DNA from: Paludibacteraceae bacterium
GTDB lineage: Bacteria > Bacteroidota > Bacteroidia > Bacteroidales > Paludibacteraceae
DNA length: 64,000 bases
NCBI GenBank assembly: GCA_017477325.1
Contig: JAFUWV010000004.1
Span: 1 to 64,000 of the forward strand
Direction of reading: 5' to 3'
Numbering within the stretch: position 1 is the first letter of the stretch; the number at the start of each line of letters is the position of its first letter. Under the pieces are notes generated by a model. The model was not told the DNA's origin. It worked only from the letters and a program-made list of their open reading frames with translations, and did no database searches. The translations under genes and the position numbers were made by a program. Below, piece after piece: positions 1 to 64,000 of this stretch.

Positions 1-1
1 C

Positions 2-427
2 AAAACAGACAGAATGGCAGCAGAGCTGAAAGCGATGCAAGATGTGCTGAAAGAGAAACTCCGGCAAAGGCTTGAGATAACCAAGCGACTGCAGATAGAC
101 GCCCTAAAGGGACAAACAACCGATAAACTCCCTCAATGGGTGCAGGAGCTGCTTAATGACTATACGTTTACAGACGAGAGCAAATGGGAAGCATTCCGAC
201 AGGAATACAATCATGCGACAAACAACGAGCTTGACCGTCTGCAAAAGGAATATCCATCTCTGACAGAAGCGGATATACAATATATAGCTCTATCGAAACT
301 TGAACTTAACGTAGAGGAGATGTGCATACTTCTAGGTTGTACAAACCGTACAATATGGAACAGAAAGCAGATAGTTCGCACGAAACTGGGTTTGCCCGTG
401 AGTCCAGGGAGAGCAAACAAGGCATAG
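2..427 (+). CDS. C-terminal part of a regulator with a LuxR-like helix-turn-helix (partial)
   Basis: The reading frame is open to the left edge of the window, so only the last 140 or so residues are seen. The C-terminus (about 45 residues before the end) reads LSKLELNVEEMCILLGCTNR followed by a basic recognition-helix-like stretch, which is the helix-turn-helix pattern seen at the end of Bacteroidetes TPR-type regulators. The part before it is charged and probably helical. The start at base 14 is only an internal methionine. I infer a DNA-binding regulator, possibly membrane-anchored with TPR repeats upstream, but nothing visible shows its targets. It ends about 50 bases before the helicase promoter and is probably a separate transcription unit. 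Confidence 0.6.
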   Translation, partial: KTDRMAAELKAMQDVLKEKLRQRLEITKRLQIDALKGQTTDKLPQWVQELLNDYTFTDESKWEAFRQEYNHATNNELDRLQKEYPSLTEADIQYIALSKLELNVEEMCILLGCTNRTIWNRKQIVRTKLGLPVSPGRANKA

Positions 428-452
428 ACGGAGAGGTGAGACTACAATAATA

Positions 453-484
453 TTTGCATATCTGAGAATAAAGCAGTATCTTTG
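453..484 (+). promoter_or_regulatory. Bacteroidetes-type promoter for the helicase-RNase operon
   Basis: TTTG at 453-456 and TATCTTTG at 477-484 are separated by 20 bases, matching the -33/-7 pattern of the primary sigma factor in Bacteroidetes. The helicase ATG lies 40 bases downstream. Confidence 0.75.
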
Positions 485-523
485 TACTCAAATTAGAGTT
501 TTTCAACAAAGTTTTTCTATCTG

Positions 524-1792
524 ATGTATTTCGACGAGTTACCGCTAACCGACAACATACTTGATGCACTGTGGGACATGCATTTTGAGGAGTGTACTCC
601 TGTGCAGGAGGCCTCGATACCAGTTATACTGGAGGGCCGGGACGTGATTTCATGTGCACAGACCGGCACGGGGAAGACAGCCGCATATATACTGCCTCTT
701 CTGAACAACCTTGCCACCGACCAGCACGACCCCACTCGCATCAATGCCATCATCATGGCACCCACCAGAGAGCTGGCGCAGCAGATAGACCAGCAGATGG
801 AAGGTTTCTCGTTTTACTCGCCATTCAGTTCGGTGGCTGTGTACGGCGGCAGCGACGGCAATGTGTGGGACGTGCAGAAGCGCGGTCTGACACGAGGTGC
901 AGACGTGGTGATAGCCACACCGGGTCGTCTGCTGTCGCACATGAACGTGTACAAGATAGACTTCTCGGCAGTCAAATACTTCATACTGGACGAGGCGGAC
1001 CGCATGCTTGACATGGGTTTCTTCGATGACATACTGAAGATAGTGAGCCAACTGCCACGAGACAGGCAGACCATCATGTTCTCCGCCACAATGCCCCAGG
1101 AGCTGCGCCGTCTGGCCAAAGGCTTTATGAGGGACCCGGTAGAAGTGAACATTGCCATCTCGCGTCCTCCGGAGACGATACACCAGCAGGCACTCGTCTG
1201 TTACGAGGCGCAGAAACTGCCTTTCGTCATCAGACTGCTGAAGCAGAAGAGGCTGAAAAAGGTGTTGCTGTTCGTAGGTAAGAAGGCGAACGTGAAGGAC
1301 ATCTATATCACCCTTCGCAGAGAAGGGATAGAGGCGAGACAAATGCATTCCGACCTTACGCAGCAGGAGCGTGAGCAAGTGATGCTGGACTTCAGAAACG
1401 GCAAAGTGGACGTACTGGTGGCAACGGACATAGTGGCACGCGGAATAGATGTGGACGACATACCGCTTGTGATAAACTATGATGTTCCGCGCGATGCAGA
1501 GGACTATGTACACCGCATAGGCAGAACAGCGAGAGCAGAGAACAGCGGTGAGGCGTTAACGCTTGTGAGCGAGAAAGACCAGTTGTTTTTCTCGAAGATA
1601 GAGAAGTTCCTGAAGAAGGAGACAGAGCGCCTGAGTCTGCCCCAGGAGTTAGGCGAAGCGCCTGAATATAACCCTCAGCCGCCACAGAAAAAACGGCGCA
1701 GGGCGACAAAGCCGGGAGGAAAGTCACACAAGCCGCAGAGAGGCGGACAGAAGAAGAGAGCATCAGATGGGAAGAGACACCAGCAGAAATAG
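524..1792 (+). CDS. DEAD-box ATP-dependent RNA helicase (RhlE-like)
   Basis: This 422-residue protein unwinds short RNA duplexes using ATP in the cytoplasm. Motifs are in the expected order: a Q-motif region near residues 20-27, AQTGTGKT at 45-52, PTRELA near 80, DEAD at 156-159, SAT at 187-189, and HRIGRTARA near the end of the second RecA-like domain. The tail after about residue 385 is rich in Lys and Arg, as in RhlE-type helicases that bind RNA non-specifically. A good promoter lies upstream. Its last 26 bases overlap the start of the RNase R gene, so the two are probably co-translated and may work together on structured RNA. The family is certain; the exact subfamily is less so. Confidence 0.93.
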   Translation: MYFDELPLTDNILDALWDMHFEECTPVQEASIPVILEGRDVISCAQTGTGKTAAYILPLLNNLATDQHDPTRINAIIMAPTRELAQQIDQQMEGFSFYSPFSSVAVYGGSDGNVWDVQKRGLTRGADVVIATPGRLLSHMNVYKIDFSAVKYFILDEADRMLDMGFFDDILKIVSQLPRDRQTIMFSATMPQELRRLAKGFMRDPVEVNIAISRPPETIHQQALVCYEAQKLPFVIRLLKQKRLKKVLLFVGKKANVKDIYITLRREGIEARQMHSDLTQQEREQVMLDFRNGKVDVLVATDIVARGIDVDDIPLVINYDVPRDAEDYVHRIGRTARAENSGEALTLVSEKDQLFFSKIEKFLKKETERLSLPQELGEAPEYNPQPPQKKRRRATKPGGKSHKPQRGGQKKRASDGKRHQQK

Positions 1793-3536
1793 AAAACCCC
1801 AGAGCCGCCTGCCGGAGCAGCGCGAATACGTAGGTGTGCTGAGCCTTACATGGCGCGGAGGCTATGTTGTGCCGAACCACAAGCAGTTCAAGCGCGACAT
1901 CTTCATTCCGGACCATCTGCTCGGCAGAGCCGCGGACGGTGACAAGGTGATGGTGAGGCTGACCGACTGGAAGCGCTATAAGCACTACCCAGAGGGTGAG
2001 ATAATAGCCGTTATGGGCCGTGCAGGCGATAATGACACGGAGATGAACTCAATCCTTGCGGAGTTCGGCCTGCCGTACGAATACCCTGAGAATGCTGTGG
2101 CAGAGGCTGAAGAGATAGAGGACGGCATCACGGAGCAGGAGGTGCTGCGCAGAAAAGACATGCGCGATGTGACCACTTTCACCATAGACCCTGCTGATGC
2201 AAAAGACTTCGACGATGCCATCTCTTTCCAGCATCTAACTTCTAACAGCGTCAGCGGTCTAACCTCGAACCTCTATGAGATAGGGGTACATATAGCGGAC
2301 GTGACTCACTATGTGCGTCCTGACACGGTGCTTGACCGTGAGGCATACGCACGTGCGACATCGGTATATCTGGTTGACCGCGTGGTGCCAATGCTGCCAG
2401 AGCGGCTGAGCAACGGTATATGTTCGCTGCGCCCAGGAGAGGACAAACTCTGCTTCTCCGTCATCTTCCTGATGGACGAGGATGCGAATGTGTCCAAGTA
2501 CAACATCAAGCGCACCGTAATAAGAAGCAACCGCCGCTTCAGCTATGACGAGGCACAAGAGCGGATAGAGACAGGCACGGGGGACTATGCAGAAGAACTG
2601 CTGACACTGAACAGGCTTGCACAGAAGTTGCGCGAGCGGAGAATGCAGCAGGGAGCAATAGACTTTGAGAGAGACGAAGTGGGCTTCAAGGTTGACGAGA
2701 ACGGCAAGCCCACAGAAGTGTTCTTCCGCGAACAGAAAGAGGCGAACCAACTGATAGAGGAGTTTATGCTGCTTGCCAACAAGACCGTGGCGGAATATAC
2801 AGGCAAGAAACAGGGTTCAGTGTTTGTTTACCGTGTACACGATGTGCCTGACCCCGACAAACTGGAGGAACTGCAGAAGTTTGTAAGTAACTTCGGTTAC
2901 AGGCTGGACGTTTCCGCCCAGAAACGAACTTCGTACGCAATGAACACACTGATGAAACAGGTGGAAGGCAGTCCGGAGCAGGACCTGATTCAGCTGCTTG
3001 CGCTGCGCAGTATGGCAAAGGCGGTATATTCGACAAAGAACATAGGTCACTATGGTCTGGCTTTTCCGTATTACACCCACTTCACGTCTCCAATCCGGCG
3101 CTATCCGGACATGATGGTACACCGTCTGCTTTCGCAATACATGAAAGGCAGAAGCATTACGGATGCGGATTCGCTTGAAGACCGCTGCAAGCACTGCTCC
3201 GAGCAGGAGCAGCTGGCGGCTCAGGCAGAGAGAGCGTCGATAAAATACAAACAAGTGGAGTTTATGCAGGACAATGTGGGCAAGGAGTTCGATGCAGTGA
3301 TCAGTTCGGTGACAGACTGGGGATTTTATGTGGAGGTGACAGAGAACAAGTGCGAGGGGCTGGTGCCGATACGCACGCTAAGCGAGCAGTTTGACGACAC
3401 ATTTTTTGCAGACGAGAAGACGTTTACAGTGGAGGGAATCAATACCGGCAGGCGTTTCCGACTGGGCGACAAGGTGAGAGTGAAACTGACAAGCGCCAAC
3501 CTTGAGAAGAAACAATTGGACTTTGTGCTTGCATAA
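1767..3536 (+). CDS. rnr: Ribonuclease R/VacB family 3'-5' exoribonuclease, N-terminally short
   Basis: The RNB catalytic signature TIDPADAKDFDDAISF carries the acidic residues that bind the metals, followed by HIADVTHYV and, later, HYGLAFPYYTHFTSPIRRYP. An S1 RNA-binding domain closes the protein (VISSVTDWGFYVEVTENKCEG). At 589 residues it is about 120-130 shorter than typical Bacteroidales RNase R. It begins near the second cold-shock domain and lacks the N-terminal helix-turn-helix and first cold-shock domain. The start ATG lies inside the helicase gene; the frame stays open upstream for some distance but I saw no earlier ATG. A non-conserved stretch of about ten residues (around LTSNSVSGLTSN) sits between the catalytic motif and HIADV and is encoded by repeats. 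Confidence 0.9.
   Translation: MGRDTSRNRKPQSRLPEQREYVGVLSLTWRGGYVVPNHKQFKRDIFIPDHLLGRAADGDKVMVRLTDWKRYKHYPEGEIIAVMGRAGDNDTEMNSILAEFGLPYEYPENAVAEAEEIEDGITEQEVLRRKDMRDVTTFTIDPADAKDFDDAISFQHLTSNSVSGLTSNLYEIGVHIADVTHYVRPDTVLDREAYARATSVYLVDRVVPMLPERLSNGICSLRPGEDKLCFSVIFLMDEDANVSKYNIKRTVIRSNRRFSYDEAQERIETGTGDYAEELLTLNRLAQKLRERRMQQGAIDFERDEVGFKVDENGKPTEVFFREQKEANQLIEEFMLLANKTVAEYTGKKQGSVFVYRVHDVPDPDKLEELQKFVSNFGYRLDVSAQKRTSYAMNTLMKQVEGSPEQDLIQLLALRSMAKAVYSTKNIGHYGLAFPYYTHFTSPIRRYPDMMVHRLLSQYMKGRSITDADSLEDRCKHCSEQEQLAAQAERASIKYKQVEFMQDNVGKEFDAVISSVTDWGFYVEVTENKCEGLVPIRTLSEQFDDTFFADEKTFTVEGINTGRRFRLGDKVRVKLTSANLEKKQLDFVLA
2234..2271 (+). repeat. Heptamer repeat units inside rnr
   Basis: TCTAACT, TCTAACA, then ten bases, TCTAACC and TCGAACC form a degenerate array of period 7. 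It lies in frame inside the RNase R gene and encodes residues not found at this point in relatives I can recall. It resembles the heptamer arrays between genes elsewhere in the window. Confidence 0.55.
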
Positions 3537-3559
3537 ACAGAAGAAAATCTTTATCTTTG
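3529..3559 (+). promoter_or_regulatory. Promoter for the 3570 gene
   Basis: TTG at 3529-3531 and TATCTTTG at 3552-3559 with a 20-base spacer. The ATG follows 10 bases after the -7 box, so the transcript leader is very short. Confidence 0.55.
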
Positions 3560-3569
3560 CAGCCGAATA

Positions 3570-4310
3570 ATGAAAAGACTGTTGACAATATTGTTTTCAG
3601 TAGTGCTGGCGGTGTCAGTATGGGCTGACGTGCGTGTCACGCTGCGTTCAGGTGAGACGCTGACGGGGACGATAGTCTTCCAAAACGAGGAGGTGCTTGT
3701 ACTCAAGAACGCTGACGGTCAGCGGTTTCAGTATCCGATGACAGAAGTGGTGAGTGTGGAAGACGGAGTGGCAGCGGAGCAAGAAGAGGAAGAGCAAGAG
3801 AGCGGCAGCCGGAAGAAAGTGGGTGTATCGCTGCATCTGGCAGGCGGTGCAGGTTTTGTGCCTTATGGAGGAAGGGGAGGCGGAATATCAGCCAATCTGT
3901 ATGTAGGTGCATGCAATTTGTTTGACAAGCATATCTTTGTTGGAGGCGGAATAGGCTATACGGGTGTATTTTTGATTCCTGATGAAGCAGCTGCCAAGTC
4001 ACTTTCGTTCATACCGATACAAGTGCGTTTCTCGGCACCGCTGATGCAGACCGAGCATGCTCCTGCGTTGGGTGCTTCGCTCGGTTACGGTTTCTCTTCC
4101 AAAGGAATAGACAAAGGCGGACTGGCAGCGTCGGTGGATGCAGGTTGGCGCTGGCAGATGACGGAGAAGTCGGCATTGTTTGTTGGCATTGACTTTGCCC
4201 TGCAGCAAGGGAAGGCTACCGTAGCGGAGACGATAGAAGGGGAGGAATATGAGTCGGAGCAGTTCCGCAACTTCTGCCGCGTAGGGCTGAAACTGGCAGT
4301 ACAATTTTGA
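3570..4310 (+). CDS. Exported protein, probable outer-membrane beta-barrel, function unknown
   Basis: The first 20 residues (MKRLLTILFSVVLAVSVWA) are a clear signal peptide. A short segment rich in beta strands follows (about residues 21-65: RVTLRSGETLTGTIVFQNEE), then an acidic linker of repeated Glu. The last 160 residues alternate glycine-rich and aromatic stretches and end in KLAVQF with a terminal phenylalanine, the usual end of a Bacteroidetes outer-membrane barrel. I do not recognise a named family. It stands alone behind its own promoter and is followed by a repeat region. Confidence 0.7.
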   Translation: MKRLLTILFSVVLAVSVWADVRVTLRSGETLTGTIVFQNEEVLVLKNADGQRFQYPMTEVVSVEDGVAAEQEEEEQESGSRKKVGVSLHLAGGAGFVPYGGRGGGISANLYVGACNLFDKHIFVGGGIGYTGVFLIPDEAAAKSLSFIPIQVRFSAPLMQTEHAPALGASLGYGFSSKGIDKGGLAASVDAGWRWQMTEKSALFVGIDFALQQGKATVAETIEGEEYESEQFRNFCRVGLKLAVQF

Positions 4311-4317
4311 AATATTA

Positions 4318-4382
4318 AGTTTGAGAAGTTTGTCAAGTTTGAAAAGTTTGAAAGGGGGGTAAGAAGTTTGAAGGGTTTGATA
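4318..4382 (+). repeat. Degenerate nonamer array, AGTTTGNNA type
   Basis: Four contiguous 9-base units (AGTTTGAGA, AGTTTGTCA, AGTTTGAAA twice) run from 4318 to 4353. After a G-rich break, two more follow (AGTTTGAAG, GGTTTGATA). The array begins eight bases after the stop codon of the preceding gene. Confidence 0.85.
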
Positions 4383-4408
4383 AGTAACCATACAAACTTT
4401 GCAACCTT

Positions 4409-4431
4409 GAGACGTTCCAATGCAACGTCTC
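4409..4431. repeat. Short palindromic element
   Basis: GAGACGTT (4409-4416) and AACGTCTC (4424-4431) are perfect inverted arms around a 7-base loop. The element sits exactly between two nonamer arrays of opposite orientation. Confidence 0.7.
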
Positions 4432-4575
4432 TACGAACTCTACGAACTCAACGAACTTTACGAACTCAACGAACTCAACGAACTTTACGAACTCAACGAA
4501 CTCAACGAACTTTACGAACATTACGAACTTTACAAACTCTACGAACTTAACAAACTTTAAGAACATTACAAACCA
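4432..4575 (-). repeat. Sixteen-unit nonamer array, WACGAACTY
   Basis: Sixteen contiguous 9-base units run without a break from 4432 (TACGAACTC, AACGAACTT and variants). A 27-base higher-order unit (TACGAACTC-AACGAACTC-AACGAACTT) is repeated at 4459 and 4486. On the minus strand the unit reads RAGTTCGTW, close to the AGTTTGTAR arrays at 4318 and 60911. Confidence 0.93.
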
Positions 4576-4620
4576 TCCTTCCCCTTGAAAACCACACGCT
4601 ACATACGGGTAAAGAAGAAG

Positions 4621-4791
4621 ATGCCGAGACGCAACCGCTTGGCAGTGTTGCTCAACGACAGTGAGCAACGTGCACTTGACAACTACTGCCGTAAGTACAA
4701 TATTCAGAACCGTAGCAAGTTCATCCGTGAGACCCTGATGAAGAACATATTGCATCGTTTTGATACAGACTCTCCCACATTGTTTGATTAA
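4621..4791 (+). CDS. Small ribbon-helix-helix-like protein
   Basis: The product of 56 residues starts MPRRNRLAVLLNDSEQRALD. The pattern RNRLAVLLNDSEQ (strand) followed by two helices (EQRALDNYCRKYN and NRSKFIRETLMKNIL) is typical of the ribbon-helix-helix fold of small DNA-binding proteins. I chose the ATG at 4621 over a TTG at 4585 because the extra N-terminal residues would be read from the edge of the repeat array. No toxin gene lies next to it. It may regulate itself or the downstream lipoprotein gene, which starts 37 bases later; that is inference. Confidence 0.65.
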   Translation: MPRRNRLAVLLNDSEQRALDNYCRKYNIQNRSKFIRETLMKNILHRFDTDSPTLFD

Positions 4792-4827
4792 TAAAGGATT
4801 CTATACTAACCATTAAATTTTTCTTGT

Positions 4828-6219
4828 ATGAAAAAAACGTTTTTCTTTTCTTTGTTGGTGTTGTTGATGACAGCATGCAACTTCTCGAGTACAATTACAG
4901 TTCTTCCGGGCACCAAAGAATTTCCTAAAGAAGGTGGTGAGTTTACAATAACCGTAACCACTGACAACGATCAGCGTGAGTGGATTGCAGAGTGCGACAG
5001 TGCATGGATTCACTTGGACAAGACTGCCGGTATCGGTGGCGATAAAGTGGAAGTGACGGTTGATGCTAATCCCTATGCAACTACGCAAAGTGCTACTATT
5101 CATTTCCGCTGTGAGAGTAATTCCGTGCATGTCATTGTACTGCGTGCCGGAACAGGCTCAAGCAGTTCCGAAGGCAAACCCTCGCAAAACCCTAATGCTC
5201 CTATCCAGGTTGATGTAACAGAGATAGAAGCTCCTGCAGAAGGTGGCGAATATGATGTACAAGTGACGGCTGCCTCCGACCTGAAATGGATGGTGTCGTC
5301 GAATGCATCGTGGGTAAGCTATAATATAGGTGTAGAAAAAGGCAACAAGACAATAAAGTTGACCATTGCACCCGCTGCTAAAGATGTATATGACAAGATG
5401 GAAGCAGTGGTAACGCTTAAACCTCAAGCATCAACTTCGGATGATGATAAAACGTATATCTACGTAACAAGAAAGGGTAATCCGGCTCCTGTATTCACTA
5501 TCTTTAATAACAAAAAGGTTATGTTCGCACCGGGCAACCTGCAGTATAGTGCTGCGTGGAAAGAATGGCGCTTTGCCCAACATCAATATACTGTGATAGG
5601 TGCAGACAATAAGTATATATCAGCCACCAATTACGACTATATCGACCTCTTCGGCTGGGGAACAAGCGGATATAATGATTGCTATCCTTATCTGAGTGAA
5701 GAGGATGATTCCAAGTATGGTCTTGCAAATGTAGACATAGAGGGTACTGAGTATGATTGGGGTATATTCAACTCAGCTAATATAACCAATAGCCCTAACA
5801 AAGAGTATAAGTGGTTTACGCTGAGCAGCGTGGATTGGAACACTATATTAGAAAAAAATGTTACTACCCTTGGTAAACTGAATGGAGTAGAGGGTCTGTT
5901 TGTATATCCTGACGGAATGGCAGTAACAGGCAAAGAGACTTTTGATGACTACACCACATATACTGCCGAAGAAAGTTGGGTGACAGAGAACGGAGTGTTG
6001 TTCTTGCCGAGTGCAGGCTTCCGCGTTGGTACAACCTATTGTCCAGAAATGACTCTTATGGGTAGAGTAGGAGAAGTTGGGCTTAGCGATTATTGGACAT
6101 CAACAGTTGATGGCGTGCTGGAATTCAGCAGTAAAGAAGGCGAAGTAACCACAGTAGGCTATCCTTCAGGAAAGTGTGTAGGTCTGCCCGTACGTCTCGC
6201 AAGAGAAGTGGAGCAATAA
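4828..6219 (+). CDS. Surface lipoprotein with two BACON-like domains and a FISUMP-like C-terminal domain
   Basis: The signal peptide ends in LLMTAC, so Cys17 would be the lipidated residue. Two immunoglobulin-like domains follow, at about residues 20-110 (EFPKEGGEFTITVTTDND, ending VIVLRAG) and 125-215 (EAPAEGGEYDVQVTAASD, ending IYVTRKG). These have the BACON pattern. The rest (FAPGNLQYSAAWKEWRFAQ, later YWTST and VRLARE) resembles the domain found in many Bacteroidales lipoproteins related to the Fibrobacter major paralogous (FISUMP) family. BACON domains are thought to bind carbohydrate or position other domains; the exact role here is unknown. A terminator follows the stop codon. Confidence 0.8.
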   Translation: MKKTFFFSLLVLLMTACNFSSTITVLPGTKEFPKEGGEFTITVTTDNDQREWIAECDSAWIHLDKTAGIGGDKVEVTVDANPYATTQSATIHFRCESNSVHVIVLRAGTGSSSSEGKPSQNPNAPIQVDVTEIEAPAEGGEYDVQVTAASDLKWMVSSNASWVSYNIGVEKGNKTIKLTIAPAAKDVYDKMEAVVTLKPQASTSDDDKTYIYVTRKGNPAPVFTIFNNKKVMFAPGNLQYSAAWKEWRFAQHQYTVIGADNKYISATNYDYIDLFGWGTSGYNDCYPYLSEEDDSKYGLANVDIEGTEYDWGIFNSANITNSPNKEYKWFTLSSVDWNTILEKNVTTLGKLNGVEGLFVYPDGMAVTGKETFDDYTTYTAEESWVTENGVLFLPSAGFRVGTTYCPEMTLMGRVGEVGLSDYWTSTVDGVLEFSSKEGEVTTVGYPSGKCVGLPVRLAREVEQ

Positions 6220-6226
6220 ATATTGT

Positions 6227-6254
6227 AGTTAATAGCGAAAAGTTAATAATAGTT
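6227..6254 (+). repeat. Heptamer array AGTTAAT/AGCGAAA
   Basis: AGTTAAT, AGCGAAA, AGTTAAT and a partial unit lie between the lipoprotein stop and the terminator. The same pair AGTTAAT-AGCGAAW recurs at 51653-51680, also beside a terminator. Confidence 0.65.
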
Positions 6255-6292
6255 ATAAGAAAAGCCTAATCTGCTGATTAGGCTTTTCTTAT
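6255..6292. terminator. Bidirectional terminator
   Basis: A perfect 17-bp stem (ATAAGAAAAGCCTAATC) with a TGCT loop lies between two converging genes. A-rich and T-rich ends on both sides allow it to stop transcription in either direction. Confidence 0.92.
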
Positions 6293-6304
6293 AAATTTGA
6301 CAAT

Positions 6305-7186
6305 TTAGAAGTACTTCACTTCCTGTCCGACGATGCTGGTGAGGAGGTTGTTGGCAAGGCGGCTTGCGCCAAAGCGGAAGTTGCTGTTGTTGAGCCAGTC
6401 TTCACCGAGCACGTGTTTGACGATAGTAAAGTGCTGTACAGCCTCTTCGGTGGTGCTCACTCCGCCTGCGGGCTTGTAGCTTACCTTGATACCGGTCTTC
6501 CCGTACCAGTCTTTGATGGCGCGGCACATGACGTACGTAGCCTCAGGTGTGGCATTGACAGCAATCTTTCCGGTGCTTGTCTTGATGAAGTCGGCTCCTG
6601 CCTGCATGGCGAGCAGCGAAGCGTTGTATATGTTCTTTACTCCGCGCAGTGCTCCGGTTTCGAGTATGACTTTCATGTGTACTGGAGCCTTGCATGCCTC
6701 ACGCAGTTCGCAGAGTTCGTCATAGACCTCCTGATATCTGCCTTCGAGGAACTTGCCAATGGAGATGACCACGTCGATCTCGGTGGCCCCGGCCTGAATG
6801 GCAAGCAGTGTCTCCGCCACTTTAACTTCGATGAACGTTTGTGAAGCAGGGAAGCCTGCGCTGACGGCAGCTATGCCGACGGGCTCTTTCAGGTTCTCGC
6901 GCACGGTGCTTACCATAGCCGGATAGACGCAGATGGCTGCCACGTTGGGTATGTCGGGGAACTGAGTGTGAAACTCATTCACGTGCTTTGCCATGGTGCT
7001 GACTTTCTCCACGGTGTCGTCACCATTGAGGGTAGTGAGGTCTATCTGGTTGAGGCACTGCTTCCACACTGCAGGGTTGTTGTTCTCACGGAAATGTGCA
7101 TCAAGGATATTCTTTACTTCCTGTTTTACCTGCTCATCGGTCATTTGCCAGTTGTACTGAGCAAAGAGTTCATTGAATTTATCCAT
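6305..7186 (-). CDS. deoC: Deoxyribose-phosphate aldolase
   Basis: DeoC splits 2-deoxyribose 5-phosphate into glyceraldehyde 3-phosphate and acetaldehyde, feeding nucleoside sugar into central metabolism. The Schiff-base lysine motif ADFIKTSTGK is present (Lys202), as are the family segments EIDVVISIGKFLEG, VKVILETGAL and KPAGGVST. The length of 293 residues fits the longer DeoC form. Its ATG overlaps the psd stop codon by one base (TAATG), suggesting translational coupling. Confidence 0.93.
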   Translation of the reverse strand: MDKFNELFAQYNWQMTDEQVKQEVKNILDAHFRENNNPAVWKQCLNQIDLTTLNGDDTVEKVSTMAKHVNEFHTQFPDIPNVAAICVYPAMVSTVRENLKEPVGIAAVSAGFPASQTFIEVKVAETLLAIQAGATEIDVVISIGKFLEGRYQEVYDELCELREACKAPVHMKVILETGALRGVKNIYNASLLAMQAGADFIKTSTGKIAVNATPEATYVMCRAIKDWYGKTGIKVSYKPAGGVSTTEEAVQHFTIVKHVLGEDWLNNSNFRFGASRLANNLLTSIVGQEVKYF

Positions 7187-7866
7187 TATTCTTCAGTTTT
7201 AGAGTTAAGTCGTGCTAAAATAGTTTCGTTGCCTGTCACGGCGTCACCCAGTTCGACGAACATCTCAGTGTCAAGCGGCAGATACATATCGACACGTGAG
7301 CCGAACTTGATGAATCCCAGGTGTGAGTTGCGTGTAGCGGGTTTGCCGGGCTTGGCATAAGTCACAATGCGGCGTGCCATGGCTCCAGCTATTTGCCGGA
7401 GAAGTATCTGCTGTCCGCTCTGTGTCTGAATGATAACCAGCGAGCGTTCGTTTTCAGTAGAGGACTTAGGCAGCCATGCGCCTTTGTGTCTGCCGCTCTG
7501 GTGTTCGGAGCGAAGCACAGTGCCTTCTATCGGGTACCAGTTGGCATGTACGTTGAATGGCGACATGAAGATGCTGACCTGCAGCCGCTTCTCATGAAAA
7601 ACCTCCTCTTCGTCCACTTCCTCAATGACTACGACACGTCCGTCGGCAGGTGCGACAAGAAAATCGGGGTCGTTGACTTCGATTATGCGCTCAGGGTTGC
7701 GGAAGAAATAAGTGACAAAGCAGAGCAGTACAGCTGTGACAGACAGAGTGACAGCAAACACCCAGTGATGTGAATATAGAAAGACGGGTACATTGACAAG
7801 AAATGCTATCAGAACGATAGCAATCAGTGAGTTACGTCCTTCTCGATGTATTCTTGGTCGTTTCAT
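7186..7866 (-). CDS. psd: Phosphatidylserine decarboxylase, short type
   Basis: The enzyme makes phosphatidylethanolamine at the inner membrane. The 226-residue protein has two hydrophobic segments near residues 13-54 and the self-cleavage site in GFIKFGSRVDMYLP, where Ser190 would become the pyruvoyl group. Conserved VAPADGRVV and FMSPFNVHANW are present. I chose MKRPRIHREG at 7866: the frame extends 78 codons further up, but that part translates an octamer repeat and the end of the neighbouring gene. The usual partner pssA does not follow; deoC does. Confidence 0.92.
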   Translation of the reverse strand: MKRPRIHREGRNSLIAIVLIAFLVNVPVFLYSHHWVFAVTLSVTAVLLCFVTYFFRNPERIIEVNDPDFLVAPADGRVVVIEEVDEEEVFHEKRLQVSIFMSPFNVHANWYPIEGTVLRSEHQSGRHKGAWLPKSSTENERSLVIIQTQSGQQILLRQIAGAMARRIVTYAKPGKPATRNSHLGFIKFGSRVDMYLPLDTEMFVELGDAVTGNETILARLNSKTEE

Positions 7867-7906
7867 TAAATGATGAGTTTGTAGGTTGGTACGCGCATGT
7901 TGCGCT

Positions 7907-7930
7907 GTTTGTAAGTTTGTAAGTTGATAA
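7907..7930 (-). repeat. Octamer array GTTTGTAA
   Basis: Three 8-base units (GTTTGTAA twice, GTTGATAA) lie directly beside the stop codon of the 7932 gene. A small hairpin with GCGC arms lies nearby at about 7892-7905. Confidence 0.65.
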
Positions 7931-7931
7931 G

Positions 7932-8366
7932 TTATTGTTGCCACTGACTGAAAGGCATTTGTGCCAGCATATCGGCAGCTTGGTCGAGTCCTTCCTGCAG
8001 TTTTTTGTCGAGCATCATCTTGAACATCATCGGCAGATCGGCTTTCAGAGTGAGTTTCAGGCGCGTGTCCAGTTCCGCCACCTGTTTCATCTGTATCCAC
8101 ATGTTGGCTTGCACGGGTGCGCCTTCTGCGCCAAACTTGACAGTCTTGTTCTCCTCACGGTCGACAATACGGATACAAATCTTCTGCCCCAGTCCGTCCA
8201 CTTTGAAGCGTACGTAGTCGGCATCAAACTCCAGGTCTTTGATTTTGTCCTGCGGGATGAGGTCTCTGACGCGTTCGATGCTGCGCATGTCGCTCAGTGT
8301 GTGATACACCTCCGCCGCCGAAGCTTTTGCGCTGGTTATCTTGCTTTCGTATTTTACTTCTGCCAT
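7932..8366 (-). CDS. SRPBCC-fold (START-like) small protein
   Basis: The 144-residue product (start MAEVKYESKI) has the layout of SRPBCC/polyketide-cyclase-like proteins: an N-terminal strand, a helix pair (SAAEVYHTLSDMRSIERVRD), a run of strands (YVRFKVDGLGQKICIRIVD, TVKFGAEG) and a long C-terminal helix (KKLQEGLDQAADMLAQM). Such proteins form a cavity for a hydrophobic ligand, but none is known here. Its start overlaps the end of pyrE by 13 bases, which fits co-translation. I preferred this ATG over one 33 codons upstream because the longer form would overlap pyrE heavily. Confidence 0.75.
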   Translation of the reverse strand: MAEVKYESKITSAKASAAEVYHTLSDMRSIERVRDLIPQDKIKDLEFDADYVRFKVDGLGQKICIRIVDREENKTVKFGAEGAPVQANMWIQMKQVAELDTRLKLTLKADLPMMFKMMLDKKLQEGLDQAADMLAQMPFSQWQQ

Positions 8367-8986
8367 TTCTTCGGGTTCTTTTGCCAGTTGCGGAATATCA
8401 CTACATCTTCCTGAGAGATATAGCCAGTCTCCAGTGCGCGTTGCAGCACAGCCTCGAAGCCGCAAAGCGTATGGTGCTCAATGTCAGCATTCTCGAACCT
8501 GCGTGCTGTGTCAGGAAACTCGTAGTTGAAGATAGATATCAGTCCCATCACTTTGCATCCGTTCTTGCGAATGGCATCGACCACCTTCATGCTGTTCTGT
8601 CCTACGGACACCTGGTCTTCAATTATGACGACGTTCTGCCGAGGACGGAGATCGCCTTCTATCATGTTTTCGAAGCCGTGGTCTTTCGGTGTGGGGTGAA
8701 CATAGATGAACGGCAGTGACAATTCTTCCGCCACGAGCATGCCCATTGCAATGGCATTGGTAGCGACACCTGCTATCACATCCACGTCGGGGTACATCTC
8801 CACCACTTTGCGTGCCAGCTCAATCTTAATGATGTTACGCATGCGAGGGTAGGAGAGTATCTTGCGGTTGTCGCAATATATGGGGGAGTCCCAGCCGCTT
8901 GCCCATGTGAAAGGGTTGTGCGGTTGGAGCTTGATAGCCTTGACTTGCAGTAGTTTTTGTGCCACAAAATCCTCTAATTCTTTCAT
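8354..8986 (-). CDS. pyrE: Orotate phosphoribosyltransferase
   Basis: PyrE joins orotate to PRPP to make OMP in pyrimidine synthesis. The PRPP-binding segment VVIIEDQVSVGQNS is present, with two acidic residues in the usual place, and the N-terminal part has the family pattern (FTWASGWDSPIYCDNR, IAGVATNAIAMGML). At 210 residues the length is normal. It is first in a minus-strand operon running pyrE, SRPBCC gene, psd, deoC. Confidence 0.93.
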   Translation of the reverse strand: MKELEDFVAQKLLQVKAIKLQPHNPFTWASGWDSPIYCDNRKILSYPRMRNIIKIELARKVVEMYPDVDVIAGVATNAIAMGMLVAEELSLPFIYVHPTPKDHGFENMIEGDLRPRQNVVIIEDQVSVGQNSMKVVDAIRKNGCKVMGLISIFNYEFPDTARRFENADIEHHTLCGFEAVLQRALETGYISQEDVVIFRNWQKNPKKWQK

Positions 8987-9031
8987 AATCTTATGTTTTT
9001 ATATTTTCAGTAAGTACGTCTTTTCTCGTTA

Positions 9032-9039
9032 CAAAGGTA
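9032..9039 (-). promoter_or_regulatory. -7 box for the pyrE operon
   Basis: The minus strand reads TACCTTTG, the Bacteroidetes -7 box, 46 bases before the pyrE start. The -33 position reads TTTT rather than TTTG. Confidence 0.6.
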
Positions 9040-9106
9040 ATGCGTTTTTCTCAATATAAAAAACATATTTTTTATGTTCTTTAGCATAAAATGCTATTAG
9101 TTACGA

Positions 9107-9913
9107 TTAGTGCTTGTTTTCGTACTTGTCGATTTGTGCCTGCGCTATGTTGATTTGCTGTTCGAGCTGTCTGACATCAAGCATGGCAAGAGCCAATTGG
9201 CATGTCTCCGCAAGTGCCTGTTTCTCTGTCTGATTAAGATAGTACACATAGTTGCTGCCGCTGCCGCCCAAGGTCACTTTTATTCTGTCTTTGTCGTGTG
9301 CGGCGATGAACTTGAGAGCGGAGATAGCATCCTGTTCTTCAAGGTTGAGTATCTCGTAGTGGTTGCCATCGGTTTCGAACGAATGGGTTTTGCCGTTCAT
9401 CGTCTGATACTCTTCGCCTACGGTAAGAGTCAGTGACTCATGATTGACGGCTTTCTGTCCGCAGTAGTAGCTCTTCATGGCAATGCGTATATCTTCGTTG
9501 ACGTACGCCTGCAAGAAGCAGCGGTTGAAGTTGCGGTCGGTGGGCAGCTGCTTGTGGACATAGCGGCCGTAGAACTCATATTCGCCGTTTTTTTCGTTGT
9601 AGAACTTGCGCAGCATCTTGTCCACTTCGGGCAGCAGCGGCTGCAGGAGGGAGTCGGAGTATTGCAGGTTGCGCTTGGCTTCGATATATACAATGCTGTC
9701 CATGAGTGCTTTTGCCCGGCGGCGCACTTGTACCTGCTTGGGGTAGAGGAGGTGAACCGAGTCGAGTTGCAGTTTGGCGGCATTGAGGTTTCCGCACTCC
9801 ACCATCTGCTGTGCTGCGGCTACACGCTGCTCAGCCTGCTTGAGCTGTTTCTGCTTGGTGTTGCAACTGACCATTGCCAGCAGCATCAGTGCAAATAATA
9901 CAGTCTTTTTCAT
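9107..9913 (-). CDS. Lipoprotein with coiled-coil ends, function unknown
   Basis: The signal peptide ends in LLAMVSC with Cys17 as the likely lipidated residue. Just after it comes a coiled-coil-like stretch (KQLKQAEQRVAAAQQMVE), and the C-terminus is also predicted coiled (VRQLEQQINIAQAQIDKYE). The middle, about residues 90-230, is a globular region rich in Tyr with no motif I recognise. It lies 55 bases downstream of the 5'-nucleotidase gene on the same strand and is probably cotranscribed with it. An envelope role is inferred from the lipidation signal only. Confidence 0.7.
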   Translation of the reverse strand: MKKTVLFALMLLAMVSCNTKQKQLKQAEQRVAAAQQMVECGNLNAAKLQLDSVHLLYPKQVQVRRRAKALMDSIVYIEAKRNLQYSDSLLQPLLPEVDKMLRKFYNEKNGEYEFYGRYVHKQLPTDRNFNRCFLQAYVNEDIRIAMKSYYCGQKAVNHESLTLTVGEEYQTMNGKTHSFETDGNHYEILNLEEQDAISALKFIAAHDKDRIKVTLGGSGSNYVYYLNQTEKQALAETCQLALAMLDVRQLEQQINIAQAQIDKYENKH

Positions 9914-9968
9914 ACGATATGGGTTTTTACGCAGTCAATATATGAAGATCAATAATCAAAAAGCGAGG

Positions 9969-11525
9969 TTAGTGAATAACCCTGATTCTTCCTTGCGGCT
10001 CCAGGTAGTCGTTAGAAATATGTCCTCCGAGGTTCTTCTCGAGGAACTCCACAAAGACGTCGCGGTAGAGTCTGTCAGTACGTTCAACCACGTGGCAGTC
10101 TTTGAGCACATAGTAGAAGCCGCCGCCGGTGACACAGTAGTCGATGGTGGCAATGGTGTATGTTCTGTCCATGTCAAGCGGCTCGTACTGACCTGTCTGT
10201 CTGTTGAGCACTTCGACGTCAGTCACGGTGTGGCCAGCCACCCGTGCGGTGTATCGGAGTCCTGACACTTGCGGAAAATAGCCGTCTTCCAGTGGCAGGT
10301 TGGCAGTGCATTCCTCGAGGAGCTGCTGAATGGTGGCACCTTTGGCTTCCACGACCCACACATTGTTGTCGTACGGCAGTATGTCGGCTATGTCTCCGTA
10401 GGTGAGGTCACCAGCGAACTTCTGTGTGCGAATGCCACCTCCGTTGGCGAGTGCGATGTCAGCGCCACTGATGATGCGGTAGGCATCGCATACGAGGTCG
10501 CCCAGGTTGGTCTCTGCCTTCCGCACCTGCTGCCGTCCGTTCTCATCGAGTATGCGCAATGCTACATCGCTATGGCAGACAACACGTTGTGTGAGTTCGC
10601 GGAGCAGCTGCTTGACGCTGTCGGTGGTGGCACTGACGCGCTCGCTTTTGTACTTCTGAGCCTCTTTGTCGGGTATGAGAGTATTGGTGATCCTGCCGTC
10701 TTTTCCGATAAGCACTTTGCCAATGTTGAGGAACTTGGTGCCAGTCTGTGTAACCACAATCTTCTTCCCGTCGGCATTACGAACGCTGTCGCCCGGAACT
10801 ACATTATGTGTATGTCCGTCAAGCAGTATGTCTATGCCGCGCGTGTTGGCAATAAGCTCATGCGATTGGATATGCGTACTGTTGTCGTCCTCTCCGAGAT
10901 GCGAGATGACAACCACATAGTCCGCCCCTTTCTTGCGGGCTTTGTCGGCAGCTTTCTGTACAAGTCCGTAGAGTTGTTCGGGCCGGAGTTCGTACACCTG
11001 CTTGTCGCCCTGCATGAAAGCCGAAGCCTCAGTGTAGAGAGCGGTGGGAGTGACCACGCCTATGAATGCCAGTTTGGTCTTGCCGAATTTCTTTATTATA
11101 AAGGGTGCGTATACGGGTTTGCGTTTGCCGACCTTGAAGAAGTTGGCACAAGTGACAGGTGCGCCTATCTGCTTGAGCAGCTTTTCGGTATGGCTGACGG
11201 GGTAGTCGAACTCATGATTTCCGAGAGTGATGACGTCGTAGTCAACCTGCTGCATGATGTCGGCAATATACTGTCCGCGTGAGATAGCGCCTGCAGTGCC
11301 TCCTTGCACGAAGTCGCCGCATGAGACGACAGCAACGTAGGCCGTGTCCTGTATTGCGTCACGGAGTCCGGCGAGGGAGGTATAGCCATCAATCTGACAA
11401 TGCACGTCGTTCTCGTGCAGGATGACGATACTCTTGTCGGGAGTGTTGGTTTTGCGGGGTTTAGCCTCAGTGAAGTTGGTCACAGTGAGGCAGAGAAGTA
11501 ATGAAAAGAAGAGTCTTGTTTTCAT
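9969..11525 (-). CDS. 5'-nucleotidase / UshA-family metallophosphoesterase, exported
   Basis: A signal peptide (about 20 residues) precedes the metallophosphoesterase motifs VILHENDVHCQIDG, SCGDFVQGG, LGNHEFDYP, VVISHLGEDD and DGHTHNVV, which bind the two metal ions. The C-terminal 5'-nucleotidase domain follows (NLGDLVCDAYRIISGADIAL, ANGGGIRT, GGGFYY). The enzyme would split phosphate from nucleotides in the periplasm. The 518 residues fit UshA-like proteins. It overlaps the upstream HAD phosphatase gene by four bases (ATGA). Confidence 0.88.
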   Translation of the reverse strand: MKTRLFFSLLLCLTVTNFTEAKPRKTNTPDKSIVILHENDVHCQIDGYTSLAGLRDAIQDTAYVAVVSCGDFVQGGTAGAISRGQYIADIMQQVDYDVITLGNHEFDYPVSHTEKLLKQIGAPVTCANFFKVGKRKPVYAPFIIKKFGKTKLAFIGVVTPTALYTEASAFMQGDKQVYELRPEQLYGLVQKAADKARKKGADYVVVISHLGEDDNSTHIQSHELIANTRGIDILLDGHTHNVVPGDSVRNADGKKIVVTQTGTKFLNIGKVLIGKDGRITNTLIPDKEAQKYKSERVSATTDSVKQLLRELTQRVVCHSDVALRILDENGRQQVRKAETNLGDLVCDAYRIISGADIALANGGGIRTQKFAGDLTYGDIADILPYDNNVWVVEAKGATIQQLLEECTANLPLEDGYFPQVSGLRYTARVAGHTVTDVEVLNRQTGQYEPLDMDRTYTIATIDYCVTGGGFYYVLKDCHVVERTDRLYRDVFVEFLEKNLGGHISNDYLEPQGRIRVIH

Positions 11526-12304
11526 TGTTGCATGGTTTTAATGATGGTTAGTATGTCTTCGGGTTTGTCGGCCACGAATGGCGGGTTATAGGTGAGCAGT
11601 GTCTCCCGCGGGCAGAAGCCCCATGTGCAAGCCACTGCCGGCACGTCTGCATTTTTTGCCGTCTGCATATCGACATCAGAGTCACCGATGTAGATTACAG
11701 CGGAAAGACCGCTTTGCTCAAAGTCAAAAGCGGAAGGCCTATTATGCAGAGTAGGGCGGTCGGTGCGGGAGTCGGCAGTAATCAGGTTTTCTGCAACTGT
11801 CTTTGGTTGTTCCTCTTTCAGTGCATCGGTCTTGATTATTTCCTCTATGTCTCTGACTATCTGCGGGTCAGGTTTTCTGGGGCAGCCTTCTCTCTCTCCG
11901 AGCACCACGTCGAATAGCCCTGGAAAATAATGCCGGATAAGGTCTTCGGTGGCGGCCTGGTACTTGTTGGATGCGACTGCGAGCAGCCATCCTTGCTGTT
12001 TCATCTCGTGCAGCACTTCTATGATGCCTTCGTAGGGACGGGTATGCACTTTGTTGTGCGTGTTGTAGTAAGGAATGAACACTTGCCGGAGCCGGAGCAC
12101 GTTGTCTTCGGTGCGCGCTTCAGCCGGCAGAGCGCGCATGATGAGCCGGTTGACTCCGTTGCCCACCAAGTGAGGGTATTCTTCGGGTGTGTGTTCAGGA
12201 TAGCCAAACTGAGTGAGGGCATGGTTGCATGCACAGCCTAAGTCGCTGATAGTGTTGAGCAGTGTGCCGTCAAGGTCGAATATGGCAAGTTGGTATGTCG
12301 TCAT
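11522..12304 (-). CDS. HAD-family phosphatase, phosphoglycolate-phosphatase-like, with a 45-residue insertion
   Basis: The nucleophile motif FDLDGTLLNT lies at residues 9-18, motif II at ASNK (111-114), and the acidic motif GDSDVDM at 207-213, so the haloacid dehalogenase active site is complete. The family member is about 215 residues long; this one is 260. The excess lies at residues 157-201, between CPRKPDPQIV and IYIGDSD, and has no counterpart in relatives I recall. Its DNA (11702-11836) includes a repeat also found beside and within pdxB. Substrate is likely phosphoglycolate or a similar small phosphate ester. Confidence 0.85.
   Translation of the reverse strand: MTTYQLAIFDLDGTLLNTISDLGCACNHALTQFGYPEHTPEEYPHLVGNGVNRLIMRALPAEARTEDNVLRLRQVFIPYYNTHNKVHTRPYEGIIEVLHEMKQQGWLLAVASNKYQAATEDLIRHYFPGLFDVVLGEREGCPRKPDPQIVRDIEEIIKTDALKEEQPKTVAENLITADSRTDRPTLHNRPSAFDFEQSGLSAVIYIGDSDVDMQTAKNADVPAVACTWGFCPRETLLTYNPPFVADKPEDILTIIKTMQQ
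11704..11723 (+). repeat. 20-base dispersed repeat, copy 1 (inside the HAD gene)
   Basis: AAAGACCGCTTTGCTCAAAG. Near-identical copies are at 24214 and 24596. An inverted partner of CCGCTTT lies a little further on (AAAGCGG at about 11726-11732), so it could form a small hairpin. Confidence 0.75.
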
Positions 12305-12331
12305 TGAAGAGTCCGCATCTCAAATTCACGA

Positions 12332-12363
12332 CAAAGGTAATATGTTTTTCTCACATAGGCAAA
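12332..12363 (-). promoter_or_regulatory. Promoter for the HAD phosphatase-nucleotidase operon
   Basis: On the minus strand TTTG (12360-12363) is followed after 20 bases by TACCTTTG (12332-12339), 28 bases before the HAD start codon. Confidence 0.8.
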
Positions 12364-12545
12364 TGCCGTTGCTCATAAGTTCAAATTATCTTTTAGGAAA
12401 TGAATTATGCCGAATTCAAATCCGCAATTAAATGTTAGAAGTATCCCAAATAATTAATAACGAGACAAAGATACAGCGAACAAAGTGCAGTCTGTTCCGC
12501 TAAATTACGGAATGATTTTCGGGAAAGATGGTGTATTTTTGTACT

Positions 12546-12733
12546 GGTTACTGGTTACAGGTTACTGGTTACAGGTTACTGGATCCACGCTATTATGCCG
12601 CAGATAGAGGTTACTGGTTACTGGCTACTGGCTACTGATCCTCGCTATTATGCCGCAGATAGAGGTTACTGGATCCACGCTATTATGCCGCAACCATCAT
12701 TCTCCACCGGAGAATAATGGGTTACTGGTTACT
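12546..12733 (+). repeat. Composite heptamer array with interspersed 28-base units
   Basis: Five units of GGTTACW (12546-12580) are followed by a 28-base block beginning GGATCCACGCTATTATGCC, then four units of GGYTACT (12609-12636), a second block beginning GATCCTCGCTATTATGCC, one heptamer, and a third, partial block. A 7-bp inverted repeat (ATTCTCC at 12699, GGAGAAT at 12709) and two more heptamers (12720-12733) end the array. It occupies part of the 940-base gene-free region 12305-13246, which otherwise holds the two promoters and the structured leader described separately. Confidence 0.9.
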
Positions 12734-12830
12734 GTTGCGGGTAGGTTGGCCTGATGGTATAATGATGGTATAATGCTGTGAGCATTGTGTCAGATATTTT
12801 TAATTAGCGGATTGTAGGGAATATCACATA

Positions 12831-12862
12831 TTTGCATGTTTCAAGAAAAAGCTTTATCTTTG
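12831..12862 (+). promoter_or_regulatory. Promoter for the first glycan operon
   Basis: TTTG at 12831-12834, a 20-base spacer, and TATCTTTG at 12855-12862 make a consensus Bacteroidetes promoter. Transcription would begin near 12869, leaving a leader of about 375 bases before licD. Confidence 0.82.
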
Positions 12863-13051
12863 TAGGCGAAAGAGAAAGGTGTGTAGAGAGTGAGCGTTGT
12901 GCAACATTGCATTATGTGGTTTGTTAAGATACTTTTCTCATAGTTTTTGTAAACAGAAAATGCATAATAATAATAAATTGCCTATGAATTAACCATGCAC
13001 TGAGCGGCAGTGCAACGACATATTAATTAAGCGTTTTTGCTTGAGAATCTG

Positions 13052-13178
13052 GCATTCTGAAAAACTGGACACTTTTCATAGAATACACCAAGATACAAGT
13101 GAAGATGCTCATGCGTAAGCGTGGGCTTTCTTGTGAATATTCGGTGTATTAGGTAGTCCAGTTAAATCCTCAGAATGC
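13052..13178 (+). ncRNA. Structured 5' leader element upstream of the glycan operon
   Basis: Nested inverted repeats predict one long arm: GCATTCTG (13052) with CAGAATGC (13171); ACTGGAC (13064) with GTCCAGT (13156); AATACACC (13082) with GGTGTATT (13143); ACAAG (13095) with CTTGT (13130); and a terminal hairpin GCTCATGC-GTAA-GCGTGGGC (13107-13126) with wobble pairs. Its last two bases are also the first two of the terminator stem that follows, so the two structures could influence each other. This arrangement fits a cis-acting RNA that controls read-through into licD. I do not recognise a named riboswitch class. Confidence 0.72.
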
Positions 13179-13214
13179 GGATATTCTCAAAATGAGAAAG
13201 TCCGCGTTTTTTTT
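13177..13214 (+). terminator. Intrinsic terminator inside the leader (attenuator candidate)
   Basis: GCGGA-TA-TTCTCA / TGAGAA-AG-TCCGC with a 3-base loop is followed by G and eight T. It lies 33 bases before the licD start, on the same strand, downstream of the promoter. Confidence 0.85.
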
Positions 13215-13246
13215 GTGTATATCTGATAAATGTAGTAAAATCTAAT

Positions 13247-14152
13247 ATGTCAAAAAATAATTTACCTATAAGAATAGAGTTACCTGACAATTTTTTTGAT
13301 GTGGAAATCAGAAGTGGTTATAGGGTTGATGAACGTATGAAGAAAGTATGGGCAGTAGAGTTAGATTTACTCAATGAATTTATTAAGGTATGTGAAGAAA
13401 ATAATCTTAATTACTTTGTTGGTTTTGGAACACTATTAGGAACAATAAGGCATAAGGGTTTTATACCTTGGGATGATGATATAGATGTAATTATGCCAAG
13501 AGAAGATTTTGACAAGTTGCTAAAGATAGGTAATAAAGTATTTAAGCATCCTTATTTTTTTCAAACACCGAGTTCAGAGGAGAAAAGCTTTTTTCGCACT
13601 CATCCGCAGTTGCGCAATAGTCTCACCACAGGAGCAATATTAGAAGATATACATAAAGATATTAATAGAGGAATCTTTATGGATATTTTTGTGTTAGATG
13701 AGGTTTCTGAAGATAAAGTATTAAAGCATAGAGAAAATTTAAATAGATATCGTATTATTGGAAATATTATTACAGCATCACTTAATTTAGAATGTTCGTT
13801 TGATAAGAAAATTAAACGTGTCATTAAGTATATATTTTTCAGACTTTTCTATAACCCCAAGAAGTTGTTTAGTTTATTCCATAAAGAAGCTTCAAAGTAT
13901 AGAGGAAAAGGATATGATTTACTTGCCCATACAACTTTATTGTATCAAGATAGTGCAATATGGAACAAAGCGGATTGGGAAAATTATAAACTTATGACTT
14001 TTGAAAATCTGCCTGTTAGAGTCCCTTTAGGTTATGATAATATATTGAGAAAACATTATGGGGATTATATGACGCCTCATCGTAGTAATGGTAATCTTCA
14101 TGGGGAGATATTGTTGAATCCGGAAGTCTCTTATAAAATAGTTTGCAAATGA
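13247..14152 (+). CDS. LicD-family phosphotransferase
   Basis: The segment YFVGFGTLLGTIRHKGFIPW, followed by DDDIDVIMPREDF, is the nucleotidyltransferase-like core of LicD/fukutin proteins. Members transfer phosphocholine or other phosphate-linked groups from a CDP carrier to surface glycans. The 301-residue length is normal. The gene is clearly more AT-rich than the housekeeping genes around it, which points to horizontal transfer of the locus. With a glycerol-3-phosphate cytidylyltransferase two genes on, CDP-glycerol is a plausible donor; choline uptake genes (licA-C) are not in the window. The stop overlaps the next start (ATGA). Confidence 0.88.
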   Translation: MSKNNLPIRIELPDNFFDVEIRSGYRVDERMKKVWAVELDLLNEFIKVCEENNLNYFVGFGTLLGTIRHKGFIPWDDDIDVIMPREDFDKLLKIGNKVFKHPYFFQTPSSEEKSFFRTHPQLRNSLTTGAILEDIHKDINRGIFMDIFVLDEVSEDKVLKHRENLNRYRIIGNIITASLNLECSFDKKIKRVIKYIFFRLFYNPKKLFSLFHKEASKYRGKGYDLLAHTTLLYQDSAIWNKADWENYKLMTFENLPVRVPLGYDNILRKHYGDYMTPHRSNGNLHGEILLNPEVSYKIVCK

Positions 14153-14984
14153 GTTTACTGATTGAATTTTGGAAATTTTTAAGGCCAATAATAACTCGCT
14201 TAATAGTAAGTTTGATAAAGTTGAGAAAAAAGAATTCATATAAATTAATTCGTGATCTTAACAACTCTCAACTAATAGGAGCACATAAAGGTGCATATGG
14301 TTTCCCTGAGAATACATATGAGGCTGTGAAGAGTGCTTGTGAACAGGGTTATGCAATAATAGAAGTAGATGTAGCAGAAACTGCAGATGGACAGTTAGTG
14401 TTGATTCATGATGATACAATAGATAGAACAAGTGATGGTAGAGGAAGAATTACGGAATTGACTTATTCTCAATTGTCTAAGTTTGATTTCTCTAATGGAT
14501 TATATGGGGGGGTGATTATCAACAAGTTACGATTCCAAGATTGGCAGATATATTAGAGTTGATAAAAGAATATGATGTTATTTTGAATATTGATGTAGCC
14601 CGTACTGATAGATTAAAGAAAGATTCATATTTAAAGATTATTGATTTGATTAAGTTGTATGGGGTAGAAAATAAAGTTTATGTAGAGATTGATTGTAGTT
14701 TAAGTAGCATGACGAAGTGGCTGATGTATGAGCCAAATATAGTATACGAGTTTGCAAATGTTGCAAATGAAATTATATTTAGAAAGATTTTGCCGTTTGC
14801 AAAAGTATTATCTACAGCAGTAATACTAAATAGAAATATTAATCCAACAATAGTAAAACTATCTCATGAAAATGGTTTTGCTGTGTCATTTTGGACAGCA
14901 TCATGTGAAGAATTGATGCAATTAGCAATAAAAGAAGGCTATAATATTATAGGATGTGAATTCAAATATAATTGTACGATATGA
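14149..14984 (+). pseudogene. Glycerophosphodiester phosphodiesterase family gene, frameshifted at a G7 run
   Basis: The first part (ATG at 14149, stop at 14554-14556) carries an N-terminal hydrophobic segment and the GDPD active-site motifs IGAHKGAYGFPENT, IIEVDVAETADG and VLIHDDTIDRTSDG. After the G run at 14506-14512 the family sequence continues in another frame (GDYQQVTIPRLADILELIKE to CEFKYNCTI, end at 14984). One extra G (or two fewer) would restore a single protein of about 278 residues. Both halves are otherwise intact, without further stops, so the gene is either phase-variable, freshly broken, or affected by a sequencing error. The enzyme family cleaves glycerophosphodiesters to glycerol 3-phosphate; HKG replaces the more common HRG. 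Confidence 0.82.
14506..14512 (+). repeat. Seven-G homopolymer at the frameshift
   Basis: A run of seven G inside the GDPD gene marks the exact point where the coding frame changes. Eight G would be in frame. Confidence 0.9.
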
Positions 14985-15385
14985 AAACGATTCTAACATT
15001 TGGAGTTTTTGACTTATTGCATATAGGGCATATCAAGTTGTTTCAGCGAGCAAAACAGTTTGGCGACAAGTTAGTTGTTGCGATACAAGATGATGAATAT
15101 GTATCCAAATATAAATCTAATGTAGAATGTTTTTATAGTACCGAGCAAAGAGCATATATGGTTTCTTCTATTAAATATGTTGATGACATAATTATATATA
15201 GAGATGTAGATAAGGATATTTCTAAGATAGAATTTGACATTCTAGCACTTGGTGAAGACCAAAATCATGTTGGATTTAAAAAAGCCATTCAGTGGTGTTA
15301 TAATAACAACAAGGAAGTTGTTATATTACAAAGGACACAGGGAATATCTTCTTCAATGATAAAGGAATATACAAAGAATAATTAG
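14981..15385 (+). CDS. Glycerol-3-phosphate cytidylyltransferase (TagD-like)
   Basis: This 134-residue enzyme would make CDP-glycerol from CTP and glycerol 3-phosphate. It shows the cytidylyltransferase motifs TFGVFDLLHIGH near the N-terminus and RTQGISSSMIK near the end, the usual positions in TagD/GCT proteins. The length matches single-domain TagD. The ATG at 14981 overlaps the end of the preceding GDPD frame by four bases. Related enzymes act on other small phosphates, so the substrate is inferred from size and from its neighbours. The product could supply LicD. Confidence 0.85.
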   Translation: MKTILTFGVFDLLHIGHIKLFQRAKQFGDKLVVAIQDDEYVSKYKSNVECFYSTEQRAYMVSSIKYVDDIIIYRDVDKDISKIEFDILALGEDQNHVGFKKAIQWCYNNNKEVVILQRTQGISSSMIKEYTKNN

Positions 15386-15390
15386 TCCAC

Positions 15391-16383
15391 ATGCAAAAAC
15401 TCTTAACCATAGTAGTACCAGTATATAAGGTTGAGCCTTATATCAACAAATGCCTTGACTCATGTGTCTTGGAAGATGAGAATATGATGTCTCAGTTAGA
15501 AGTAATCATTGTGAACGATGGTACACCTGATAATTCGGCGGAGATGTCACGTGAGTATGTGAAACGATATCCCAATACCTTTAGACAAATAGACAAAGAA
15601 AATGGCGGACATGGCTCCGCATGGAATGTCGGACTTAAAGAAGCTACAGGGAAGTATCTCCGTTTCCTTGATTCGGATGATTGGTTGACGAATTTGGATA
15701 AGTTGATGAAAAAACTGTTGATGTGTGATGCGGATTGCGTGCTTACGCATATGAACAATTACCATGAGGACACGGAGAAAAACGATAAATGGGCTATTAC
15801 TTCCAGTGGATATGATACATTGCTTAAACTTGATAATTTTGATTTCAAAAAATTAAATGACAAGACAAATGCATTTAATTTCTGGTTCTGCACATACAAG
15901 ACAAGCATACTCAAACCTTTACAGCCTCTTTTTATGGAGAAGGTGATGTATGATGATAGTATATTGTATGCCATACCTTTGTTGTATGCACGAACATATG
16001 TATGTTACAATTTTGTACTATACAACTACCTTACGGGTCGTGTAGGTCAGAGTATGAATGTATCAGTGAAAAGAAAAAATATAGATTCATTGTGTAAGAC
16101 TTATAAATACGAAATGGAGTTTGTCACACAAAATATTTCTGCTGTAGATTCATCAAGACATAATGCTATAAATCGTATAATGGCATCAGATAGTACATTT
16201 TTACTAAGCATGTTGGTATTACTACCATACAAGAAGTATAAAGTAGCCATAAAACAATTTACTCCATACTTTCATTTGGAAAATGATGAGTGGGAGCAAA
16301 GCAAAATGTCTAGACGTTTTTTGACTTTTACACCTACTATATTTTATCTAATAGAAAAACTACGACAACTATTCCATAAATGA
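15391..16383 (+). CDS. GT2-family glycosyltransferase
   Basis: The N-terminus KLLTIVVPVYKVEPYINKCL is the GT-A fold start, and FLDSDDW supplies the metal-binding DxD-type motif. HGSAWNVGLKEATGKYL is the usual connecting segment. The 330-residue cytoplasmic enzyme adds a sugar to a lipid-linked precursor; donor and acceptor cannot be read from sequence. It begins five bases after tagD and overlaps the next gene by four bases. The first bases (ATGCAAAAACTCTTAACCAT) are identical to those of the 18847 gene, a sign of duplication. Confidence 0.9.
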   Translation: MQKLLTIVVPVYKVEPYINKCLDSCVLEDENMMSQLEVIIVNDGTPDNSAEMSREYVKRYPNTFRQIDKENGGHGSAWNVGLKEATGKYLRFLDSDDWLTNLDKLMKKLLMCDADCVLTHMNNYHEDTEKNDKWAITSSGYDTLLKLDNFDFKKLNDKTNAFNFWFCTYKTSILKPLQPLFMEKVMYDDSILYAIPLLYARTYVCYNFVLYNYLTGRVGQSMNVSVKRKNIDSLCKTYKYEMEFVTQNISAVDSSRHNAINRIMASDSTFLLSMLVLLPYKKYKVAIKQFTPYFHLENDEWEQSKMSRRFLTFTPTIFYLIEKLRQLFHK

Positions 16384-17387
16384 AAATATCTTATATCATA
16401 CCTGCTTATAACGCCTCAAAAACAATTCTCTCTTGTATAGACGGTATATGTAAAAACATTCAAGGCGGTGACTTTGAAGTAATTGTTGTTGACGATTGTT
16501 CAACAGATGATACTCGTGAGATAGTCTCAGACTTCGCTTTTAAGCATCATGAAGTAAAATTGATTTGCCAGCCTCAAAATCATCGTCAGGGTGCGGCAAG
16601 AAATATAGGACTGAAGGAAGCAAAAGGTGAGTATATAACATTTGTTGATGCTGATGATATTGTGCTCGATGGAATAAAACATGCATTAGACATGGCAGAA
16701 CAAACTAATGCCGACTTGATATACTGCTCATGTTATCATGAGAAAACGTCGACAGAAGTTGTGTTAAAGGAAATTGATATGGGGGAAAATGTTGTGATGA
16801 CCGGTATTGATTTCTGCGAGGAATATCAACATGAGGGGGCATTTTGGTATCCATGGGGAATACTTTACAGGCGCGAGTGGTTGCAGGCATTGAATTATCC
16901 GTTTATAGAGGATCGGCAACATGAAGACAGAGACTGGCTTGCGTATGTCATGAGCCATGCTAATACAATCGCTAATAGCAAACAGCCTATGTATCCTTAT
17001 GTATGCAATCCCAATTCTACCTGCCGTGCTCCGCGTTATTCGACTATCTTTGATCATGTGGCGAGTGGTATCCGGCATATTGATTTGTCGGAGCAACTGA
17101 AAGCTGAATGTCCGAAACTGTCTGCAACATTGTATGCCTTTGGCATGGAGGAAATTCATCATTCTATCCGTCTGCGCAATCTGACTAAATATCCATGGTC
17201 TGACAACAAACACTTATACGATGCACAATGTCTGCAACCGCTTATGGCTGACATTAAGCGTATGTGCCGCACATATCCAATGCCTACCGAAGTGCGCATT
17301 GTGGCTTATTGCCCATTGCTAACGAAAGCTACTGCTTTTGTTGCCGGTCCTCTGGCATTGTTAATCCGAAAACTGAAACACAAATAA
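16380..17387 (+). CDS. GT2-family glycosyltransferase
   Basis: KISYIIPAYNASKTILSCID, VVDDCSTDDT and TFVDADDIV are the GT-A nucleotide- and metal-binding motifs. The 335-residue length is typical. The start ATG overlaps the upstream stop (ATGA), so the two enzymes are made together. The C-terminus has a hydrophobic stretch (ATAFVAGPLALLI) followed by Lys, which may hold the protein at the membrane. Sugar specificity is not visible. Confidence 0.9.
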   Translation: MKISYIIPAYNASKTILSCIDGICKNIQGGDFEVIVVDDCSTDDTREIVSDFAFKHHEVKLICQPQNHRQGAARNIGLKEAKGEYITFVDADDIVLDGIKHALDMAEQTNADLIYCSCYHEKTSTEVVLKEIDMGENVVMTGIDFCEEYQHEGAFWYPWGILYRREWLQALNYPFIEDRQHEDRDWLAYVMSHANTIANSKQPMYPYVCNPNSTCRAPRYSTIFDHVASGIRHIDLSEQLKAECPKLSATLYAFGMEEIHHSIRLRNLTKYPWSDNKHLYDAQCLQPLMADIKRMCRTYPMPTEVRIVAYCPLLTKATAFVAGPLALLIRKLKHK

Positions 17388-17443
17388 AAAAACACCTCGC
17401 GGAGGAAATCCGCAAAGTGCTCTTTGACATATTTAGATAGAAA

Positions 17444-18634
17444 CTAATACATCATTCCGAATAACCAAAGCGGGATTTTGTTTTCAAAGCCTATGTCTAT
17501 ACCGTCCGCCACAACATAACTATCGGGAATGTTTGCAATCTGCTTGTAGCCTTTGGTTCGTCCGCCAACCTCAAACAGCCAGTGACTATCAACGAGTAAA
17601 TCTCCTTTTTGTGGCATAGATATAGAGTGACTGGAACTCAACATATTCGCAATATATGTCTCTCGCATCGTGCCTTGGTCGGCTGCAGTGGACAAAGAAT
17701 ACATGATGTTTGTATTGTCAAATAATACCTTTTCAGGCTTTTGCATCATCTTCATTGAATGCTCTTTGGAGAATAAACGCCGAATGATTGCGGCTTGGTT
17801 AAGCAGATCCAATAATTTCATCACTTGGCTTGTAGAAGTTCCCAAGGTTCGAGCTAATGCGGATATATTCAGGGTATAAGGCGATTGTTCTGAGAATATA
17901 CCCAATAACTGCCGTATTTTATAAATAGTCTCATACTCCACATTTGCAACAGAAGGAATATCTTCATTAAGCACTGTATTGATGACACGTTGCAACCGCT
18001 CATCAAAACCATCCCCTTCTTCGATATAAAAAGGATAGTAGCCGTGCCGCAGATAGTTTTCAAAATGTCCCAGCACCTTTACCTGGCCGGTCATTTGGGC
18101 GGCTATCTGGAGATGATGCTGCAATATTTCCTCCAAAGACAGAATAGGCCAATCTGCAATATTCTCCAATTTCAAGTATTCGCGGAAACTCAGCCCTCGC
18201 ATTGTGTACTCTTTACATCGACGGGATAAGTCACCCAATGCGTGCTCAATGCGCAACATGGAAGAACCGGTAACAATCAGATTTAGCCGTGGAAACGAAT
18301 CGTAGATATTCTTTATCTCCTGCTGCCAGTTGTGATATTTATGAATCTCATCTATGAAAAGATGCGTTCCGCCATGCGTATAGTGGTATTCTGCCAAATC
18401 AATTAGCGAATGATTAGCAAACCAGATGTGATCGGCAGAAACATACAATGCTGTGGATGTGTCCTCAAAGGCAGTAGCAATGTGTTGTAATAACATAGTT
18501 GTCTTGCCGACGCCTCTTGACCCTTTGAGTATTATCAGCCGATTCTTCCAATTGATACTTTTGTACAAATAACGGAAAGAGGAAGGTCGGCTTTCTCCTA
18601 ACAAACGATTGTAGTTTTCGATTAAACGATTCAT
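17444..18634 (-). CDS. AAA+ ATPase with DUF4143 domain
   Basis: Walker A is ILKGSRGVGKTTMLL (residues 38-46 core) and Walker B is HLFIDEIHKY (93-96 core), followed by the sensor-like LIVTGSSMLRIEH. The C-terminal half contains the winged-helix and DUF4143 region (SQVMKLLDLLNQAAIIRRLF, FEVGGRTKGYKQI). At 396 residues it is a complete member. These ATPases are abundant and patchily distributed in Bacteroidetes; their role is not settled. It lies on the opposite strand between two glycosyltransferase pairs, with its own promoter, and has no role in sugar chemistry that I can see. No inverted repeats or transposase flank it. Confidence 0.87.
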   Translation of the reverse strand: MNRLIENYNRLLGESRPSSFRYLYKSINWKNRLIILKGSRGVGKTTMLLQHIATAFEDTSTALYVSADHIWFANHSLIDLAEYHYTHGGTHLFIDEIHKYHNWQQEIKNIYDSFPRLNLIVTGSSMLRIEHALGDLSRRCKEYTMRGLSFREYLKLENIADWPILSLEEILQHHLQIAAQMTGQVKVLGHFENYLRHGYYPFYIEEGDGFDERLQRVINTVLNEDIPSVANVEYETIYKIRQLLGIFSEQSPYTLNISALARTLGTSTSQVMKLLDLLNQAAIIRRLFSKEHSMKMMQKPEKVLFDNTNIMYSLSTAADQGTMRETYIANMLSSSHSISMPQKGDLLVDSHWLFEVGGRTKGYKQIANIPDSYVVADGIDIGFENKIPLWLFGMMY

Positions 18635-18751
18635 AAAATTGAGAATTTAAATATTGTTTTAGATATCTTAAAGTGTAAATACTGCTTGATTTTAAATGTT
18701 AGAAGACATAAATTGATATGAATTTTATACATTGGAAAATGTAATTTTGTG

Positions 18752-18783
18752 CAAAGGTATGGTTTTTAATTTGAATATGCAAA
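18752..18783 (-). promoter_or_regulatory. Promoter for the DUF4143 ATPase gene
   Basis: Minus-strand TTTG (18780-18783), a 20-base spacer and TACCTTTG (18752-18759). The leader to the start codon is about 110 bases. Confidence 0.78.
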
Positions 18784-18846
18784 TAATTCTATCTAAAAAT
18801 GTCGAAATAACGGTGAAATTATTATCAATAATAACTTTTATAACCC

Positions 18847-19872
18847 ATGCAAAAACTCTTAACCATAGTCATTCCGATGTATAACATGCAGGATTATCTG
18901 CATCGGTGTTTGGATTCATTGATACTTGACGATGAGACACTGATGCAGCAGTTGGAAGTGCTTGTTATCAATGATGGTAGCAAAGATAACTCATCTGTTA
19001 TAGCTCACGAATATGAAGCAAAATATCCGAATACATTCCGCGTGATAGACAAGGAAAACGGCAATTACGGCTCATGTATAAATCGTGGATTAAAAGAAGC
19101 AAAAGGGAAATATATAAAAGTACTGGACGCAGATGATTGGTTTGACACTAATAACTTTGAGATTTATTTGCATTTCCTAACTGATGCTGAAGCGGATTTA
19201 GTGATATCGGATTTTGACCAAGTAAAAAGTAATGGAGAGGTGTTGAACCATATTCATTATGGATTTAAAGACTTGTTCATAAAAATATCTGATTTGATGA
19301 CCAGCAAACTATTTTTGATGCATGCGGTTGCTTATAGAACCGAGAACTTGCGACATATTAATTATCATCAAACGGAGGGAATTAGTTATACTGATCAGGA
19401 ATGGATTTTTTTACCTATGACAACTGTCAATGCTATCTCTTATTTTGGCAAGGTGGTATATAAATACAGAATTGACAGGGAAGGTCAGACTATGGATGCT
19501 TCTGTATTCATGAAAAATTTTTCGCATGAAATGAATGGGACAGAGAGTATGATGCAGGAATATGAAGTCATAGCTCCATCACTTGACAAGGAGCATATGG
19601 ATTATCTCACATGGCGTTTGCGTACACGTATTCATTTGGTATATTCCGCTTTTCTTTTAAAAGAAAATGTGCCATTAGGGATGGATGTGCTGAAAACATT
19701 TGATGTTACTACGCGTGAGAAATATCCGTTGTCTTACAAGTTGGTCGATGATATGAGAATTTCCAAACGGATACCAATAAAATTTATACATAGTTATAGA
19801 CGATTCTATTCGCGAAATACAATGAGTCTTATGCTATACCGTTTGTATGTAAAAATGAGATTTATAATATGA
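18847..19872 (+). CDS. GT2-family glycosyltransferase
   Basis: KLLTIVIPMYNMQDYLHRCL, LVINDGSKDNSS and KVLDADDWFDT mark the GT-A fold and DxD-type motif. The protein has 341 residues. Its N-terminus is very similar to the products at 15391 and 19869, so these are paralogues. It is separated from the upstream part of the locus by the ATPase gene and I see no clear promoter of its own, so transcription may come from a weak start in 18640-18846 or from read-through. It overlaps the next gene by four bases. Confidence 0.9.
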   Translation: MQKLLTIVIPMYNMQDYLHRCLDSLILDDETLMQQLEVLVINDGSKDNSSVIAHEYEAKYPNTFRVIDKENGNYGSCINRGLKEAKGKYIKVLDADDWFDTNNFEIYLHFLTDAEADLVISDFDQVKSNGEVLNHIHYGFKDLFIKISDLMTSKLFLMHAVAYRTENLRHINYHQTEGISYTDQEWIFLPMTTVNAISYFGKVVYKYRIDREGQTMDASVFMKNFSHEMNGTESMMQEYEVIAPSLDKEHMDYLTWRLRTRIHLVYSAFLLKENVPLGMDVLKTFDVTTREKYPLSYKLVDDMRISKRIPIKFIHSYRRFYSRNTMSLMLYRLYVKMRFII

Positions 19873-20930
19873 ACAAACTACTCTCCATTGTCATTCCGAT
19901 GTACAAGGTTGAGAAATACATTGACAAGTGTATATCATCGCTTATCGTGCCTGACGAGAAGCAGTTGCAACTATTGGACATCGTGGTAATCAACGACGGC
20001 ACGCCGGACAACTCAGCCGTGCTTGCCAAGGAATATGAGAAACGCTATCCGGGTATCGTGCGCGTCATCGACCAGGAAAACCGCGGACACGGCGGGGCTT
20101 GGAATCACGGCACAGAACTCGCTGTCGGCAAGTACCTCTTCTATCTCGACTCGGACGACTGGTTTGAGACGAGCGAGCTAAGCCGCCTCATCGATTATCT
20201 TGGGCATTGCGACACCGACATGGTGTTTCTTGACAGCAAGATATACTATGCTACCACCGACACCTACGCAGATACCTCCCGTCACCGCGAACTGACCCCG
20301 GACGTGGTATATTCTGCGGACCGGTTCGACTGGCTTGGCACCGGTCACGGCTTCAACATGACATACGCGCACGACACCGTATACAGGACCAGCCTGATGC
20401 AGCAGTATCTGCCGCTGTTCTGCGAGCATGTGATGTATGACGACGTGTCATTGCAAGCGATACCGATAGCCATAATGAACGACTTTGTATATACTCACAT
20501 AGACATATACCGCTACTATGTTGGTCGTCCGGGACAGTCGTTCGACCCGAAGGTGAGAGCCGTACGTGCGGCCGACGACGTGACGAAAGTACTGGCATTT
20601 CTGCTCGACTGGGTACGGCGCAACAGGCACGTGGTGCCAAAGGGCGGCACGCGCGAGGCGTACACCGAGAACAACTTCCAGTCGATGGGAACATGGCACT
20701 ACCGGGAACTGGCAAGTTTCAGTTACCCGATTGCCAAACCGAGACTGCAGCAGTGGGACGAGATGCTCAGGCGTGAGTATCCGGAGATACGGCCTAACGA
20801 GATGGTGCGCTGCTATCGTGCATTGCCATTCGGCGTGTTCTACGCAGGTGTCAGGGCGTTTATGTTCGCCGAGCGTTGTCTGAGGTATGTGAAAAGGAAA
20901 ATGCGTGCAAAGACTCAGAATCCGCTGTAG
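19869..20930 (+). CDS. GT2-family glycosyltransferase
   Basis: KLLSIVIPMYKVEKYIDKCI, VVINDGTPDNSA and FYLDSDDWFET show the GT-A fold. The protein has 353 residues. It is closest in sequence to the product at 15391 (shared GHGGAWN/GHGSAWN and VMYDD segments), but its base composition is richer in G and C than the genes just before it. This is the last gene of the locus. Its final 16 bases overlap the end of the DUF4270 gene on the other strand. Confidence 0.9.
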   Translation: MNKLLSIVIPMYKVEKYIDKCISSLIVPDEKQLQLLDIVVINDGTPDNSAVLAKEYEKRYPGIVRVIDQENRGHGGAWNHGTELAVGKYLFYLDSDDWFETSELSRLIDYLGHCDTDMVFLDSKIYYATTDTYADTSRHRELTPDVVYSADRFDWLGTGHGFNMTYAHDTVYRTSLMQQYLPLFCEHVMYDDVSLQAIPIAIMNDFVYTHIDIYRYYVGRPGQSFDPKVRAVRAADDVTKVLAFLLDWVRRNRHVVPKGGTREAYTENNFQSMGTWHYRELASFSYPIAKPRLQQWDEMLRREYPEIRPNEMVRCYRALPFGVFYAGVRAFMFAERCLRYVKRKMRAKTQNPL

Positions 20931-22294
20931 ACAACTTCGAGAGTCATGGGGTTGGCTTTGTCGGCGGCACTGCGGACGGTGGTTGCGGTAATGGTCTGCA
21001 GAGGGTGCACGGCGGAGACAGTGGTAGTGCTGCTGGTAGAGCTATACTCCACGCTCACCGGCAGGAGCAGCATGTGAAGAGTATCGGTCTCCTCGGTCTG
21101 TCTGAGTTGTCTGGTGAGCAATGTCTTGAGGTCGTAAGTATAGAAGTGTGTGGTGTTGCCCAGGCTGTCGGTGCCCGTAATCAGCGGACTGATAATGGCA
21201 CACGTATCCTGAGGCAGCTCCTTGTCCTTGAAGAAGCGCTCTGCAGCACTCTCTTTTATGAGCATCATATTATCAGCAGGTTGTGCCCAGTCGTCGGACG
21301 TCTTTTGGGAGGTCTGGCCGGTATATACGTTAAGCACATCGACCTGCAGCTTAGCCATGTTGACATAAGGACGCTTCTCGCCAATATTCTTCCGTATGTC
21401 GCTCGACATATCCAGCATTGGGATAGAGAGCCGGGTGCTCAGGTTGGCAGGCGAGACGACATAGCACACGCTGTCTTGCTCGGACAGCAGTCTGTGAAAA
21501 TCGGTGTTGCTGTAACTGATGCTGTTCACCGAGCGTATTTCGGAGTTGGCATAGAACCATTTCTCGTTATATACGGTGGTGTCTTTTCCAAGACGCGAAT
21601 AGGTGAAGTGGTAGAAGACGGCCAGGCTGACTTCGCTCACATTGAGCATCACCGAACTGCCGAACTCAGAGGTGATGTATATACCTTTAAACTGTTCTGA
21701 GTAGTTCTCCTGCGAAGAGAAGTCGCGAATCATGAAGAAACGTTTGGCAAAACTGTCTTTTGCTTTAATCCTGATGTAGTATCCGCCTGCGGAGGACGAG
21801 TCGGTAGGTTCGCTTGCAACCAGAATCTTGTTTCTCTCGCTAATCTGTGTGGAGTCTTCTCCGCTCCAGTATTCAGACACGTCAATGTCGGAGCGATAGA
21901 GATTGGTGTAATAGAACGTTTCTTTGTCCATCTCATATACTTTCAGACTCATCGGGCTCTTGCCGTCGCCGAACCAGGTCTTATACATAATGAACAGACA
22001 TACGGAGTCGAGCTGGGCTCCTTCTTCGTATTTATATCCTTCGGGGCATGCCAGCTGGGTCAGGATGTCGGCATGAATGGTGCCGAAACGGCTGTCGCAC
22101 TCGCCCAGGAGCATAGAGTCGGGCGAAGAGTAAATGTAGTCCGCCAACTGCAGCGAAGAGGCGAGCGAGAAAGTGTCCACATTAACCACTATGGCATCCT
22201 GCTCCGGCAAAACAGAAGCACCTGTCCGAAGAACATCGTCTTTACAGGCGCTCAAGGCAAGTATCAATATGACAAAATATATCAGTCGCTTCAT
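20915..22294 (-). CDS. DUF4270 lipoprotein
   Basis: The signal peptide ends in LALSAC, with Cys17 as the lipidated residue. The body (459 residues) has the pattern of DUF4270, a family of Bacteroidetes surface lipoproteins: an early VNVDTFSLASS, then LLGECDSRFGTIHADILTQL. Function is unknown. It lies 30 bases downstream of the GT5-domain gene on the same strand and is probably cotranscribed with it. I recall the same pair next to panC in Bacteroides, so the grouping appears conserved. Confidence 0.82.
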   Translation of the reverse strand: MKRLIYFVILILALSACKDDVLRTGASVLPEQDAIVVNVDTFSLASSLQLADYIYSSPDSMLLGECDSRFGTIHADILTQLACPEGYKYEEGAQLDSVCLFIMYKTWFGDGKSPMSLKVYEMDKETFYYTNLYRSDIDVSEYWSGEDSTQISERNKILVASEPTDSSSAGGYYIRIKAKDSFAKRFFMIRDFSSQENYSEQFKGIYITSEFGSSVMLNVSEVSLAVFYHFTYSRLGKDTTVYNEKWFYANSEIRSVNSISYSNTDFHRLLSEQDSVCYVVSPANLSTRLSIPMLDMSSDIRKNIGEKRPYVNMAKLQVDVLNVYTGQTSQKTSDDWAQPADNMMLIKESAAERFFKDKELPQDTCAIISPLITGTDSLGNTTHFYTYDLKTLLTRQLRQTEETDTLHMLLLPVSVEYSSTSSTTTVSAVHPLQTITATTVRSAADKANPMTLEVVYSGF

Positions 22295-22324
22295 TCAATC
22301 TTCAAAAAAAGGAGTTGCCTCCGG

Positions 22325-23140
22325 TTATTCTCCCAGCAATTGGTGGAAGAAGTTCAAATAGTCTTCCGCATTGTCGCCCTTATACGGCATCATTGGTATT
22401 CCTCGTTTGCCGGCATGCTTTTTCACCACGGAGTTTACCGATGGTGCCGAGAGCACGACAGCATCGCTATAGTCCACACCCAGTTTCATGAGTTCGTTGT
22501 ATCCCGCTTTTCTGCCGACGATAGGTTCGATGTCCTCTTTGCTTATGCCGTCCATCATCACTTTGTCTGCAAAAGTCAGGCCAAAGGGAGTGCGGAAGCT
22601 GTCGTCATCAATAGAGAACACTATTTTAGAGTCGGCAAAGAACGGTGTGTCGGCGTATGCTTTCTTCAGATAGAGCGGTGCCAGAGCCGACATCCAGCCG
22701 CTGCAGTAAATGATGTCCGGTGTCCACCGCAGTTTCTTCACTGTCTCTATGACGCTGCGTGCGAAGAAGATGGTGCGCTCGTCGTTGTCGTGATACTCTT
22801 TGCCTTTCTCGTCCATGAGTCCACGGCGGCGGCGGAAATAGTCATCGTTGTCAATGAAATATATCTGTATGCGGGCAGCCTGGATAGATGCCACCTTGAG
22901 CAGCAGCGGATGGTCGGTGTCGTCGATGATGATGTTCATTCCGCTCAGACGTATCACCTCATGGAGCTGGTTGCGACGCTCGTTTATCTCCCCGAACTTG
23001 GGCATAAACGTGCGAGTTTCAAAACCATTGGCTTGACAAACTTCAGGAAGCATACGGTTAAGTTTCCTTATCGGAGTCTCTTCTGCCAGATAAGGGAATA
23101 TCTCCTGACAAATAAACAGAATTCTTAGCGGCTCTTTCAT
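22325..23140 (-). CDS. Glycogen/starch synthase catalytic-domain protein, single domain (GT5-like)
   Basis: The 271 residues match only the N-terminal half of glycogen synthase (RILFICQEIFPYLAEETPIR, then DIIYCSGWMSALAPLYLKK). The C-terminal GT-B domain that carries most of the ADP-glucose site is absent, although the gene has a normal start and stop. This stand-alone form is known in Bacteroidales and may not make glycogen by itself. The usual KxGGL loop is replaced by EETPIRKL, which weakens the case for catalysis. It is divergent from panC, with back-to-back promoters. Confidence 0.78.
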   Translation of the reverse strand: MKEPLRILFICQEIFPYLAEETPIRKLNRMLPEVCQANGFETRTFMPKFGEINERRNQLHEVIRLSGMNIIIDDTDHPLLLKVASIQAARIQIYFIDNDDYFRRRRGLMDEKGKEYHDNDERTIFFARSVIETVKKLRWTPDIIYCSGWMSALAPLYLKKAYADTPFFADSKIVFSIDDDSFRTPFGLTFADKVMMDGISKEDIEPIVGRKAGYNELMKLGVDYSDAVVLSAPSVNSVVKKHAGKRGIPMMPYKGDNAEDYLNFFHQLLGE

Positions 23141-23228
23141 AACGGCATCCTTTCTTTTGTGTACTTATATGTTTGTATATCAGCGCAATCAGGATTCATC
23201 CCTCCATATAAGCATATAAATTGCAGTG

Positions 23229-23275
23229 CAAAATTACAAAAAAAGTTTGATATAACAAAATTTTTAGTAATTTTG
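23229..23275. promoter_or_regulatory. Divergent -7 boxes between the GT5-like gene and panC
   Basis: TAATTTTG is read on the minus strand at 23229-23236 and on the plus strand at 23268-23275. The two boxes face away from each other, one for each gene. Confidence 0.65.
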
Positions 23276-23365
23276 CAGCCCCAAACGAGAAGCAACCCGT
23301 CTGCCACTTGACAGTGCCACGTGCGCCCGGCAGACTTAAAAAACTAAATAAATCAACAACAATAT

Positions 23366-24208
23366 ATGCAAATCATCACTACACAAAAGGCCCTTCGCGA
23401 GCAAGTCAGTGCTTGCAAGCAACTGGGCAAGACCATAGGTCTGGTGCCCACCATGGGTGCTCTGCATGCCGGACACGCCTCGCTTGTCCGCCGTTCCGTA
23501 GAAGAGAACAAAGTAACTTTTGTCTCCGTATTCGTCAATCCTACCCAGTTCAACAACAAGGAAGATCTTGAGAAGTATCCGCGCAACCTGAACCGCGATG
23601 CCGAACTGCTGGCTTCGATAGGAGTGGACTTCGTCTTCGCCCCGACGCCAGAGGAGATGTACACGAAGGAAGAGATGAACACCACTTTCGAGTTCGACTT
23701 CGGCGGTCTGGACAAAGTGATGGAAGGCAAGATGCGTCCGGGTCACTTCAACGGAGTGGTTCAGGTGGTGTCGAAACTATTCCGTCTGGTGGAGCCTGAC
23801 CGTGCGTATTTCGGGGAGAAGGACTATCAGCAACTCGCCATCATCCGCCGCATGGCAGAAGTGATGCAATTCAACAATATACAAATAATAGGTTGCCCGA
23901 TTGTGCGCGAGGAGTCGGGTCTTGCCCTCTCCAGCCGCAACGAGCGTCTGTCAGAGGAAGAGAAGCAGACGGCAGTCAACATCTCACACGTACTGTTCGA
24001 GAGTCGCCAGCTTACTCAGAGTCAGACGGTAAAGCAAGTGGAGAGCTGGGTGATAGAGCAGATCAACCGCGTGCCCGGACTCACCGTGGAGTACTACGAG
24101 ATAGTGGATCAGACCACGCTCATGCCTGCCAAGGACTTCTCGCATGCGATAGGTTGCGTCACCGTGTATTGCGGACCGGTACGACTTATAGATAATATAA
24201 AGTACTAA
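23366..24208 (+). CDS. panC: Pantothenate synthetase
   Basis: PanC joins pantoate and beta-alanine with ATP to make pantothenate, the precursor of coenzyme A. The adenylate-forming motif PTMGALHAGHASLV, the pocket segment FVNPTQFNNKEDLEKYPR and the loop LALSSRNERLSEEE are all present. The 280-residue length is normal. In related genomes panD (aspartate decarboxylase) often follows; here a repeat and pdxB follow instead, so panD must be elsewhere if present. Confidence 0.95.
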   Translation: MQIITTQKALREQVSACKQLGKTIGLVPTMGALHAGHASLVRRSVEENKVTFVSVFVNPTQFNNKEDLEKYPRNLNRDAELLASIGVDFVFAPTPEEMYTKEEMNTTFEFDFGGLDKVMEGKMRPGHFNGVVQVVSKLFRLVEPDRAYFGEKDYQQLAIIRRMAEVMQFNNIQIIGCPIVREESGLALSSRNERLSEEEKQTAVNISHVLFESRQLTQSQTVKQVESWVIEQINRVPGLTVEYYEIVDQTTLMPAKDFSHAIGCVTVYCGPVRLIDNIKY

Positions 24209-24213
24209 GAGGA

Positions 24214-24233
24214 AAAGACCGCTTTGCTGAAAG
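24214..24233 (+). repeat. 20-base dispersed repeat, copy 2 (between panC and pdxB)
   Basis: AAAGACCGCTTTGCTGAAAG starts six bases after the panC stop. It differs by one base from the copy inside the HAD gene at 11704. Confidence 0.78.
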
Positions 24234-24263
24234 AAGTTCATACAACTTTTACGCATCTTTGGA

Positions 24264-25319
24264 TTGAGAGTAGTAGCCGACAAATATATTCCGTTTCTCA
24301 GGGGCATACTGGAGCCGTACGCTGAGGTGCTGTATATGGAGCCCGAAGAGATAACTGCCGAGGCGGTGAGAGAGGCAGACGCATTGCTTGTCCGCACACG
24401 CACCCGCTGCAATGCGGCACTGCTAGACGGTAGCCGTGTGCGTTTTGTTGCCACTGCCACTATCGGCTACGACCATATAGACACTCAGTATTGCGAGGAG
24501 CACGGCATCTTCTGGACCAACTCGCCCGGCTGCAACGCGCAAGGAGTGTGTGACTACATAGAAGAGGTGCTACGGGTAGTAGAAAAAGGAAGGGGAAAGA
24601 CCGCTTCGCAGAAAGAGGAAAGACGGGAACCGCGGACTATAGGCATTGTAGGCGTGGGACATGTGGGTTCGCTGGTGGCTGAGATGGCAGAGCGAAGGGG
24701 CTATCGCGTACTGCTAAACGATCCGCCAAAGGAAATGGTATTAAGAGACCTGAGAAACTTAGGAAACCGAAGTGACCTAAGCAACCTAAGCGGTTTAAGT
24801 TCATCATCTTTTGTTCCACTTGATACTATAGCCCGTGAGTCGGACATCGTCACTTTCCACACACCTCTCACCCGCAGCGGCGACTATCCCACCTGGCACT
24901 TGTGCGACAAGACTTTTCTCGGGAAGTGCAAGCCCGATGCCGTCATCATCAATGCCGCCCGTGGCGGAATACTTGACGAAGAAGCAGCACTATATTCTTT
25001 AAACATTAAACATTCAACATTAAACTTTATCATAGATACCTGGCAGGGAGAGCCCAATATCAACAAAGAGATGCTCGACAGAGCCACCATTGCCACATAT
25101 CACATTGCCGGCTACACTCTGCAGGGCAAGATAAATGCCACCAACCTATGCCTTAGTGCTTTATGCAACTATTTCTCACTGCCTGTCTTGCAGATTCCCG
25201 AGAAGTCGTTGCCGTTGTCACCGAAATCTCAAGAGGGCTGGATTATGCAAGTGGACAAGCAGCTGCGCGAGCACCCGGAGATGTTTGAGACCCTGCGTGA
25301 GACATATCCTCTGAGGTGA
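24264..25319 (+). CDS. pdxB: 4-Phosphoerythronate dehydrogenase with three repeat-derived insertions
   Basis: PdxB oxidises 4-phosphoerythronate in vitamin B6 synthesis. The NAD-binding motif IGIVGVGHVGSLVAEMAERR, the catalytic-region motifs SDIVTFHTPLT, INAARGGILDEEA and HIAGYTLQGK are present. The best start is TTG at 24264, because the family N-terminus (RVVADKYIPFLRG) begins there and no ATG is near. Three segments have no counterpart in relatives I recall: around KGRGKTASQKEERRE, RDLRNLGNRSDLSNLSGL and YSLNIKHSTLNF. Each is encoded by a different short repeat family. Motifs on both sides of each insert stay in frame, so the enzyme is probably active. Confidence 0.88.
   Translation: MRVVADKYIPFLRGILEPYAEVLYMEPEEITAEAVREADALLVRTRTRCNAALLDGSRVRFVATATIGYDHIDTQYCEEHGIFWTNSPGCNAQGVCDYIEEVLRVVEKGRGKTASQKEERREPRTIGIVGVGHVGSLVAEMAERRGYRVLLNDPPKEMVLRDLRNLGNRSDLSNLSGLSSSSFVPLDTIARESDIVTFHTPLTRSGDYPTWHLCDKTFLGKCKPDAVIINAARGGILDEEAALYSLNIKHSTLNFIIDTWQGEPNINKEMLDRATIATYHIAGYTLQGKINATNLCLSALCNYFSLPVLQIPEKSLPLSPKSQEGWIMQVDKQLREHPEMFETLRETYPLR
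24596..24615 (+). repeat. 20-base dispersed repeat, copy 3 (inside pdxB)
   Basis: AAAGACCGCTTCGCAGAAAG, two or three bases different from copies 1 and 2. It lies in frame just before the Rossmann-fold motif. Confidence 0.75.
24747..24800 (+). repeat. Six-unit nonamer array inside pdxB
   Basis: GACCTGAGA, AACTTAGGA, AACCGAAGT, GACCTAAGC, AACCTAAGC and GGTTTAAGT run without a break. The 54 bases add exactly 18 codons. Confidence 0.82.
25002..25029 (+). repeat. Four-unit heptamer array inside pdxB
   Basis: AACATTA, AACATTC, AACATTA and AACTTTA run without a break, encoding part of the segment SLNIKHSTLNF. Confidence 0.82.
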
Positions 25320-25518
25320 GATTCCTATTACCATTTCATTCTCAATGCAGAAAAAACAACAGTAGTGGCTATATTAATGCTGAAGGCACAGGTGACTCTC
25401 GTCATGCTATCTTCAAGCAATCTCTATGCTCTCGGTGTAATACAGTTCTCTAACCTTTTTGCCACCCCCTCACACACCATTTGCCTACACCTTATTATAG
25501 AGAAAACATATTCTTGGT

Positions 25519-25549
25519 TGCGGTTTCAATAATTTTGTATTACCTTTGC
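25519..25549 (+). promoter_or_regulatory. Promoter for proS
   Basis: TTG (25519-25521), a 20-base spacer and TACCTTTG (25542-25549). The 281-base gap 25320-25600 holds nothing else that I can recognise. Confidence 0.75.
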
Positions 25550-25600
25550 AGCCCGAATTGAGAAAACAAGCAACACAGAAAATTAATCAATCTCATCATA

Positions 25601-27106
25601 ATGGCAAAATTTGACAAACTCACTTCACGAGCAGAAGACTACTCAAAGTGGTACAACGAACTGGTAGTAAAAGCAGACCTTGCAGAGCAATCAGCAGTGC
25701 GTGGTTGCATGGTAATAAAACCTTACGGATACGCAATATGGGAAAAGATACAGGCAGAACTCGACCGCCGTTTCAAAGAGACAGGTCACGTAAATGCATA
25801 TTTTCCGCTGCTGATACCCAAGTCGTTTCTTTCCCGAGAGGCTGAGCACGTTGAAGGCTTTGCCAAGGAGTGCGCTGTGGTTACCCATCACCGCCTCAAG
25901 AACGACCCTAACGGTAAGGGGGTGATAGTGGACCCGGACGCCAAACTGGAGGAAGAACTTATCATTCGTCCTACGTCGGAGACCATAATCTGGAGCACAT
26001 ACAAGAACTGGATATCCAGTTATCGCGACCTTCCGATACTCTGCAACCAGTGGGCAAACGTGATGCGCTGGGAGATGCGTACACGTCTGTTTCTGCGTAC
26101 GGCAGAGTTTCTCTGGCAAGAGGGCCACACCGCCCATGCCACCAAAGAGGAGGCTATTGCGGAGGCAGAGAAGATGCTGGGCGTATATGCCGAGTTCGCC
26201 GAGAAAGTGATGGCAATACCTGTAGTGAAAGGTGTGAAGTCGCCCAACGAGCGTTTTGCCGGAGCACTGGACACATATTGCATAGAGGCGATGATGCAGG
26301 ACGGAAAGGCTCTGCAAGCCGGTACGAGCCACTTCCTCGGACAGAACTTTGCCAAGTCGTTTGACGTGCAGTTCCTGAGCAAAGAGAACAAGTACGAGTA
26401 CGTATGGGCTACGTCTTGGGGAGTATCGACCCGACTGATGGGTGCACTGATCATGACTCACAGCGACGACAACGGACTTGTGCTGCCCCCGCACCTTGCA
26501 CCTATCCAGGTGGTTATAGTGCCTATCTTCAAGAAAGAAGAAGACCTGAGCCGTCTGCTCGAAGTACTCAATCCGCTGGCAGACAACCTGAAACAGAGAG
26601 GTATCCGCGTAAAACTGGACACAAGCGAGAAGCAGACTCCGGGCTTCAAGTTTGCCGACTACGAGCTGAAGGGTGTGCCTGTGCGTATTGCCATGGGCGG
26701 ACGCGACCTTGAGAACGGCACAATCGAAGTGGCACGCCGCGACACTCTGACCAAAGAGACGATAGCCTTTGAGGGCGTGGAGGATCATATAGCACAACTG
26801 CTGGAAGAGATACAGCAGAACATCTACCAGAAGGCGCTTCAGTTCCGTCTGGAGAACACTCGCGAGGTAAACTCGTACGAGGAGTTCAAGGAAGAGATAA
26901 AGAAGGGCGGCTTCCTGCTTTGCCACTGGGACGGCACTCCTGAGACAGAGGAGAAGATAAAAGAGGAAACGAAAGCCACGATACGTTGTATCCCATCGCC
27001 TGACAACATACTGTTCAAAGGCAACAACACTATATTTGAGGAAGGTCGTTGCATGGTGACAGGCAAACCCTCGAAACAAAGGGTGATATTTGCGATAGCA
27101 TACTAA
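25601..27106 (+). CDS. proS: Prolyl-tRNA synthetase (archaeal/eukaryote-like type)
   Basis: The enzyme charges tRNA-Pro with proline. Class II motifs are visible: motif 2 region ([20 protein letters not shown], then [11 protein letters not shown]) and motif 3 ([20 protein letters not shown]). The length of about 500 residues and the lack of the long editing insertion show the short type shared with archaea and eukaryotes, common in Bacteroidetes. The anticodon-binding domain follows ([10 protein letters not shown]), then the extra C-terminal domain ending VIFAIAY with a terminal tyrosine, typical of this type. Confidence 0.95.
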
Positions 27107-27166
27107 GAAACATACTTTAAACCTAAAACCTCAGACAGCCTCTCAGAGGCCTTAAACAGTTAATAC

Positions 27167-29491
27167 ATGAGCAAGAACCTCGTTATAGTAGAGTCTCCGC
27201 ATAAGGCAAAGACGATAGAGCGTTTTCTGGGCAAGGACTATCGTGTGCTCGCCTCGCAAGGGCACATACGCGATATAGAAGGTGTAGGCAAAAACAGCAT
27301 GGGTATTGACTTTGAGCATAACTATGCTCCTCACTATGCCATAGACCCGAAGAAGAAGCGTCTGATAGAGCAACTAAAAGACGAAGCCTCGAAGGCTGAT
27401 ACGGTGTGGCTGGCATCCGATGCCGACCGCGAAGGAGAGGCCATAGCCTGGCACCTGAAGGAAGTGCTGGGACTGAAAGACGACAAGACGCACCGTATAG
27501 CAGCACTTGAGATAACAAAAAACGCCATACTGGATGCACTGCAGCACCCCCGCAGCATAGACTACAACCTTGTCAATGCACAGCAGGCACGGCGCGTGCT
27601 CGACCGTATAGTGGGTTTTGAGTTGTCACCGGTGCTCTGGAAGAAGATTATTCCGGGTCTCTCTGCGGGACGCGTGCAGTCGGTTGCCGTCCGTCTGATA
27701 GTAGAGCGTGAACGTGAGATACAAGCCTTTCAGCCGGTTGCTTCTTACCGTCTGACGGCAGAGTTCACGGGAAAAGACGTGAATGGCGAAGAGGTAAGTC
27801 TGCGTACCGAGCTCAACCACCGTTTCTCCGCAAGGGAGGAAGCCGAGGCGTTTCTGAATCAGTGCCGCGACTTGCAGTTCAGTATCACCTCAATCCAGCA
27901 TAAACCCGTGAAGCGTCAGCCTGCGCCACCTTTTACCACCTCTTCGCTTCAGCAAGAAGCGGCACGCAAACTGCGTTTCCCGGTGTCGAAGACTATGCGT
28001 CTTGCGCAGTCGCTATACGAAAACGGATTTATCACTTACATGCGTACCGACTCTGTCAACCTCTCCAGTCTGGCAATAGGAACTGCCAAGCAGGAGATTG
28101 TCTCGGAGTGGGGTGAGCAGTATCATAAGGCCCGCCAGTTTCACACCTCTACGAAAGGTGCGCAGGAGGCGCATGAGGCCATCCGTCCGTCGTATATAGA
28201 CCGTCGGACAGCAGGCAGCACTGATGACGAGCGCCGCCTGTACGACCTGATATGGAAACGCACAGTGGCTTCTCAGATGGCGGATGCCGAGATAGAGCAG
28301 ACACGCATAGAAGTAAGTGCAGAAGGCACTCCTTATATGTTTGTGGCTACAGGTGAAGTCATCACTTTCGACGGCTTCATGAAACTATACATACAGGGGA
28401 CAGACGACGAAACAGATGAGGCTCAGTCGCTTCTGCCGCAGATGAAGCAGAAAACATGTCTCGCTGCAAAAGAGGTGGTGGCACAGCAGTCGTTCACCAA
28501 GGCGCCGTTCCGCTACACCGAAGGTTCGCTTGTAAAGAAGATGGAGGAACTGGAGATAGGTCGTCCGTCAACCTATGCCACCATCATTGAGACCATACAG
28601 CAGCGCGGCTACGTGGTGAAAGCGAGCAAGGCAGGCCAGAAACGCGAATATACGGTTATCACCCTAAAGAACAACAAGATAGCAGAAAAGCAAAAGACGG
28701 AGACCGTAGGTGCAGACTCGCAGAAACTGATGCCTACCGACCTCGGATTTGCAACCAACGACTTCCTTGTACAGCAGTTCCCGAGTATACTATCATACGA
28801 CTTCACTGCAAAGTCGGAGGCAGACTTCGACGAGATAGCAGAAGGCAAACTGGAGTGGGTGCGTATGGTGGATGACTTCTACAAACATTTCCACCCCGAC
28901 ATAGTGAATGTAGAGAGCGGCAAGTTGTCGGGCCGGGTGCTCGGCACAGACCCCAAGACAGGGAGGCAAGTGATAGCCAAGATAGGCAAGAAAGGCCCAT
29001 GCATACAGATAGGCACAGCCGACGACGAAGACAAGCCTCTGTTTGCTTCGCTGCAGAAGGACCAGTCGATTTACACAATCAGTCTGCAGGACGCACTCAG
29101 TCTTTTTGACACTCCGTATCCATATACGATAGGCGAGTTTGAGGGTGAGACGCTGATAGTTAACGACGGTATGTACGGTCCTTACATCAAGAAAGGCAAA
29201 GAGTACTTCTCGATACCCAAAGATGCAGACCCTCTAAACGTGAGTCTGGAGCAGGCAGAACAAATCATCCTCAGGAAGCGTCAGGCAGCACTGCCCATAC
29301 ACGAGTGGGGCGACATACAGGTGATAAACGGACGCTACGGACCATATATCAAGCAGGGGGACAACAACTACAAGATTCCGCGCGGCACCGATGCTGCAAC
29401 TCTGACAGAAGAGCAATGCCGCCAGATTATAGCATCTGCGGATGCTGCTCCTGCAAAAAAAGCTGCCCATACAGCGAGAAAACGCAAATAG
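27167..29491 (+). CDS. topA: DNA topoisomerase I
   Basis: TopA relaxes negative supercoils by cutting one strand. The Toprim domain opens the protein (LVIVESPHKAKTIERFLG, ASDADREGEAIAWHL) and the active-site tyrosine lies in FITYMRTDSVNLS. LVKKMEELEIGRPSTYA is the conserved domain-IV segment. The C-terminal third has repeated Gly-rich motifs (YGPYIKKGKEYFSIP, then GRYGPYIKQGDNNYKIPRG) instead of zinc fingers, followed by a Lys/Ala tail. The 774-residue length is normal for Bacteroidales. It begins 60 bases after proS and may share its transcript. Confidence 0.95.
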   Translation: MSKNLVIVESPHKAKTIERFLGKDYRVLASQGHIRDIEGVGKNSMGIDFEHNYAPHYAIDPKKKRLIEQLKDEASKADTVWLASDADREGEAIAWHLKEVLGLKDDKTHRIAALEITKNAILDALQHPRSIDYNLVNAQQARRVLDRIVGFELSPVLWKKIIPGLSAGRVQSVAVRLIVEREREIQAFQPVASYRLTAEFTGKDVNGEEVSLRTELNHRFSAREEAEAFLNQCRDLQFSITSIQHKPVKRQPAPPFTTSSLQQEAARKLRFPVSKTMRLAQSLYENGFITYMRTDSVNLSSLAIGTAKQEIVSEWGEQYHKARQFHTSTKGAQEAHEAIRPSYIDRRTAGSTDDERRLYDLIWKRTVASQMADAEIEQTRIEVSAEGTPYMFVATGEVITFDGFMKLYIQGTDDETDEAQSLLPQMKQKTCLAAKEVVAQQSFTKAPFRYTEGSLVKKMEELEIGRPSTYATIIETIQQRGYVVKASKAGQKREYTVITLKNNKIAEKQKTETVGADSQKLMPTDLGFATNDFLVQQFPSILSYDFTAKSEADFDEIAEGKLEWVRMVDDFYKHFHPDIVNVESGKLSGRVLGTDPKTGRQVIAKIGKKGPCIQIGTADDEDKPLFASLQKDQSIYTISLQDALSLFDTPYPYTIGEFEGETLIVNDGMYGPYIKKGKEYFSIPKDADPLNVSLEQAEQIILRKRQAALPIHEWGDIQVINGRYGPYIKQGDNNYKIPRGTDAATLTEEQCRQIIASADAAPAKKAAHTARKRK

Positions 29492-29493
29492 AT

Positions 29494-29524
29494 TTTGTCA
29501 AGTCAAAAGAATATTGTAATTTTG
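29494..29524 (+). promoter_or_regulatory. Promoter for the 29572 lipoprotein gene
   Basis: TTTG (29494-29497), a 19-base spacer and TAATTTTG (29517-29524). Confidence 0.68.
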
Positions 29525-29571
29525 CACGCTCAAACAAGAAAACTACTCATAAACAATAAAAATCTACAGTT

Positions 29572-29958
29572 ATGAAGAAAACATTATTCATTCTTACTGC
29601 AATGCTTGCAGTGGTTTTTACAAGTTGCGAAGTAAAAACATCGGAAGTAACAGTTTCAGTTGTTGACACTGAAGGTAATCCAATGAATAACCGTGAAGTT
29701 CTATACACCGATATGGCTTCTCTTATTCTTGATGCCGCTCTGCCTTCACCTGAGTCTCTCGTTACCGGTATTCCTGAAGGTTGGGAGTATGCTACTACCA
29801 ATGCTCAGGGTATTGTAACTCTTAAGATTGATTTGGGAGTAAAAAAACTGACTTATTATTTTGAGGTATTTGACCACGGATCCAACAAGTGGGTTGAGAA
29901 AAAACTCGAACTCAAGAAAGGCGAGAATGCCGAAGTGGACTTTGTAGTTAACAAATAA
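29572..29958 (+). CDS. Small lipoprotein with a carboxypeptidase-regulatory-like beta domain
   Basis: The signal peptide ends in VVFTSC with Cys19 as the lipidation site. The remaining 110 residues look like a single all-beta domain (VTVSVVDTEGNPMNNREVLY, ending in YEF-like strands and AEVDFVVNK), similar to CarboxypepD-regulatory-like domains in Bacteroidetes surface proteins. I do not recognise a function. The gene has its own promoter and is followed by a tRNA gene. Confidence 0.7.
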   Translation: MKKTLFILTAMLAVVFTSCEVKTSEVTVSVVDTEGNPMNNREVLYTDMASLILDAALPSPESLVTGIPEGWEYATTNAQGIVTLKIDLGVKKLTYYFEVFDHGSNKWVEKKLELKKGENAEVDFVVNK

Positions 29959-30002
29959 TCCTTTATAATAATAAACCTTGTGGTGATGCCAATCACCACA
30001 CT

Positions 30003-30075
30003 CGAGAAGTAGCGCAGTTGGTAGCGCACCACGTTCGGGACGTGGGGGTCGGGCGTTCGAGTCGCCTCTTCTCGA
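30003..30075 (+). tRNA. tRNA-Pro (anticodon CGG)
   Basis: The acceptor arms CGAGAAG and CTTCTCG pair fully. The anticodon stem CCACG/CGTGG encloses TTCGGGA with anticodon CGG, and GGGCG-TTCGAGT-CGCCT is the T arm. The 3' CCA is not encoded. Confidence 0.95.
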
Positions 30076-30080
30076 CAAAA

Positions 30081-30112
30081 GAAAGGGAGTCTCATAATCG
30101 GGACTCCCTTTC
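30081..30112 (+). terminator. Terminator after tRNA-Pro
   Basis: A perfect 11-bp stem (GAAAGGGAGTC) with a 10-base loop and a T-rich tail follows the tRNA by five bases. Confidence 0.82.
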
Positions 30113-30132
30113 CTTTATCAGTCCTGCTACTC

Positions 30133-30203
30133 GGCTTTCGCTATTACAGATAGAAAGCCAAGTATATGTTTGCACTCGGCTTTAACAGCGAAGAAAGTCG
30201 AGT
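30133..30203 (+). other. Two small inverted repeats between tRNA-Pro and dgt
   Basis: GGCTTTC (30133) pairs with GAAAGCC (30153), and ACTCGGCTTT (30174) with AAAGTCGAGT (30194, one wobble). The first loop contains CGCTATTACAGATAG, which resembles the interspersed block at 12588 and 12643 (CGCTATTATGCCGCAGATAG). The rest of 30113-30348 shows nothing else. Confidence 0.45.
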
Positions 30204-30348
30204 CTTGAACCTCTCCCTTGTCGGCTGTGACTATTTAAATGTGGAAAAACTAAATTTACTTTGCAGACTGTAAAAGTACAACATTTTTTACATATGCGCA
30301 ATATCTTAATAAAAATACTATGCAGATGTATTATTTTCTGTAGTCAAG

Positions 30349-31659
30349 TCATACTTTCGGGAGTGCCATTCCGGTTATTTTCTGGTACAAATCAAGTGCA
30401 TACACATCCGTCATGCCTGAAATATAGTCCAGCACAGCCAGTATCTTGCCATATTCGGTCTTAGCATATACGTCATACTGTTGCGGTATGCGCTGCAGGA
30501 GTCTTTTAGAGTACTCTTTTTCCGGTGTGAACACAGCCTGCATCAGCTCTTCCATCAGCATATAGATTATCTTGTAACCCGCAAGTTCCACGTCAAGGAC
30601 CTCGCTGCTGCTGTATATCTTCTTCACCGAGATTTCAGTGCAATGTTTGTATGCATCTTTCAGTCTGTTATTGCTCATAGTGCCTATAAGCGAACCGGTC
30701 AGCGTGCCATTCAGTATTGCTTCCTCGTTTCTGACAAACGTCTCAGCGCATGCATCTACCAGTTCGCCTATGACAGAAGAGCGCAAATACGCAATCTGCT
30801 CGTTTGTATCGTCAACTCTTTGCATCGTCTCCAGTTTGTGCGCCTGATGCTGTTCGTCAAAAAAACTGAGCAGCAGACTTTTAGTCTCATCCGTAGTCAG
30901 TATTTTTAGTTTGTGGGCATCTTCTATGTCCATTATCTCATAGCAAATATCATCAGCCGCCTCCACGAGATACACCAGCGGGAAGCGTGTCTGCTGAGGT
31001 ACCCCGAGCCGTGAGGAGATTCTCTCCCAGGCTGATGCATCGTCTGTGAAATACCCGAATTTCTTTTTCGGAGAATTTATGGCACTATACGGATACTTCA
31101 CAACAGAGGCAATAGTGGGGTAGGTAAGTACGAATCCGCCCTCCCGTCTGCCGTTGAATTTGTGTGTCAGTATTCTGAAAGCATTGGCATTACCTTCAAA
31201 CTTTATGCAGTCTGCCCACTCGTGTTCAGTCAGGCAGTCTTTGTATTCCAGGCCTTTGCCTTCGGAGAAATATGTCTGTATTGCCCTTTCGCCGGAGTGT
31301 CCGAATGGCGGATTACCCATATCATGCGCAAGGCAGGCAGCACTCACTATCTCGCCCATCGAGTCAAACATCTGATTCAGTTCCTCATTGGCAGCATACT
31401 TTTTTTTCAGCTCTCGTGCCACATTGTTGCCAAGCGACCTGCCTACGCAGCTCACCTCCAGAGAGTGCGTGAGTCTGTTGTGCACAAACACCGAACCCGG
31501 CAAAGGAAACACTTGGGTTTTGTTCTGCAGCCTGCGAAACGGTGCGGAGAAGATGAGTCTGTCAAAATCACGCTGAAACTCGTTGCGTACGTCGGGATGA
31601 GGTCTGTGCCAGTCTTCCTGGCCATACCTCAATGTAGTTATCAATTCCTGCCAATACAT
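30349..31659 (-). CDS. dgt: Deoxyguanosinetriphosphate triphosphohydrolase
   Basis: Dgt splits dGTP into deoxyguanosine and triphosphate and helps balance nucleotide pools. The HD-domain residues lie in HNRLTHSLEVSCVGRSLG, CLAHDMGNPPFGHSGE and LVYLVEAADDICYEIMDIED, the order expected. The 436 residues fit the Bacteroidetes form. Its promoter overlaps that of nagB, which runs the other way. Confidence 0.92.
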   Translation of the reverse strand: MYWQELITTLRYGQEDWHRPHPDVRNEFQRDFDRLIFSAPFRRLQNKTQVFPLPGSVFVHNRLTHSLEVSCVGRSLGNNVARELKKKYAANEELNQMFDSMGEIVSAACLAHDMGNPPFGHSGERAIQTYFSEGKGLEYKDCLTEHEWADCIKFEGNANAFRILTHKFNGRREGGFVLTYPTIASVVKYPYSAINSPKKKFGYFTDDASAWERISSRLGVPQQTRFPLVYLVEAADDICYEIMDIEDAHKLKILTTDETKSLLLSFFDEQHQAHKLETMQRVDDTNEQIAYLRSSVIGELVDACAETFVRNEEAILNGTLTGSLIGTMSNNRLKDAYKHCTEISVKKIYSSSEVLDVELAGYKIIYMLMEELMQAVFTPEKEYSKRLLQRIPQQYDVYAKTEYGKILAVLDYISGMTDVYALDLYQKITGMALPKV

Positions 31660-31678
31660 AATATATACGAAGTTTTGA

Positions 31679-31714
31679 TTTGCAAAGATACAAATTATTT
31701 GCTACCTTTGCAAA
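31679..31714. promoter_or_regulatory. Interlocked divergent promoters of dgt and nagB
   Basis: Plus strand: TTTG (31679-31682), 20 bases, TACCTTTG (31703-31710). Minus strand: TTTG (31711-31714), 20 bases, TATCTTTG (31683-31690). Each promoter's spacer contains the other's -7 box, so both cannot be occupied at once. Confidence 0.82.
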
Positions 31715-31770
31715 CTCAAAGAGTAAATCTGTTAATTATAAATTATAAACCAATTTAATCATATAGCACC

Positions 31771-32562
31771 ATGAGACTTATTATCGAACCAAATTATGAG
31801 GCAGTCAGCAAATGGACAGCCGCTTACGTAGCACGTCGTATCAACGAAGCCCAACCCAAGGAAAGCAAACCTTTCGTACTCGGTTTGCCTACGGGAAGCA
31901 CTCCGATAGGCACTTATAAAGAACTAATCCGCCTTTATGAGGCCGGGGAAGTAAGTTTCCGCAATGTAGTGACCTTCAACATGGACGAATATGTGGGACT
32001 GCCGGAAGATCACCCCGAGAGTTACCATACCTTCATGTGGGACAACCTGTTCTCTCACATTGATATCCGCAAAGAAAATATCAATATCCTCAATGGCAAT
32101 GCTCACGACCTTCAGGCAGAATGTGCGCGGTATGAGGAGAAAATACGCTATTATGGAGGTATCGACCTCTTCCTTACCGGAGTAGGGCAGGATGGACACG
32201 TGGCTTTCAATGAACCCGGCTCATCTCTCACATCACGTACCCGCAAAAAGGAACTCAACTATGACACTATCATTGCCAATTCGCGTTTCTTCGGCGGAGA
32301 TGTCAATCTCGTTCCCAAAACCGCACTCACCGTTGGCGTCGGCACCGTGATGGATGCCAAAGAGGTGCTCGTCATGATCAATGGTCACAATAAGGCCCGT
32401 GCATTGCAGCATGCCGTAGAGGGTTCGATTTCTCACATGTGGACCATCTCGGCTCTGCAGATGCATCAGCGTGCTATCATTGTTTGCGATGAGGCTGCCT
32501 GTGATGAACTGCGTGTAGGCACTTACAAATATTTCCTAGATATAGAGAAGGACAATATCTAA
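31771..32562 (+). CDS. nagB: Glucosamine-6-phosphate deaminase
   Basis: NagB converts glucosamine 6-phosphate to fructose 6-phosphate and ammonia. The family motifs [39 protein letters not shown] and [20 protein letters not shown] are present and the length of 263 residues is standard. It allows the cell to use amino sugars from peptidoglycan or host glycans. No nagA lies next to it. Confidence 0.96.
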
Positions 32563-32613
32563 GTGTCTCAACAATAACTGCGATTGTCAAACTAAAGTAT
32601 TTATTCTCTCGTT

Positions 32614-33399
32614 GTGTCTCTCGGCAAATGGATATTAGGTGGCCTCGGATTCGTGTTAGGAGGTCCTATAGGCGCTGTCATCGGGTTGGTGCTCGGAGGT
32701 CTGTTTGAAGGCGGAATAAAATCTCTGCCCACCGGCGGTTTTTTTGGCGATGATACACAGTCGGGTACTGACTATACTGCCGAAGGCAGACAAGGTCAGC
32801 GTCAGCGCCCCTCTCAAGGCGATATCCGCATCAGTATTCTTGTTCTTACCGCCTGCGTGATGAAAGCGGATGGTCATGTAAAGAAGCCTGAATTGAATGT
32901 AGTAAAGCAGTTTCTCTTGAAAAACTACTCAGAGCAGGAAGCCAAAGAGGTGCTCAAGATGCTGCAAGGACTACTGCAACAGAACATTGACCACATTAGG
33001 GTAGCGCAGCAGATTCGCGTTAATGTAAACTATTCAACCCGACTTGAGATATTGCATTTTCTGCTTGACCTTGCTCATGCCGATGGCGAGTATTCCTCGC
33101 AGGAAGAGTATGTAATAGAACAGATTTCGAATGCTCTGGGTCTGAGCAATGCCGACTATCGTTCTTTGCTTGCCTTATATGGAAAGAAGCGTGACCCCAA
33201 CTGGGCATATCAGGCATTGGAAATAGACCCAGCAGCCACCAATGAAGAGGTCAAAAAGGCATACCGGCGTATGGCTATGAAGTATCATCCTGACAAAGTG
33301 GCTTCTGCGGGCGATGATGTCAAGCAGCGTGCTACAGAGAAATTCCGTGCCATCAACGAAGCATACGAATATATAAAGACTCTGCGTGGAATCAACTGA
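32614..33399 (+). CDS. TerB-like and DnaJ-domain membrane-associated protein (DjlA-like)
   Basis: A glycine-rich hydrophobic N-terminus (ILGGLGFVLGGPIGAVIGLV) probably inserts in the membrane. A TerB-like helical domain follows (residues about 70-185, SILVLTACVMKADGHVKKPE and DLAHADGEYSSQEEY), then a C-terminal J domain with the HPD triad in MAMKYHPDKVASAG. The layout matches DjlA, a membrane-bound co-chaperone that stimulates DnaK. The start is GTG at 32614, which begins right at the hydrophobic segment. Its partner and role here are inferred. Confidence 0.85.
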   Translation: MSLGKWILGGLGFVLGGPIGAVIGLVLGGLFEGGIKSLPTGGFFGDDTQSGTDYTAEGRQGQRQRPSQGDIRISILVLTACVMKADGHVKKPELNVVKQFLLKNYSEQEAKEVLKMLQGLLQQNIDHIRVAQQIRVNVNYSTRLEILHFLLDLAHADGEYSSQEEYVIEQISNALGLSNADYRSLLALYGKKRDPNWAYQALEIDPAATNEEVKKAYRRMAMKYHPDKVASAGDDVKQRATEKFRAINEAYEYIKTLRGIN

Positions 33400-33428
33400 C
33401 GATAGTTTTATAAAAATATCTCTATTTT

Positions 33429-34082
33429 ATGTCTCGCATCATTTCTCCATCCATGCTTTCGGCAGACTTCGGTCATCTGTCAGACGACATTCAGATGATT
33501 AACCGCAGCCAGGCTGAATGGCTTCATGTAGATGTCATGGACGGTGTGTTTGTGCCTAACATCTCTTTCGGATTTCCCATCATGGAGGTTTTGAAGAAGG
33601 AGTGCACCAAACCCCTTGATGTGCATCTGATGATAACTCACCCTGAGCGTTATGTCGAGCGTTTTGCTGATGCCGGTGCATGGAGTATAGGTTTTCACTC
33701 AGAGGCTGTTGATGACCCCCGTCCTATTCTCGACCTTATCCGTAAGAAAGGATGCCGCACCTGCCTCACCGTCAATCCGGATATATCTCTGGACCGCCTG
33801 CTACCATATGTTGCAGAAGTAGATATGGTGCTCCTTATGTCGGTTTTTGCCGGTTATGGCGGACAACGCTTCATTCCGGAGACCTATGAGCGGCTACGTA
33901 CGGTGCGTAATTTTATCGATGAAAACGGGCTCTCTACTCTCATAGAAATTGATGGTGGAGTCAACACGGGCAATGCCGAGCAACTCTGGCAGGCCGGTGC
34001 GGATGTCCTCGTGGCTGGTAGTGCTGTTTTCCACGCCGGTAATCCCGAGAAGGAGATTCTCCGCTTGAAAGGAGAGTTGTAA
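33429..34082 (+). CDS. rpe: Ribulose-phosphate 3-epimerase
   Basis: Rpe interconverts ribulose 5-phosphate and xylulose 5-phosphate in the pentose phosphate pathway. ISPSMLSADFGHLSDDI, WLHVDVMDGVFVPNISFG, LDVHLMITHPERY and LIEIDGGVNTGNA carry the metal-binding His/Asp residues. The 217-residue length is normal. It starts 29 bases after the DnaJ-domain gene and ends 11 bases before comEC, so the three likely form an operon. Confidence 0.95.
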   Translation: MSRIISPSMLSADFGHLSDDIQMINRSQAEWLHVDVMDGVFVPNISFGFPIMEVLKKECTKPLDVHLMITHPERYVERFADAGAWSIGFHSEAVDDPRPILDLIRKKGCRTCLTVNPDISLDRLLPYVAEVDMVLLMSVFAGYGGQRFIPETYERLRTVRNFIDENGLSTLIEIDGGVNTGNAEQLWQAGADVLVAGSAVFHAGNPEKEILRLKGEL

Positions 34083-34093
34083 GAAATATCTAT

Positions 34094-35986
34094 ATGAAGG
34101 TATTCCGAAAAATACCGTTTCTCTTATTGCTGCTACCTCTCGTAGCGGCAATAATTCTTTATAACTATTTCTGTCCTCGGTCTTTACCTCCTGCCGACAT
34201 TTCTCCTGCCATATATTGTCTGCATCTTCTTTCCGTCCCCCAGCAGCGTGAGAAAACTGTAAAAGCAGAGGCGCAAATACTCTGGCGAAAAGACTCATCC
34301 ACACTAAAAAATGCGGATGAGAAGGCAGTAATCTATATTCGTAAGGACTCGCTCAGTATGACTCTCCGGCAAGGCGATATTCTTCTTGCTTCTGCCTCTC
34401 TCACTCATTCGAATCGCGGCAATCCATGCGAGTTTGATTACGACCGCTTTCTTGCTTCGAAAGGTTTCTCCGGTGTTATTTTTCTCGATGGAAACGAGTG
34501 GTTGCTTGTCTCTCACGAAGATATCAACACTACTCAAGCTATAGCGGACCGTTGTCGTCAGTGGTTTGTCAATCAACTCCGTGAGCATGGCTTCTCTGAG
34601 GATGAGTTGGGCATAGTTGCGGCTATGGCAGTGGGAGAGCGAGATGAATTGCGTTATGACACACGCCAGAGGTTTTCTGCTGCCGGGGCTGCGCATGTGC
34701 TTGCAGTGAGCGGTCTGCATACAGGTATAGTGTATAGCACAATATTATATCTGCTGACTTGTTTTGGTTTTTATCCTGTGCTTTATCGGCAAAAGTTGCG
34801 CCGATGGCTCGTATATATTCTTGCGACAATCTTCATTTGGCTTTATGCCTTCCTTACAGGACTATCGCCAAGCGTGATGAGGGCGGCCCTCATGATTACC
34901 ATATTTTCTTTGGGCAATGCTTTAGGCAGAGATGGTATATCGTTTAATACACTTGCTGCAGCCGCCTTTATAAATCTGCTAATTGAACCACAGGCACTAT
35001 ATAATGTTAGTTTCTGTCTCAGTTATTCAGCGGTGCTTGGTATATTGCTTTTCTCAAGGAAGATAGTTAGAATACTTTCGTTCAAAACAAAAATACTGAG
35101 ATACCTGTGGAATTTGCTTGCAGTATCTGTTGCAGCTCAGTTGGGTACTCTGCCAGCCACCATCTTCTACTTCTCCCAGATCAGTAATTATTTTGCTCTT
35201 ACCAACTTCTTCGTTATTCCCCTTGCCTATGTAATAGTGGTTTTGTCAGCTATGTTCGCAATATTTGCCGTCACTCCACTTGCTGTGTGGCTTGCCTATA
35301 TACTTAAGGGTGTTGCCTACATAATGAATTGCGTCGTCAGTTTCATTGATGGTCTGCCTTTCTCTACTTCCAACATTAGTCTGACGCCTGCAATGCTTGC
35401 GGTATCAATAGGTTCAATTTTACTTCTCGCCCTCTGTATCCATCGGGAAAAATGGCAGTGGTCGGCAGGTTTCGCAGCATCACTTTTGCTGATAGCGGTT
35501 TTGCATAGTATAAATCTGAAGAAGATAGACAAGACGGAGCAAGCATTCGTATATAACACCTATCCTTATTCACTTGTACTTCATCAGCAAGGGCGGGCAT
35601 GTACAATATATTCTGATAGTATTGAGGCTGCACTCCAAGTTACGGAACCATTCAGAAAAAAGCAGATGATAAGGGTTGTCAATGAGGTCGACCTTTCCGG
35701 CATAGAGGCCGCTTCGTTTGCAGTCTCCTCAAAGAGTGTGCTTCTGCTATCTGCCCAGAAGGGCCATAAGTTGGTTTTTGAAAGACAGATGCCAGCAGAT
35801 GTGCTTCTGTTTGCCGGCAGAGGCAATAATTGTGCGGAAAATGCGATTTCTGCAACTGTGCCAGATAGTATTGTCATTCTCTCATCAGTGCCCCAATATA
35901 GGGAAGAGGAGATAATCAACTTGGCTCATAGTAGCAATATCCCTGTTTTAACTACCAAACAGTCTGCTATTGAAATACTGCACTAA
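34094..35986 (+). CDS. comEC: ComEC/Rec2-family DNA uptake channel protein
   Basis: The 630-residue protein has an N-terminal region with two early hydrophobic helices and an OB-like part, then the competence domain with many membrane segments. The conserved AVSGLHTGIVYS and FLTGLSPSVMRAALM lie in the core. The C-terminal metallo-beta-lactamase domain of long ComEC proteins (HxHxDH) is missing; only about 110 soluble residues follow the last helix, as in many Bacteroidetes members. It would move single-stranded DNA across the inner membrane. Confidence 0.88.
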   Translation: MKVFRKIPFLLLLLPLVAAIILYNYFCPRSLPPADISPAIYCLHLLSVPQQREKTVKAEAQILWRKDSSTLKNADEKAVIYIRKDSLSMTLRQGDILLASASLTHSNRGNPCEFDYDRFLASKGFSGVIFLDGNEWLLVSHEDINTTQAIADRCRQWFVNQLREHGFSEDELGIVAAMAVGERDELRYDTRQRFSAAGAAHVLAVSGLHTGIVYSTILYLLTCFGFYPVLYRQKLRRWLVYILATIFIWLYAFLTGLSPSVMRAALMITIFSLGNALGRDGISFNTLAAAAFINLLIEPQALYNVSFCLSYSAVLGILLFSRKIVRILSFKTKILRYLWNLLAVSVAAQLGTLPATIFYFSQISNYFALTNFFVIPLAYVIVVLSAMFAIFAVTPLAVWLAYILKGVAYIMNCVVSFIDGLPFSTSNISLTPAMLAVSIGSILLLALCIHREKWQWSAGFAASLLLIAVLHSINLKKIDKTEQAFVYNTYPYSLVLHQQGRACTIYSDSIEAALQVTEPFRKKQMIRVVNEVDLSGIEAASFAVSSKSVLLLSAQKGHKLVFERQMPADVLLFAGRGNNCAENAISATVPDSIVILSSVPQYREEEIINLAHSSNIPVLTTKQSAIEILH

Positions 35987-36083
35987 GCGGCCTGTCTCTG
36001 ATGCTATTAGCAGGATAGCATTTAAGGAGTCTTATGGATTTAATGTACGCCTTGTACAATATTCCAAGGTAGAGAATCTTCGA

Positions 36084-37088
36084 TTAATAAGTCTCAGAGC
36101 CTACACGATTCTTTGTTGTGCGCTGACGGGTGAAGCGGCTCCCGCAACTCATACAGCGGTGGGTGTCACGATATCTGTCATGACGATAATAAGTGACGTC
36201 ATGGTAACGCGTATAGTAGTTGGTGCGCGTATTTCCGTGGGTCTCACTATGCGAGTACTCATCCCGTGTACTTGTCTCACTGCTCATGCTTGAGTCGAGA
36301 TACTCAGTGTCAATCACAGGGTGGTCAGCGTAATAGTTGCACGATGGGCAACGGTCTGTATCCTGACTTGTAATAGTTGCACCTATAATGCCTACATTGA
36401 CAAAAGCCAGCACTATTGTCCACAGCCATACCCAAAATGTCCCTTCAAACTCCACACGGAACATGAAAAACAATGCTACTGCTCCAGCTGCCATCAGTAT
36501 AAGTCCTATCAGTGAAATCGTGCCATTTGAAATACGGGCATATAACAGCGGCCAAAGCAGCACTGCAATAATGGCTCCGGGCGTCAGGAACCGCAGTAGA
36601 TGAACACCATCTGCACTGCATATTCCCAGTAGCAGTATCAGCGCTCCAAACATAAAAATGTGTACAAGCAGTTTCTTTCTCTTTATTGCAAAGGCAAAAA
36701 GTATGATAAACCATAGTGCTGACCAGCATGCTGCAATCCTTATTACCCAGGTCATGACCTTGTTAACAGGCTCATCCAGCACCTTGTCTGTTGTGCGATG
36801 CTTTTTTGCTGACATCCGGTTCCCGCTAGACAGAGAGTTTGCTCCCTTCTCCAGATATTTCTTTGCAACCCAGCCACCGCCTTTAGGCACATCTATAAAA
36901 GCCCATGAGCCCTTTATCTCTTTGACTGTGACAACATCTCCCTTCGACACTTTGAACATCACTTCAGAGTTTTTGTCTGCATACTTGCGTACATTCAAAC
37001 TGTTTGCTGTCACTGTATATTGACTTTCAGCCAATATTGCAGCAATCCCTAAAAAGAGAGTTAAGAAGAGAGAGAGAAGTTTTTTCAT
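36084..37088 (-). CDS. SH3b-domain membrane protein with a C-terminal Cys-pair motif
   Basis: A signal peptide is followed by a bacterial SH3 domain (about residues 24-80: YTVTANSLNVRKYADKNSEV, then GSWAFIDVPKGGGWVAKKYL). Next come four to five membrane segments (about 108-245). The soluble end holds two Cys pairs (CPSC and CMSC) separated by about 65 residues rich in Tyr, Arg and Asp, which may bind zinc. I do not know the function. SH3b domains often bind cell-wall peptides. It lies 13 bases after the nitrilase gene on the same strand. Confidence 0.7.
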   Translation of the reverse strand: MKKLLSLFLTLFLGIAAILAESQYTVTANSLNVRKYADKNSEVMFKVSKGDVVTVKEIKGSWAFIDVPKGGGWVAKKYLEKGANSLSSGNRMSAKKHRTTDKVLDEPVNKVMTWVIRIAACWSALWFIILFAFAIKRKKLLVHIFMFGALILLLGICSADGVHLLRFLTPGAIIAVLLWPLLYARISNGTISLIGLILMAAGAVALFFMFRVEFEGTFWVWLWTIVLAFVNVGIIGATITSQDTDRCPSCNYYADHPVIDTEYLDSSMSSETSTRDEYSHSETHGNTRTNYYTRYHDVTYYRHDRYRDTHRCMSCGSRFTRQRTTKNRVGSETY

Positions 37089-37101
37089 ATAATGTGAGAA
37101 G

Positions 37102-37875
37102 TTATATCAGTTCGAACTTATCAGAGTCGCGCCATAATGGCGAGCGTTCGCGAAAATGCTGCAACGCTTCTATATCAAACTCAGCTATCTTTGTGCCTGC
37201 TTCATCGTCTGCGAAGCGGGCAAGTGGCATCAGGTGAGTATCATAGGCTATAGAGTGGCCATTATAATGCAGTCCGAGGGCATCATCGCCCACTCTGTTC
37301 ACTGCCGCAATGTAGCATTGGTTCTCAGAAGCGCGTGCAGGCAACAAGGCATCCCAGTACCGGATACGTATGTCGGGCCAGTTAGCCGTGTACATGAGTA
37401 TGTCATAGTCATAACCCGACCGGTTGCGGCTCCATACAGGAAACCTAAGGTCATAGCATACAAGCAGACAAAACTTGCACCCTCTGAACTCCACTATTTT
37501 TCTTTCATTGCCTGATGTGAAGAAGTTTGCTTCTCCACCGTGTGCATATAGGTGTTTTTTATCGGTGAAAACGGCAGAACCATCCGGTTTGACAAAGAAT
37601 CCGCGATTATACAAATTCTGTTTTTCCGCCGCCATAAAAGACCCTGCAATTGCCATGTCGTAATCTTGGGCCCAACGTTGAAGATACTGCATCGTCATGC
37701 CGTGCATATCCTCTGCCAGTTCTGGGCGGTCAGTACAGAATCCTGTGGTGAACATCTCGGGCAGCAGAGCAACATCAGCCTTGCCCCTGAGAGGAGCAAG
37801 GCGACGCTCTGTCAGACGCAGATTAGTTTCTATATCTGCCCATTCAATCGGATATTGCAGTAGAGCTACTCTCAC
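37102..37875 (-). CDS. Nitrilase-superfamily amidohydrolase (omega-amidase-like, YafV type)
   Basis: The catalytic Glu-Lys-Cys triad lies in ALLPEMFTTGFC, FTDKKHLYAHGGE and FCLLVCYDLRFPVWSR. The 257-residue length and the motif context fit omega-amidases that remove ammonia from alpha-ketoglutaramate or ketosuccinamate, repairing side products of glutamine transaminases. The substrate is inferred from family resemblance. It is in the nfeD-floA cluster, 24 bases after floA. Confidence 0.87.
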   Translation of the reverse strand: MRVALLQYPIEWADIETNLRLTERRLAPLRGKADVALLPEMFTTGFCTDRPELAEDMHGMTMQYLQRWAQDYDMAIAGSFMAAEKQNLYNRGFFVKPDGSAVFTDKKHLYAHGGEANFFTSGNERKIVEFRGCKFCLLVCYDLRFPVWSRNRSGYDYDILMYTANWPDIRIRYWDALLPARASENQCYIAAVNRVGDDALGLHYNGHSIAYDTHLMPLARFADDEAGTKIAEFDIEALQHFRERSPLWRDSDKFELI

Positions 37876-37899
37876 CGCTTGCCAATACTCTTATAAATA

Positions 37900-38874
37900 C
37901 TACTTTTTGCTCTTTTTGCCAGGCTGGGCAATTGCATTACGCATGTCGGTATCAGAAATTATGTTCTGCATACGGTAGTAGTCCATTATACCAAGGTTGC
38001 CGCTGCGGAATGCCTCAGCCATAGCCTTAGGCACCTCTGCCTCTGCTTCAACCACATGAGCGCGTGCTTCTTGCGCCTTTGCCTTCATTTCCTGCTCTAA
38101 AGCAACTGCCATTGCACGACGTTCTTCCGCCTTTGCCTGAGCAATGTTCTTGTCGGCCTCGGCCTGATCCATCTGCAACTGAGCACCTATATTCTTGCCT
38201 ACGTCAATGTCAGCAATATCGATAGACAGTATCTCAAAGGCAGTGCCTGCGTCAAGGCCTTTCTTAAGTACAAGTTTACTGATGGAATCGGGGTTTTCAA
38301 GTACTGACTTATGTGTGTCAGAGGAACCGATACTGCTAACTATGCCTTCGCCTACACGGGCAAGGACAGTGTCTTCACCTGCACCACCAACCAGTTGCTT
38401 AATGTTAGCACGCACTGTTACGCGAGCCTTGGCAATGAGCTGAATACCATCTTTGGCAACTGCTGTAACAGGAGGAGTGTCAATAACCTTCGGGTTAACC
38501 GACATCTGCACGGCTTCAAATACATCGCGTCCTGCAAGGTCAATAGCGGTAGCCATCTGGAAACTGAGGTCTATGTTGGCTTTGTTTGCACTCACCAATG
38601 CATGTACCACGCGCTCTATATGTCCTCCTGCAAGATAGTGTGCTTCGAGTCCATCACGGCGTACATCCTGCAAGCCGGCTTTGTGAGCTTCAATCATGCA
38701 GTCCACAATACGGCGTGGCGGTACCTTACGAATACGCATAAGGAACAGTTGAATGAGCGAGATATGCACGCCCGAAACTATTGCCGAAATCCAAAGAAGG
38801 AATGGCACATAATAAAGAAAAAGAATAAGAAGGATGCCCAGAAGAACAAGCATCACAATTTCAAATACTCCCAT
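37900..38874 (-). CDS. floA: Flotillin-like protein FloA
   Basis: FloA organises membrane microdomains. The N-terminal membrane helix ([20 protein letters not shown] region) is followed by the long SPFH-type domain (VKARVTV-like segment [20 protein letters not shown]) and a coiled C-terminus rich in Ala and Glu ([20 protein letters not shown]). The 324-residue length matches UPF0365/FloA. It follows the NfeD-like gene, the standard partner arrangement. Confidence 0.93.
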
Positions 38875-38932
38875 GGCTGTCAGTGTTTAAGATGTTAATA
38901 TAATTTTTTGTTTGCTTATCTTGAATAACAGA

Positions 38933-39409
38933 TTAGCTCAAAGGCTTAACTATTATTTTATTACCTTCTACTGCTACTACCTCAACTTCTGTCTGCTGAT
39001 CGATAAAGGCCTCATAGCTCTTCGCTTCTATATCAGAGTCGCCAATACGCACTTTCCCCATTGGTGCCAATCGACTAATTGTAACTCCTTTGTCGCCGAT
39101 GTGAATGTCAGTACCCTCTATCAAATCCACTTTCGAATCGATATTCTCCTGCAAGGCCATCTTGTCGAGCATCTTACTGCGGACAAAGATATAGATGGCT
39201 ATGGCACAAAGCACTACGGAAGCAGCAAGGGTGATGTGACCGGCAGTATTGCCCAAATAGAAATATGCACAGAACACACCTCCTGCTATTGAGATGAAGC
39301 CAACTATACCCGGCAAACCAAAACCAGGTATGAGAAACAACTCAGTGACAAGCAATGCCACTCCGACAAGAATGAGGATAACAACTAACAGAGTATTCAT
39401 AACTGACAA
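38933..39409 (-). CDS. NfeD-like membrane protein
   Basis: Three to four hydrophobic helices in the first 85 residues are followed by a small OB-fold domain (GDKGVTISRLAPMGKVRIGD, ending in EVEVVAVEGNKIIVKPL). At 158 residues it is the short, protease-free form of NfeD that accompanies flotillins. It is the first gene of the cluster and has a consensus promoter. Confidence 0.88.
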   Translation of the reverse strand: MSVMNTLLVVILILVGVALLVTELFLIPGFGLPGIVGFISIAGGVFCAYFYLGNTAGHITLAASVVLCAIAIYIFVRSKMLDKMALQENIDSKVDLIEGTDIHIGDKGVTISRLAPMGKVRIGDSDIEAKSYEAFIDQQTEVEVVAVEGNKIIVKPLS

Positions 39410-39457
39410 TTGATTTATAAATTACTTAATCTTCAGCCAAATGAAGATTTTACACCG

Positions 39458-39489
39458 CAAAGGTAATAATTTATATTTAGATATGCAAA
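39458..39489 (-). promoter_or_regulatory. Promoter for the nfeD-floA cluster
   Basis: Minus-strand TTTG (39486-39489), exactly 20 bases, then TACCTTTG (39458-39465). Confidence 0.82.
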
Positions 39490-39502
39490 CGTCAATGCTG
39501 AT

Positions 39503-41329
39503 TTATTTATTGAATGCATTGTTCCTTATGATAAGATCAGACAGAGTATATGCTTCTTCAACGGTGAAAGGTCTGATGGAGTCAACCTGTATGTCTGTTT
39601 CATCACTTAAAGCACTTGCTTTCTTTATGAGGTCAGTGCCGAATCCGTGCCATGGGTAGTCCTCAATACCAACTGCTGAGAGAATGCTGGGGTAGATATC
39701 CATCTGGAAGCAGATGTCATTGACAGTAACGTCCTCGGTTATGTCCGGTGAGAACAGCACTAACGGACAATAGTTGGGTTCAGAGGCGATGCTAAGAGGC
39801 TTGTCTTGTGCCCATGTCTGTAATTCTTTGAAATCGATATTGCGGAAAACAGTGTGATCACCGGTTATGACTACAACCGTATTCTCAAGAAAACCCTCAT
39901 CACTTAGCCACTGCAGGTAGTCGCCTGCATGATGGTCGGCATAATGCATGCAGTTGAGGTATTCTCTAACCTTTTGCGGAGTATCGTCCTTGAAGTGCAT
40001 AGCGTAACTACTCTCATAGAGATTGAAGGGCGAGTGAGTGGAGATAGTGATGATGAACTGGCAGAAAGGAAAATCTGTGCGCATCTGTTCAGACATATCT
40101 TTTGAGACGGAGAATATGGTGTTGTCGATCCAGAAATGCCGGTGTGTCAGTTGGTTGAACTCTTCAAGTTCATCCTCAGGTTCTATCAGTTGCAGATATC
40201 CGTAGTTGTGTGCTGCGTCTGTCTGATTCCATGTTTTGCGCACCGGATTGACAATTGCACTGTTTCGGAACAAGTGTGCAAAGTTAGGGTAGGTGTTGTG
40301 CGTATACAGCAGGCATGCAGCGCCTGAAGATATTGGGAGTAATCCTGTGTTCAATGTCATTTGTCCGTCTCCTGACATACCTTGTTTCACCTGTGAGGTG
40401 ATGCGCGAAACATACAGGTGCGGGTGCTCATCAAGAAATTTGTTTATCTTCGGAGTCACCGGTGCACCATCTGAATCTGTAGCATCAAAAACCCAGCTCT
40501 CCATGCTCTCAACAAAGAGTATTATAAGATTCTTCTTGGGTGTTGGCAGCGTTGAGCTATCGAGGTCAGGCAATGAGTCAAGAAACAACTGTTGTTGCTC
40601 GCATTGTGGTTTAGGCGATTTACGTTGTCCATAGAGCCTTATTCCTTCTACAGTCATGTTAACACTATATGCCACTATGCTATGACTCATGACATAGTTC
40701 ATTTGGTCTCTTTCTGTCAGCCAGTCTTCCGCTTTAATCTCAGGAGGAGTAACAAAAGGGTTTAGCCAGGGAGAAAAGCGAAACGAACGTTGTTCACTCT
40801 CTGTAAAAGATTGATAGCGACATGCACCTCCTGCGAGAGAACTTGCTATGGCAAGAATTATTACAACTATACCTGACTTCCAGAGCAACACTCTTTGCCG
40901 GCAGAAAAAACAAACGATGCAGTAGATAAATGTGAGTAGAAAATATATCCACACTCGCCAATCAAGGTATAGAAGAATAGATGACGTGAATCCTTTCAGG
41001 TTACCTGACATTAGAATGGCGTCAAGTGTGAGCAGAAGTGAGTTGGCACGAAAATATATCAGGTTGGCTACAATCCAGAAGTCAATTATAAGCATCCATA
41101 CAATGCTGTACCACGGATTACGTATGAAAAGCAGTGGAGTGGCAACAAGAAGCGAGACTGCTATTTTAGGCAGCCAAAAGCCAAAATAAGTTATCCATCC
41201 ACAATTGCGTGGGTCAAGCAGAACAAAACCGATGCAGAACTTCTGGAAGAGAGCTATCTTTATCAGGATTAGAATGGTGAACAGTAGAAAAAGTAGTGCA
41301 CGCAGTAGTTTATGATGAGTTCTCAACAT
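39503..41329 (-). CDS. LTA-synthase-family membrane sulfatase-fold protein
   Basis: The N-terminus has five membrane helices (residues about 1-185), followed by an extracytoplasmic alkaline-phosphatase/sulfatase-fold domain. Visible motifs are LIILFVESMESWVFD, the nucleophile region QGMSGDGQMTLNTG, ISTHSPFNLYE and VVITGDHTVFRN. LtaS-like enzymes move phosphoglycerol or, in other branches, phosphoethanolamine onto glycans or lipids. I chose MLRTHHKLL at 41329 because an upstream ATG at 41368 would overlap the promoter. In a Gram-negative cell no lipoteichoic acid is expected, so the acceptor is open. It is divergent from the second glycan operon. Confidence 0.85.
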   Translation of the reverse strand: MLRTHHKLLRALLFLLFTILILIKIALFQKFCIGFVLLDPRNCGWITYFGFWLPKIAVSLLVATPLLFIRNPWYSIVWMLIIDFWIVANLIYFRANSLLLTLDAILMSGNLKGFTSSILLYLDWRVWIYFLLTFIYCIVCFFCRQRVLLWKSGIVVIILAIASSLAGGACRYQSFTESEQRSFRFSPWLNPFVTPPEIKAEDWLTERDQMNYVMSHSIVAYSVNMTVEGIRLYGQRKSPKPQCEQQQLFLDSLPDLDSSTLPTPKKNLIILFVESMESWVFDATDSDGAPVTPKINKFLDEHPHLYVSRITSQVKQGMSGDGQMTLNTGLLPISSGAACLLYTHNTYPNFAHLFRNSAIVNPVRKTWNQTDAAHNYGYLQLIEPEDELEEFNQLTHRHFWIDNTIFSVSKDMSEQMRTDFPFCQFIITISTHSPFNLYESSYAMHFKDDTPQKVREYLNCMHYADHHAGDYLQWLSDEGFLENTVVVITGDHTVFRNIDFKELQTWAQDKPLSIASEPNYCPLVLFSPDITEDVTVNDICFQMDIYPSILSAVGIEDYPWHGFGTDLIKKASALSDETDIQVDSIRPFTVEEAYTLSDLIIRNNAFNK

Positions 41330-41365
41330 AGTTAAAATGTCTATGAGGGTAATTAAATTTCGCCG

Positions 41366-41433
41366 CAAAGTTAGTAAAAATATTCAGTATTTGCGAATGA
41401 ATTTTACTATTTGAAAGAAAAGTAGTACCTTTG
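41366..41433. promoter_or_regulatory. Divergent -7 boxes between the LtaS-like gene and epsG
   Basis: TAACTTTG on the minus strand (41366-41373) serves the LtaS-like gene and TACCTTTG on the plus strand (41426-41433) serves the glycan operon. The -33 elements are weak in both. The plus-strand box ends ten bases before the epsG ATG. Confidence 0.65.
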
Positions 41434-41442
41434 GAGGCTGAT

Positions 41443-42654
41443 ATGAATTTGATAACATTAGTGAGCGTGATATTGCTTGCGGCCGGACTGAGTGACTGGC
41501 TGACCGAGCGTGTGCCTCGTTTGCAGCGTGATATATACTACGTTGTATTCTTTGTTGTTTTCATACTATTCACATCTAAATTGTATTATGGTCCGGACAT
41601 TAAGAACTATGTTCCTTTCTATGCCGCATTGGAAAACTGGAGAATATTGTTGTCAGGCAATGTGGATATGCCGTATGAATGGGGCTTTTGTATGTTTTGT
41701 TCGGTGTTGAAAGGCTGGGGAGTGTCTTTTTGGGGGATGACGGCATTGATATCAGTGATATATTTCTATGCAATATGGTTGTTGCTAAGTGAGTTGGAAA
41801 GTAAACGCAGTTTTGCATTGATGTGTATAGTAATACTTGATGCAACATTGATAACGGTAGCATTGCGCCAGTGTCTGTCTGTGGCATTCTTTATATTGAT
41901 GATAGTTGCATGGAAACATAAACGTTATGTGCCGAGCATTGTCTGTATGTTGCTCGCATGTATGATGCATAAATCAGGTCTAATAGCAGTGATGTTTCCT
42001 ATAGGTTTTATTCTGGTCAAGAACGTGAATTGGTCAGGTTATACATATTGGCAGTTATTGATGGTGCTACTGACATTTGTGTTACTGATACCTGTGGCTC
42101 GTCTGACTGCTCCTATCCTCGCACATATACCATTGCCAGAAGAGTTTGCATCGTCAGCGGCACATCATTTACAATTAGGCAGACAGATACAAACTGTATT
42201 TGCATTGTATATGGTAGTATTAGTGTGTCTTGCTCACTATACTCATAACAAATTGACTAAGATGGAGGAGTACGGTGTTGTGGTTATTGTGGGAATGTGC
42301 GTAGTGGTGGCACTATACCAGTATTTCTATTTGTTGAACAGAATACGTTCGTTCTTTGTACCGTTTGTGGTAGTATATGTTTTGCGTTTGATAGAGAGTA
42401 AGAGAGGCAATAGGGAAATATCGCATGCTGAGTTGATAAAGCAGTTAGCGGGCGTGTTTGTGTATCTATACATGATATTTCTGACAGTACATTTTTACGT
42501 CGGAGCAAAACATATCTCTGTGCCTTTGTATGCCAGTTCTACAATATTTGAGTTGGGTGAGGCAAATGAGAGTCAGATACGAAATCGCCAGATGAAAATA
42601 GCGGACACTTATTGGCGAGTAGATTTTATGAAGAAGGAGAACAACAGGTTATGA
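41443..42654 (+). CDS. EpsG-family membrane protein, putative polysaccharide polymerase
   Basis: The 403-residue protein consists of about ten membrane helices with short loops. The loop FTSKLYYGPDIKNYVPFYAA after the first helices and the MGTA-like WGVSFWGMTALISVIYFY region fit the EpsG/Wzy-like family, which joins sugar repeat units. I start at the ATG at 41443, since a TTG at 41431 lies within the promoter. It opens an operon of glycosyltransferases, where a polymerase is expected. No flippase (wzx) gene is in the window. Confidence 0.8.
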   Translation: MNLITLVSVILLAAGLSDWLTERVPRLQRDIYYVVFFVVFILFTSKLYYGPDIKNYVPFYAALENWRILLSGNVDMPYEWGFCMFCSVLKGWGVSFWGMTALISVIYFYAIWLLLSELESKRSFALMCIVILDATLITVALRQCLSVAFFILMIVAWKHKRYVPSIVCMLLACMMHKSGLIAVMFPIGFILVKNVNWSGYTYWQLLMVLLTFVLLIPVARLTAPILAHIPLPEEFASSAAHHLQLGRQIQTVFALYMVVLVCLAHYTHNKLTKMEEYGVVVIVGMCVVVALYQYFYLLNRIRSFFVPFVVVYVLRLIESKRGNREISHAELIKQLAGVFVYLYMIFLTVHFYVGAKHISVPLYASSTIFELGEANESQIRNRQMKIADTYWRVDFMKKENNRL

Positions 42655-43472
42655 TTGATATACTGCTTGCAACATACAATGGAGGGGAATATATCGGTGC
42701 TTTCCTACAGTCGCTACAGTCTCAGACTTATTCGGATTGGCGTCTGTTGGTGAGAGATGACGGTAGTACTGATGATACATTGGAACAGATACAAACTCTG
42801 ACACAAGGTTGGCATCAAGAGGTAGTGTTTGTAGAAAGGGGCGATCATACAGGAGCAAAGAACAGTTTTGAGCAACTGCTAATGCATTCAGAGAATGAAT
42901 ATTGTGCTTTCGCAGATCAGGATGACATATGGAGAGAGAATAAATTAGCGGTGTCGGTGTCAGCAATGCATGAAGCAGAAAGTGTTAATGCCGGCAAGGC
43001 AATAGTTGTGCATACTGATTTGCAGGTAGTTGATAGCGAGTTAAAGACGATTTCAGAGTCGTTTTGGAAGTATTCGAATCTTAGACCTGAATTGATAGAA
43101 GGCGATATACATTATTTGGCAATATCTAATTGTCTGACAGGTTGCACTATGTTGATGAACAAACCGGCCCGTGAAGTCTCTTTGCCATTTGCAAGTAATG
43201 CGGCTATGCACGATGCATGGGTAGGAATATCTACGTTGTTATCAGGCGGGGTGATAGTGGCGCTACATGAGCAGACTGTGCTTTACAGGCAGCATTCAGA
43301 TAACGTGTATGGTGCAAAGAAATATACGGCGTTGAAACTGAGGGGAGAAGAGAGCAACATAAGTAAGGCAAGAAAAAGTTATGCAGCAGCGTCTCCACAG
43401 GTGTTTGGCAGTGTGATTAGTTTCCTATGGTGGAAAATACGATACTTCATATCGCAGCGAATAAAGAGATGA
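42651..43472 (+). CDS. GT2-family glycosyltransferase
   Basis: IDILLATYNGGEYIGAFLQS, LVRDDGSTDDT and CAFADQDDIWRENK mark the GT-A fold of the rhamnosyl/galactosyl-transferase-like branch. The 273-residue enzyme starts at the ATG overlapping the epsG stop. The later segment AMHDAWVGISTLLSGG is typical of this branch. Its donor sugar is unknown. Confidence 0.9.
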   Translation: MIDILLATYNGGEYIGAFLQSLQSQTYSDWRLLVRDDGSTDDTLEQIQTLTQGWHQEVVFVERGDHTGAKNSFEQLLMHSENEYCAFADQDDIWRENKLAVSVSAMHEAESVNAGKAIVVHTDLQVVDSELKTISESFWKYSNLRPELIEGDIHYLAISNCLTGCTMLMNKPAREVSLPFASNAAMHDAWVGISTLLSGGVIVALHEQTVLYRQHSDNVYGAKKYTALKLRGEESNISKARKSYAAASPQVFGSVISFLWWKIRYFISQRIKR

Positions 43473-44236
43473 GTGATATATTATTTGTAATAGTGATATA
43501 CAATATACGCCGTGACGAAAGTGTTGCCTACCGTACGTTGTCAGAACTTTTGAGTGCAGAGGAGATGGCGGAGAATGTATATGTGCATGACAATACAGAT
43601 AACAATGTGATGTTACATGGTGCCTATAATGCAGGATTACGTGAGGCAGAGAAGCGTGGCAAGAAGATGATAGTGCTATTGGACGATGACACAGAGGTGA
43701 CAAAAGAGTATATGGAAGCGCTACAGAATTGTGGAAGAGAAGATGATGTGTATGTGCCCCGGCTGGTGAACAAGAAGGGTCAGCAACTGTCGCCTTTTTC
43801 ATATAGAAGGGACAAGGGTCCGTTCTGGCGTAAGAGACGAAAGAAGTTGATAAACTCAGATAAATATGTATTGACAGCGTTCAATTCGGGTTGTATGATG
43901 AGGTGTGAGGCACTGAGAGCTTTGGGTGGCTTTGCGGAGGACTATCCGATGGATTATCTGGATTTTCATATGTTTCTCATGTTTCATGACAAAAAATTGA
44001 AGGTACGTCTGTTGGAAGTAAGTTTGAAACATGAGTTGTCGGTGGAAAACTACAGAGCAGGTGTGAGCAAGGAAAGATATATGCAACTTCTTTCTGCAGA
44101 GGAGCGTTTCTCAGATGAGTTGGGAGCTGAGGCAAAACGTATATATAAGCAACGTTTGGTGATGCGTTTAGTAAAATGGAGACTAAGCAATCATCCGTAT
44201 ATCAAGGAGACATATCAGGCATTGAGGAATGGTTAG
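43469..44236 (+). CDS. GT2-family glycosyltransferase
   Basis: The 255-residue protein starts MSDILFVIVIYNIRRDES and carries VLLDDDTEV as the DxD-type motif, followed by FNSGCMMRCEALRALGGFAE, the usual acceptor-side segment. It belongs to the GT2 branch that resembles rhamnosyltransferases. The start codon overlaps the preceding stop by four bases. Confidence 0.87.
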   Translation: MSDILFVIVIYNIRRDESVAYRTLSELLSAEEMAENVYVHDNTDNNVMLHGAYNAGLREAEKRGKKMIVLLDDDTEVTKEYMEALQNCGREDDVYVPRLVNKKGQQLSPFSYRRDKGPFWRKRRKKLINSDKYVLTAFNSGCMMRCEALRALGGFAEDYPMDYLDFHMFLMFHDKKLKVRLLEVSLKHELSVENYRAGVSKERYMQLLSAEERFSDELGAEAKRIYKQRLVMRLVKWRLSNHPYIKETYQALRNG

Positions 44237-44945
44237 TGTGTGTGTTGCTACATATAATGGCGAAAAGTATATACGAGAGCAACTTCAGTCAATACTTTGT
44301 CAGTTAGGTGCTGATGATGAAGTAGTATTGAGTGATGATGGTTCAACGGATGGTACGCTGAAGATAGTAGAGGAGTTTCATGATGAGCGTATTAGGATAT
44401 TGCGGAGTAATGCACACAGTTGCAAATGGAACTTTTGCAATGCAATAGAGCATGCCCGCGGTGATCTAATATTTCTCTCTGACCAAGATGACGTCTGGCT
44501 TGACGGTAAAGTAGAGCGCTGTGTGAAAGAGTTGGAGACGTGCGACTTGGTAGTGACAAATAGTATAGAGACTGATGCAAACCTGAATTGTATAAACCCG
44601 AGTTTCTTCTCTGTTTACCACTCGGGAAGCGGGATATTAAAAAACAGTCTGAACAATACGTACTATGGTTCGTGTATGGCATTTAGGCATAGCCTGATAG
44701 AAAAGGCATTCCCAATGCCTAAGACTAAAGAGATAGGGCACGACTTATGGTTAGGACTGGTTGCAGAGATGACAGGAAAGGTGCGTTTTATAGAAACACC
44801 TTACATGCTGTACAGGCGTCACGAAGGAACGGTGACCAAAACAACAGGCCTTCTCAGAAGAAGTAAAAGAAACATAATGATAAAGATATGGAGCCGAGTG
44901 GTGGTTCTGTATAATGTGATAAAATATAAGATTATTCATGACTGA
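44229..44945 (+). CDS. GT2-family glycosyltransferase
   Basis: VSVCVATYNGEKYIREQLQS, VVLSDDGSTDGT and LIFLSDQDDVWLDGK are nearly those of the 42651 product, so the two are close paralogues. At 238 residues it is shorter. It overlaps its neighbours by eight bases on each side, showing a tightly coupled operon. Confidence 0.9.
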   Translation: MVSVCVATYNGEKYIREQLQSILCQLGADDEVVLSDDGSTDGTLKIVEEFHDERIRILRSNAHSCKWNFCNAIEHARGDLIFLSDQDDVWLDGKVERCVKELETCDLVVTNSIETDANLNCINPSFFSVYHSGSGILKNSLNNTYYGSCMAFRHSLIEKAFPMPKTKEIGHDLWLGLVAEMTGKVRFIETPYMLYRRHEGTVTKTTGLLRRSKRNIMIKIWSRVVVLYNVIKYKIIHD

Positions 44946-45696
44946 TAATTTAGTAAGTATTATCACTCCGTTGTATAATGGAGAACGATTCTTGGGACAG
45001 ACAATAGACAGTGTGCTCAAGCAGACGTACAAAGAATGGGAAATGCTGATTATCAACGATGGCAGCACAGATAATAGTTTGATAATAGCTGAGGGTTATG
45101 CCAAGAGAGACAACAGAATAAAAGTGTACTCTCAAGCAAATGGTGGCAGTGCATCGGCTCGCAACAACGGTATACGCCGGTCTGAAGGCAGATATATAGC
45201 CTTGCTTGATGCTGATGACTTGTGGGAACCGGAGTTTCTTGAGAGCCAGTTGCAACTATTAAAAGAAAAGCAATGTCAGTTGGTTTTCGGAGCACACAAG
45301 CGTATAGACGAAGGTAACAAAGAAATACTTCAACCGTTTTTCCCTCCAGAAAAAGTAACATATAATGACCTCCTTAAGACGTGCTCTATAACATGTCTGA
45401 CAGCATTGTATGATACGGTGCCTCATGGCAAGTTGTATCTTCACGAAGAGTTTCGCAGTCTTAGAGACGATTATATTTATTGGCTTGAGATACTTCAAAA
45501 ATGTAAGGTAGCTTATGGCAATCAAAACATATTGGGTAGCTATAGAATCTTGGGGAATTCTGTGTCACGAAGCAAAAGAAAGGTGATTATTCCTCAATAT
45601 AAGGTGTATAGGAAGATAGCCGGCTTAAGTGTGGTGAAGAGTCTGTACTACCTGTGTCAGTGGGCAATAAGGGGTGTTATAAAATACAGTAAGTAG
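44938..45696 (+). CDS. GT2-family glycosyltransferase
   Basis: LVSIITPLYNGERFLGQTID, LIINDGSTDNS, GSASARNNGIRRSEGRYIAL and LDADDLWEPEFL define a standard GT2 enzyme of 252 residues, of the type often found adding the second or third sugar of a repeat unit. It overlaps the upstream gene by eight bases and lies ten bases before the radical SAM gene. Confidence 0.9.
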   Translation: MTDNLVSIITPLYNGERFLGQTIDSVLKQTYKEWEMLIINDGSTDNSLIIAEGYAKRDNRIKVYSQANGGSASARNNGIRRSEGRYIALLDADDLWEPEFLESQLQLLKEKQCQLVFGAHKRIDEGNKEILQPFFPPEKVTYNDLLKTCSITCLTALYDTVPHGKLYLHEEFRSLRDDYIYWLEILQKCKVAYGNQNILGSYRILGNSVSRSKRKVIIPQYKVYRKIAGLSVVKSLYYLCQWAIRGVIKYSK

Positions 45697-45706
45697 AGCA
45701 TAGATT

Positions 45707-47143
45707 ATGAAGGTTTGTTTTCTGGTACCTCCCGTTATAGTCGGCGAACATCCGGCAGAACGCAGTTCGGGATGCACAAATGTAGTGTATGCAACTCCAA
45801 ATATATATGAGTTGCAGGTGGCGGCATGCGTGGAAAAGTCCGGTAATGAGGTGATATATCGTGATTGCATCAACCATAAAGAGAGCATAGAGACGCTGCT
45901 GAGAAGAGAAAAGGAGACTCCGTCTGACGTGTATATGATGTGGACAGTGAATCTAAGCGTAGATAATGATATAGAGATGGTGCGCAGATTACACGGTGTA
46001 TTGCCACAATCATGGATAGTGCTGCTCGGACCCGGAGCAACATATTTCAGCGAGAAGTGTCATGTTGATGAGTGCACGATAGTAGTTCATGGGGAACCGG
46101 AGACGACGGTCGTGGAATTGCTTGAGAAATGGGAGAAGGGCAATGATTGGAAAAATACGGCAGGAATCTCGTTTCTTGAATGTGGAGAACATAAACGCAC
46201 GCCGATGCGTGCATTGATGAAGAGTCTTGACGAGCTGCCTATGCCTGCAAGGCACTTGGTGAGTGACATAGAATATAGAAATCCGAAACTGAAACTGACA
46301 CCATACGTCACCATGGTGACATCCCGTAATTGTCCGTTTCGTTGTATATACTGTGTGCCAAGTTCGCTCACTTTCGCCCGTGAGATAGAATATAAAGAGC
46401 ACTTTAACAGGAAACCTCCGATCTCATTCCGTTCTGTAGAGAAGGTGGCGGAAGAAATTCGCATTCTTCATAAGGATGGTGTTCGTGCCATCGGGTTTAT
46501 GGATGATAATTTTATCTGGAATGAGGAAAGGACGAAAGGTATCTGCGAGGTGCTGCGTGAGACGGGTATAGTGTGGGGATGTCAGGCCAGAGTAGATGCA
46601 ATAACGGAGAATATAGCCAAGATGCTTGGTGAGAGTGGTTGCGGATATGTTGATCTTGGTGTGGAGTCGTTCAACGATGAGATACTGGAGTATGTGCACA
46701 AAGGAATAACATCAAAACAGATATATGAGGCGATAGCACTGCTACAGAAATACAAAGTGCCGGTGAAACTGAACATACTGATAGGTACAAGTCCGCTGGA
46801 GACAAAGCAGACTATCAAAGAGACCATACGTAAGGCTAAGCGCCTCAAGGTGGACCAACTGATGATAAACATCGTGTCGCCATTTCCGGGTACAGAGTTT
46901 TACAAGATGGCGCTGGAGAATGGCTGGATAGAGAACAATGAATACGTGCCGACTGACGTACAGCGTAATTCCATATTAAATTATCCTCACCTTACGGCTC
47001 GCGAGATGGAGCAGCTGTTATTCCGTTCAAATCTAAGTTATTTCCTTTCCCCCGGTTTTGTGTGGAAACAGATGAGGCGATTCCGTTCGTGGAAGGATTT
47101 CACTCATGCGCTAAGAACGTTGAAGGTAAAACTTTTCGGATGA
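45707..47143 (+). CDS. B12-binding-domain radical SAM protein
   Basis: Residues 1-150 form a cobalamin-binding-like domain (MKVCFLVPPVIVGEHPAERS onward; VLLGPGATYFSEK). The radical SAM cluster motif CxxxCxxC is present as SRNCPFRCIYCVPSS near residue 210. IGFMDDNFIWNEER and YVDLGVESFNDEIL are the following family segments. The 478-residue length is standard for the class that includes methyltransferases and tailoring enzymes. Its place in the glycan operon suggests it modifies a sugar or lipid carrier (for example by C- or P-methylation), which is inference. Confidence 0.85.
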   Translation: MKVCFLVPPVIVGEHPAERSSGCTNVVYATPNIYELQVAACVEKSGNEVIYRDCINHKESIETLLRREKETPSDVYMMWTVNLSVDNDIEMVRRLHGVLPQSWIVLLGPGATYFSEKCHVDECTIVVHGEPETTVVELLEKWEKGNDWKNTAGISFLECGEHKRTPMRALMKSLDELPMPARHLVSDIEYRNPKLKLTPYVTMVTSRNCPFRCIYCVPSSLTFAREIEYKEHFNRKPPISFRSVEKVAEEIRILHKDGVRAIGFMDDNFIWNEERTKGICEVLRETGIVWGCQARVDAITENIAKMLGESGCGYVDLGVESFNDEILEYVHKGITSKQIYEAIALLQKYKVPVKLNILIGTSPLETKQTIKETIRKAKRLKVDQLMINIVSPFPGTEFYKMALENGWIENNEYVPTDVQRNSILNYPHLTAREMEQLLFRSNLSYFLSPGFVWKQMRRFRSWKDFTHALRTLKVKLFG

Positions 47144-47179
47144 GATAAGTCTGTATTTCAGATAAGTCATGTGTAGCAA

Positions 47180-47935
47180 ATGGATATAAAGGTTTCATAT
47201 ATCATCATTACCTGGAACGGGTTGGCTCTAATCAGGAGACTGCTTGAGTCTATTCTACACCAGATGAAGAGAGAGGATGTGGAAGTGATAGTGGTGGATA
47301 ACTGTTCAGCAGATGGCACAAAGGAGTTCTTGAAAAGAGAATATACAGAGGTAAGGCTTATAGAGAACGCTGAGAACAGGGGAGTGGCATACGCAAGAAA
47401 CAGAGCACTTGAGGCAGCGAGAGGCAGGTATCTGTTTATACTTGACAATGACGTAGTGATAAACGATGCGGCAGTAGAAGGGATGGAAGAGTATATGGAG
47501 GAACATCGGGACGTCGGATTATGCGCATGCAGACTTGTAGGTGAGGACGGTGAGGTTCAAGAGAGTTGCAAGCCGTATCCGGGGTTACTGATAAAACTAA
47601 GGAATGTCCTGTTTCCGCAAAAGAATACTTTCTTTTATGCTACCGAGATGAACGGTGAGGCATTCGAGCCTGTATATGTGATAGGAGCCTGTCAGATGAT
47701 AAGGCGAGAAGCATTCGAGCAGGCAGGTATGCTTGACGAAAAGATATTCTACGGTCCGGAAGATGCTGACTATTGTTTGAGAATCAGAAAGGCAGGGTGG
47801 AAGGTGATGTACTTGCCGCAATATACGATGCAGCATCTTTGCCAGCGCAAGACAACAAAGAGACCTTTCTCCCGTTTAGGCAGAAAGCATATAAAGGCTT
47901 TGATATACTTTTATTGGAAGTATAAGAAGATATGA
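47180..47935 (+). CDS. GT2-family glycosyltransferase
   Basis: VSYIIITWNGLALIRRLLES, VVDNCSADGTKEFL, RGVAYARNRALEAARGRYLF and ILDNDVVI are those of the rhamnosyltransferase-like GT2 branch; AGMLDEKIFYGPEDADYCLR completes the active-site region. The protein has 251 residues. It is the last gene of the operon, three bases from the end of the convergent antiporter gene. Confidence 0.9.
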   Translation: MDIKVSYIIITWNGLALIRRLLESILHQMKREDVEVIVVDNCSADGTKEFLKREYTEVRLIENAENRGVAYARNRALEAARGRYLFILDNDVVINDAAVEGMEEYMEEHRDVGLCACRLVGEDGEVQESCKPYPGLLIKLRNVLFPQKNTFFYATEMNGEAFEPVYVIGACQMIRREAFEQAGMLDEKIFYGPEDADYCLRIRKAGWKVMYLPQYTMQHLCQRKTTKRPFSRLGRKHIKALIYFYWKYKKI

Positions 47936-47938
47936 GAC

Positions 47939-48922
47939 TTACATAGTGAGCAGTCTGTAAGTCAGATAACCTGCATATACAAGCAGCAGGATAGCCCCTC
48001 CCCAACGTTTTACTTCACGCTCTTTGTTGGTCTTTACAAACAGCCAGACGAGCATACTGCCTACTGCTGCCACCCATGCATCTATTTCAATACCATTATA
48101 GGCAGGCAGAGGACGAATGACAGCACTGGTGCCAAGGATTAAGAAAACGTTGAAGATATTGCTACCGATGACGTTGCCAAGTGCTATATCGCAGTTCTTT
48201 TTGAAGGCAGCAACAACTGAGGTTGCGAGTTCGGGGAGTGATGTTCCCAGTGCTACAATAGTAAGTCCGATGATAGCTTCGCTCACTCCGAGGTCTGTGG
48301 CTATTTTGACAGCACTCTTGACTATCATTTCTCCACCTACTACGAGGCCAACTAATCCCACAATAATGAGCAATACAGCTTTCCACACTTTCATTGGTTT
48401 GACTTCTTCAGCAGTTGTTTCGTCAGGATGGTCTTTGGCATGACGGAATGTATTGTAGAGGAAGTAGCAGAAGAGTACAAGCAAAAGAATGCCTCCCAAG
48501 CGTGATAGTCCCCGTTGTGCTTCTCCAAAAGGAGACGTAAGCATAACCATAGCAAAGACCAGTATGCCGGCAATCATAGACATAGGTATGTCAAAATCAC
48601 GTGAACGTTTCTGAGAGACAACAGGATATACGAGTGCTGTCAGACCGAGAATAACATAGGTGTTGATGATGTTTGAGCCGAGAATATTGGTTATGGCAAG
48701 GTCGGTTGCCCCATCTGCCACGGACACCATATTAACTACAAACTCGGGCATGCTGGTTCCGAAGGCTACTACAGTAAGTCCAATTACGAGGTCGCTGATT
48801 CCAAAACGCTTTGCAAGACCCGAGGCTCCATCTACAAGCCAGTCTGCACCTTTAACGAGCAGCACGAGACCTATGATTAATGATGCTGCAAGTATCCATG
48901 GATTATTTAGCAATTCTAACAT
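47939..48922 (-). CDS. Calcium/sodium antiporter (CaCA family, YrbG-like)
   Basis: Two inverted alpha repeats carry the ion-binding acidic residues: GLTVVAFGTSMPEFVVN in the first half and GLTIVALGTSLPELATSVVA in the second, each followed by NILGSN or NVIGSNIFN. Ten membrane helices over 327 residues match YrbG. It exchanges Ca2+ for Na+ across the inner membrane. Confidence 0.94.
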   Translation of the reverse strand: MLELLNNPWILAASLIIGLVLLVKGADWLVDGASGLAKRFGISDLVIGLTVVAFGTSMPEFVVNMVSVADGATDLAITNILGSNIINTYVILGLTALVYPVVSQKRSRDFDIPMSMIAGILVFAMVMLTSPFGEAQRGLSRLGGILLLVLFCYFLYNTFRHAKDHPDETTAEEVKPMKVWKAVLLIIVGLVGLVVGGEMIVKSAVKIATDLGVSEAIIGLTIVALGTSLPELATSVVAAFKKNCDIALGNVIGSNIFNVFLILGTSAVIRPLPAYNGIEIDAWVAAVGSMLVWLFVKTNKEREVKRWGGAILLLVYAGYLTYRLLTM

Positions 48923-48956
48923 TTTATTGAGTATATAAGTGTTGTTTTTTCAACTG

Positions 48957-48964
48957 CAAAGTTA
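48957..48964 (-). promoter_or_regulatory. -7 box for the antiporter gene
   Basis: Minus-strand TAACTTTG, 35 bases before the start codon; the -33 element (ATTG at 48985-48988) is imperfect. Confidence 0.55.
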
Positions 48965-49003
48965 CTACAAAAACTGTACCTATGCAATAATTATTGTAGA
49001 AAG

Positions 49004-49035
49004 TTTGTCCTATTCATGGAAAATGCCTAACTTTG
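49004..49035 (+). promoter_or_regulatory. Promoter for ychF
   Basis: TTTG (49004-49007), exactly 20 bases, then TAACTTTG (49028-49035). The start codon is 49 bases further on. Confidence 0.8.
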
Positions 49036-49084
49036 CACCCCCATAAGCAGAAAACAGTATAAACAACAGAATAAGATAAGAATA

Positions 49085-50191
49085 ATGTCACTTAAATGCG
49101 GTATAGTAGGACTACCCAATGTAGGTAAGTCAACGCTTTTCAATTGCTTGAGTAATGCCAAGGCTCAGTCAGCGAATTTTCCATTTTGTACAATAGAACC
49201 GAACGTGGGAGTAATCACCGTGCCCGACGAGAGGTTGAACCGATTGGCAGAGATATGTCATCCTGAGAGAGGTGTGATACCGACTACGGTAGAGATAGTG
49301 GATATCGCAGGCTTGGTGAAAGGAGCAAGCAAGGGAGAGGGATTGGGCAATAAGTTTCTTGCCAACATACGTGAGACAGACGCTATACTTCACGTGTTGC
49401 GCTGCTTTGATGACGACAATGTAGTGCATGTGGACGGCAGTGTGGACCCGGTGCGTGACAAAGAGATAATAGATGCAGAGCTGCAGCTGAAGGATCTGGA
49501 GACTATTGATTCAAGGATTCAGAAGGTTCAGAAGCAGGCTACGACAGGCGGTGACAAGCAAGCGAAGGCGGTATTGGAGGTATTGCTTAAATACAAGGCA
49601 GCCCTTGACCAGGGCAAGTCTGCCCGCACGGTAGAGCTTCAGAACAAAGATGAAGAGGCTATAGCAAAGGAACTATTCCTGCTAACAGCGAAGCCTGTAC
49701 TGTACGTATGCAATGTCGATGAGGCTTCGGCGGCCACAGGCAACAAGTATGTGGAACAGGTGAGGGAGGCAGTGAAAGACGAGAATGCCGAGGTGCTTGT
49801 GCTGGCAGCGAAGATAGAGTCGGAGATAGCAGAGCTGGACACCTATGACGAGAGGCAGATGTTTCTGGAAGAGATAGGTCTTGAAGAGTCGGGCGTGAAC
49901 CGTCTGATAAAGGCTGCATATGCATTGTTGCGGCTTAAGACATTCCTTACCGCAGGCAGCGACGAGGTTAGAGCATGGACTTTCCGCGAAGGCATGAAGG
50001 CTCCGCAGTGTGCAGGAGTGATACACACTGACTTTGAGAGGGGATTCATCAGGGCTGAGGTAATCAAATATGAAGATTTTATAGCTCTGGGCGGTGAGTC
50101 ACAGTGCCGTGCAGCAGGCAAGTTGGGAGTGGAAGGCAAAGATTATCTTGTGCAGGACGGAGACATAATGCATTTTCTTTTCAACGTATAG
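49085..50191 (+). CDS. ychF: Ribosome-binding ATPase YchF/Obg-like
   Basis: The P-loop [29 protein letters not shown] and [17 protein letters not shown] define YchF, which hydrolyses ATP rather than GTP and binds the ribosome. The guanine-specific NKxD motif is replaced by YVCNVDE, as expected. The TGS domain ends the 368-residue protein. aspA follows after 22 bases. Confidence 0.96.
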
Positions 50192-50213
50192 AGAATTAAC
50201 ATTAAAACATACT

Positions 50214-51632
50214 ATGACCAGATTCAGAACAGAGAGTGACCTGCTCGGAGAGTTGCAGGTTCCAGAAAGTGCGCTCTATGGGGTGCAGACACAGCGCGGA
50301 ATAGATAATTTCCCAATCAGCAAGTTCCATTTGAATGAGTATCCGGATTTCATTAACGGCCTTGCCTATACAAAGATGGCAGCGGCTATGGCTAACTATC
50401 AACTGGGTTTGCTGACAGAAGAGCAGTATAAGGGTATAACAGGCGCATGCAAAGAGATACTTGACGGCAAGCATCATGAGCAGTTTCCTGTGGATATGAT
50501 ACAGGGCGGTGCGGGTACGACTACCAATATGAATGCCAATGAGGTGATTGCCAACAGGGCATTGCAACTGATGGGGCACAAGGCAGGTGAGTATCAGTAT
50601 TGTTCTCCGAACGACCATGTGAACTGTTCGCAATCGACGAATGATGCGTATCCTACCGCTATTCATCTGGGTCTGTATGCGACTCACCTGAAATATATAA
50701 ACCATTACAGCGAGCTTATTTCTGCTTTCAGACAGAAGGCGGAAGAGTTTAAGGATGTGCTGAAGATGGGTCGCACACAGCTTGAGGACGCCGTACCGAT
50801 GACTTTAGGGCAGACATTCTCGGCATTTGCTCAGATACTGGAGGAGGAAGTCAAGCATCTGAATATGGCTGCAGAGGAGCTGCTGACAGTCAATATGGGT
50901 GCAACGGCAGTGGGTACAGGCATTTGCTCAGAGCCCGGCTATTCGGAAAAGTGCATTAAGGCACTGAGACAGGTGACGGGCTGGAAAGTAGTGCTTGCTC
51001 CGAACCTTGTGGCAGCGACTAGTGATACATCGCATCTGGTGGGATATAGCCAGGCATTGCGCAGGATTGCCACTAAGCTGAATAAGATATGCAATGATCT
51101 GCGCTTGTTGGGTTCAGGTCCGAAGTGCGGTCTGCATGAGATAGATTTGCCTGCCCGTCAACCAGGGAGCAGCATCATGCCGGGGAAAGTGAATCCGGTG
51201 ATACCGGAGGTAATGAACCAGATATGCTACAAAGTAATAGGCAATGACCTGTGTGTAGCAATGTCGAACGAAGCGGCCCAGATGGAGCTTAATGCAATGG
51301 AGCCAGTGATGGCTCAATGCTGTTTTGAGAGTGCGGAACTGATGATGAACGGTTTTGACGTGCTGAGGAAATACTGTATAGAAGGAATAAAGGCGGACCG
51401 CGAGAACTGCAGAGAGTATGTAAGAAACAGTATAGGAATAGTTACAGCCCTTAATCCTGTGATAGGCTACAAGAATTCAACCAAGATAGCCAAGGAAGCG
51501 ATAGAGACAGGCAAAGCCGTGTATGACCTTGTGCTGGAGCATGGGATACTGAACAAAGAGGAGTTGGACAGGATATTGTCACCCGAGAATATGATCCGCC
51601 CGGTGAAACTGGATATCAAGCCAAGGAAATAA
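50214..51632 (+). CDS. aspA: Aspartate ammonia-lyase
   Basis: AspA converts aspartate to fumarate and ammonia, feeding fumarate respiration. The fumarase/aspartase signature GSSIMPGKVNPVIPEV and the segments GGAGTTTNMNANEVIANRAL and GRTQLEDAVPMTLGQ are present. The 472-residue length is normal. Class II fumarase is similar, but MTRFRTESDLLGELQVPESA and overall pattern favour aspartase. It converges with pckA across a terminator; both enzymes serve C4-acid metabolism. Confidence 0.92.
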   Translation: MTRFRTESDLLGELQVPESALYGVQTQRGIDNFPISKFHLNEYPDFINGLAYTKMAAAMANYQLGLLTEEQYKGITGACKEILDGKHHEQFPVDMIQGGAGTTTNMNANEVIANRALQLMGHKAGEYQYCSPNDHVNCSQSTNDAYPTAIHLGLYATHLKYINHYSELISAFRQKAEEFKDVLKMGRTQLEDAVPMTLGQTFSAFAQILEEEVKHLNMAAEELLTVNMGATAVGTGICSEPGYSEKCIKALRQVTGWKVVLAPNLVAATSDTSHLVGYSQALRRIATKLNKICNDLRLLGSGPKCGLHEIDLPARQPGSSIMPGKVNPVIPEVMNQICYKVIGNDLCVAMSNEAAQMELNAMEPVMAQCCFESAELMMNGFDVLRKYCIEGIKADRENCREYVRNSIGIVTALNPVIGYKNSTKIAKEAIETGKAVYDLVLEHGILNKEELDRILSPENMIRPVKLDIKPRK

Positions 51633-51652
51633 GGAACCTGTGGTTAGTAAAC

Positions 51653-51680
51653 AGGTAATAGTTAATAGCGAATAGCTGAC
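51653..51680 (+). repeat. Heptamer array AGTTAAT/AGCGAAT
   Basis: AGGTAAT, AGTTAAT, AGCGAAT and AGCTGAC run without a break between the aspA stop and its terminator. It shares two adjacent units with the array at 6227. Confidence 0.7.
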
Positions 51681-51696
51681 AGGGAGCAGACAGACA

Positions 51697-51733
51697 AAGA
51701 AAAGCGTGCCATAAGTTGTGGCACGCTTTTCTT
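51697..51733. terminator. Bidirectional terminator between aspA and pckA
   Basis: A perfect 15-bp stem (AAGAAAAGCGTGCCA) with a 7-base loop lies between two converging genes. Confidence 0.92.
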
Positions 51734-51758
51734 GTATTGATATTGAATGCGGGTTAGA

Positions 51759-53363
51759 TTAAAGTTTCGGACCTGCAGCCACAAGAGCCTTTCCTGCAGC
51801 GTTTCCTTCATACTTAACGAAGTTCTTAATAAAGCGTGAAGCGAGGTCTTTAGCCTTCTCTTCCCACTGAGCTGCGTCAGCATAGGTGTCGCGAGGATCG
51901 AGAATCTTAGGATCTACGCCGGGGAGAGCTGTAGGTACTTCGAAGTCGAAGTAAGGTATTTTCTTGGTTGGAGCGGACTTGATGGCACCGTCAAGAATAG
52001 CATCAATGATACCACGTGTGTCGCGAATGGAGATACGTTTACCGGTACCGTTCCAGCCAGTGTTGACAAGATATGCTTTTGCGCCTGACTTTTCCATCTT
52101 CTTTACGAGTTCCTCAGCATACTTAGTAGGATGCAGTTCGAGGAATGCCTGACCGAAACATGCGGAGAAGGTAGGAGTAGGCTCGGTGATACCGCGCTCT
52201 GTACCTGCAAGTTTAGCAGTGAAACCAGAGAGGAAGTAGTACTTGGTCTGCTCGGGAGTAAGGATGCTTACAGGAGGCAGGACGCCGAAAGCATCGGCAG
52301 AGAGGAAGATGACGTTTTCTGCAGCAGGACCTGCCGAGATGGGACGCACGATCTTCTCAATGTGGTCAATAGGATAGCTGACGCGGGTATTCTCGGTTAC
52401 TGACTTGTCTGCGAAGTTGATTTTACCGTCTTTGTCAACGGTGACGTTCTCGAGAAGTGCGTTGCGGCGGATAGCGTTGTAGATGTCAGGTTCAGACTCT
52501 TTATCAAGGTTGATGACCTTGGCATAGCAACCGCCTTCGAAGTTGAAGACGCCGTTGTCGTCCCATCCGTGTTCGTCGTCACCGATAAGGAGGCGTTTGG
52601 GATCGGTAGAGAGAGTGGTTTTGCCAGTTCCCGAGAGTCCGAAGAAGATGGCAGTGTTCTTTCCCTGCATGTCGGTGTTGGCTGAGCAGTGCATAGAAGC
52701 AATACCACGGAGAGGGAGATAGTAGTTCATCATGGAGAACATACCTTTCTTCATCTCACCACCGTACCAAGTGTTGAGGATGACCTGCTCGCGTGAAGTG
52801 GTGTTGAAAGCGACGCAAGTTTCGGAATTGAGTCCGAGTTCTTTGTAGTTTTCAACCTTGGCGAGTGAAGCAGTGTAAACGACGAAGTCGGGTTTGAAGT
52901 CAGCTTCCTCTTCGGCAGTGGGCTTAATGAACATGTTGCGCACGAAGTGAGCCTGCCAAGCTACTTCCATCATGAAGCGGACAGCCATGCGTGTATCTTT
53001 GTTAGCGCCACAGAAGGCATCAACAACATAGAGTTCTTTGCCGGAGAGTTCTTTAACGGCAAGAGCTTTAACCTTAGCCCATACGTCTTCAGACATAGGG
53101 TGGTTGTCGTTTTTATACTCATCGGAAGTCCACCAAACGGTGTTGCGAGAGTTCTCGTCCATAACAATGTATTTGTCTTTAGGCGAGCGTCCGGTATAGA
53201 TACCGGTCATTACATTGACAGCCCCCAGTTCTGTCTCCTGTCCTTTTTCGTAGCCAGTGAGAGCAGGGTTGGTCTCCTCTTTGAAGAGGTACTCGTAGGA
53301 GGGGTTGTAGGCTTTAACTGTTGCGCCAGTGATGCCGTACTGAGTAAGATCAAGATTTTTCAT
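51759..53363 (-). CDS. pckA: Phosphoenolpyruvate carboxykinase (ATP)
   Basis: The kinase-specific P-loop [12 protein letters not shown] and [10 protein letters not shown], together with the substrate site [10 protein letters not shown] and [12 protein letters not shown], define the ATP-dependent enzyme. In anaerobic Bacteroidales it usually runs toward oxaloacetate, fixing CO2 on the way to succinate. The 534-residue length is normal. The likely promoter is about 300 bases upstream of the start codon, leaving a long leader with a duplicated palindromic element. Confidence 0.96.
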
Positions 53364-53445
53364 TGTGATAAATGTTTTATAATTATTCTTTTAATAAGCT
53401 ATATTTGTATCAGGAAGGGGAATATTAGGTTTTTATGCAGAAATC

Positions 53446-53570
53446 TGTATAATTATGCATGAATCTTAAAAAAAAGCACTTTTCTCTGAGTGAAGAGATT
53501 GCTTACACTTTGCTTGGAGTATGCTTGACGCTTGCTCTGCATAATTATGCACCAATCTTAAAAAAACGCA
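53446..53570. repeat. Duplicated 33-base element with palindromic core in the pckA leader
   Basis: TGTATAATTATGCA (53446-53459) and TGCATAATTATGCA (53538-53551) are 92 bases apart. The second is a perfect 14-bp palindrome. In both, a run reading ATCTTAAAAAAA follows a few bases later, so the direct repeat extends over about 33 bases. The core resembles ArgR-type operators (AT-rich centre between inverted arms) but I cannot assign the protein. The same strand also carries an open frame of 67 codons through it, which I do not regard as a gene. The gene-free region 53364-54111 also holds the pckA promoter, the candidate small RNA and a terminator. Confidence 0.65.
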
Positions 53571-53669
53571 TGTTCCGGGTTTCGGCGGAGAGCCGTTGCC
53601 GTTTGTTTTTAAGTTGTGCAGAAAGATTGTGCCGATACCAATATTTCAAAGTCCCTTCTTAAGGCGCTA

Positions 53670-53701
53670 CAAAGATACTACAAAATTATGAGAGCCACAA
53701 A
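53670..53701 (-). promoter_or_regulatory. Likely pckA promoter
   Basis: Minus-strand TTTG (53698-53701), exactly 20 bases, then TATCTTTG (53670-53677). It lies 307 bases before the pckA start, with no other gene between. Confidence 0.72.
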
Positions 53702-53844
53702 TTTATTAAGGAATTATTTCCATAATTGTTTCCTGTGGTAGATAAAAGTGTCAAAGGAGAGCCTCGTTTTGCTATGTAGAGATTACAAAAATAAGAAAAA
53801 TGGGCAAAAACATGCTTTTTAGCATACTTTTTTAGGGTCAGGTA

Positions 53845-53875
53845 TTGCGTATGTCAGAAAAGTGTAGTACTTTTG
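53845..53875 (+). promoter_or_regulatory. Promoter of the candidate small RNA
   Basis: TTG (53845-53847), 20 bases, then TACTTTTG (53868-53875). It is very like the tRNA-Met promoter at 60729-60759 (same box, both followed by CACC). Confidence 0.72.
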
Positions 53876-53881
53876 CACCGT

Positions 53882-53952
53882 GTTTTTCATGGTATTAGAT
53901 TTAAGGTTAAGTAAAGATTGTGGTTGTCGCGATGACAACCCTTCTTTTTTTT
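53882..53952 (+). ncRNA. Candidate intergenic small RNA of about 70 bases
   Basis: A promoter ending at 53875 is followed within 80 bases by an intrinsic terminator: stem GGTTGTC (53922-53928) and GACAACC (53934-53940) with a 5-base loop, then a T-rich tail ending in eight T (53945-53952). No open frame of any length lies between. The unstructured middle (TTAGATTTAAGGTTAA near 53896) could be a pairing region. The start is estimated from the -7 box. I believe similar sequences exist in other Bacteroidales but cannot name a family. Confidence 0.65.
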
Positions 53953-54020
53953 GTATATACAGGTAAGATACGGGGGTGGGGAATGTGTGATGAGAAAGCG
54001 AAGGCAAGGGGGGAATACCA

Positions 54021-54055
54021 AAAGAAAAGAGCGATGACGAATCGCTCTTTTCTTT
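54021..54055. terminator. Terminator downstream of gldJ
   Basis: A perfect 15-bp stem (AAAGAAAAGAGCGAT) with loop GACGA; T-rich on the minus strand side, 57 bases after the gldJ stop. Confidence 0.85.
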
Positions 54056-54111
54056 GTATGTATGCCAAGGCAATACCTTATTATAAATATATAGGGAAGG
54101 CAGTGCTTGGA

Positions 54112-55701
54112 TTAATCGACGCCGATTTGGTTTCCGACAGTTGACATAGCGCAACGGAATCCGATGGTGCTGCTTGACTTGTTCTCGTCGAGATAGCGGC
54201 GAGTGGAAGGATTGAGCCAGTAGATACGATCGCGCCACGAGCCACCTTTATATACGCGTGTGGACTTAGTGATACGATTGGCGAGAATGTCGGTGGGGTC
54301 AACCTTGACTTCGGTGAGATTCTCTACACCGACTGTATCGAGAGGATAGTCGGTATTAAGGAGTGAAGCGAAGTCGCCGTCTTTCCAGTCGCGTTTGTCG
54401 TCGGAGCCTGAGAACTCGAGTTGAATGCCACCGACAGAGTCGATTTCGAACTTGCCCTCATCGTTTTTCTTAGGATGAGTGTAGATGTTTCCACGGAAAG
54501 AGTTGTACTCGCTTGTCTCCTGGTTGGATGTTTCGCGATAAACATCGAGCACCCATTCGTTGACGTTACCAGCCATGTTGTAGAGTCCGAAGTCGTTGGG
54601 GAAATACTCGTCAACGGGAGCCGTGATGACATATTTATCATTGAGAGCGCCGCTGACACCCATCATATCGCCCCGTCCGCGGACGAAGTTGGCCTGCAGC
54701 TGACCTTGCTGCTTAGCGGTAAGGTTACGCGGATGATATCCGGACCAAGGATAGACTTTGCCTTCGACAGTGAGTCCGTCTTCTCCTGCAACAGGAGCAT
54801 AGGCAGCGAACTCCCACTCGGCTTCGGTGGGCAGACGGTATCCAACGACGAGAATACCATCGGAGATTTTTACTTTACGCTCCATACCGTAGATGTCCGT
54901 CTTAGGCTTGTTGCCATATTCGGGAACATAGTCTTCAGTATAGATATACTTCTGCGTATTGAAGACGAACTTGTCGCGTACCCACTCATAGGACGGGCGA
55001 TACATGGTGACAGTGTTCTCAGGATCGTCAGGATCGGGAACTTCGAGTTCGTCCATATAGTATCCAGGGTACATGGTTTCCCACTCATCCTTGTAAGCCT
55101 CGTCGTCGGTAGGCTGGAGGTCAGCAAAAGGCGGATAAACGATGGCTCCGGCTTTGATGAGAGCGAGCTCATTGACACGGTCGGTACGCCAGCGTGAATA
55201 GTCCATAGCCTGTTTCCAACTAACACCGACTACGGGATAGAAGCTGAAAGCGGGGTGACGGAAATAGTTTTCAAGATAGGGCTCGTTGTATGCCATTTCC
55301 TCACGCCAAACGGTAGTGTCGGGCAGTACACGGCTGACGAGTTCGGGAGCAGTGGGTCCGAAAACGACCTCAGTCCAATGCAGATACTCGCGCCAGTTGA
55401 GGTTAGAGACTTCATATTTGTCCATGTAGAACGAGCTAACAGTAACGTTACGCTGTGAGTTGTCGCGTGGTGCGGTGATAAACTCGTCTTTTTCACCTAC
55501 CATGAACGTACCACCTTGGATAGGTACCATACCCGTAGGTATACCACTGTGCACGTCAGCGAGTGCTTCGAAGTTGGTAGTTCTCTCATCGAAATAGTTC
55601 CAGCCCGTGGTATTAGAGATCTTGGTGTTAAGTTCTCTTGTCTGGCACGCTCCAAACACTACTACGAGCGATAGAAAGGCAAATTTAATTCCTCTATTCA
55701 T
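54112..55701 (-). CDS. gldJ: GldJ-like lipoprotein (type 9 secretion/gliding family)
   Basis: A lipoprotein signal ending VVVFGAC (Cys19) precedes a formylglycine-generating-enzyme/sulfatase-modifying-factor fold: MVPIQGGTFMVGEKDEF, MDKYEVSNLNWREYLHW, YPVVGVSWKQAMDYSRWRTD, YRLPTEAEWEFAAYAP, NMAGNVNEWVLDVYRE and RVYKGGSWRDRIYWLNPSTR. The N-terminal TGWNYFDE and the fold variant match GldJ better than its paralogue GldK/PorK. The 529-residue length fits. These lipoproteins stabilise the outer-membrane ring of the type 9 secretion system. No other por/gld gene is next to it here. Confidence 0.85.
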   Translation of the reverse strand: MNRGIKFAFLSLVVVFGACQTRELNTKISNTTGWNYFDERTTNFEALADVHSGIPTGMVPIQGGTFMVGEKDEFITAPRDNSQRNVTVSSFYMDKYEVSNLNWREYLHWTEVVFGPTAPELVSRVLPDTTVWREEMAYNEPYLENYFRHPAFSFYPVVGVSWKQAMDYSRWRTDRVNELALIKAGAIVYPPFADLQPTDDEAYKDEWETMYPGYYMDELEVPDPDDPENTVTMYRPSYEWVRDKFVFNTQKYIYTEDYVPEYGNKPKTDIYGMERKVKISDGILVVGYRLPTEAEWEFAAYAPVAGEDGLTVEGKVYPWSGYHPRNLTAKQQGQLQANFVRGRGDMMGVSGALNDKYVITAPVDEYFPNDFGLYNMAGNVNEWVLDVYRETSNQETSEYNSFRGNIYTHPKKNDEGKFEIDSVGGIQLEFSGSDDKRDWKDGDFASLLNTDYPLDTVGVENLTEVKVDPTDILANRITKSTRVYKGGSWRDRIYWLNPSTRRYLDENKSSSTIGFRCAMSTVGNQIGVD

Positions 55702-55791
55702 ATCTTGTCGGTTATTTGTTTACGTTGATAAAAGCTGTCCGAAAGCATGTGCTGACCATCTGATTTTTTAGAGCACACAACATTCAGCCTG

Positions 55792-55799
55792 CAAAGTTA
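55792..55799 (-). promoter_or_regulatory. -7 box for gldJ
   Basis: Minus-strand TAACTTTG, 91 bases before the start codon; the -33 position reads GTTG. Confidence 0.55.
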
Positions 55800-55925
55800 C
55801 ATTTTTTTTTGCAATATCACCAACAATTGAGAGCAAAATCTGCAAAAAAAAGTATTTTTCTGCAAAAAAAGCGTCAAAAAGTATTGTTCGAGGGCAGAAA
55901 AGATGCTTTTTATAAGTTTTTTTTG

Positions 55926-55933
55926 TATCTTTG
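55926..55933 (+). promoter_or_regulatory. -7 box for folP-cdaA
   Basis: TATCTTTG followed by CACCC. The folP start codons at 55941, 55956 and 55965 follow closely, so the leader is very short. Confidence 0.65.
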
Positions 55934-55964
55934 CACCCAAATGCTTTTTGAGTTTATGGAGTGT

Positions 55965-56774
55965 ATGAACATAGGCGGCAGGTTGAAAAGTACGAGCTCT
56001 GTGCTTCTGATGGCGATAGTGAACGTGACAGACGACAGTTTCTATGCCGGTTCGCGTTTGCGAACGAGGGATGAGATAGAGGAGCGAATGCGGTCAGCGA
56101 TAGCTGAGGGTGCGGATATACTGGACATAGGGGGCTGTTCGACCCGTCCGGGTTCGGCGCCTGTGGATGCAGAGACGGAGTGGAGCAGAGTGAGAGTGGC
56201 ATTGGAGACAGCGCGGGAGAAGTTTGACGGTACGGCATTGTCGCTGGATACGTTCAGGGCAGAGATAGCAAGGCGTGCGATAGATGAATACGGGGCAATG
56301 ATAATAAACGACGTGAGCGGCTTGCAGGACGAGCGGATGCTGAACGTGGTAAACAGAGGCGGAGTGCCTTACGTGCTGACGCATAACGGGAGTATAGAGA
56401 GCGGGAGAGACATAATGGAGCAGCTGACAGATTTCTTCGTAAGGAAAACAGATATGCTGCAGTATGCGGGTGTGAGCGACATAATAATCGACCCCGGGTT
56501 CGGCTTCGGCAAGAGTGTGGAGGAGAATTGGGAGATACTGGGAAGGCTGAGGACGCTGGAGATACTTGGCAAACCGATATTGGCAGGGATGTCAAGGAAG
56601 AGGATGATAAGAGAGTTGCTGCAACGGACGGAAGAGGGAGCACTGAACGGGACAACGGCGGCAAATATGCTGGCTCTGACGGAGGGTGCGACGATACTGA
56701 GGGTGCACGATGTGAGGGAGGCGAGAGAGGTGCTGACGGTGTATGAGACGGCGAAAAAGAAGAAACAGTTATAA
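55965..56774 (+). CDS. folP: Dihydropteroate synthase
   Basis: FolP joins p-aminobenzoate to the pterin in folate synthesis and is the sulfonamide target. MAIVNVTDDSFYAGSR, ADILDIGGCSTRPG, MIINDVSGLQD and IIIDPGFGFGKSVEENWEIL are the pterin- and phosphate-binding motifs. Asp replaces the usual Pro in NVTPDSF. I start at MNIGGRLKS (55965), which matches the family; ATGs at 55941 and 55956 are in frame and possible. An open frame reaches back to 55809, but that crosses the promoter. cdaA follows after nine bases. Confidence 0.93.
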   Translation: MNIGGRLKSTSSVLLMAIVNVTDDSFYAGSRLRTRDEIEERMRSAIAEGADILDIGGCSTRPGSAPVDAETEWSRVRVALETAREKFDGTALSLDTFRAEIARRAIDEYGAMIINDVSGLQDERMLNVVNRGGVPYVLTHNGSIESGRDIMEQLTDFFVRKTDMLQYAGVSDIIIDPGFGFGKSVEENWEILGRLRTLEILGKPILAGMSRKRMIRELLQRTEEGALNGTTAANMLALTEGATILRVHDVREAREVLTVYETAKKKKQL

Positions 56775-56783
56775 GAAAAATAT

Positions 56784-57557
56784 ATGGGTTTTCAGATAGG
56801 GATAAAGGACATACTGGACATACTGCTGGTAGCAATACTGCTGTATGAGACGTACCGGATACTGAAGCGTTCGGGTGCGGTGAACGTGTTTTGGGGCATA
56901 CTGGCATTCATACTGGCATGGTTTATAGTATCGTACGTGTTAGCCTTGGAACTGAGCGGTGCGTTGTTTGACAGATTCATATCAGTGGGTGCGATAGCGC
57001 TGATAGTGATATTCCAGGACGAGATACGTTCGCTGTTCTCGCGTGTAGGTTCCAGGTTTTCCCTTGATGCGCTTCACAGGACATTGCACAACAAGAACAG
57101 GCAGAATGCGGAGGAGAAGATAGTGATGCAGATAGTGCTTGCATGCAAGCATATGTCGAAGCAGAAGACGGGTGCACTGATAGTAATACGCCGTCAGCAG
57201 AGCCTGGGCGAGTATGCAGTATCGGGCGAGAAGATGAATGCAGAGATAAGTTCGAGACTGATAGAGAATATATTCTTCAAGAACACGCCTCTGCACGACG
57301 GCGCGTTGATAATAGACGACGGCAAGTTGCAGTCGGCAGCATGCATACTGCCTGTAAGCAAGAGCCAGGATATACCCCAGCGTTACGGCCTGAGGCACAG
57401 GGCAGCACTCGGCATAGCCGAGAAGACGGATGCGGTAGCGATAGTAGTATCGGAAGAGACGGGCGACATATCCGTAGCGATGGACAAGCAGATACGTTCG
57501 GTGAAGACAGACGAGTTGGCCCAGATAGTATCGCAGGTGTTATCTTCTGCGTCCTGA
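56784..57557 (+). CDS. cdaA: Membrane diadenylate cyclase CdaA
   Basis: CdaA makes the second messenger cyclic di-AMP from two ATP. Three membrane helices (residues about 8-80) precede the DAC domain, which carries the catalytic DGA in NTPLHDGALIIDDG and RHR in RYGLRHRAALGIAEKTDA. The 257-residue length is normal. It lies directly behind folP, a pairing I also recall from other Bacteroidetes. Its last 18 bases overlap the end of the convergent outer-membrane protein gene. Confidence 0.94.
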   Translation: MGFQIGIKDILDILLVAILLYETYRILKRSGAVNVFWGILAFILAWFIVSYVLALELSGALFDRFISVGAIALIVIFQDEIRSLFSRVGSRFSLDALHRTLHNKNRQNAEEKIVMQIVLACKHMSKQKTGALIVIRRQQSLGEYAVSGEKMNAEISSRLIENIFFKNTPLHDGALIIDDGKLQSAACILPVSKSQDIPQRYGLRHRAALGIAEKTDAVAIVVSEETGDISVAMDKQIRSVKTDELAQIVSQVLSSAS

Positions 57558-58487
57558 GTGTGCGCGATAAGCGTCCCGGCAGACGGTACATGCTCTCTTT
57601 TGAGGCAACTGGAAGAGATAGGTTGCCTTGAGTCCAATCATCATATTGTTGACACGCGAGTCAGCCGCCAGTTTGGTTGAGAAGATGTGGTTGATGGTGA
57701 TATCTTGCATACCATCAGCGGAATATGACTTCGGAAGAGTGATATTCTCGTTATCGCCCGGCTTATTCATATTGAGGAGCCCGTAGTCGAAGAAGAGTCC
57801 GAGCCGCCAATAGTTTTTCTCTTTAGGGACGTCCCAACCTGTTCCGGAAGCAGTCTCGACGAATCTGTAACCAATCTCTGCGGAAGCCATGATCTGCGGT
57901 TTGAACTCCACTTTGACGGGGTCCTGCCTCACTTGATAGTTGTTGAAGGAGCCGTGATTGGGCATGACAGGAGTATGGTCGAGTCCTGAAGGAGAGTAGT
58001 CGAGTTCTGCATCGATGACGGCTTTGGCAGAGGCACGTGCGAGGAGGCTCATGTCGAGTTTGACACCCGCAAGGAAATAGAAATGTTTGGCTGCAGCACC
58101 AATCATGACAGGTACCTGCAAGGAGAGGTTGGTATAGCTGTCTTTGCGACCGGTCTGATTGTAGATATAGTTGAAGATATCGCCTCCACTTATGGGGTCA
58201 TCATCGACCTGGTTTTCCAGGACCTGGTTCATAGCGCCTACGTTGACGATGCTGTGAGTAACATTGAGACCTGCAGCGACGTCAAGCAGGAAGGCTCCGT
58301 AGCGCATCTCATAGCCTACATTGAGTCCGAGACCGGCGCCTCCGCTGATTTTAGAGTCGATATCAGGAATGTTATACAGATAGGAAGCCTCTCCAATCTG
58401 TCCGGAGAGGGTTATATAGTTTTTCACCTGCGCACTGAGAGAGAGGCACAGAAGTAAGGAAAACAAGGCTGCGAAAACTCTTTTCAT
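57540..58487 (-). CDS. Outer-membrane beta-barrel protein, function unknown
   Basis: A signal peptide (MKRVFAALFSLLLCLSLSAQ) is followed by a Gly/Tyr-rich barrel-like sequence (LGLNVGYEMRYGAFLLDVAA, IMASAEIGYRFVETASG, YWRLGLFFDYGLLNM, MIGLKATYLFQLP). The barrel would naturally end at the last segment, but the frame runs on for about 22 residues rich in Arg and Cys before a stop inside the cdaA end. That tail is unlike a barrel end and suggests loss of the original stop codon. I chose the ATG at 58487 over one 16 codons upstream because the signal peptide begins there. Confidence 0.75.
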   Translation of the reverse strand: MKRVFAALFSLLLCLSLSAQVKNYITLSGQIGEASYLYNIPDIDSKISGGAGLGLNVGYEMRYGAFLLDVAAGLNVTHSIVNVGAMNQVLENQVDDDPISGGDIFNYIYNQTGRKDSYTNLSLQVPVMIGAAAKHFYFLAGVKLDMSLLARASAKAVIDAELDYSPSGLDHTPVMPNHGSFNNYQVRQDPVKVEFKPQIMASAEIGYRFVETASGTGWDVPKEKNYWRLGLFFDYGLLNMNKPGDNENITLPKSYSADGMQDITINHIFSTKLAADSRVNNMMIGLKATYLFQLPQKRACTVCRDAYRAHSGRRR

Positions 58488-58497
58488 ATTGCTATTC

Positions 58498-58528
58498 TTG
58501 CGTATTCGGAAAAGTTGCCGTACCTTTG
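58498..58528 (+). promoter_or_regulatory. Promoter for metG
   Basis: TTG (58498-58500), 20 bases, TACCTTTG (58521-58528). The leader to the ATG is about 107 bases. It overlaps the start region of the gene on the other strand. Confidence 0.75.
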
Positions 58529-58641
58529 CACGCACTTTTCAGAGTGCGAAGATACTGACAATTCTGCAAACGAGCAAATATATTCGGTGTTTTGTCAAAA
58601 AATCGCATAGATTTTGAATATTTATCACACATTATAATTAT

Positions 58642-60705
58642 ATGTCAGACAAGAAATTCAAGAGAACATTAGTGACTTCAGCTCTTCCGTACGCCAATGG
58701 TCCGGTGCATATAGGTCACTTGGCAGGGGTATATGTGCCTGCCGATATTTACGTAAGGTATCTGCGACTGAAAGGTGAGCCTGTGCTGTTTGTGGGCGGT
58801 TCGGACGAACACGGTGTGCCCGTAACGATACGTGCGCGCAAGGAAGGCATCACGACACAAGAGGTGGTTGACAGATATCACAAACTGATAAAAGAGTCAT
58901 TTGAAGGGTTCGGAATCAGTTTTGACGTATATAGCCGCACGACATCGGAGATACACCACAAGCTGGCTTCGGACTTTTTCAGGAAGCTGTACGATGAAGG
59001 GAAGTTCATAGAGCAGACAACGGAGCAGTTTTATGACGAGCAGACCGGTGAGTTCTTGACAGACAGGAATATACGCGGTGAGTGTCCGCATTGTCATGCG
59101 AAAGACGCCTACGGTGACCAGTGCGAGAAATGCGGAAGGACGCTTAGTCCTGACGAACTGATAAATCCGTACAATGCAGTGAACGGAAATCCGCTGACGA
59201 AGCGTGCTACTTCGCACTGGTATCTGCCACTGGACCAGTATCAGGGATGGCTTGAGAAGTGGATACTGGAGGATCATAAGGAGTGGCGTCCGAATGTGTA
59301 CGGTCAGTGCAAGAGCTGGCTTGACGGCGGCCTGAGGCCCCGTGCTGTGACCCGCGACCTGAACTGGGGCATACCAGTACCCGTAGAAGGAGCCGAGGGC
59401 AAGGTGCTCTATGTATGGTTTGACGCTCCGATAGGCTACATAAGCAATACGAAGGAACTGTGCGACAGTCAGCCTGAGAAATACGGAAGCTGGGAGACAT
59501 GGTGGAAAGACGAGTCGACACGTCTGATACATTTTATAGGCAAGGATAACATAGTGTTCCACTGCATAGTGTTCCCCTCGATGCTAAAAGCCGAAGGGAG
59601 CTACATACTGCCAGACAATGTGCCTTCGAACGAGTTTCTGAACCTTGAGGGAGACAAGATAAGTACGTCAAGGAACTGGGCTGTATGGCTGAATGAGTAC
59701 TTGGAGGACTTTCCGGGCAAGCAGGACGTGCTGCGATATGTGCTGACCGCCAATGCACCTGAGACGAAAGACAATGACTTCACATGGGCAGACTTCCAAG
59801 CAAGAAACAACAACGAGCTGGTGGCTATATACGGCAACTTTGTGAACCGTGCACTTGTGCTGACCAAGAAGTACTTCGGCGGTGCAGTGCCCAAGCAGGG
59901 CGAACTGACCGAGTATGACAAGACCACGATACAGGAGTTCTGCGACATAAAGCAGAACCTGGAGCAGCTGCTGGAGCAGTTCCGCTTCAGAGATGCGCAG
60001 CGTGAGGCTATGAACCTTGCGAGGACAGGCAATAAGTATCTGGCCGATACAGAGCCATGGAAGCTGGCAAAGACAGACATGGAGCGTACGGGAACGATAC
60101 TGAATGTGGCACTGCAGATTGCAGCCAACCTGAGTATTGCCTTTGAGCCATTCCTGCCATTCTCGTCGGAGAAACTGCGCAAGATGCTTAACATGGAGAA
60201 GGCCGAGTGGGAGCAGCTGGGCAGCATCAGTCTATTGAGTGAAGGGCACGAGCTGAATGAGCCGTCGCTGCTGTTTGAGAAGATAGAAGATGCCGCAATA
60301 CAGGCCCAGCTTGACCGTTTGGCACGGATAAAGAAAGAGAATGAAGAGGCAGCCTGGAAGGCTCCCGAGGTGAAGGCCCTGACCAACATAGAAGAGTTTG
60401 ACAAAGCAGACATAAGAGTGGGAACGGTGCTTGAGTGCCAGAAGGTGAAGAAGTCGGACAAGTTACTTCAGTTCAGGATAGACGACGGCATGGGCGGCAG
60501 AACGATACTGTCGGGCATAGCCCAGAGTTATCCGGATCCGTCGGTGCTGGTTGGCAAGCAGGTGCTGTTCATTGCCAATTTCCCTCCGAGGAAGATGATG
60601 GGAACAGAGAGCGAGGGAATGATACTCTCAGCAGTGAATTCAGACGGAAAGCTTGTAGTTACGACAGTGAGCAGTGCTGTCAGGAACGGAGTACAAGTAG
60701 GATAA
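58642..60705 (+). CDS. metG: Methionyl-tRNA synthetase with C-terminal tRNA-binding domain
   Basis: MetG charges tRNA-Met. The class I motif is [20 protein letters not shown] and the second signature is [13 protein letters not shown]. The zinc knuckle has two Cys pairs ([18 protein letters not shown]). The last 110 residues form the EMAP/Trbp111-like tRNA-binding domain ([30 protein letters not shown]). The 687-residue length fits. A gene for tRNA-Met follows 78 bases after the stop. Confidence 0.97.
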
Positions 60706-60728
60706 TTACAGAAAAATGCAAATAAAAC

Positions 60729-60759
60729 TTGCGTAATTCAGAAAGTTGTTGTACTTTTG
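60729..60759 (+). promoter_or_regulatory. Promoter for tRNA-Met
   Basis: TTG (60729-60731), 20 bases, TACTTTTG (60752-60759), 24 bases before the tRNA. Confidence 0.75.
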
Positions 60760-60783
60760 CACCCGCTTTCGAAAGAAAGTGAT

Positions 60784-60857
60784 GGCGAGGTAGCTCAGCT
60801 GGTTAGAGCGCATGATTCATAATCATGAGGTCCCCGGTTCAATCCCGGGCCTCGCTA
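60784..60857 (+). tRNA. tRNA-Met (anticodon CAT), elongator-like
   Basis: Acceptor GGCGAGG pairs with CCTCGCT (first pair G-U). The anticodon loop TTCATAA lies in the stem CATGA/TCATG, which lacks the three G-C pairs of an initiator. CCCGG-TTCAATC-CCGGG is the T arm. A tRNA-Ile2 whose C34 becomes lysidine also reads CAT in DNA and is not excluded. Confidence 0.93.
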
Positions 60858-60868
60858 CAGAAGACGAA

Positions 60869-60900
60869 ACACCCCGAAGGTCAGAAGACTTTCGGGGTGT
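60869..60900 (+). terminator. Terminator after tRNA-Met
   Basis: A 14-bp stem (ACACCCCGAAGGTC, one wobble pair) with a 4-base loop ends at 60900. Confidence 0.82.
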
Positions 60901-60910
60901 GTTGTTGAAG

Positions 60911-60964
60911 AGTTTGTAGAGTTTGTAAAGTTTGTTGAGTTTGTTGAGTTTGGGAAGTTTGTAA
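60911..60964 (+). repeat. Six-unit nonamer array AGTTTGTWR
   Basis: AGTTTGTAG, AGTTTGTAA, AGTTTGTTG twice, AGTTTGGGA and AGTTTGTAA run without a break between the terminator and the convergent protease gene. Confidence 0.92.
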
Positions 60965-60983
60965 AGTTCAATGTGGTGATGTA

Positions 60984-62645
60984 TTATTGCTCTTCAGAAG
61001 AAAGGAAGAGGACAGCCCGCTGCGTAATATTGTCGTCACGTTCGAACAAGGGGAAGAAGCCTTCGTCGCCAAGTATGTTGCGAACAATATAGGCATTGAT
61101 GATGCGAGTGAGTAGCGGGCGTGATTTCTCAATCTCTTTCTGATTGGGTTCTACCCCTTTGGATTCTGCGAAGCGTATGAACTCGGGTAGCCAATTGGCT
61201 TTCAGCAGGTGCTGTTCGAGCGACTGCCAGGAGGTGTAGCGCTCAAGTTGCTTACGATTGCGGTCAGTATATTGGTATGCAAACTGGTAGGTGAGAGCAC
61301 GGTTGACAGTCAGGTTGAACCAAGGTGTGTTGAGTGATGTGTCTCTTCCGACAAAGATATCGGGCATGATGCCTCCGCCACCGAAGACCCGTCGGCCCTG
61401 CTTGGTGTAATAGAGAGTGGAATCGAGCATGTGGATACTGTCTTGGGAGAACATCTCTCCATGTTCAAAACGTTCGATGAGCTCTTTCTGATAGTCGGTC
61501 TGTTTGCCAAGTTCATAAGGTTTCTGTATGCAGCGTCCGGAAGGAGTGTAGTAGCGAGCAACAGTCAGTCGCATGGCGCTACCGTCGGAGAATGGGATCT
61601 GCTGCTGCACAAGGCCTTTACCGAAGGAGCGGCGTCCGATGATAGTGGCCCGGTCGTTGTCCTGCATAGCCCCTGCGAATATCTCGGAAGCGGAAGCAGA
61701 GAAGTCGTCGATAAGGACCACCAGGGGTACAGACTTGAATCTGCCGAGTCCGTTAGCCTTAGCTTCGTACTTGGGGTAAGCGCGGCCTTGCGAATATACA
61801 ATCATATCGCCTGCAGGCAGGAACTCGTTAGCCATTCTGATGGCCTGGTCCATGTAGCCTCCTGAGTTCTCACGCAAGTCAACGATATATGCCGTAGCAC
61901 CTTCGCTTTTGAGCCGTGCCAAGGCAGCGATGAATTCATCGTAGGTTTTCTCGGAGAATTTGTTTACGCGTACGAATCCGATTTTGGGTTGAACGGATGA
62001 GTGTGCTGACCAGTGAGTAGCCGTCTTATTGCTTTTGCCATCAGGTTCAATAATGAATGCGGCATCGACAGAATGGACGGGTATATCTCCTCTGGTGACT
62101 GTAAAACGGAGAGTTTCGCTTGTACCGTAGCGTTTGACACCGAGAGTGACCTGCGTGCCTTTCTCGCCACGTAGTGTGTGCATCACTTTCTCGTTGTTGA
62201 TACCTTTGCCGGTGAAAGAAGAGTCGTTCACCTCAATAATCTTGTCTCCCGCGAGAATGCCAACGCCTTCGGAGGGTCCTCCGCTGATGACGGCAACGAT
62301 ATTGACAGTGTCGCTCTGAATAGAGAACTGGACTCCAATACCGGAAAAACTGCTGCTGAGCTCGCTATTGACGAGTTCAAGGTCTTTTTTGGGTATGTAT
62401 GCAGAGTGTGGGTCAAGATGACTGACGATGTCAGCCATGATGTCTTCGGTGATGCTGTCCACGTCGATGGAGTCAACGTAAGCGGTTTGCATATACTGAA
62501 GCAGCTGGTCCACCTTGGAGAGTTGAATGTGGAAGTTGCCCCATCGGAGTTGCTGGGCATTGGCACGGTTGGCAATAGCATTACCGAGGAAGAAGCCAAC
62601 GATGAGGCACAGGACGGTGATAGTAGGGAAAAGATATTTCTTCAT
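60984..62645 (-). CDS. S41-family C-terminal processing peptidase
   Basis: An N-terminal membrane anchor (YLFPTITVLCLIVGFFLG) precedes a PDZ domain (about residues 90-165, GIGVQFSIQSDTVNIVAVIS) and the S41 protease domain. The catalytic serine lies in DDFSASASEIFAGAMQD and the lysine in GRRSFGKGLVQQQ. YYTPSGRCIQKPY is the usual following motif. The 553-residue length is typical for the Bacteroidetes CtpA type, which trims envelope proteins. It is the last of a three-gene minus-strand group. Confidence 0.92.
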   Translation of the reverse strand: MKKYLFPTITVLCLIVGFFLGNAIANRANAQQLRWGNFHIQLSKVDQLLQYMQTAYVDSIDVDSITEDIMADIVSHLDPHSAYIPKKDLELVNSELSSSFSGIGVQFSIQSDTVNIVAVISGGPSEGVGILAGDKIIEVNDSSFTGKGINNEKVMHTLRGEKGTQVTLGVKRYGTSETLRFTVTRGDIPVHSVDAAFIIEPDGKSNKTATHWSAHSSVQPKIGFVRVNKFSEKTYDEFIAALARLKSEGATAYIVDLRENSGGYMDQAIRMANEFLPAGDMIVYSQGRAYPKYEAKANGLGRFKSVPLVVLIDDFSASASEIFAGAMQDNDRATIIGRRSFGKGLVQQQIPFSDGSAMRLTVARYYTPSGRCIQKPYELGKQTDYQKELIERFEHGEMFSQDSIHMLDSTLYYTKQGRRVFGGGGIMPDIFVGRDTSLNTPWFNLTVNRALTYQFAYQYTDRNRKQLERYTSWQSLEQHLLKANWLPEFIRFAESKGVEPNQKEIEKSRPLLTRIINAYIVRNILGDEGFFPLFERDDNITQRAVLFLSSEEQ

Positions 62646-62718
62646 TGATATGAGTTGTTAGTTCCGTGTGTTCAGTTTCCGGTTTTCGGTTTGGGTTGTT
62701 CAGTGTATGAGCAGGATA

Positions 62719-63138
62719 TTATTCGTTATCGGGTAGATAATCGACTTGTATTCCCGCGCGCTTAAGGAGTTCGATGCCGTCAGTGAGCCGGTATTGTCTG
62801 CCATATACGACACGCCGGATGCCGGCTTGTATGATGAGTTTGGAACATTCGATACAGGGTGAGTCGGTAATATAGAGAGTAGCTCCATCGGACGAGTTGT
62901 TGGAGCGTGCGACTTTGGTGATGGCATTGGCCTCGGCATGGAGAACGTAGGGCAGAGATACGTTGTTTCCGTCTTCACAGACATTGGGGAATCCCGAAGG
63001 AGTGCCGTTGAATCCATCGGAGATAATCATTCGTTCTTTTACGAGAATGGCTCCCACTTTGCGTCGTTCGCAGTAGGAGTTTTCAGCCCATATACGTGCC
63101 ATTTGCATGTATCGCAAGTCGAATTTGTCTTTGGTCAT
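62719..63138 (-). CDS. Deoxycytidylate deaminase family protein (ComEB-like)
   Basis: The zinc site is formed by HAEANAI and PCIECSKLI, the dCMP/cytidine deaminase signature. The enzyme would turn dCMP into dUMP for thymidylate synthesis. The 139-residue length is normal. It lies between the protease gene and mpl on the same strand, 25 bases from mpl. Confidence 0.92.
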   Translation of the reverse strand: MTKDKFDLRYMQMARIWAENSYCERRKVGAILVKERMIISDGFNGTPSGFPNVCEDGNNVSLPYVLHAEANAITKVARSNNSSDGATLYITDSPCIECSKLIIQAGIRRVVYGRQYRLTDGIELLKRAGIQVDYLPDNE

Positions 63139-63163
63139 TGTGGTATGAAGTTAGTTGTTATGT

Positions 63164-64000
63164 TTAGCTATTGACTGCCGAGCCGAGCAGCTGCCGGGCG
63201 AAGTCAGGGATATTGATGCCATCGAAAGTGCCGGAAGTCATCATGAGCAGTGCGGTGTCGGTATAGTTGAGTTTGCGGAGTGCGAGTTGCAGTTGGCCGC
63301 TATCGGTGAATACAGTAACATTTTTCGTGCCAAAAGCGTTGCGGACCTCTTGCGCCGTGATGGGAGTGAGGTGTTTATGCTCAATAACTTTAGGATTGAA
63401 ATAGACGAAAGCGATGTCAGCCTCGCTCATGCAGTCTTTGTATTGCGGAAGGAAATCAGCCATGAGAGAGGAGAACGTGTGGAGCTCCATGCAAGCGACA
63501 AGTTGCTTGTCGGGATATTGTTCGCGAACGGCATTGATGGTTGCACGCAGTTTGGAAGGAGAGTGAGCAAAGTCTTTGAAAGCGACAGACGAGGCGGTTT
63601 TTGAGGGTGAGGCGGAGGCGGGGATGCTGTAAGTGACTTCGCATATTTTCTCGAGGCGATTGCTGGCTCCGGTGAAGTCGGAGAGATAGGAGTAGAAATC
63701 AAGAGGTTTGATGCCTATAGCCTCGCATGCAAGCTGTGCAGCATGGAGATTTTGCAGGTTGTGCTTGCCGAAGACGGAGAGAGGAATGCGCTGCTGAGTG
63801 ACGTAGGTTATGCCATCTTTGACAGTATGCTCAGGAGTGTTGTAAGGCAGGAGTGTGATGTCGGGCCGGGCCTTGGAAGCGATATCGCAGAGATTAGGGT
63901 CGCCATCGAAATAGATGAACTTGCCGTGAGGGAGGATTAAGTCAACGAAAGTGCGGAAGGTGTCGACATACTGAGGGAAGGTAGGGAAGACGTTGATATG
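63164..64000 (-). CDS. mpl: UDP-N-acetylmuramate:L-alanyl-gamma-D-glutamyl-meso-diaminopimelate ligase (partial)
   Basis: The frame is open from the right edge of the window to the stop at 63164, giving about 278 C-terminal residues; there is no start in view. Mpl reattaches recycled murein tripeptide to UDP-MurNAc. FTGASNRLEKICE, then FKDFAHSPSKLRATINAVRE and LVACMELHTFSSL are the Mur ligase C-terminal domain. Between them a stretch reading SIPASASPSKTASS looks inserted and of low complexity compared with relatives I recall. An ATG at 63490 is internal. Confidence 0.9.
   Translation of the reverse strand, partial: HINVFPTFPQYVDTFRTFVDLILPHGKFIYFDGDPNLCDIASKARPDITLLPYNTPEHTVKDGITYVTQQRIPLSVFGKHNLQNLHAAQLACEAIGIKPLDFYSYLSDFTGASNRLEKICEVTYSIPASASPSKTASSVAFKDFAHSPSKLRATINAVREQYPDKQLVACMELHTFSSLMADFLPQYKDCMSEADIAFVYFNPKVIEHKHLTPITAQEVRNAFGTKNVTVFTDSGQLQLALRKLNYTDTALLMMTSGTFDGINIPDFARQLLGSAVNS

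Follow-up and report, generated by a model that had tools for sequence, protein, structure and literature searches.

Closest described systems

Transcription attenuators of the trp and his type carry four RNA strands that compete for the pairings 1:2, 2:3 and 3:4, and competition between strands ahead of a terminator is an already known type of mechanism. Leaders before glycan operons are typical for specialised NusG paralogues of the UpxY, LoaP or RfaH kind. In Bacteroides, the tetQ leader of element CTnDOT reportedly encodes a leader peptide of three codons. This leader is described as a case of translational attenuation by tetracycline. Palindromic candidate RNAs of Bacteroidetes located near genes are characterised as terminator-like in another source (PMC8040213).

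The locus considered here lies in the window, i.e. the whole stretch of 64,000 nucleotides that was analysed, where a copy of a leader RNA occupies positions 13030-13216 before a licD glycan operon. It has in common with the trp/his type the pairings 1:2, 2:3 and 3:4, with 3:4 located before a U tract. Unlike that type, it has no leader peptide with regulatory codons over strand 1 and no conserved reading frame across strands 1 and 2 (alignment A5), its mini-ORF ends 37 nt before strand 1 in the window and varies in its codons, and its hairpin loops are complementary. What it shares with the tetQ leader of Bacteroides is a very short ORF ahead of structured leader RNA; unlike tetQ, it occurs in many copies, before diverse genes, with a terminator, and its mini-ORF is recognised by pattern in 0/31 copies outside the order (Bacteroidales). 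Like the leaders served by LoaP, UpxY or RfaH it precedes glycan operons, but it does not seem to need a specialised NusG paralogue.

The palindromes of PMC8040213 are alike in being terminator-like, in Bacteroidetes and near genes, and are set apart by their neighbours, those named (TPR, RuvA, TonB) being different from the element's; an earlier catalogue entry for the element is possible. No paper was recognised as describing the element in a literature scope that leaves out supplements and most subscription papers, and an earlier description is possible. Scans with Rfam 15 found no family at its gathering score over the element in the window, three sub-threshold matches, all on the opposite strand, in 12700-13300 to E 5, and no family at cut-off over the element in 10 of its loci or, to E 1, in 11 loci from outside the order, in agreement with the original prediction, which knew of no named class that fits. 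DUF805b RNA (RF02914), a separate 35-nt motif downstream of the element, matches neither the element itself nor any part of the window, and DNA searches of plasmids and phages with 12863-13246 gave no match. What appears to be new is the RNA itself, along with the complementarity of its loops, its class-wide spread and the absence of a leader peptide that reads codons.

Extent and fold of the leader

An attenuator-like leader had been proposed at 13052..13214. The element stands, whereas its extent does not: the conserved part starts at 13030, or near 12981 if the mini-ORF upstream is counted, and the whole is larger and better conserved than could be seen from the single sequence, which gave no view of the four-strand logic, the complementary loops, the mini-ORF or the class-wide spread. 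The parts named at that time are present, namely the promoter-like motif at 12831-12862 (TTTG at 12831-12834 and TATCTTTG at 12855-12862), the arms of the outermost helix (GCATTCTG at 13052-13059 and CAGAATGC at 13171-13178), the GTAA-capped inner hairpin (13107-13126) and, before licD, a terminator composed of a hairpin and T8 (13207-13214), 32 nt 5′ of the licD ATG (13247). The fold itself is stable, with -61.1 kcal/mol for 13052-13225 against a shuffled mean of -35.4 (z -7.4, 0/200 shuffles as good); the whole leader, 12863-13250, reaches z -6.3 (0/100 shuffles as good). Its helices are the following.

13052-13060 with 13170-13178, + strand: P1, outermost helix of the long hairpin
13064-13070 with 13156-13162, + strand: P2, hairpin A loop with hairpin B loop
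13082-13089 with 13143-13150, + strand: P3
13048..13092, + strand: hairpin A, in competition with P1 and P3; its outer stem is 13048-13052/13088-13092 and its inner stem 13058-13063/13073-13078
13151..13170, + strand: hairpin B, an AGG/CCT stem around the second P2 strand

Hairpin A consists of the P1 5′ strand paired with a stretch that ends in the P3 5′ strand. Partner swapping over 105 non-redundant copies, a test that ignores kinship and in which unpaired controls range from -3.7 to +3.5, gives z -33.9 for P1, -15.3 for P2, -41.9 for P3, -15.0 for P4 and -11.2 for P5, and for hairpin A -14.2 (stem), -9.2 (outer) and -11.4 (inner). Hairpin B, nearly invariant, has no covariation in the same copies (z +1.3). 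In alignment A5 (105 sequences), 61% of cells are paired in P1, 98.3% in P2, where all 7 pairs have two-sided changes, and 95.9% in hairpin B. The P2 loops swap between copies (CUGGAC/GUCCAG, CUCGAC/GUCGAG, CUUCGAC/GUCGAAG), and since the hairpin A loop and the hairpin B loop, as the two P2 strands, stay complementary through such swaps, they could also form kissing loops.

Compensatory changes in relatives, on which the original prediction had made its case depend, occur in both fold states. In A5, the long-hairpin state has two-sided changes at 25/32 of its pairs, against a shuffled mean of 18.6, and an alternative state at 23/31, against a shuffled mean of 14.0; 0/500 shuffles are as high in either. 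Paired cells make up 81.0% of the long-hairpin state and 88.5% of the alternative state; with partners displaced by one to three columns, the figure for either state is 32-47%.

Copies and their distribution

By DNA search, the leader has relatives in numerous genomes of the genus, and the window's own genome contains a second copy (L039), 72% identical over the leader, which precedes a pyruvyl transferase and four glycosyltransferases. Among the 38 BLAST hits, L046 (cut off), L052 and one of L050 (both weak) were omitted from alignments A1/A2; the fetched loci L054, L055, L056 and L078 gave no match in the BLAST search, and opposite-strand rows, two of A3 and four of A4, were left unused. A covariance model built from 36 copies (R1) locates the element in 167/178 genomes of the genus, with up to 13 matches in one, and in 79/295 genomes drawn over the order. 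A second model, R2, built from 105 copies, finds six copies in the window's own genome and matches in 35/345 genomes drawn over the phylum, 33 of which belong to other orders of the same class; E-values of both models are rough. Copies outside the order have the same motifs, arranged in the same succession. A pattern scan of named genomes yields at least 80 loci, and Bacteroidaceae, Prevotellaceae, Paludibacteraceae, Tannerellaceae, Rikenellaceae, Muribaculaceae, Barnesiella, Coprobacter and Culturomica are among the matches listed. The working set of 105 derives from 135 copies, one of them too short, through a similarity filter (score 0.88) that left 107 and the omission of two that were cut off.

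Four competing strands

The core of the alternative state came to light by forcing an alternative fold, in which 1:2 and 3:4 replace the 2:3 pairing that lies inside the long hairpin. The strands involved are these.

13030..13043, + strand: strand 1, with 14 contiguous pairs to strand 2 in the window
13096..13114, + strand: strand 2, the 5′ side of P4/P5, of which 13096-13109 pairs with strand 1
13119..13132, + strand: strand 3, the 3′ side of P5/P4, partner of strand 2 or strand 4
13194..13206, + strand: strand 4, second partner of strand 3; the 3:4 stem ends at the U tract
13207..13214, + strand: U tract, at least 5 U in 8 nt behind strand 4 in 104/105 copies

Swapping over the 105 copies supports exactly these three pairings, with z -9.2 for 1:2, -8.5 for 2:3 and -11.7 for 3:4, and no covariation for 1:4 (+3.5), 2:4 (-1.3) or 1:3 (-1.4). 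The same holds outside the order, where 30 copies were used (one of 31 was skipped, and segments were cut by pattern): -5.5, -4.6 and -7.2 for the three pairings, and +2.5 (1:4), -1.4 (2:4) and -1.4 (1:3) for the others. Since models R1 and R2 both contained 2:3 and neither contained 1:2 or 3:4, the selection of copies is biased only toward 2:3. Strands 1 and 2 are both conserved, and as a result 89% of the swapped 1:2 pairs likewise reach -6 kcal/mol. The first pair of 3:4 is G-C in 84 copies, A-U in 9, G-U in 8, C-G in 1 and unpaired in 3. Where strand 3 has an A at 13124, strand 4 has the matching U in 6/8 cases; P5 alone is insufficient for this pattern, since the P5 partner stays U in 103/105 copies. 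Strands 1 and 4 are complementary too, but a selected 1:4 helix was rejected for lack of covariation in two tests (z 0.0 and +3.5). The overlap first suggested, between the long arm and the terminator, does exist in shared bases, though only at 13176-13178; the better supported competition is that of strands 1-4.

On these grounds, the element is read as a cis-acting transcription attenuator of a kind absent from Rfam, with a probability of about 0.58. As the leader is made, strand 1 would pair with strand 2 around hairpin A, strand 3 would then be free to pair with strand 4, and the stem ending in the U tract would stop transcription before licD. Pairing of strand 2 with strand 3 inside the long hairpin, together with P1, P2 and P3, would block the 3:4 terminator and let RNA polymerase read on. 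Complementarity between the hairpin A loop and the hairpin B loop may set the timing of the choice between folds or fix its outcome, and candidate triggers are a ligand, a protein or an sRNA and, in Bacteroidales, also translation of the mini-ORF. That 3:4 terminates, that 2:3 antiterminates and which of the states is the default are all inferred. Because the strands pair competitively and one of the folds is a putative stop signal, the leader may decide the production of surface or exported proteins.

Folded in pieces, in imitation of a growing chain, the window sequence forms 1:2 with hairpin A (z -3.4) and later the long 3:4 stem (z -4.3), the loop of which is long (about 60 nt). A 106-nt piece keeps 11 of the 14 1:2 pairs alongside the inner hairpin P5, so that 1:2 and P5 are mutually exclusive only in part. 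When whole copies are folded with loop-loop pairs left out, the long hairpin lies below the 3:4 state in 102/105 copies, by a median of 13.5 kcal/mol (7.4 in the window); kissing pairs would narrow this gap.

Read-out behind strand 4

In the window, the stem before the U tract is stable in two forms, with T8 behind both: the 3:4 stem at -29.6 kcal/mol and a local hairpin.

13176..13206, + strand: local terminator hairpin, -16.5 kcal/mol, z -6.5, strong in the window copy

Only 29% of the 105 copies have a local terminator at -4 kcal/mol or better. In the window copy, it could stop transcription in either fold state; since the hairpin fits beside the 2:3 fold, the window copy would need an extra disruption of it, or else be tuned low.

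A different read-out, in which strand 4 and a downstream partner control access to the start codon and the element switches translation or mRNA stability, is the foremost of the alternatives, though a doubtful one. It draws on the covariation of the variable part of strand 4 with sequence located past the U tract (z -9.5 in 105 copies, z -6.7 outside the order), a pairing that reaches -6 kcal/mol or better in 61% of copies and in 37% of swapped pairs, and on weak U tracts in some copies; outside the order, strand 4 is not followed by four T in a row in 3/31. Against it stand the U tract in 104/105 copies and the window copy itself, which lacks the downstream pairing (-2.8) and has the strong local terminator instead.

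A further downstream part is DUF805b RNA, which Rfam places directly behind the element in 4/10 scanned loci (L043, L066, L071, L072). A DUF805b-like motif occurs within 130 nt behind the element in 21/105 copies (0.1 expected) by a pattern loosened after the sequences had been seen, and in 6/105 by the strict pattern; DUF805b may be a downstream module of these leaders. Since the downstream pairing, the local terminator and the DUF805b-like motif vary between copies, the read-out may differ as well. In eight loci outside the order (L251, L254, L255, L257-L261), a hairpin seen by eye lies behind the 3′ end of the element, and its loop (such as GGGAC, GGAAC or GGGUU) matches strand 4 (GUCCC, GUUCC or AACCC), also by eye.

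Promoter and mini-ORF

Three features precede the conserved element in the window.

12831..12862, + strand: promoter of Bacteroidetes type, TTTG and TATCTTTG, its -7 box ending 167 nt before the conserved element
12984..12992, + strand: mini-ORF ATG AAT TAA, behind a GCCTATG-type motif
12997..13013, + strand: small hairpin GCACTG/CAGTGC between mini-ORF and element, with similar inverted repeats elsewhere by eye

The same type of promoter is found at the glycan-operon copy L039. The full motif is present in the 250 nt 5′ of the element in 29/101 copies, where 2.4 would be expected and the opposite strand yields 8; it lies 69-91 nt before the element in 21 of the 29, as against 167 nt in the window. 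Within the 250 nt leading up to the element, 66/101 copies have a -7 box, as against 3/101 within the 75 nt behind it. Just 5′ of the leader promoter, at 12542-12672, lie tandem repeats of TACTGGT and of a 55-bp unit (2.2 copies).

A GCCTATG-like motif is recognised in 67/103 copies (3.6 expected), several of which are close relatives. A stop follows within six codons in 61/67 of them, as compared with about 36% expected for shuffled ATGs, at codon count 2 (31 copies), 3 (10), 5 (15), 6 (3) or 1 (2) and never at 4, and TAA, TAG and TGA are all used. From these sequence features, the mini-ORF appears to be translated. It does not form the centre of the switch, since by pattern the motif is absent from 36/103 copies and from 31/31 outside the order. 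A leader peptide spanning the inner hairpin (in the window, ATG CTC ATG ...) was rejected as a candidate, its first ATG being ACG in many copies of A5.

Genes behind the element and remaining explanations

The next ORF is co-directional with the element in 124/131 copies, at a median distance of 73 nt from element to start codon (n=91), whereas upstream ORFs are mixed in orientation (72 to 53). Outside the order, downstream ORFs are co-directional in 29/31 cases and upstream ORFs point away in 23/30. Together with the covariation and the promoters upstream, this orientation supports a cis-acting leader, and the originally proposed attenuator-like structured leader of a glycan operon is upheld by fold, covariation, gene orientation and promoters. 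By a crude self-made signal-peptide rule, the first downstream protein looks exported in 69/91 cases, against 201/595 for other ORFs of the same loci, and the next ORF starts behind four further copies in the window's genome read by eye as exported or membrane. When 29 of the 91 first proteins, taken at even steps, were compared with Pfam at E 0.001, 15 had no match; among the remainder are OMP barrels, two BspA-type LRR proteins, MBOAT, GtrA and a lipocalin-like protein, as well as LytTR, a serine recombinase and a helicase-like protein. In L184 (3783-4976, Pfam) and, judging by eye from a similar start, L192 (7350 onward), a serine recombinase gene stands next behind the element.

This diversity bears on the reading of the element as a ligand-binding riboswitch, whose putative aptamer would be the loop-loop core of hairpins A and B. 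The two-state fold and loops kept complementary through pair swaps would suit such a switch, but the genes share no pathway and suggest no ligand, which makes it unlikely.

The original prediction offered the leader as a cis-acting sensor, which it may be, or as target of an antitermination factor. A binding site for an antiterminating NusG paralogue would accord with the position before a glycan operon, yet is highly improbable from the gene content: exactly one NusG is present in 31/41 genomes of the genus, which makes a specialised paralogue an unlikely trigger, two or three are present in 5, and none was found in 5, including the window's incomplete genome. Genomes with 13, 11, 9 and 9 copies of the element (G150, G140, G109, G193) have one NusG each.

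Equally slight are the prospects of an independent small RNA with its end at 13214, licD being served by a promoter of its own. Promoter and strong terminator do frame such an RNA, but only 32 nt separate the U tract from licD, the ORFs behind the element are co-directional with it, and -7 boxes are far scarcer behind it than before it. Some copies outside the order had seemed from their alignment to be standalone small RNAs, a candidate that was rejected with a co-directional ORF found further downstream in 18/20. A DNA palindrome without RNA function (repeat, MITE or bidirectional terminator) is the least probable of all, for although the element is partly palindromic and R1 matches the opposite strand weakly in a few loci, G-U pairs are freely used on one strand and orientation is fixed to the next ORF and not to the upstream one.

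A broader proposal can be made tentatively, namely that a single four-strand switch with complementary loops and no codon-reading peptide is shared throughout Bacteroidia and brings one common signal to variable genes for exported proteins and surface glycans; like loops may then also allow pairing in trans between copies. In the gut, in soil and in water, Bacteroidia belong to the major community members, and only part is known of how they select the surface and exported proteins they make. With up to 13 copies found per genome, defined competing folds and a working covariance model, the element delineates a candidate regulon that can be listed, and tested in species under cultivation. If the mechanism is true, attenuators gain a four-strand type that works without codon reading, and the mini-ORF and the DUF805b motif gain a setting.

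In the window, Pfam identifies the following genes behind the leader.

13247..17387, + strand: licD, a GDPD-like gene, a cytidylyltransferase-like gene and two family-2 glycosyltransferase genes

Two further glycosyltransferases follow behind an AAA_14/DUF4143-type ATPase gene (17444-18634, - strand) that lies between the glycosyltransferase genes. The GDPD-like gene consists of two overlapping ORFs in different frames on the + strand, 14143-14556 and 14541-14984, of which the first matches positions 7-69 of the 244 of the Pfam GDPD profile and the second has no Pfam match; a frameshift or an assembly error is possible. Elsewhere in the window, at 53880-53954 (+ strand), the FopS small RNA (RF04319) is detected with 77.7 bits against a cut-off of 56.
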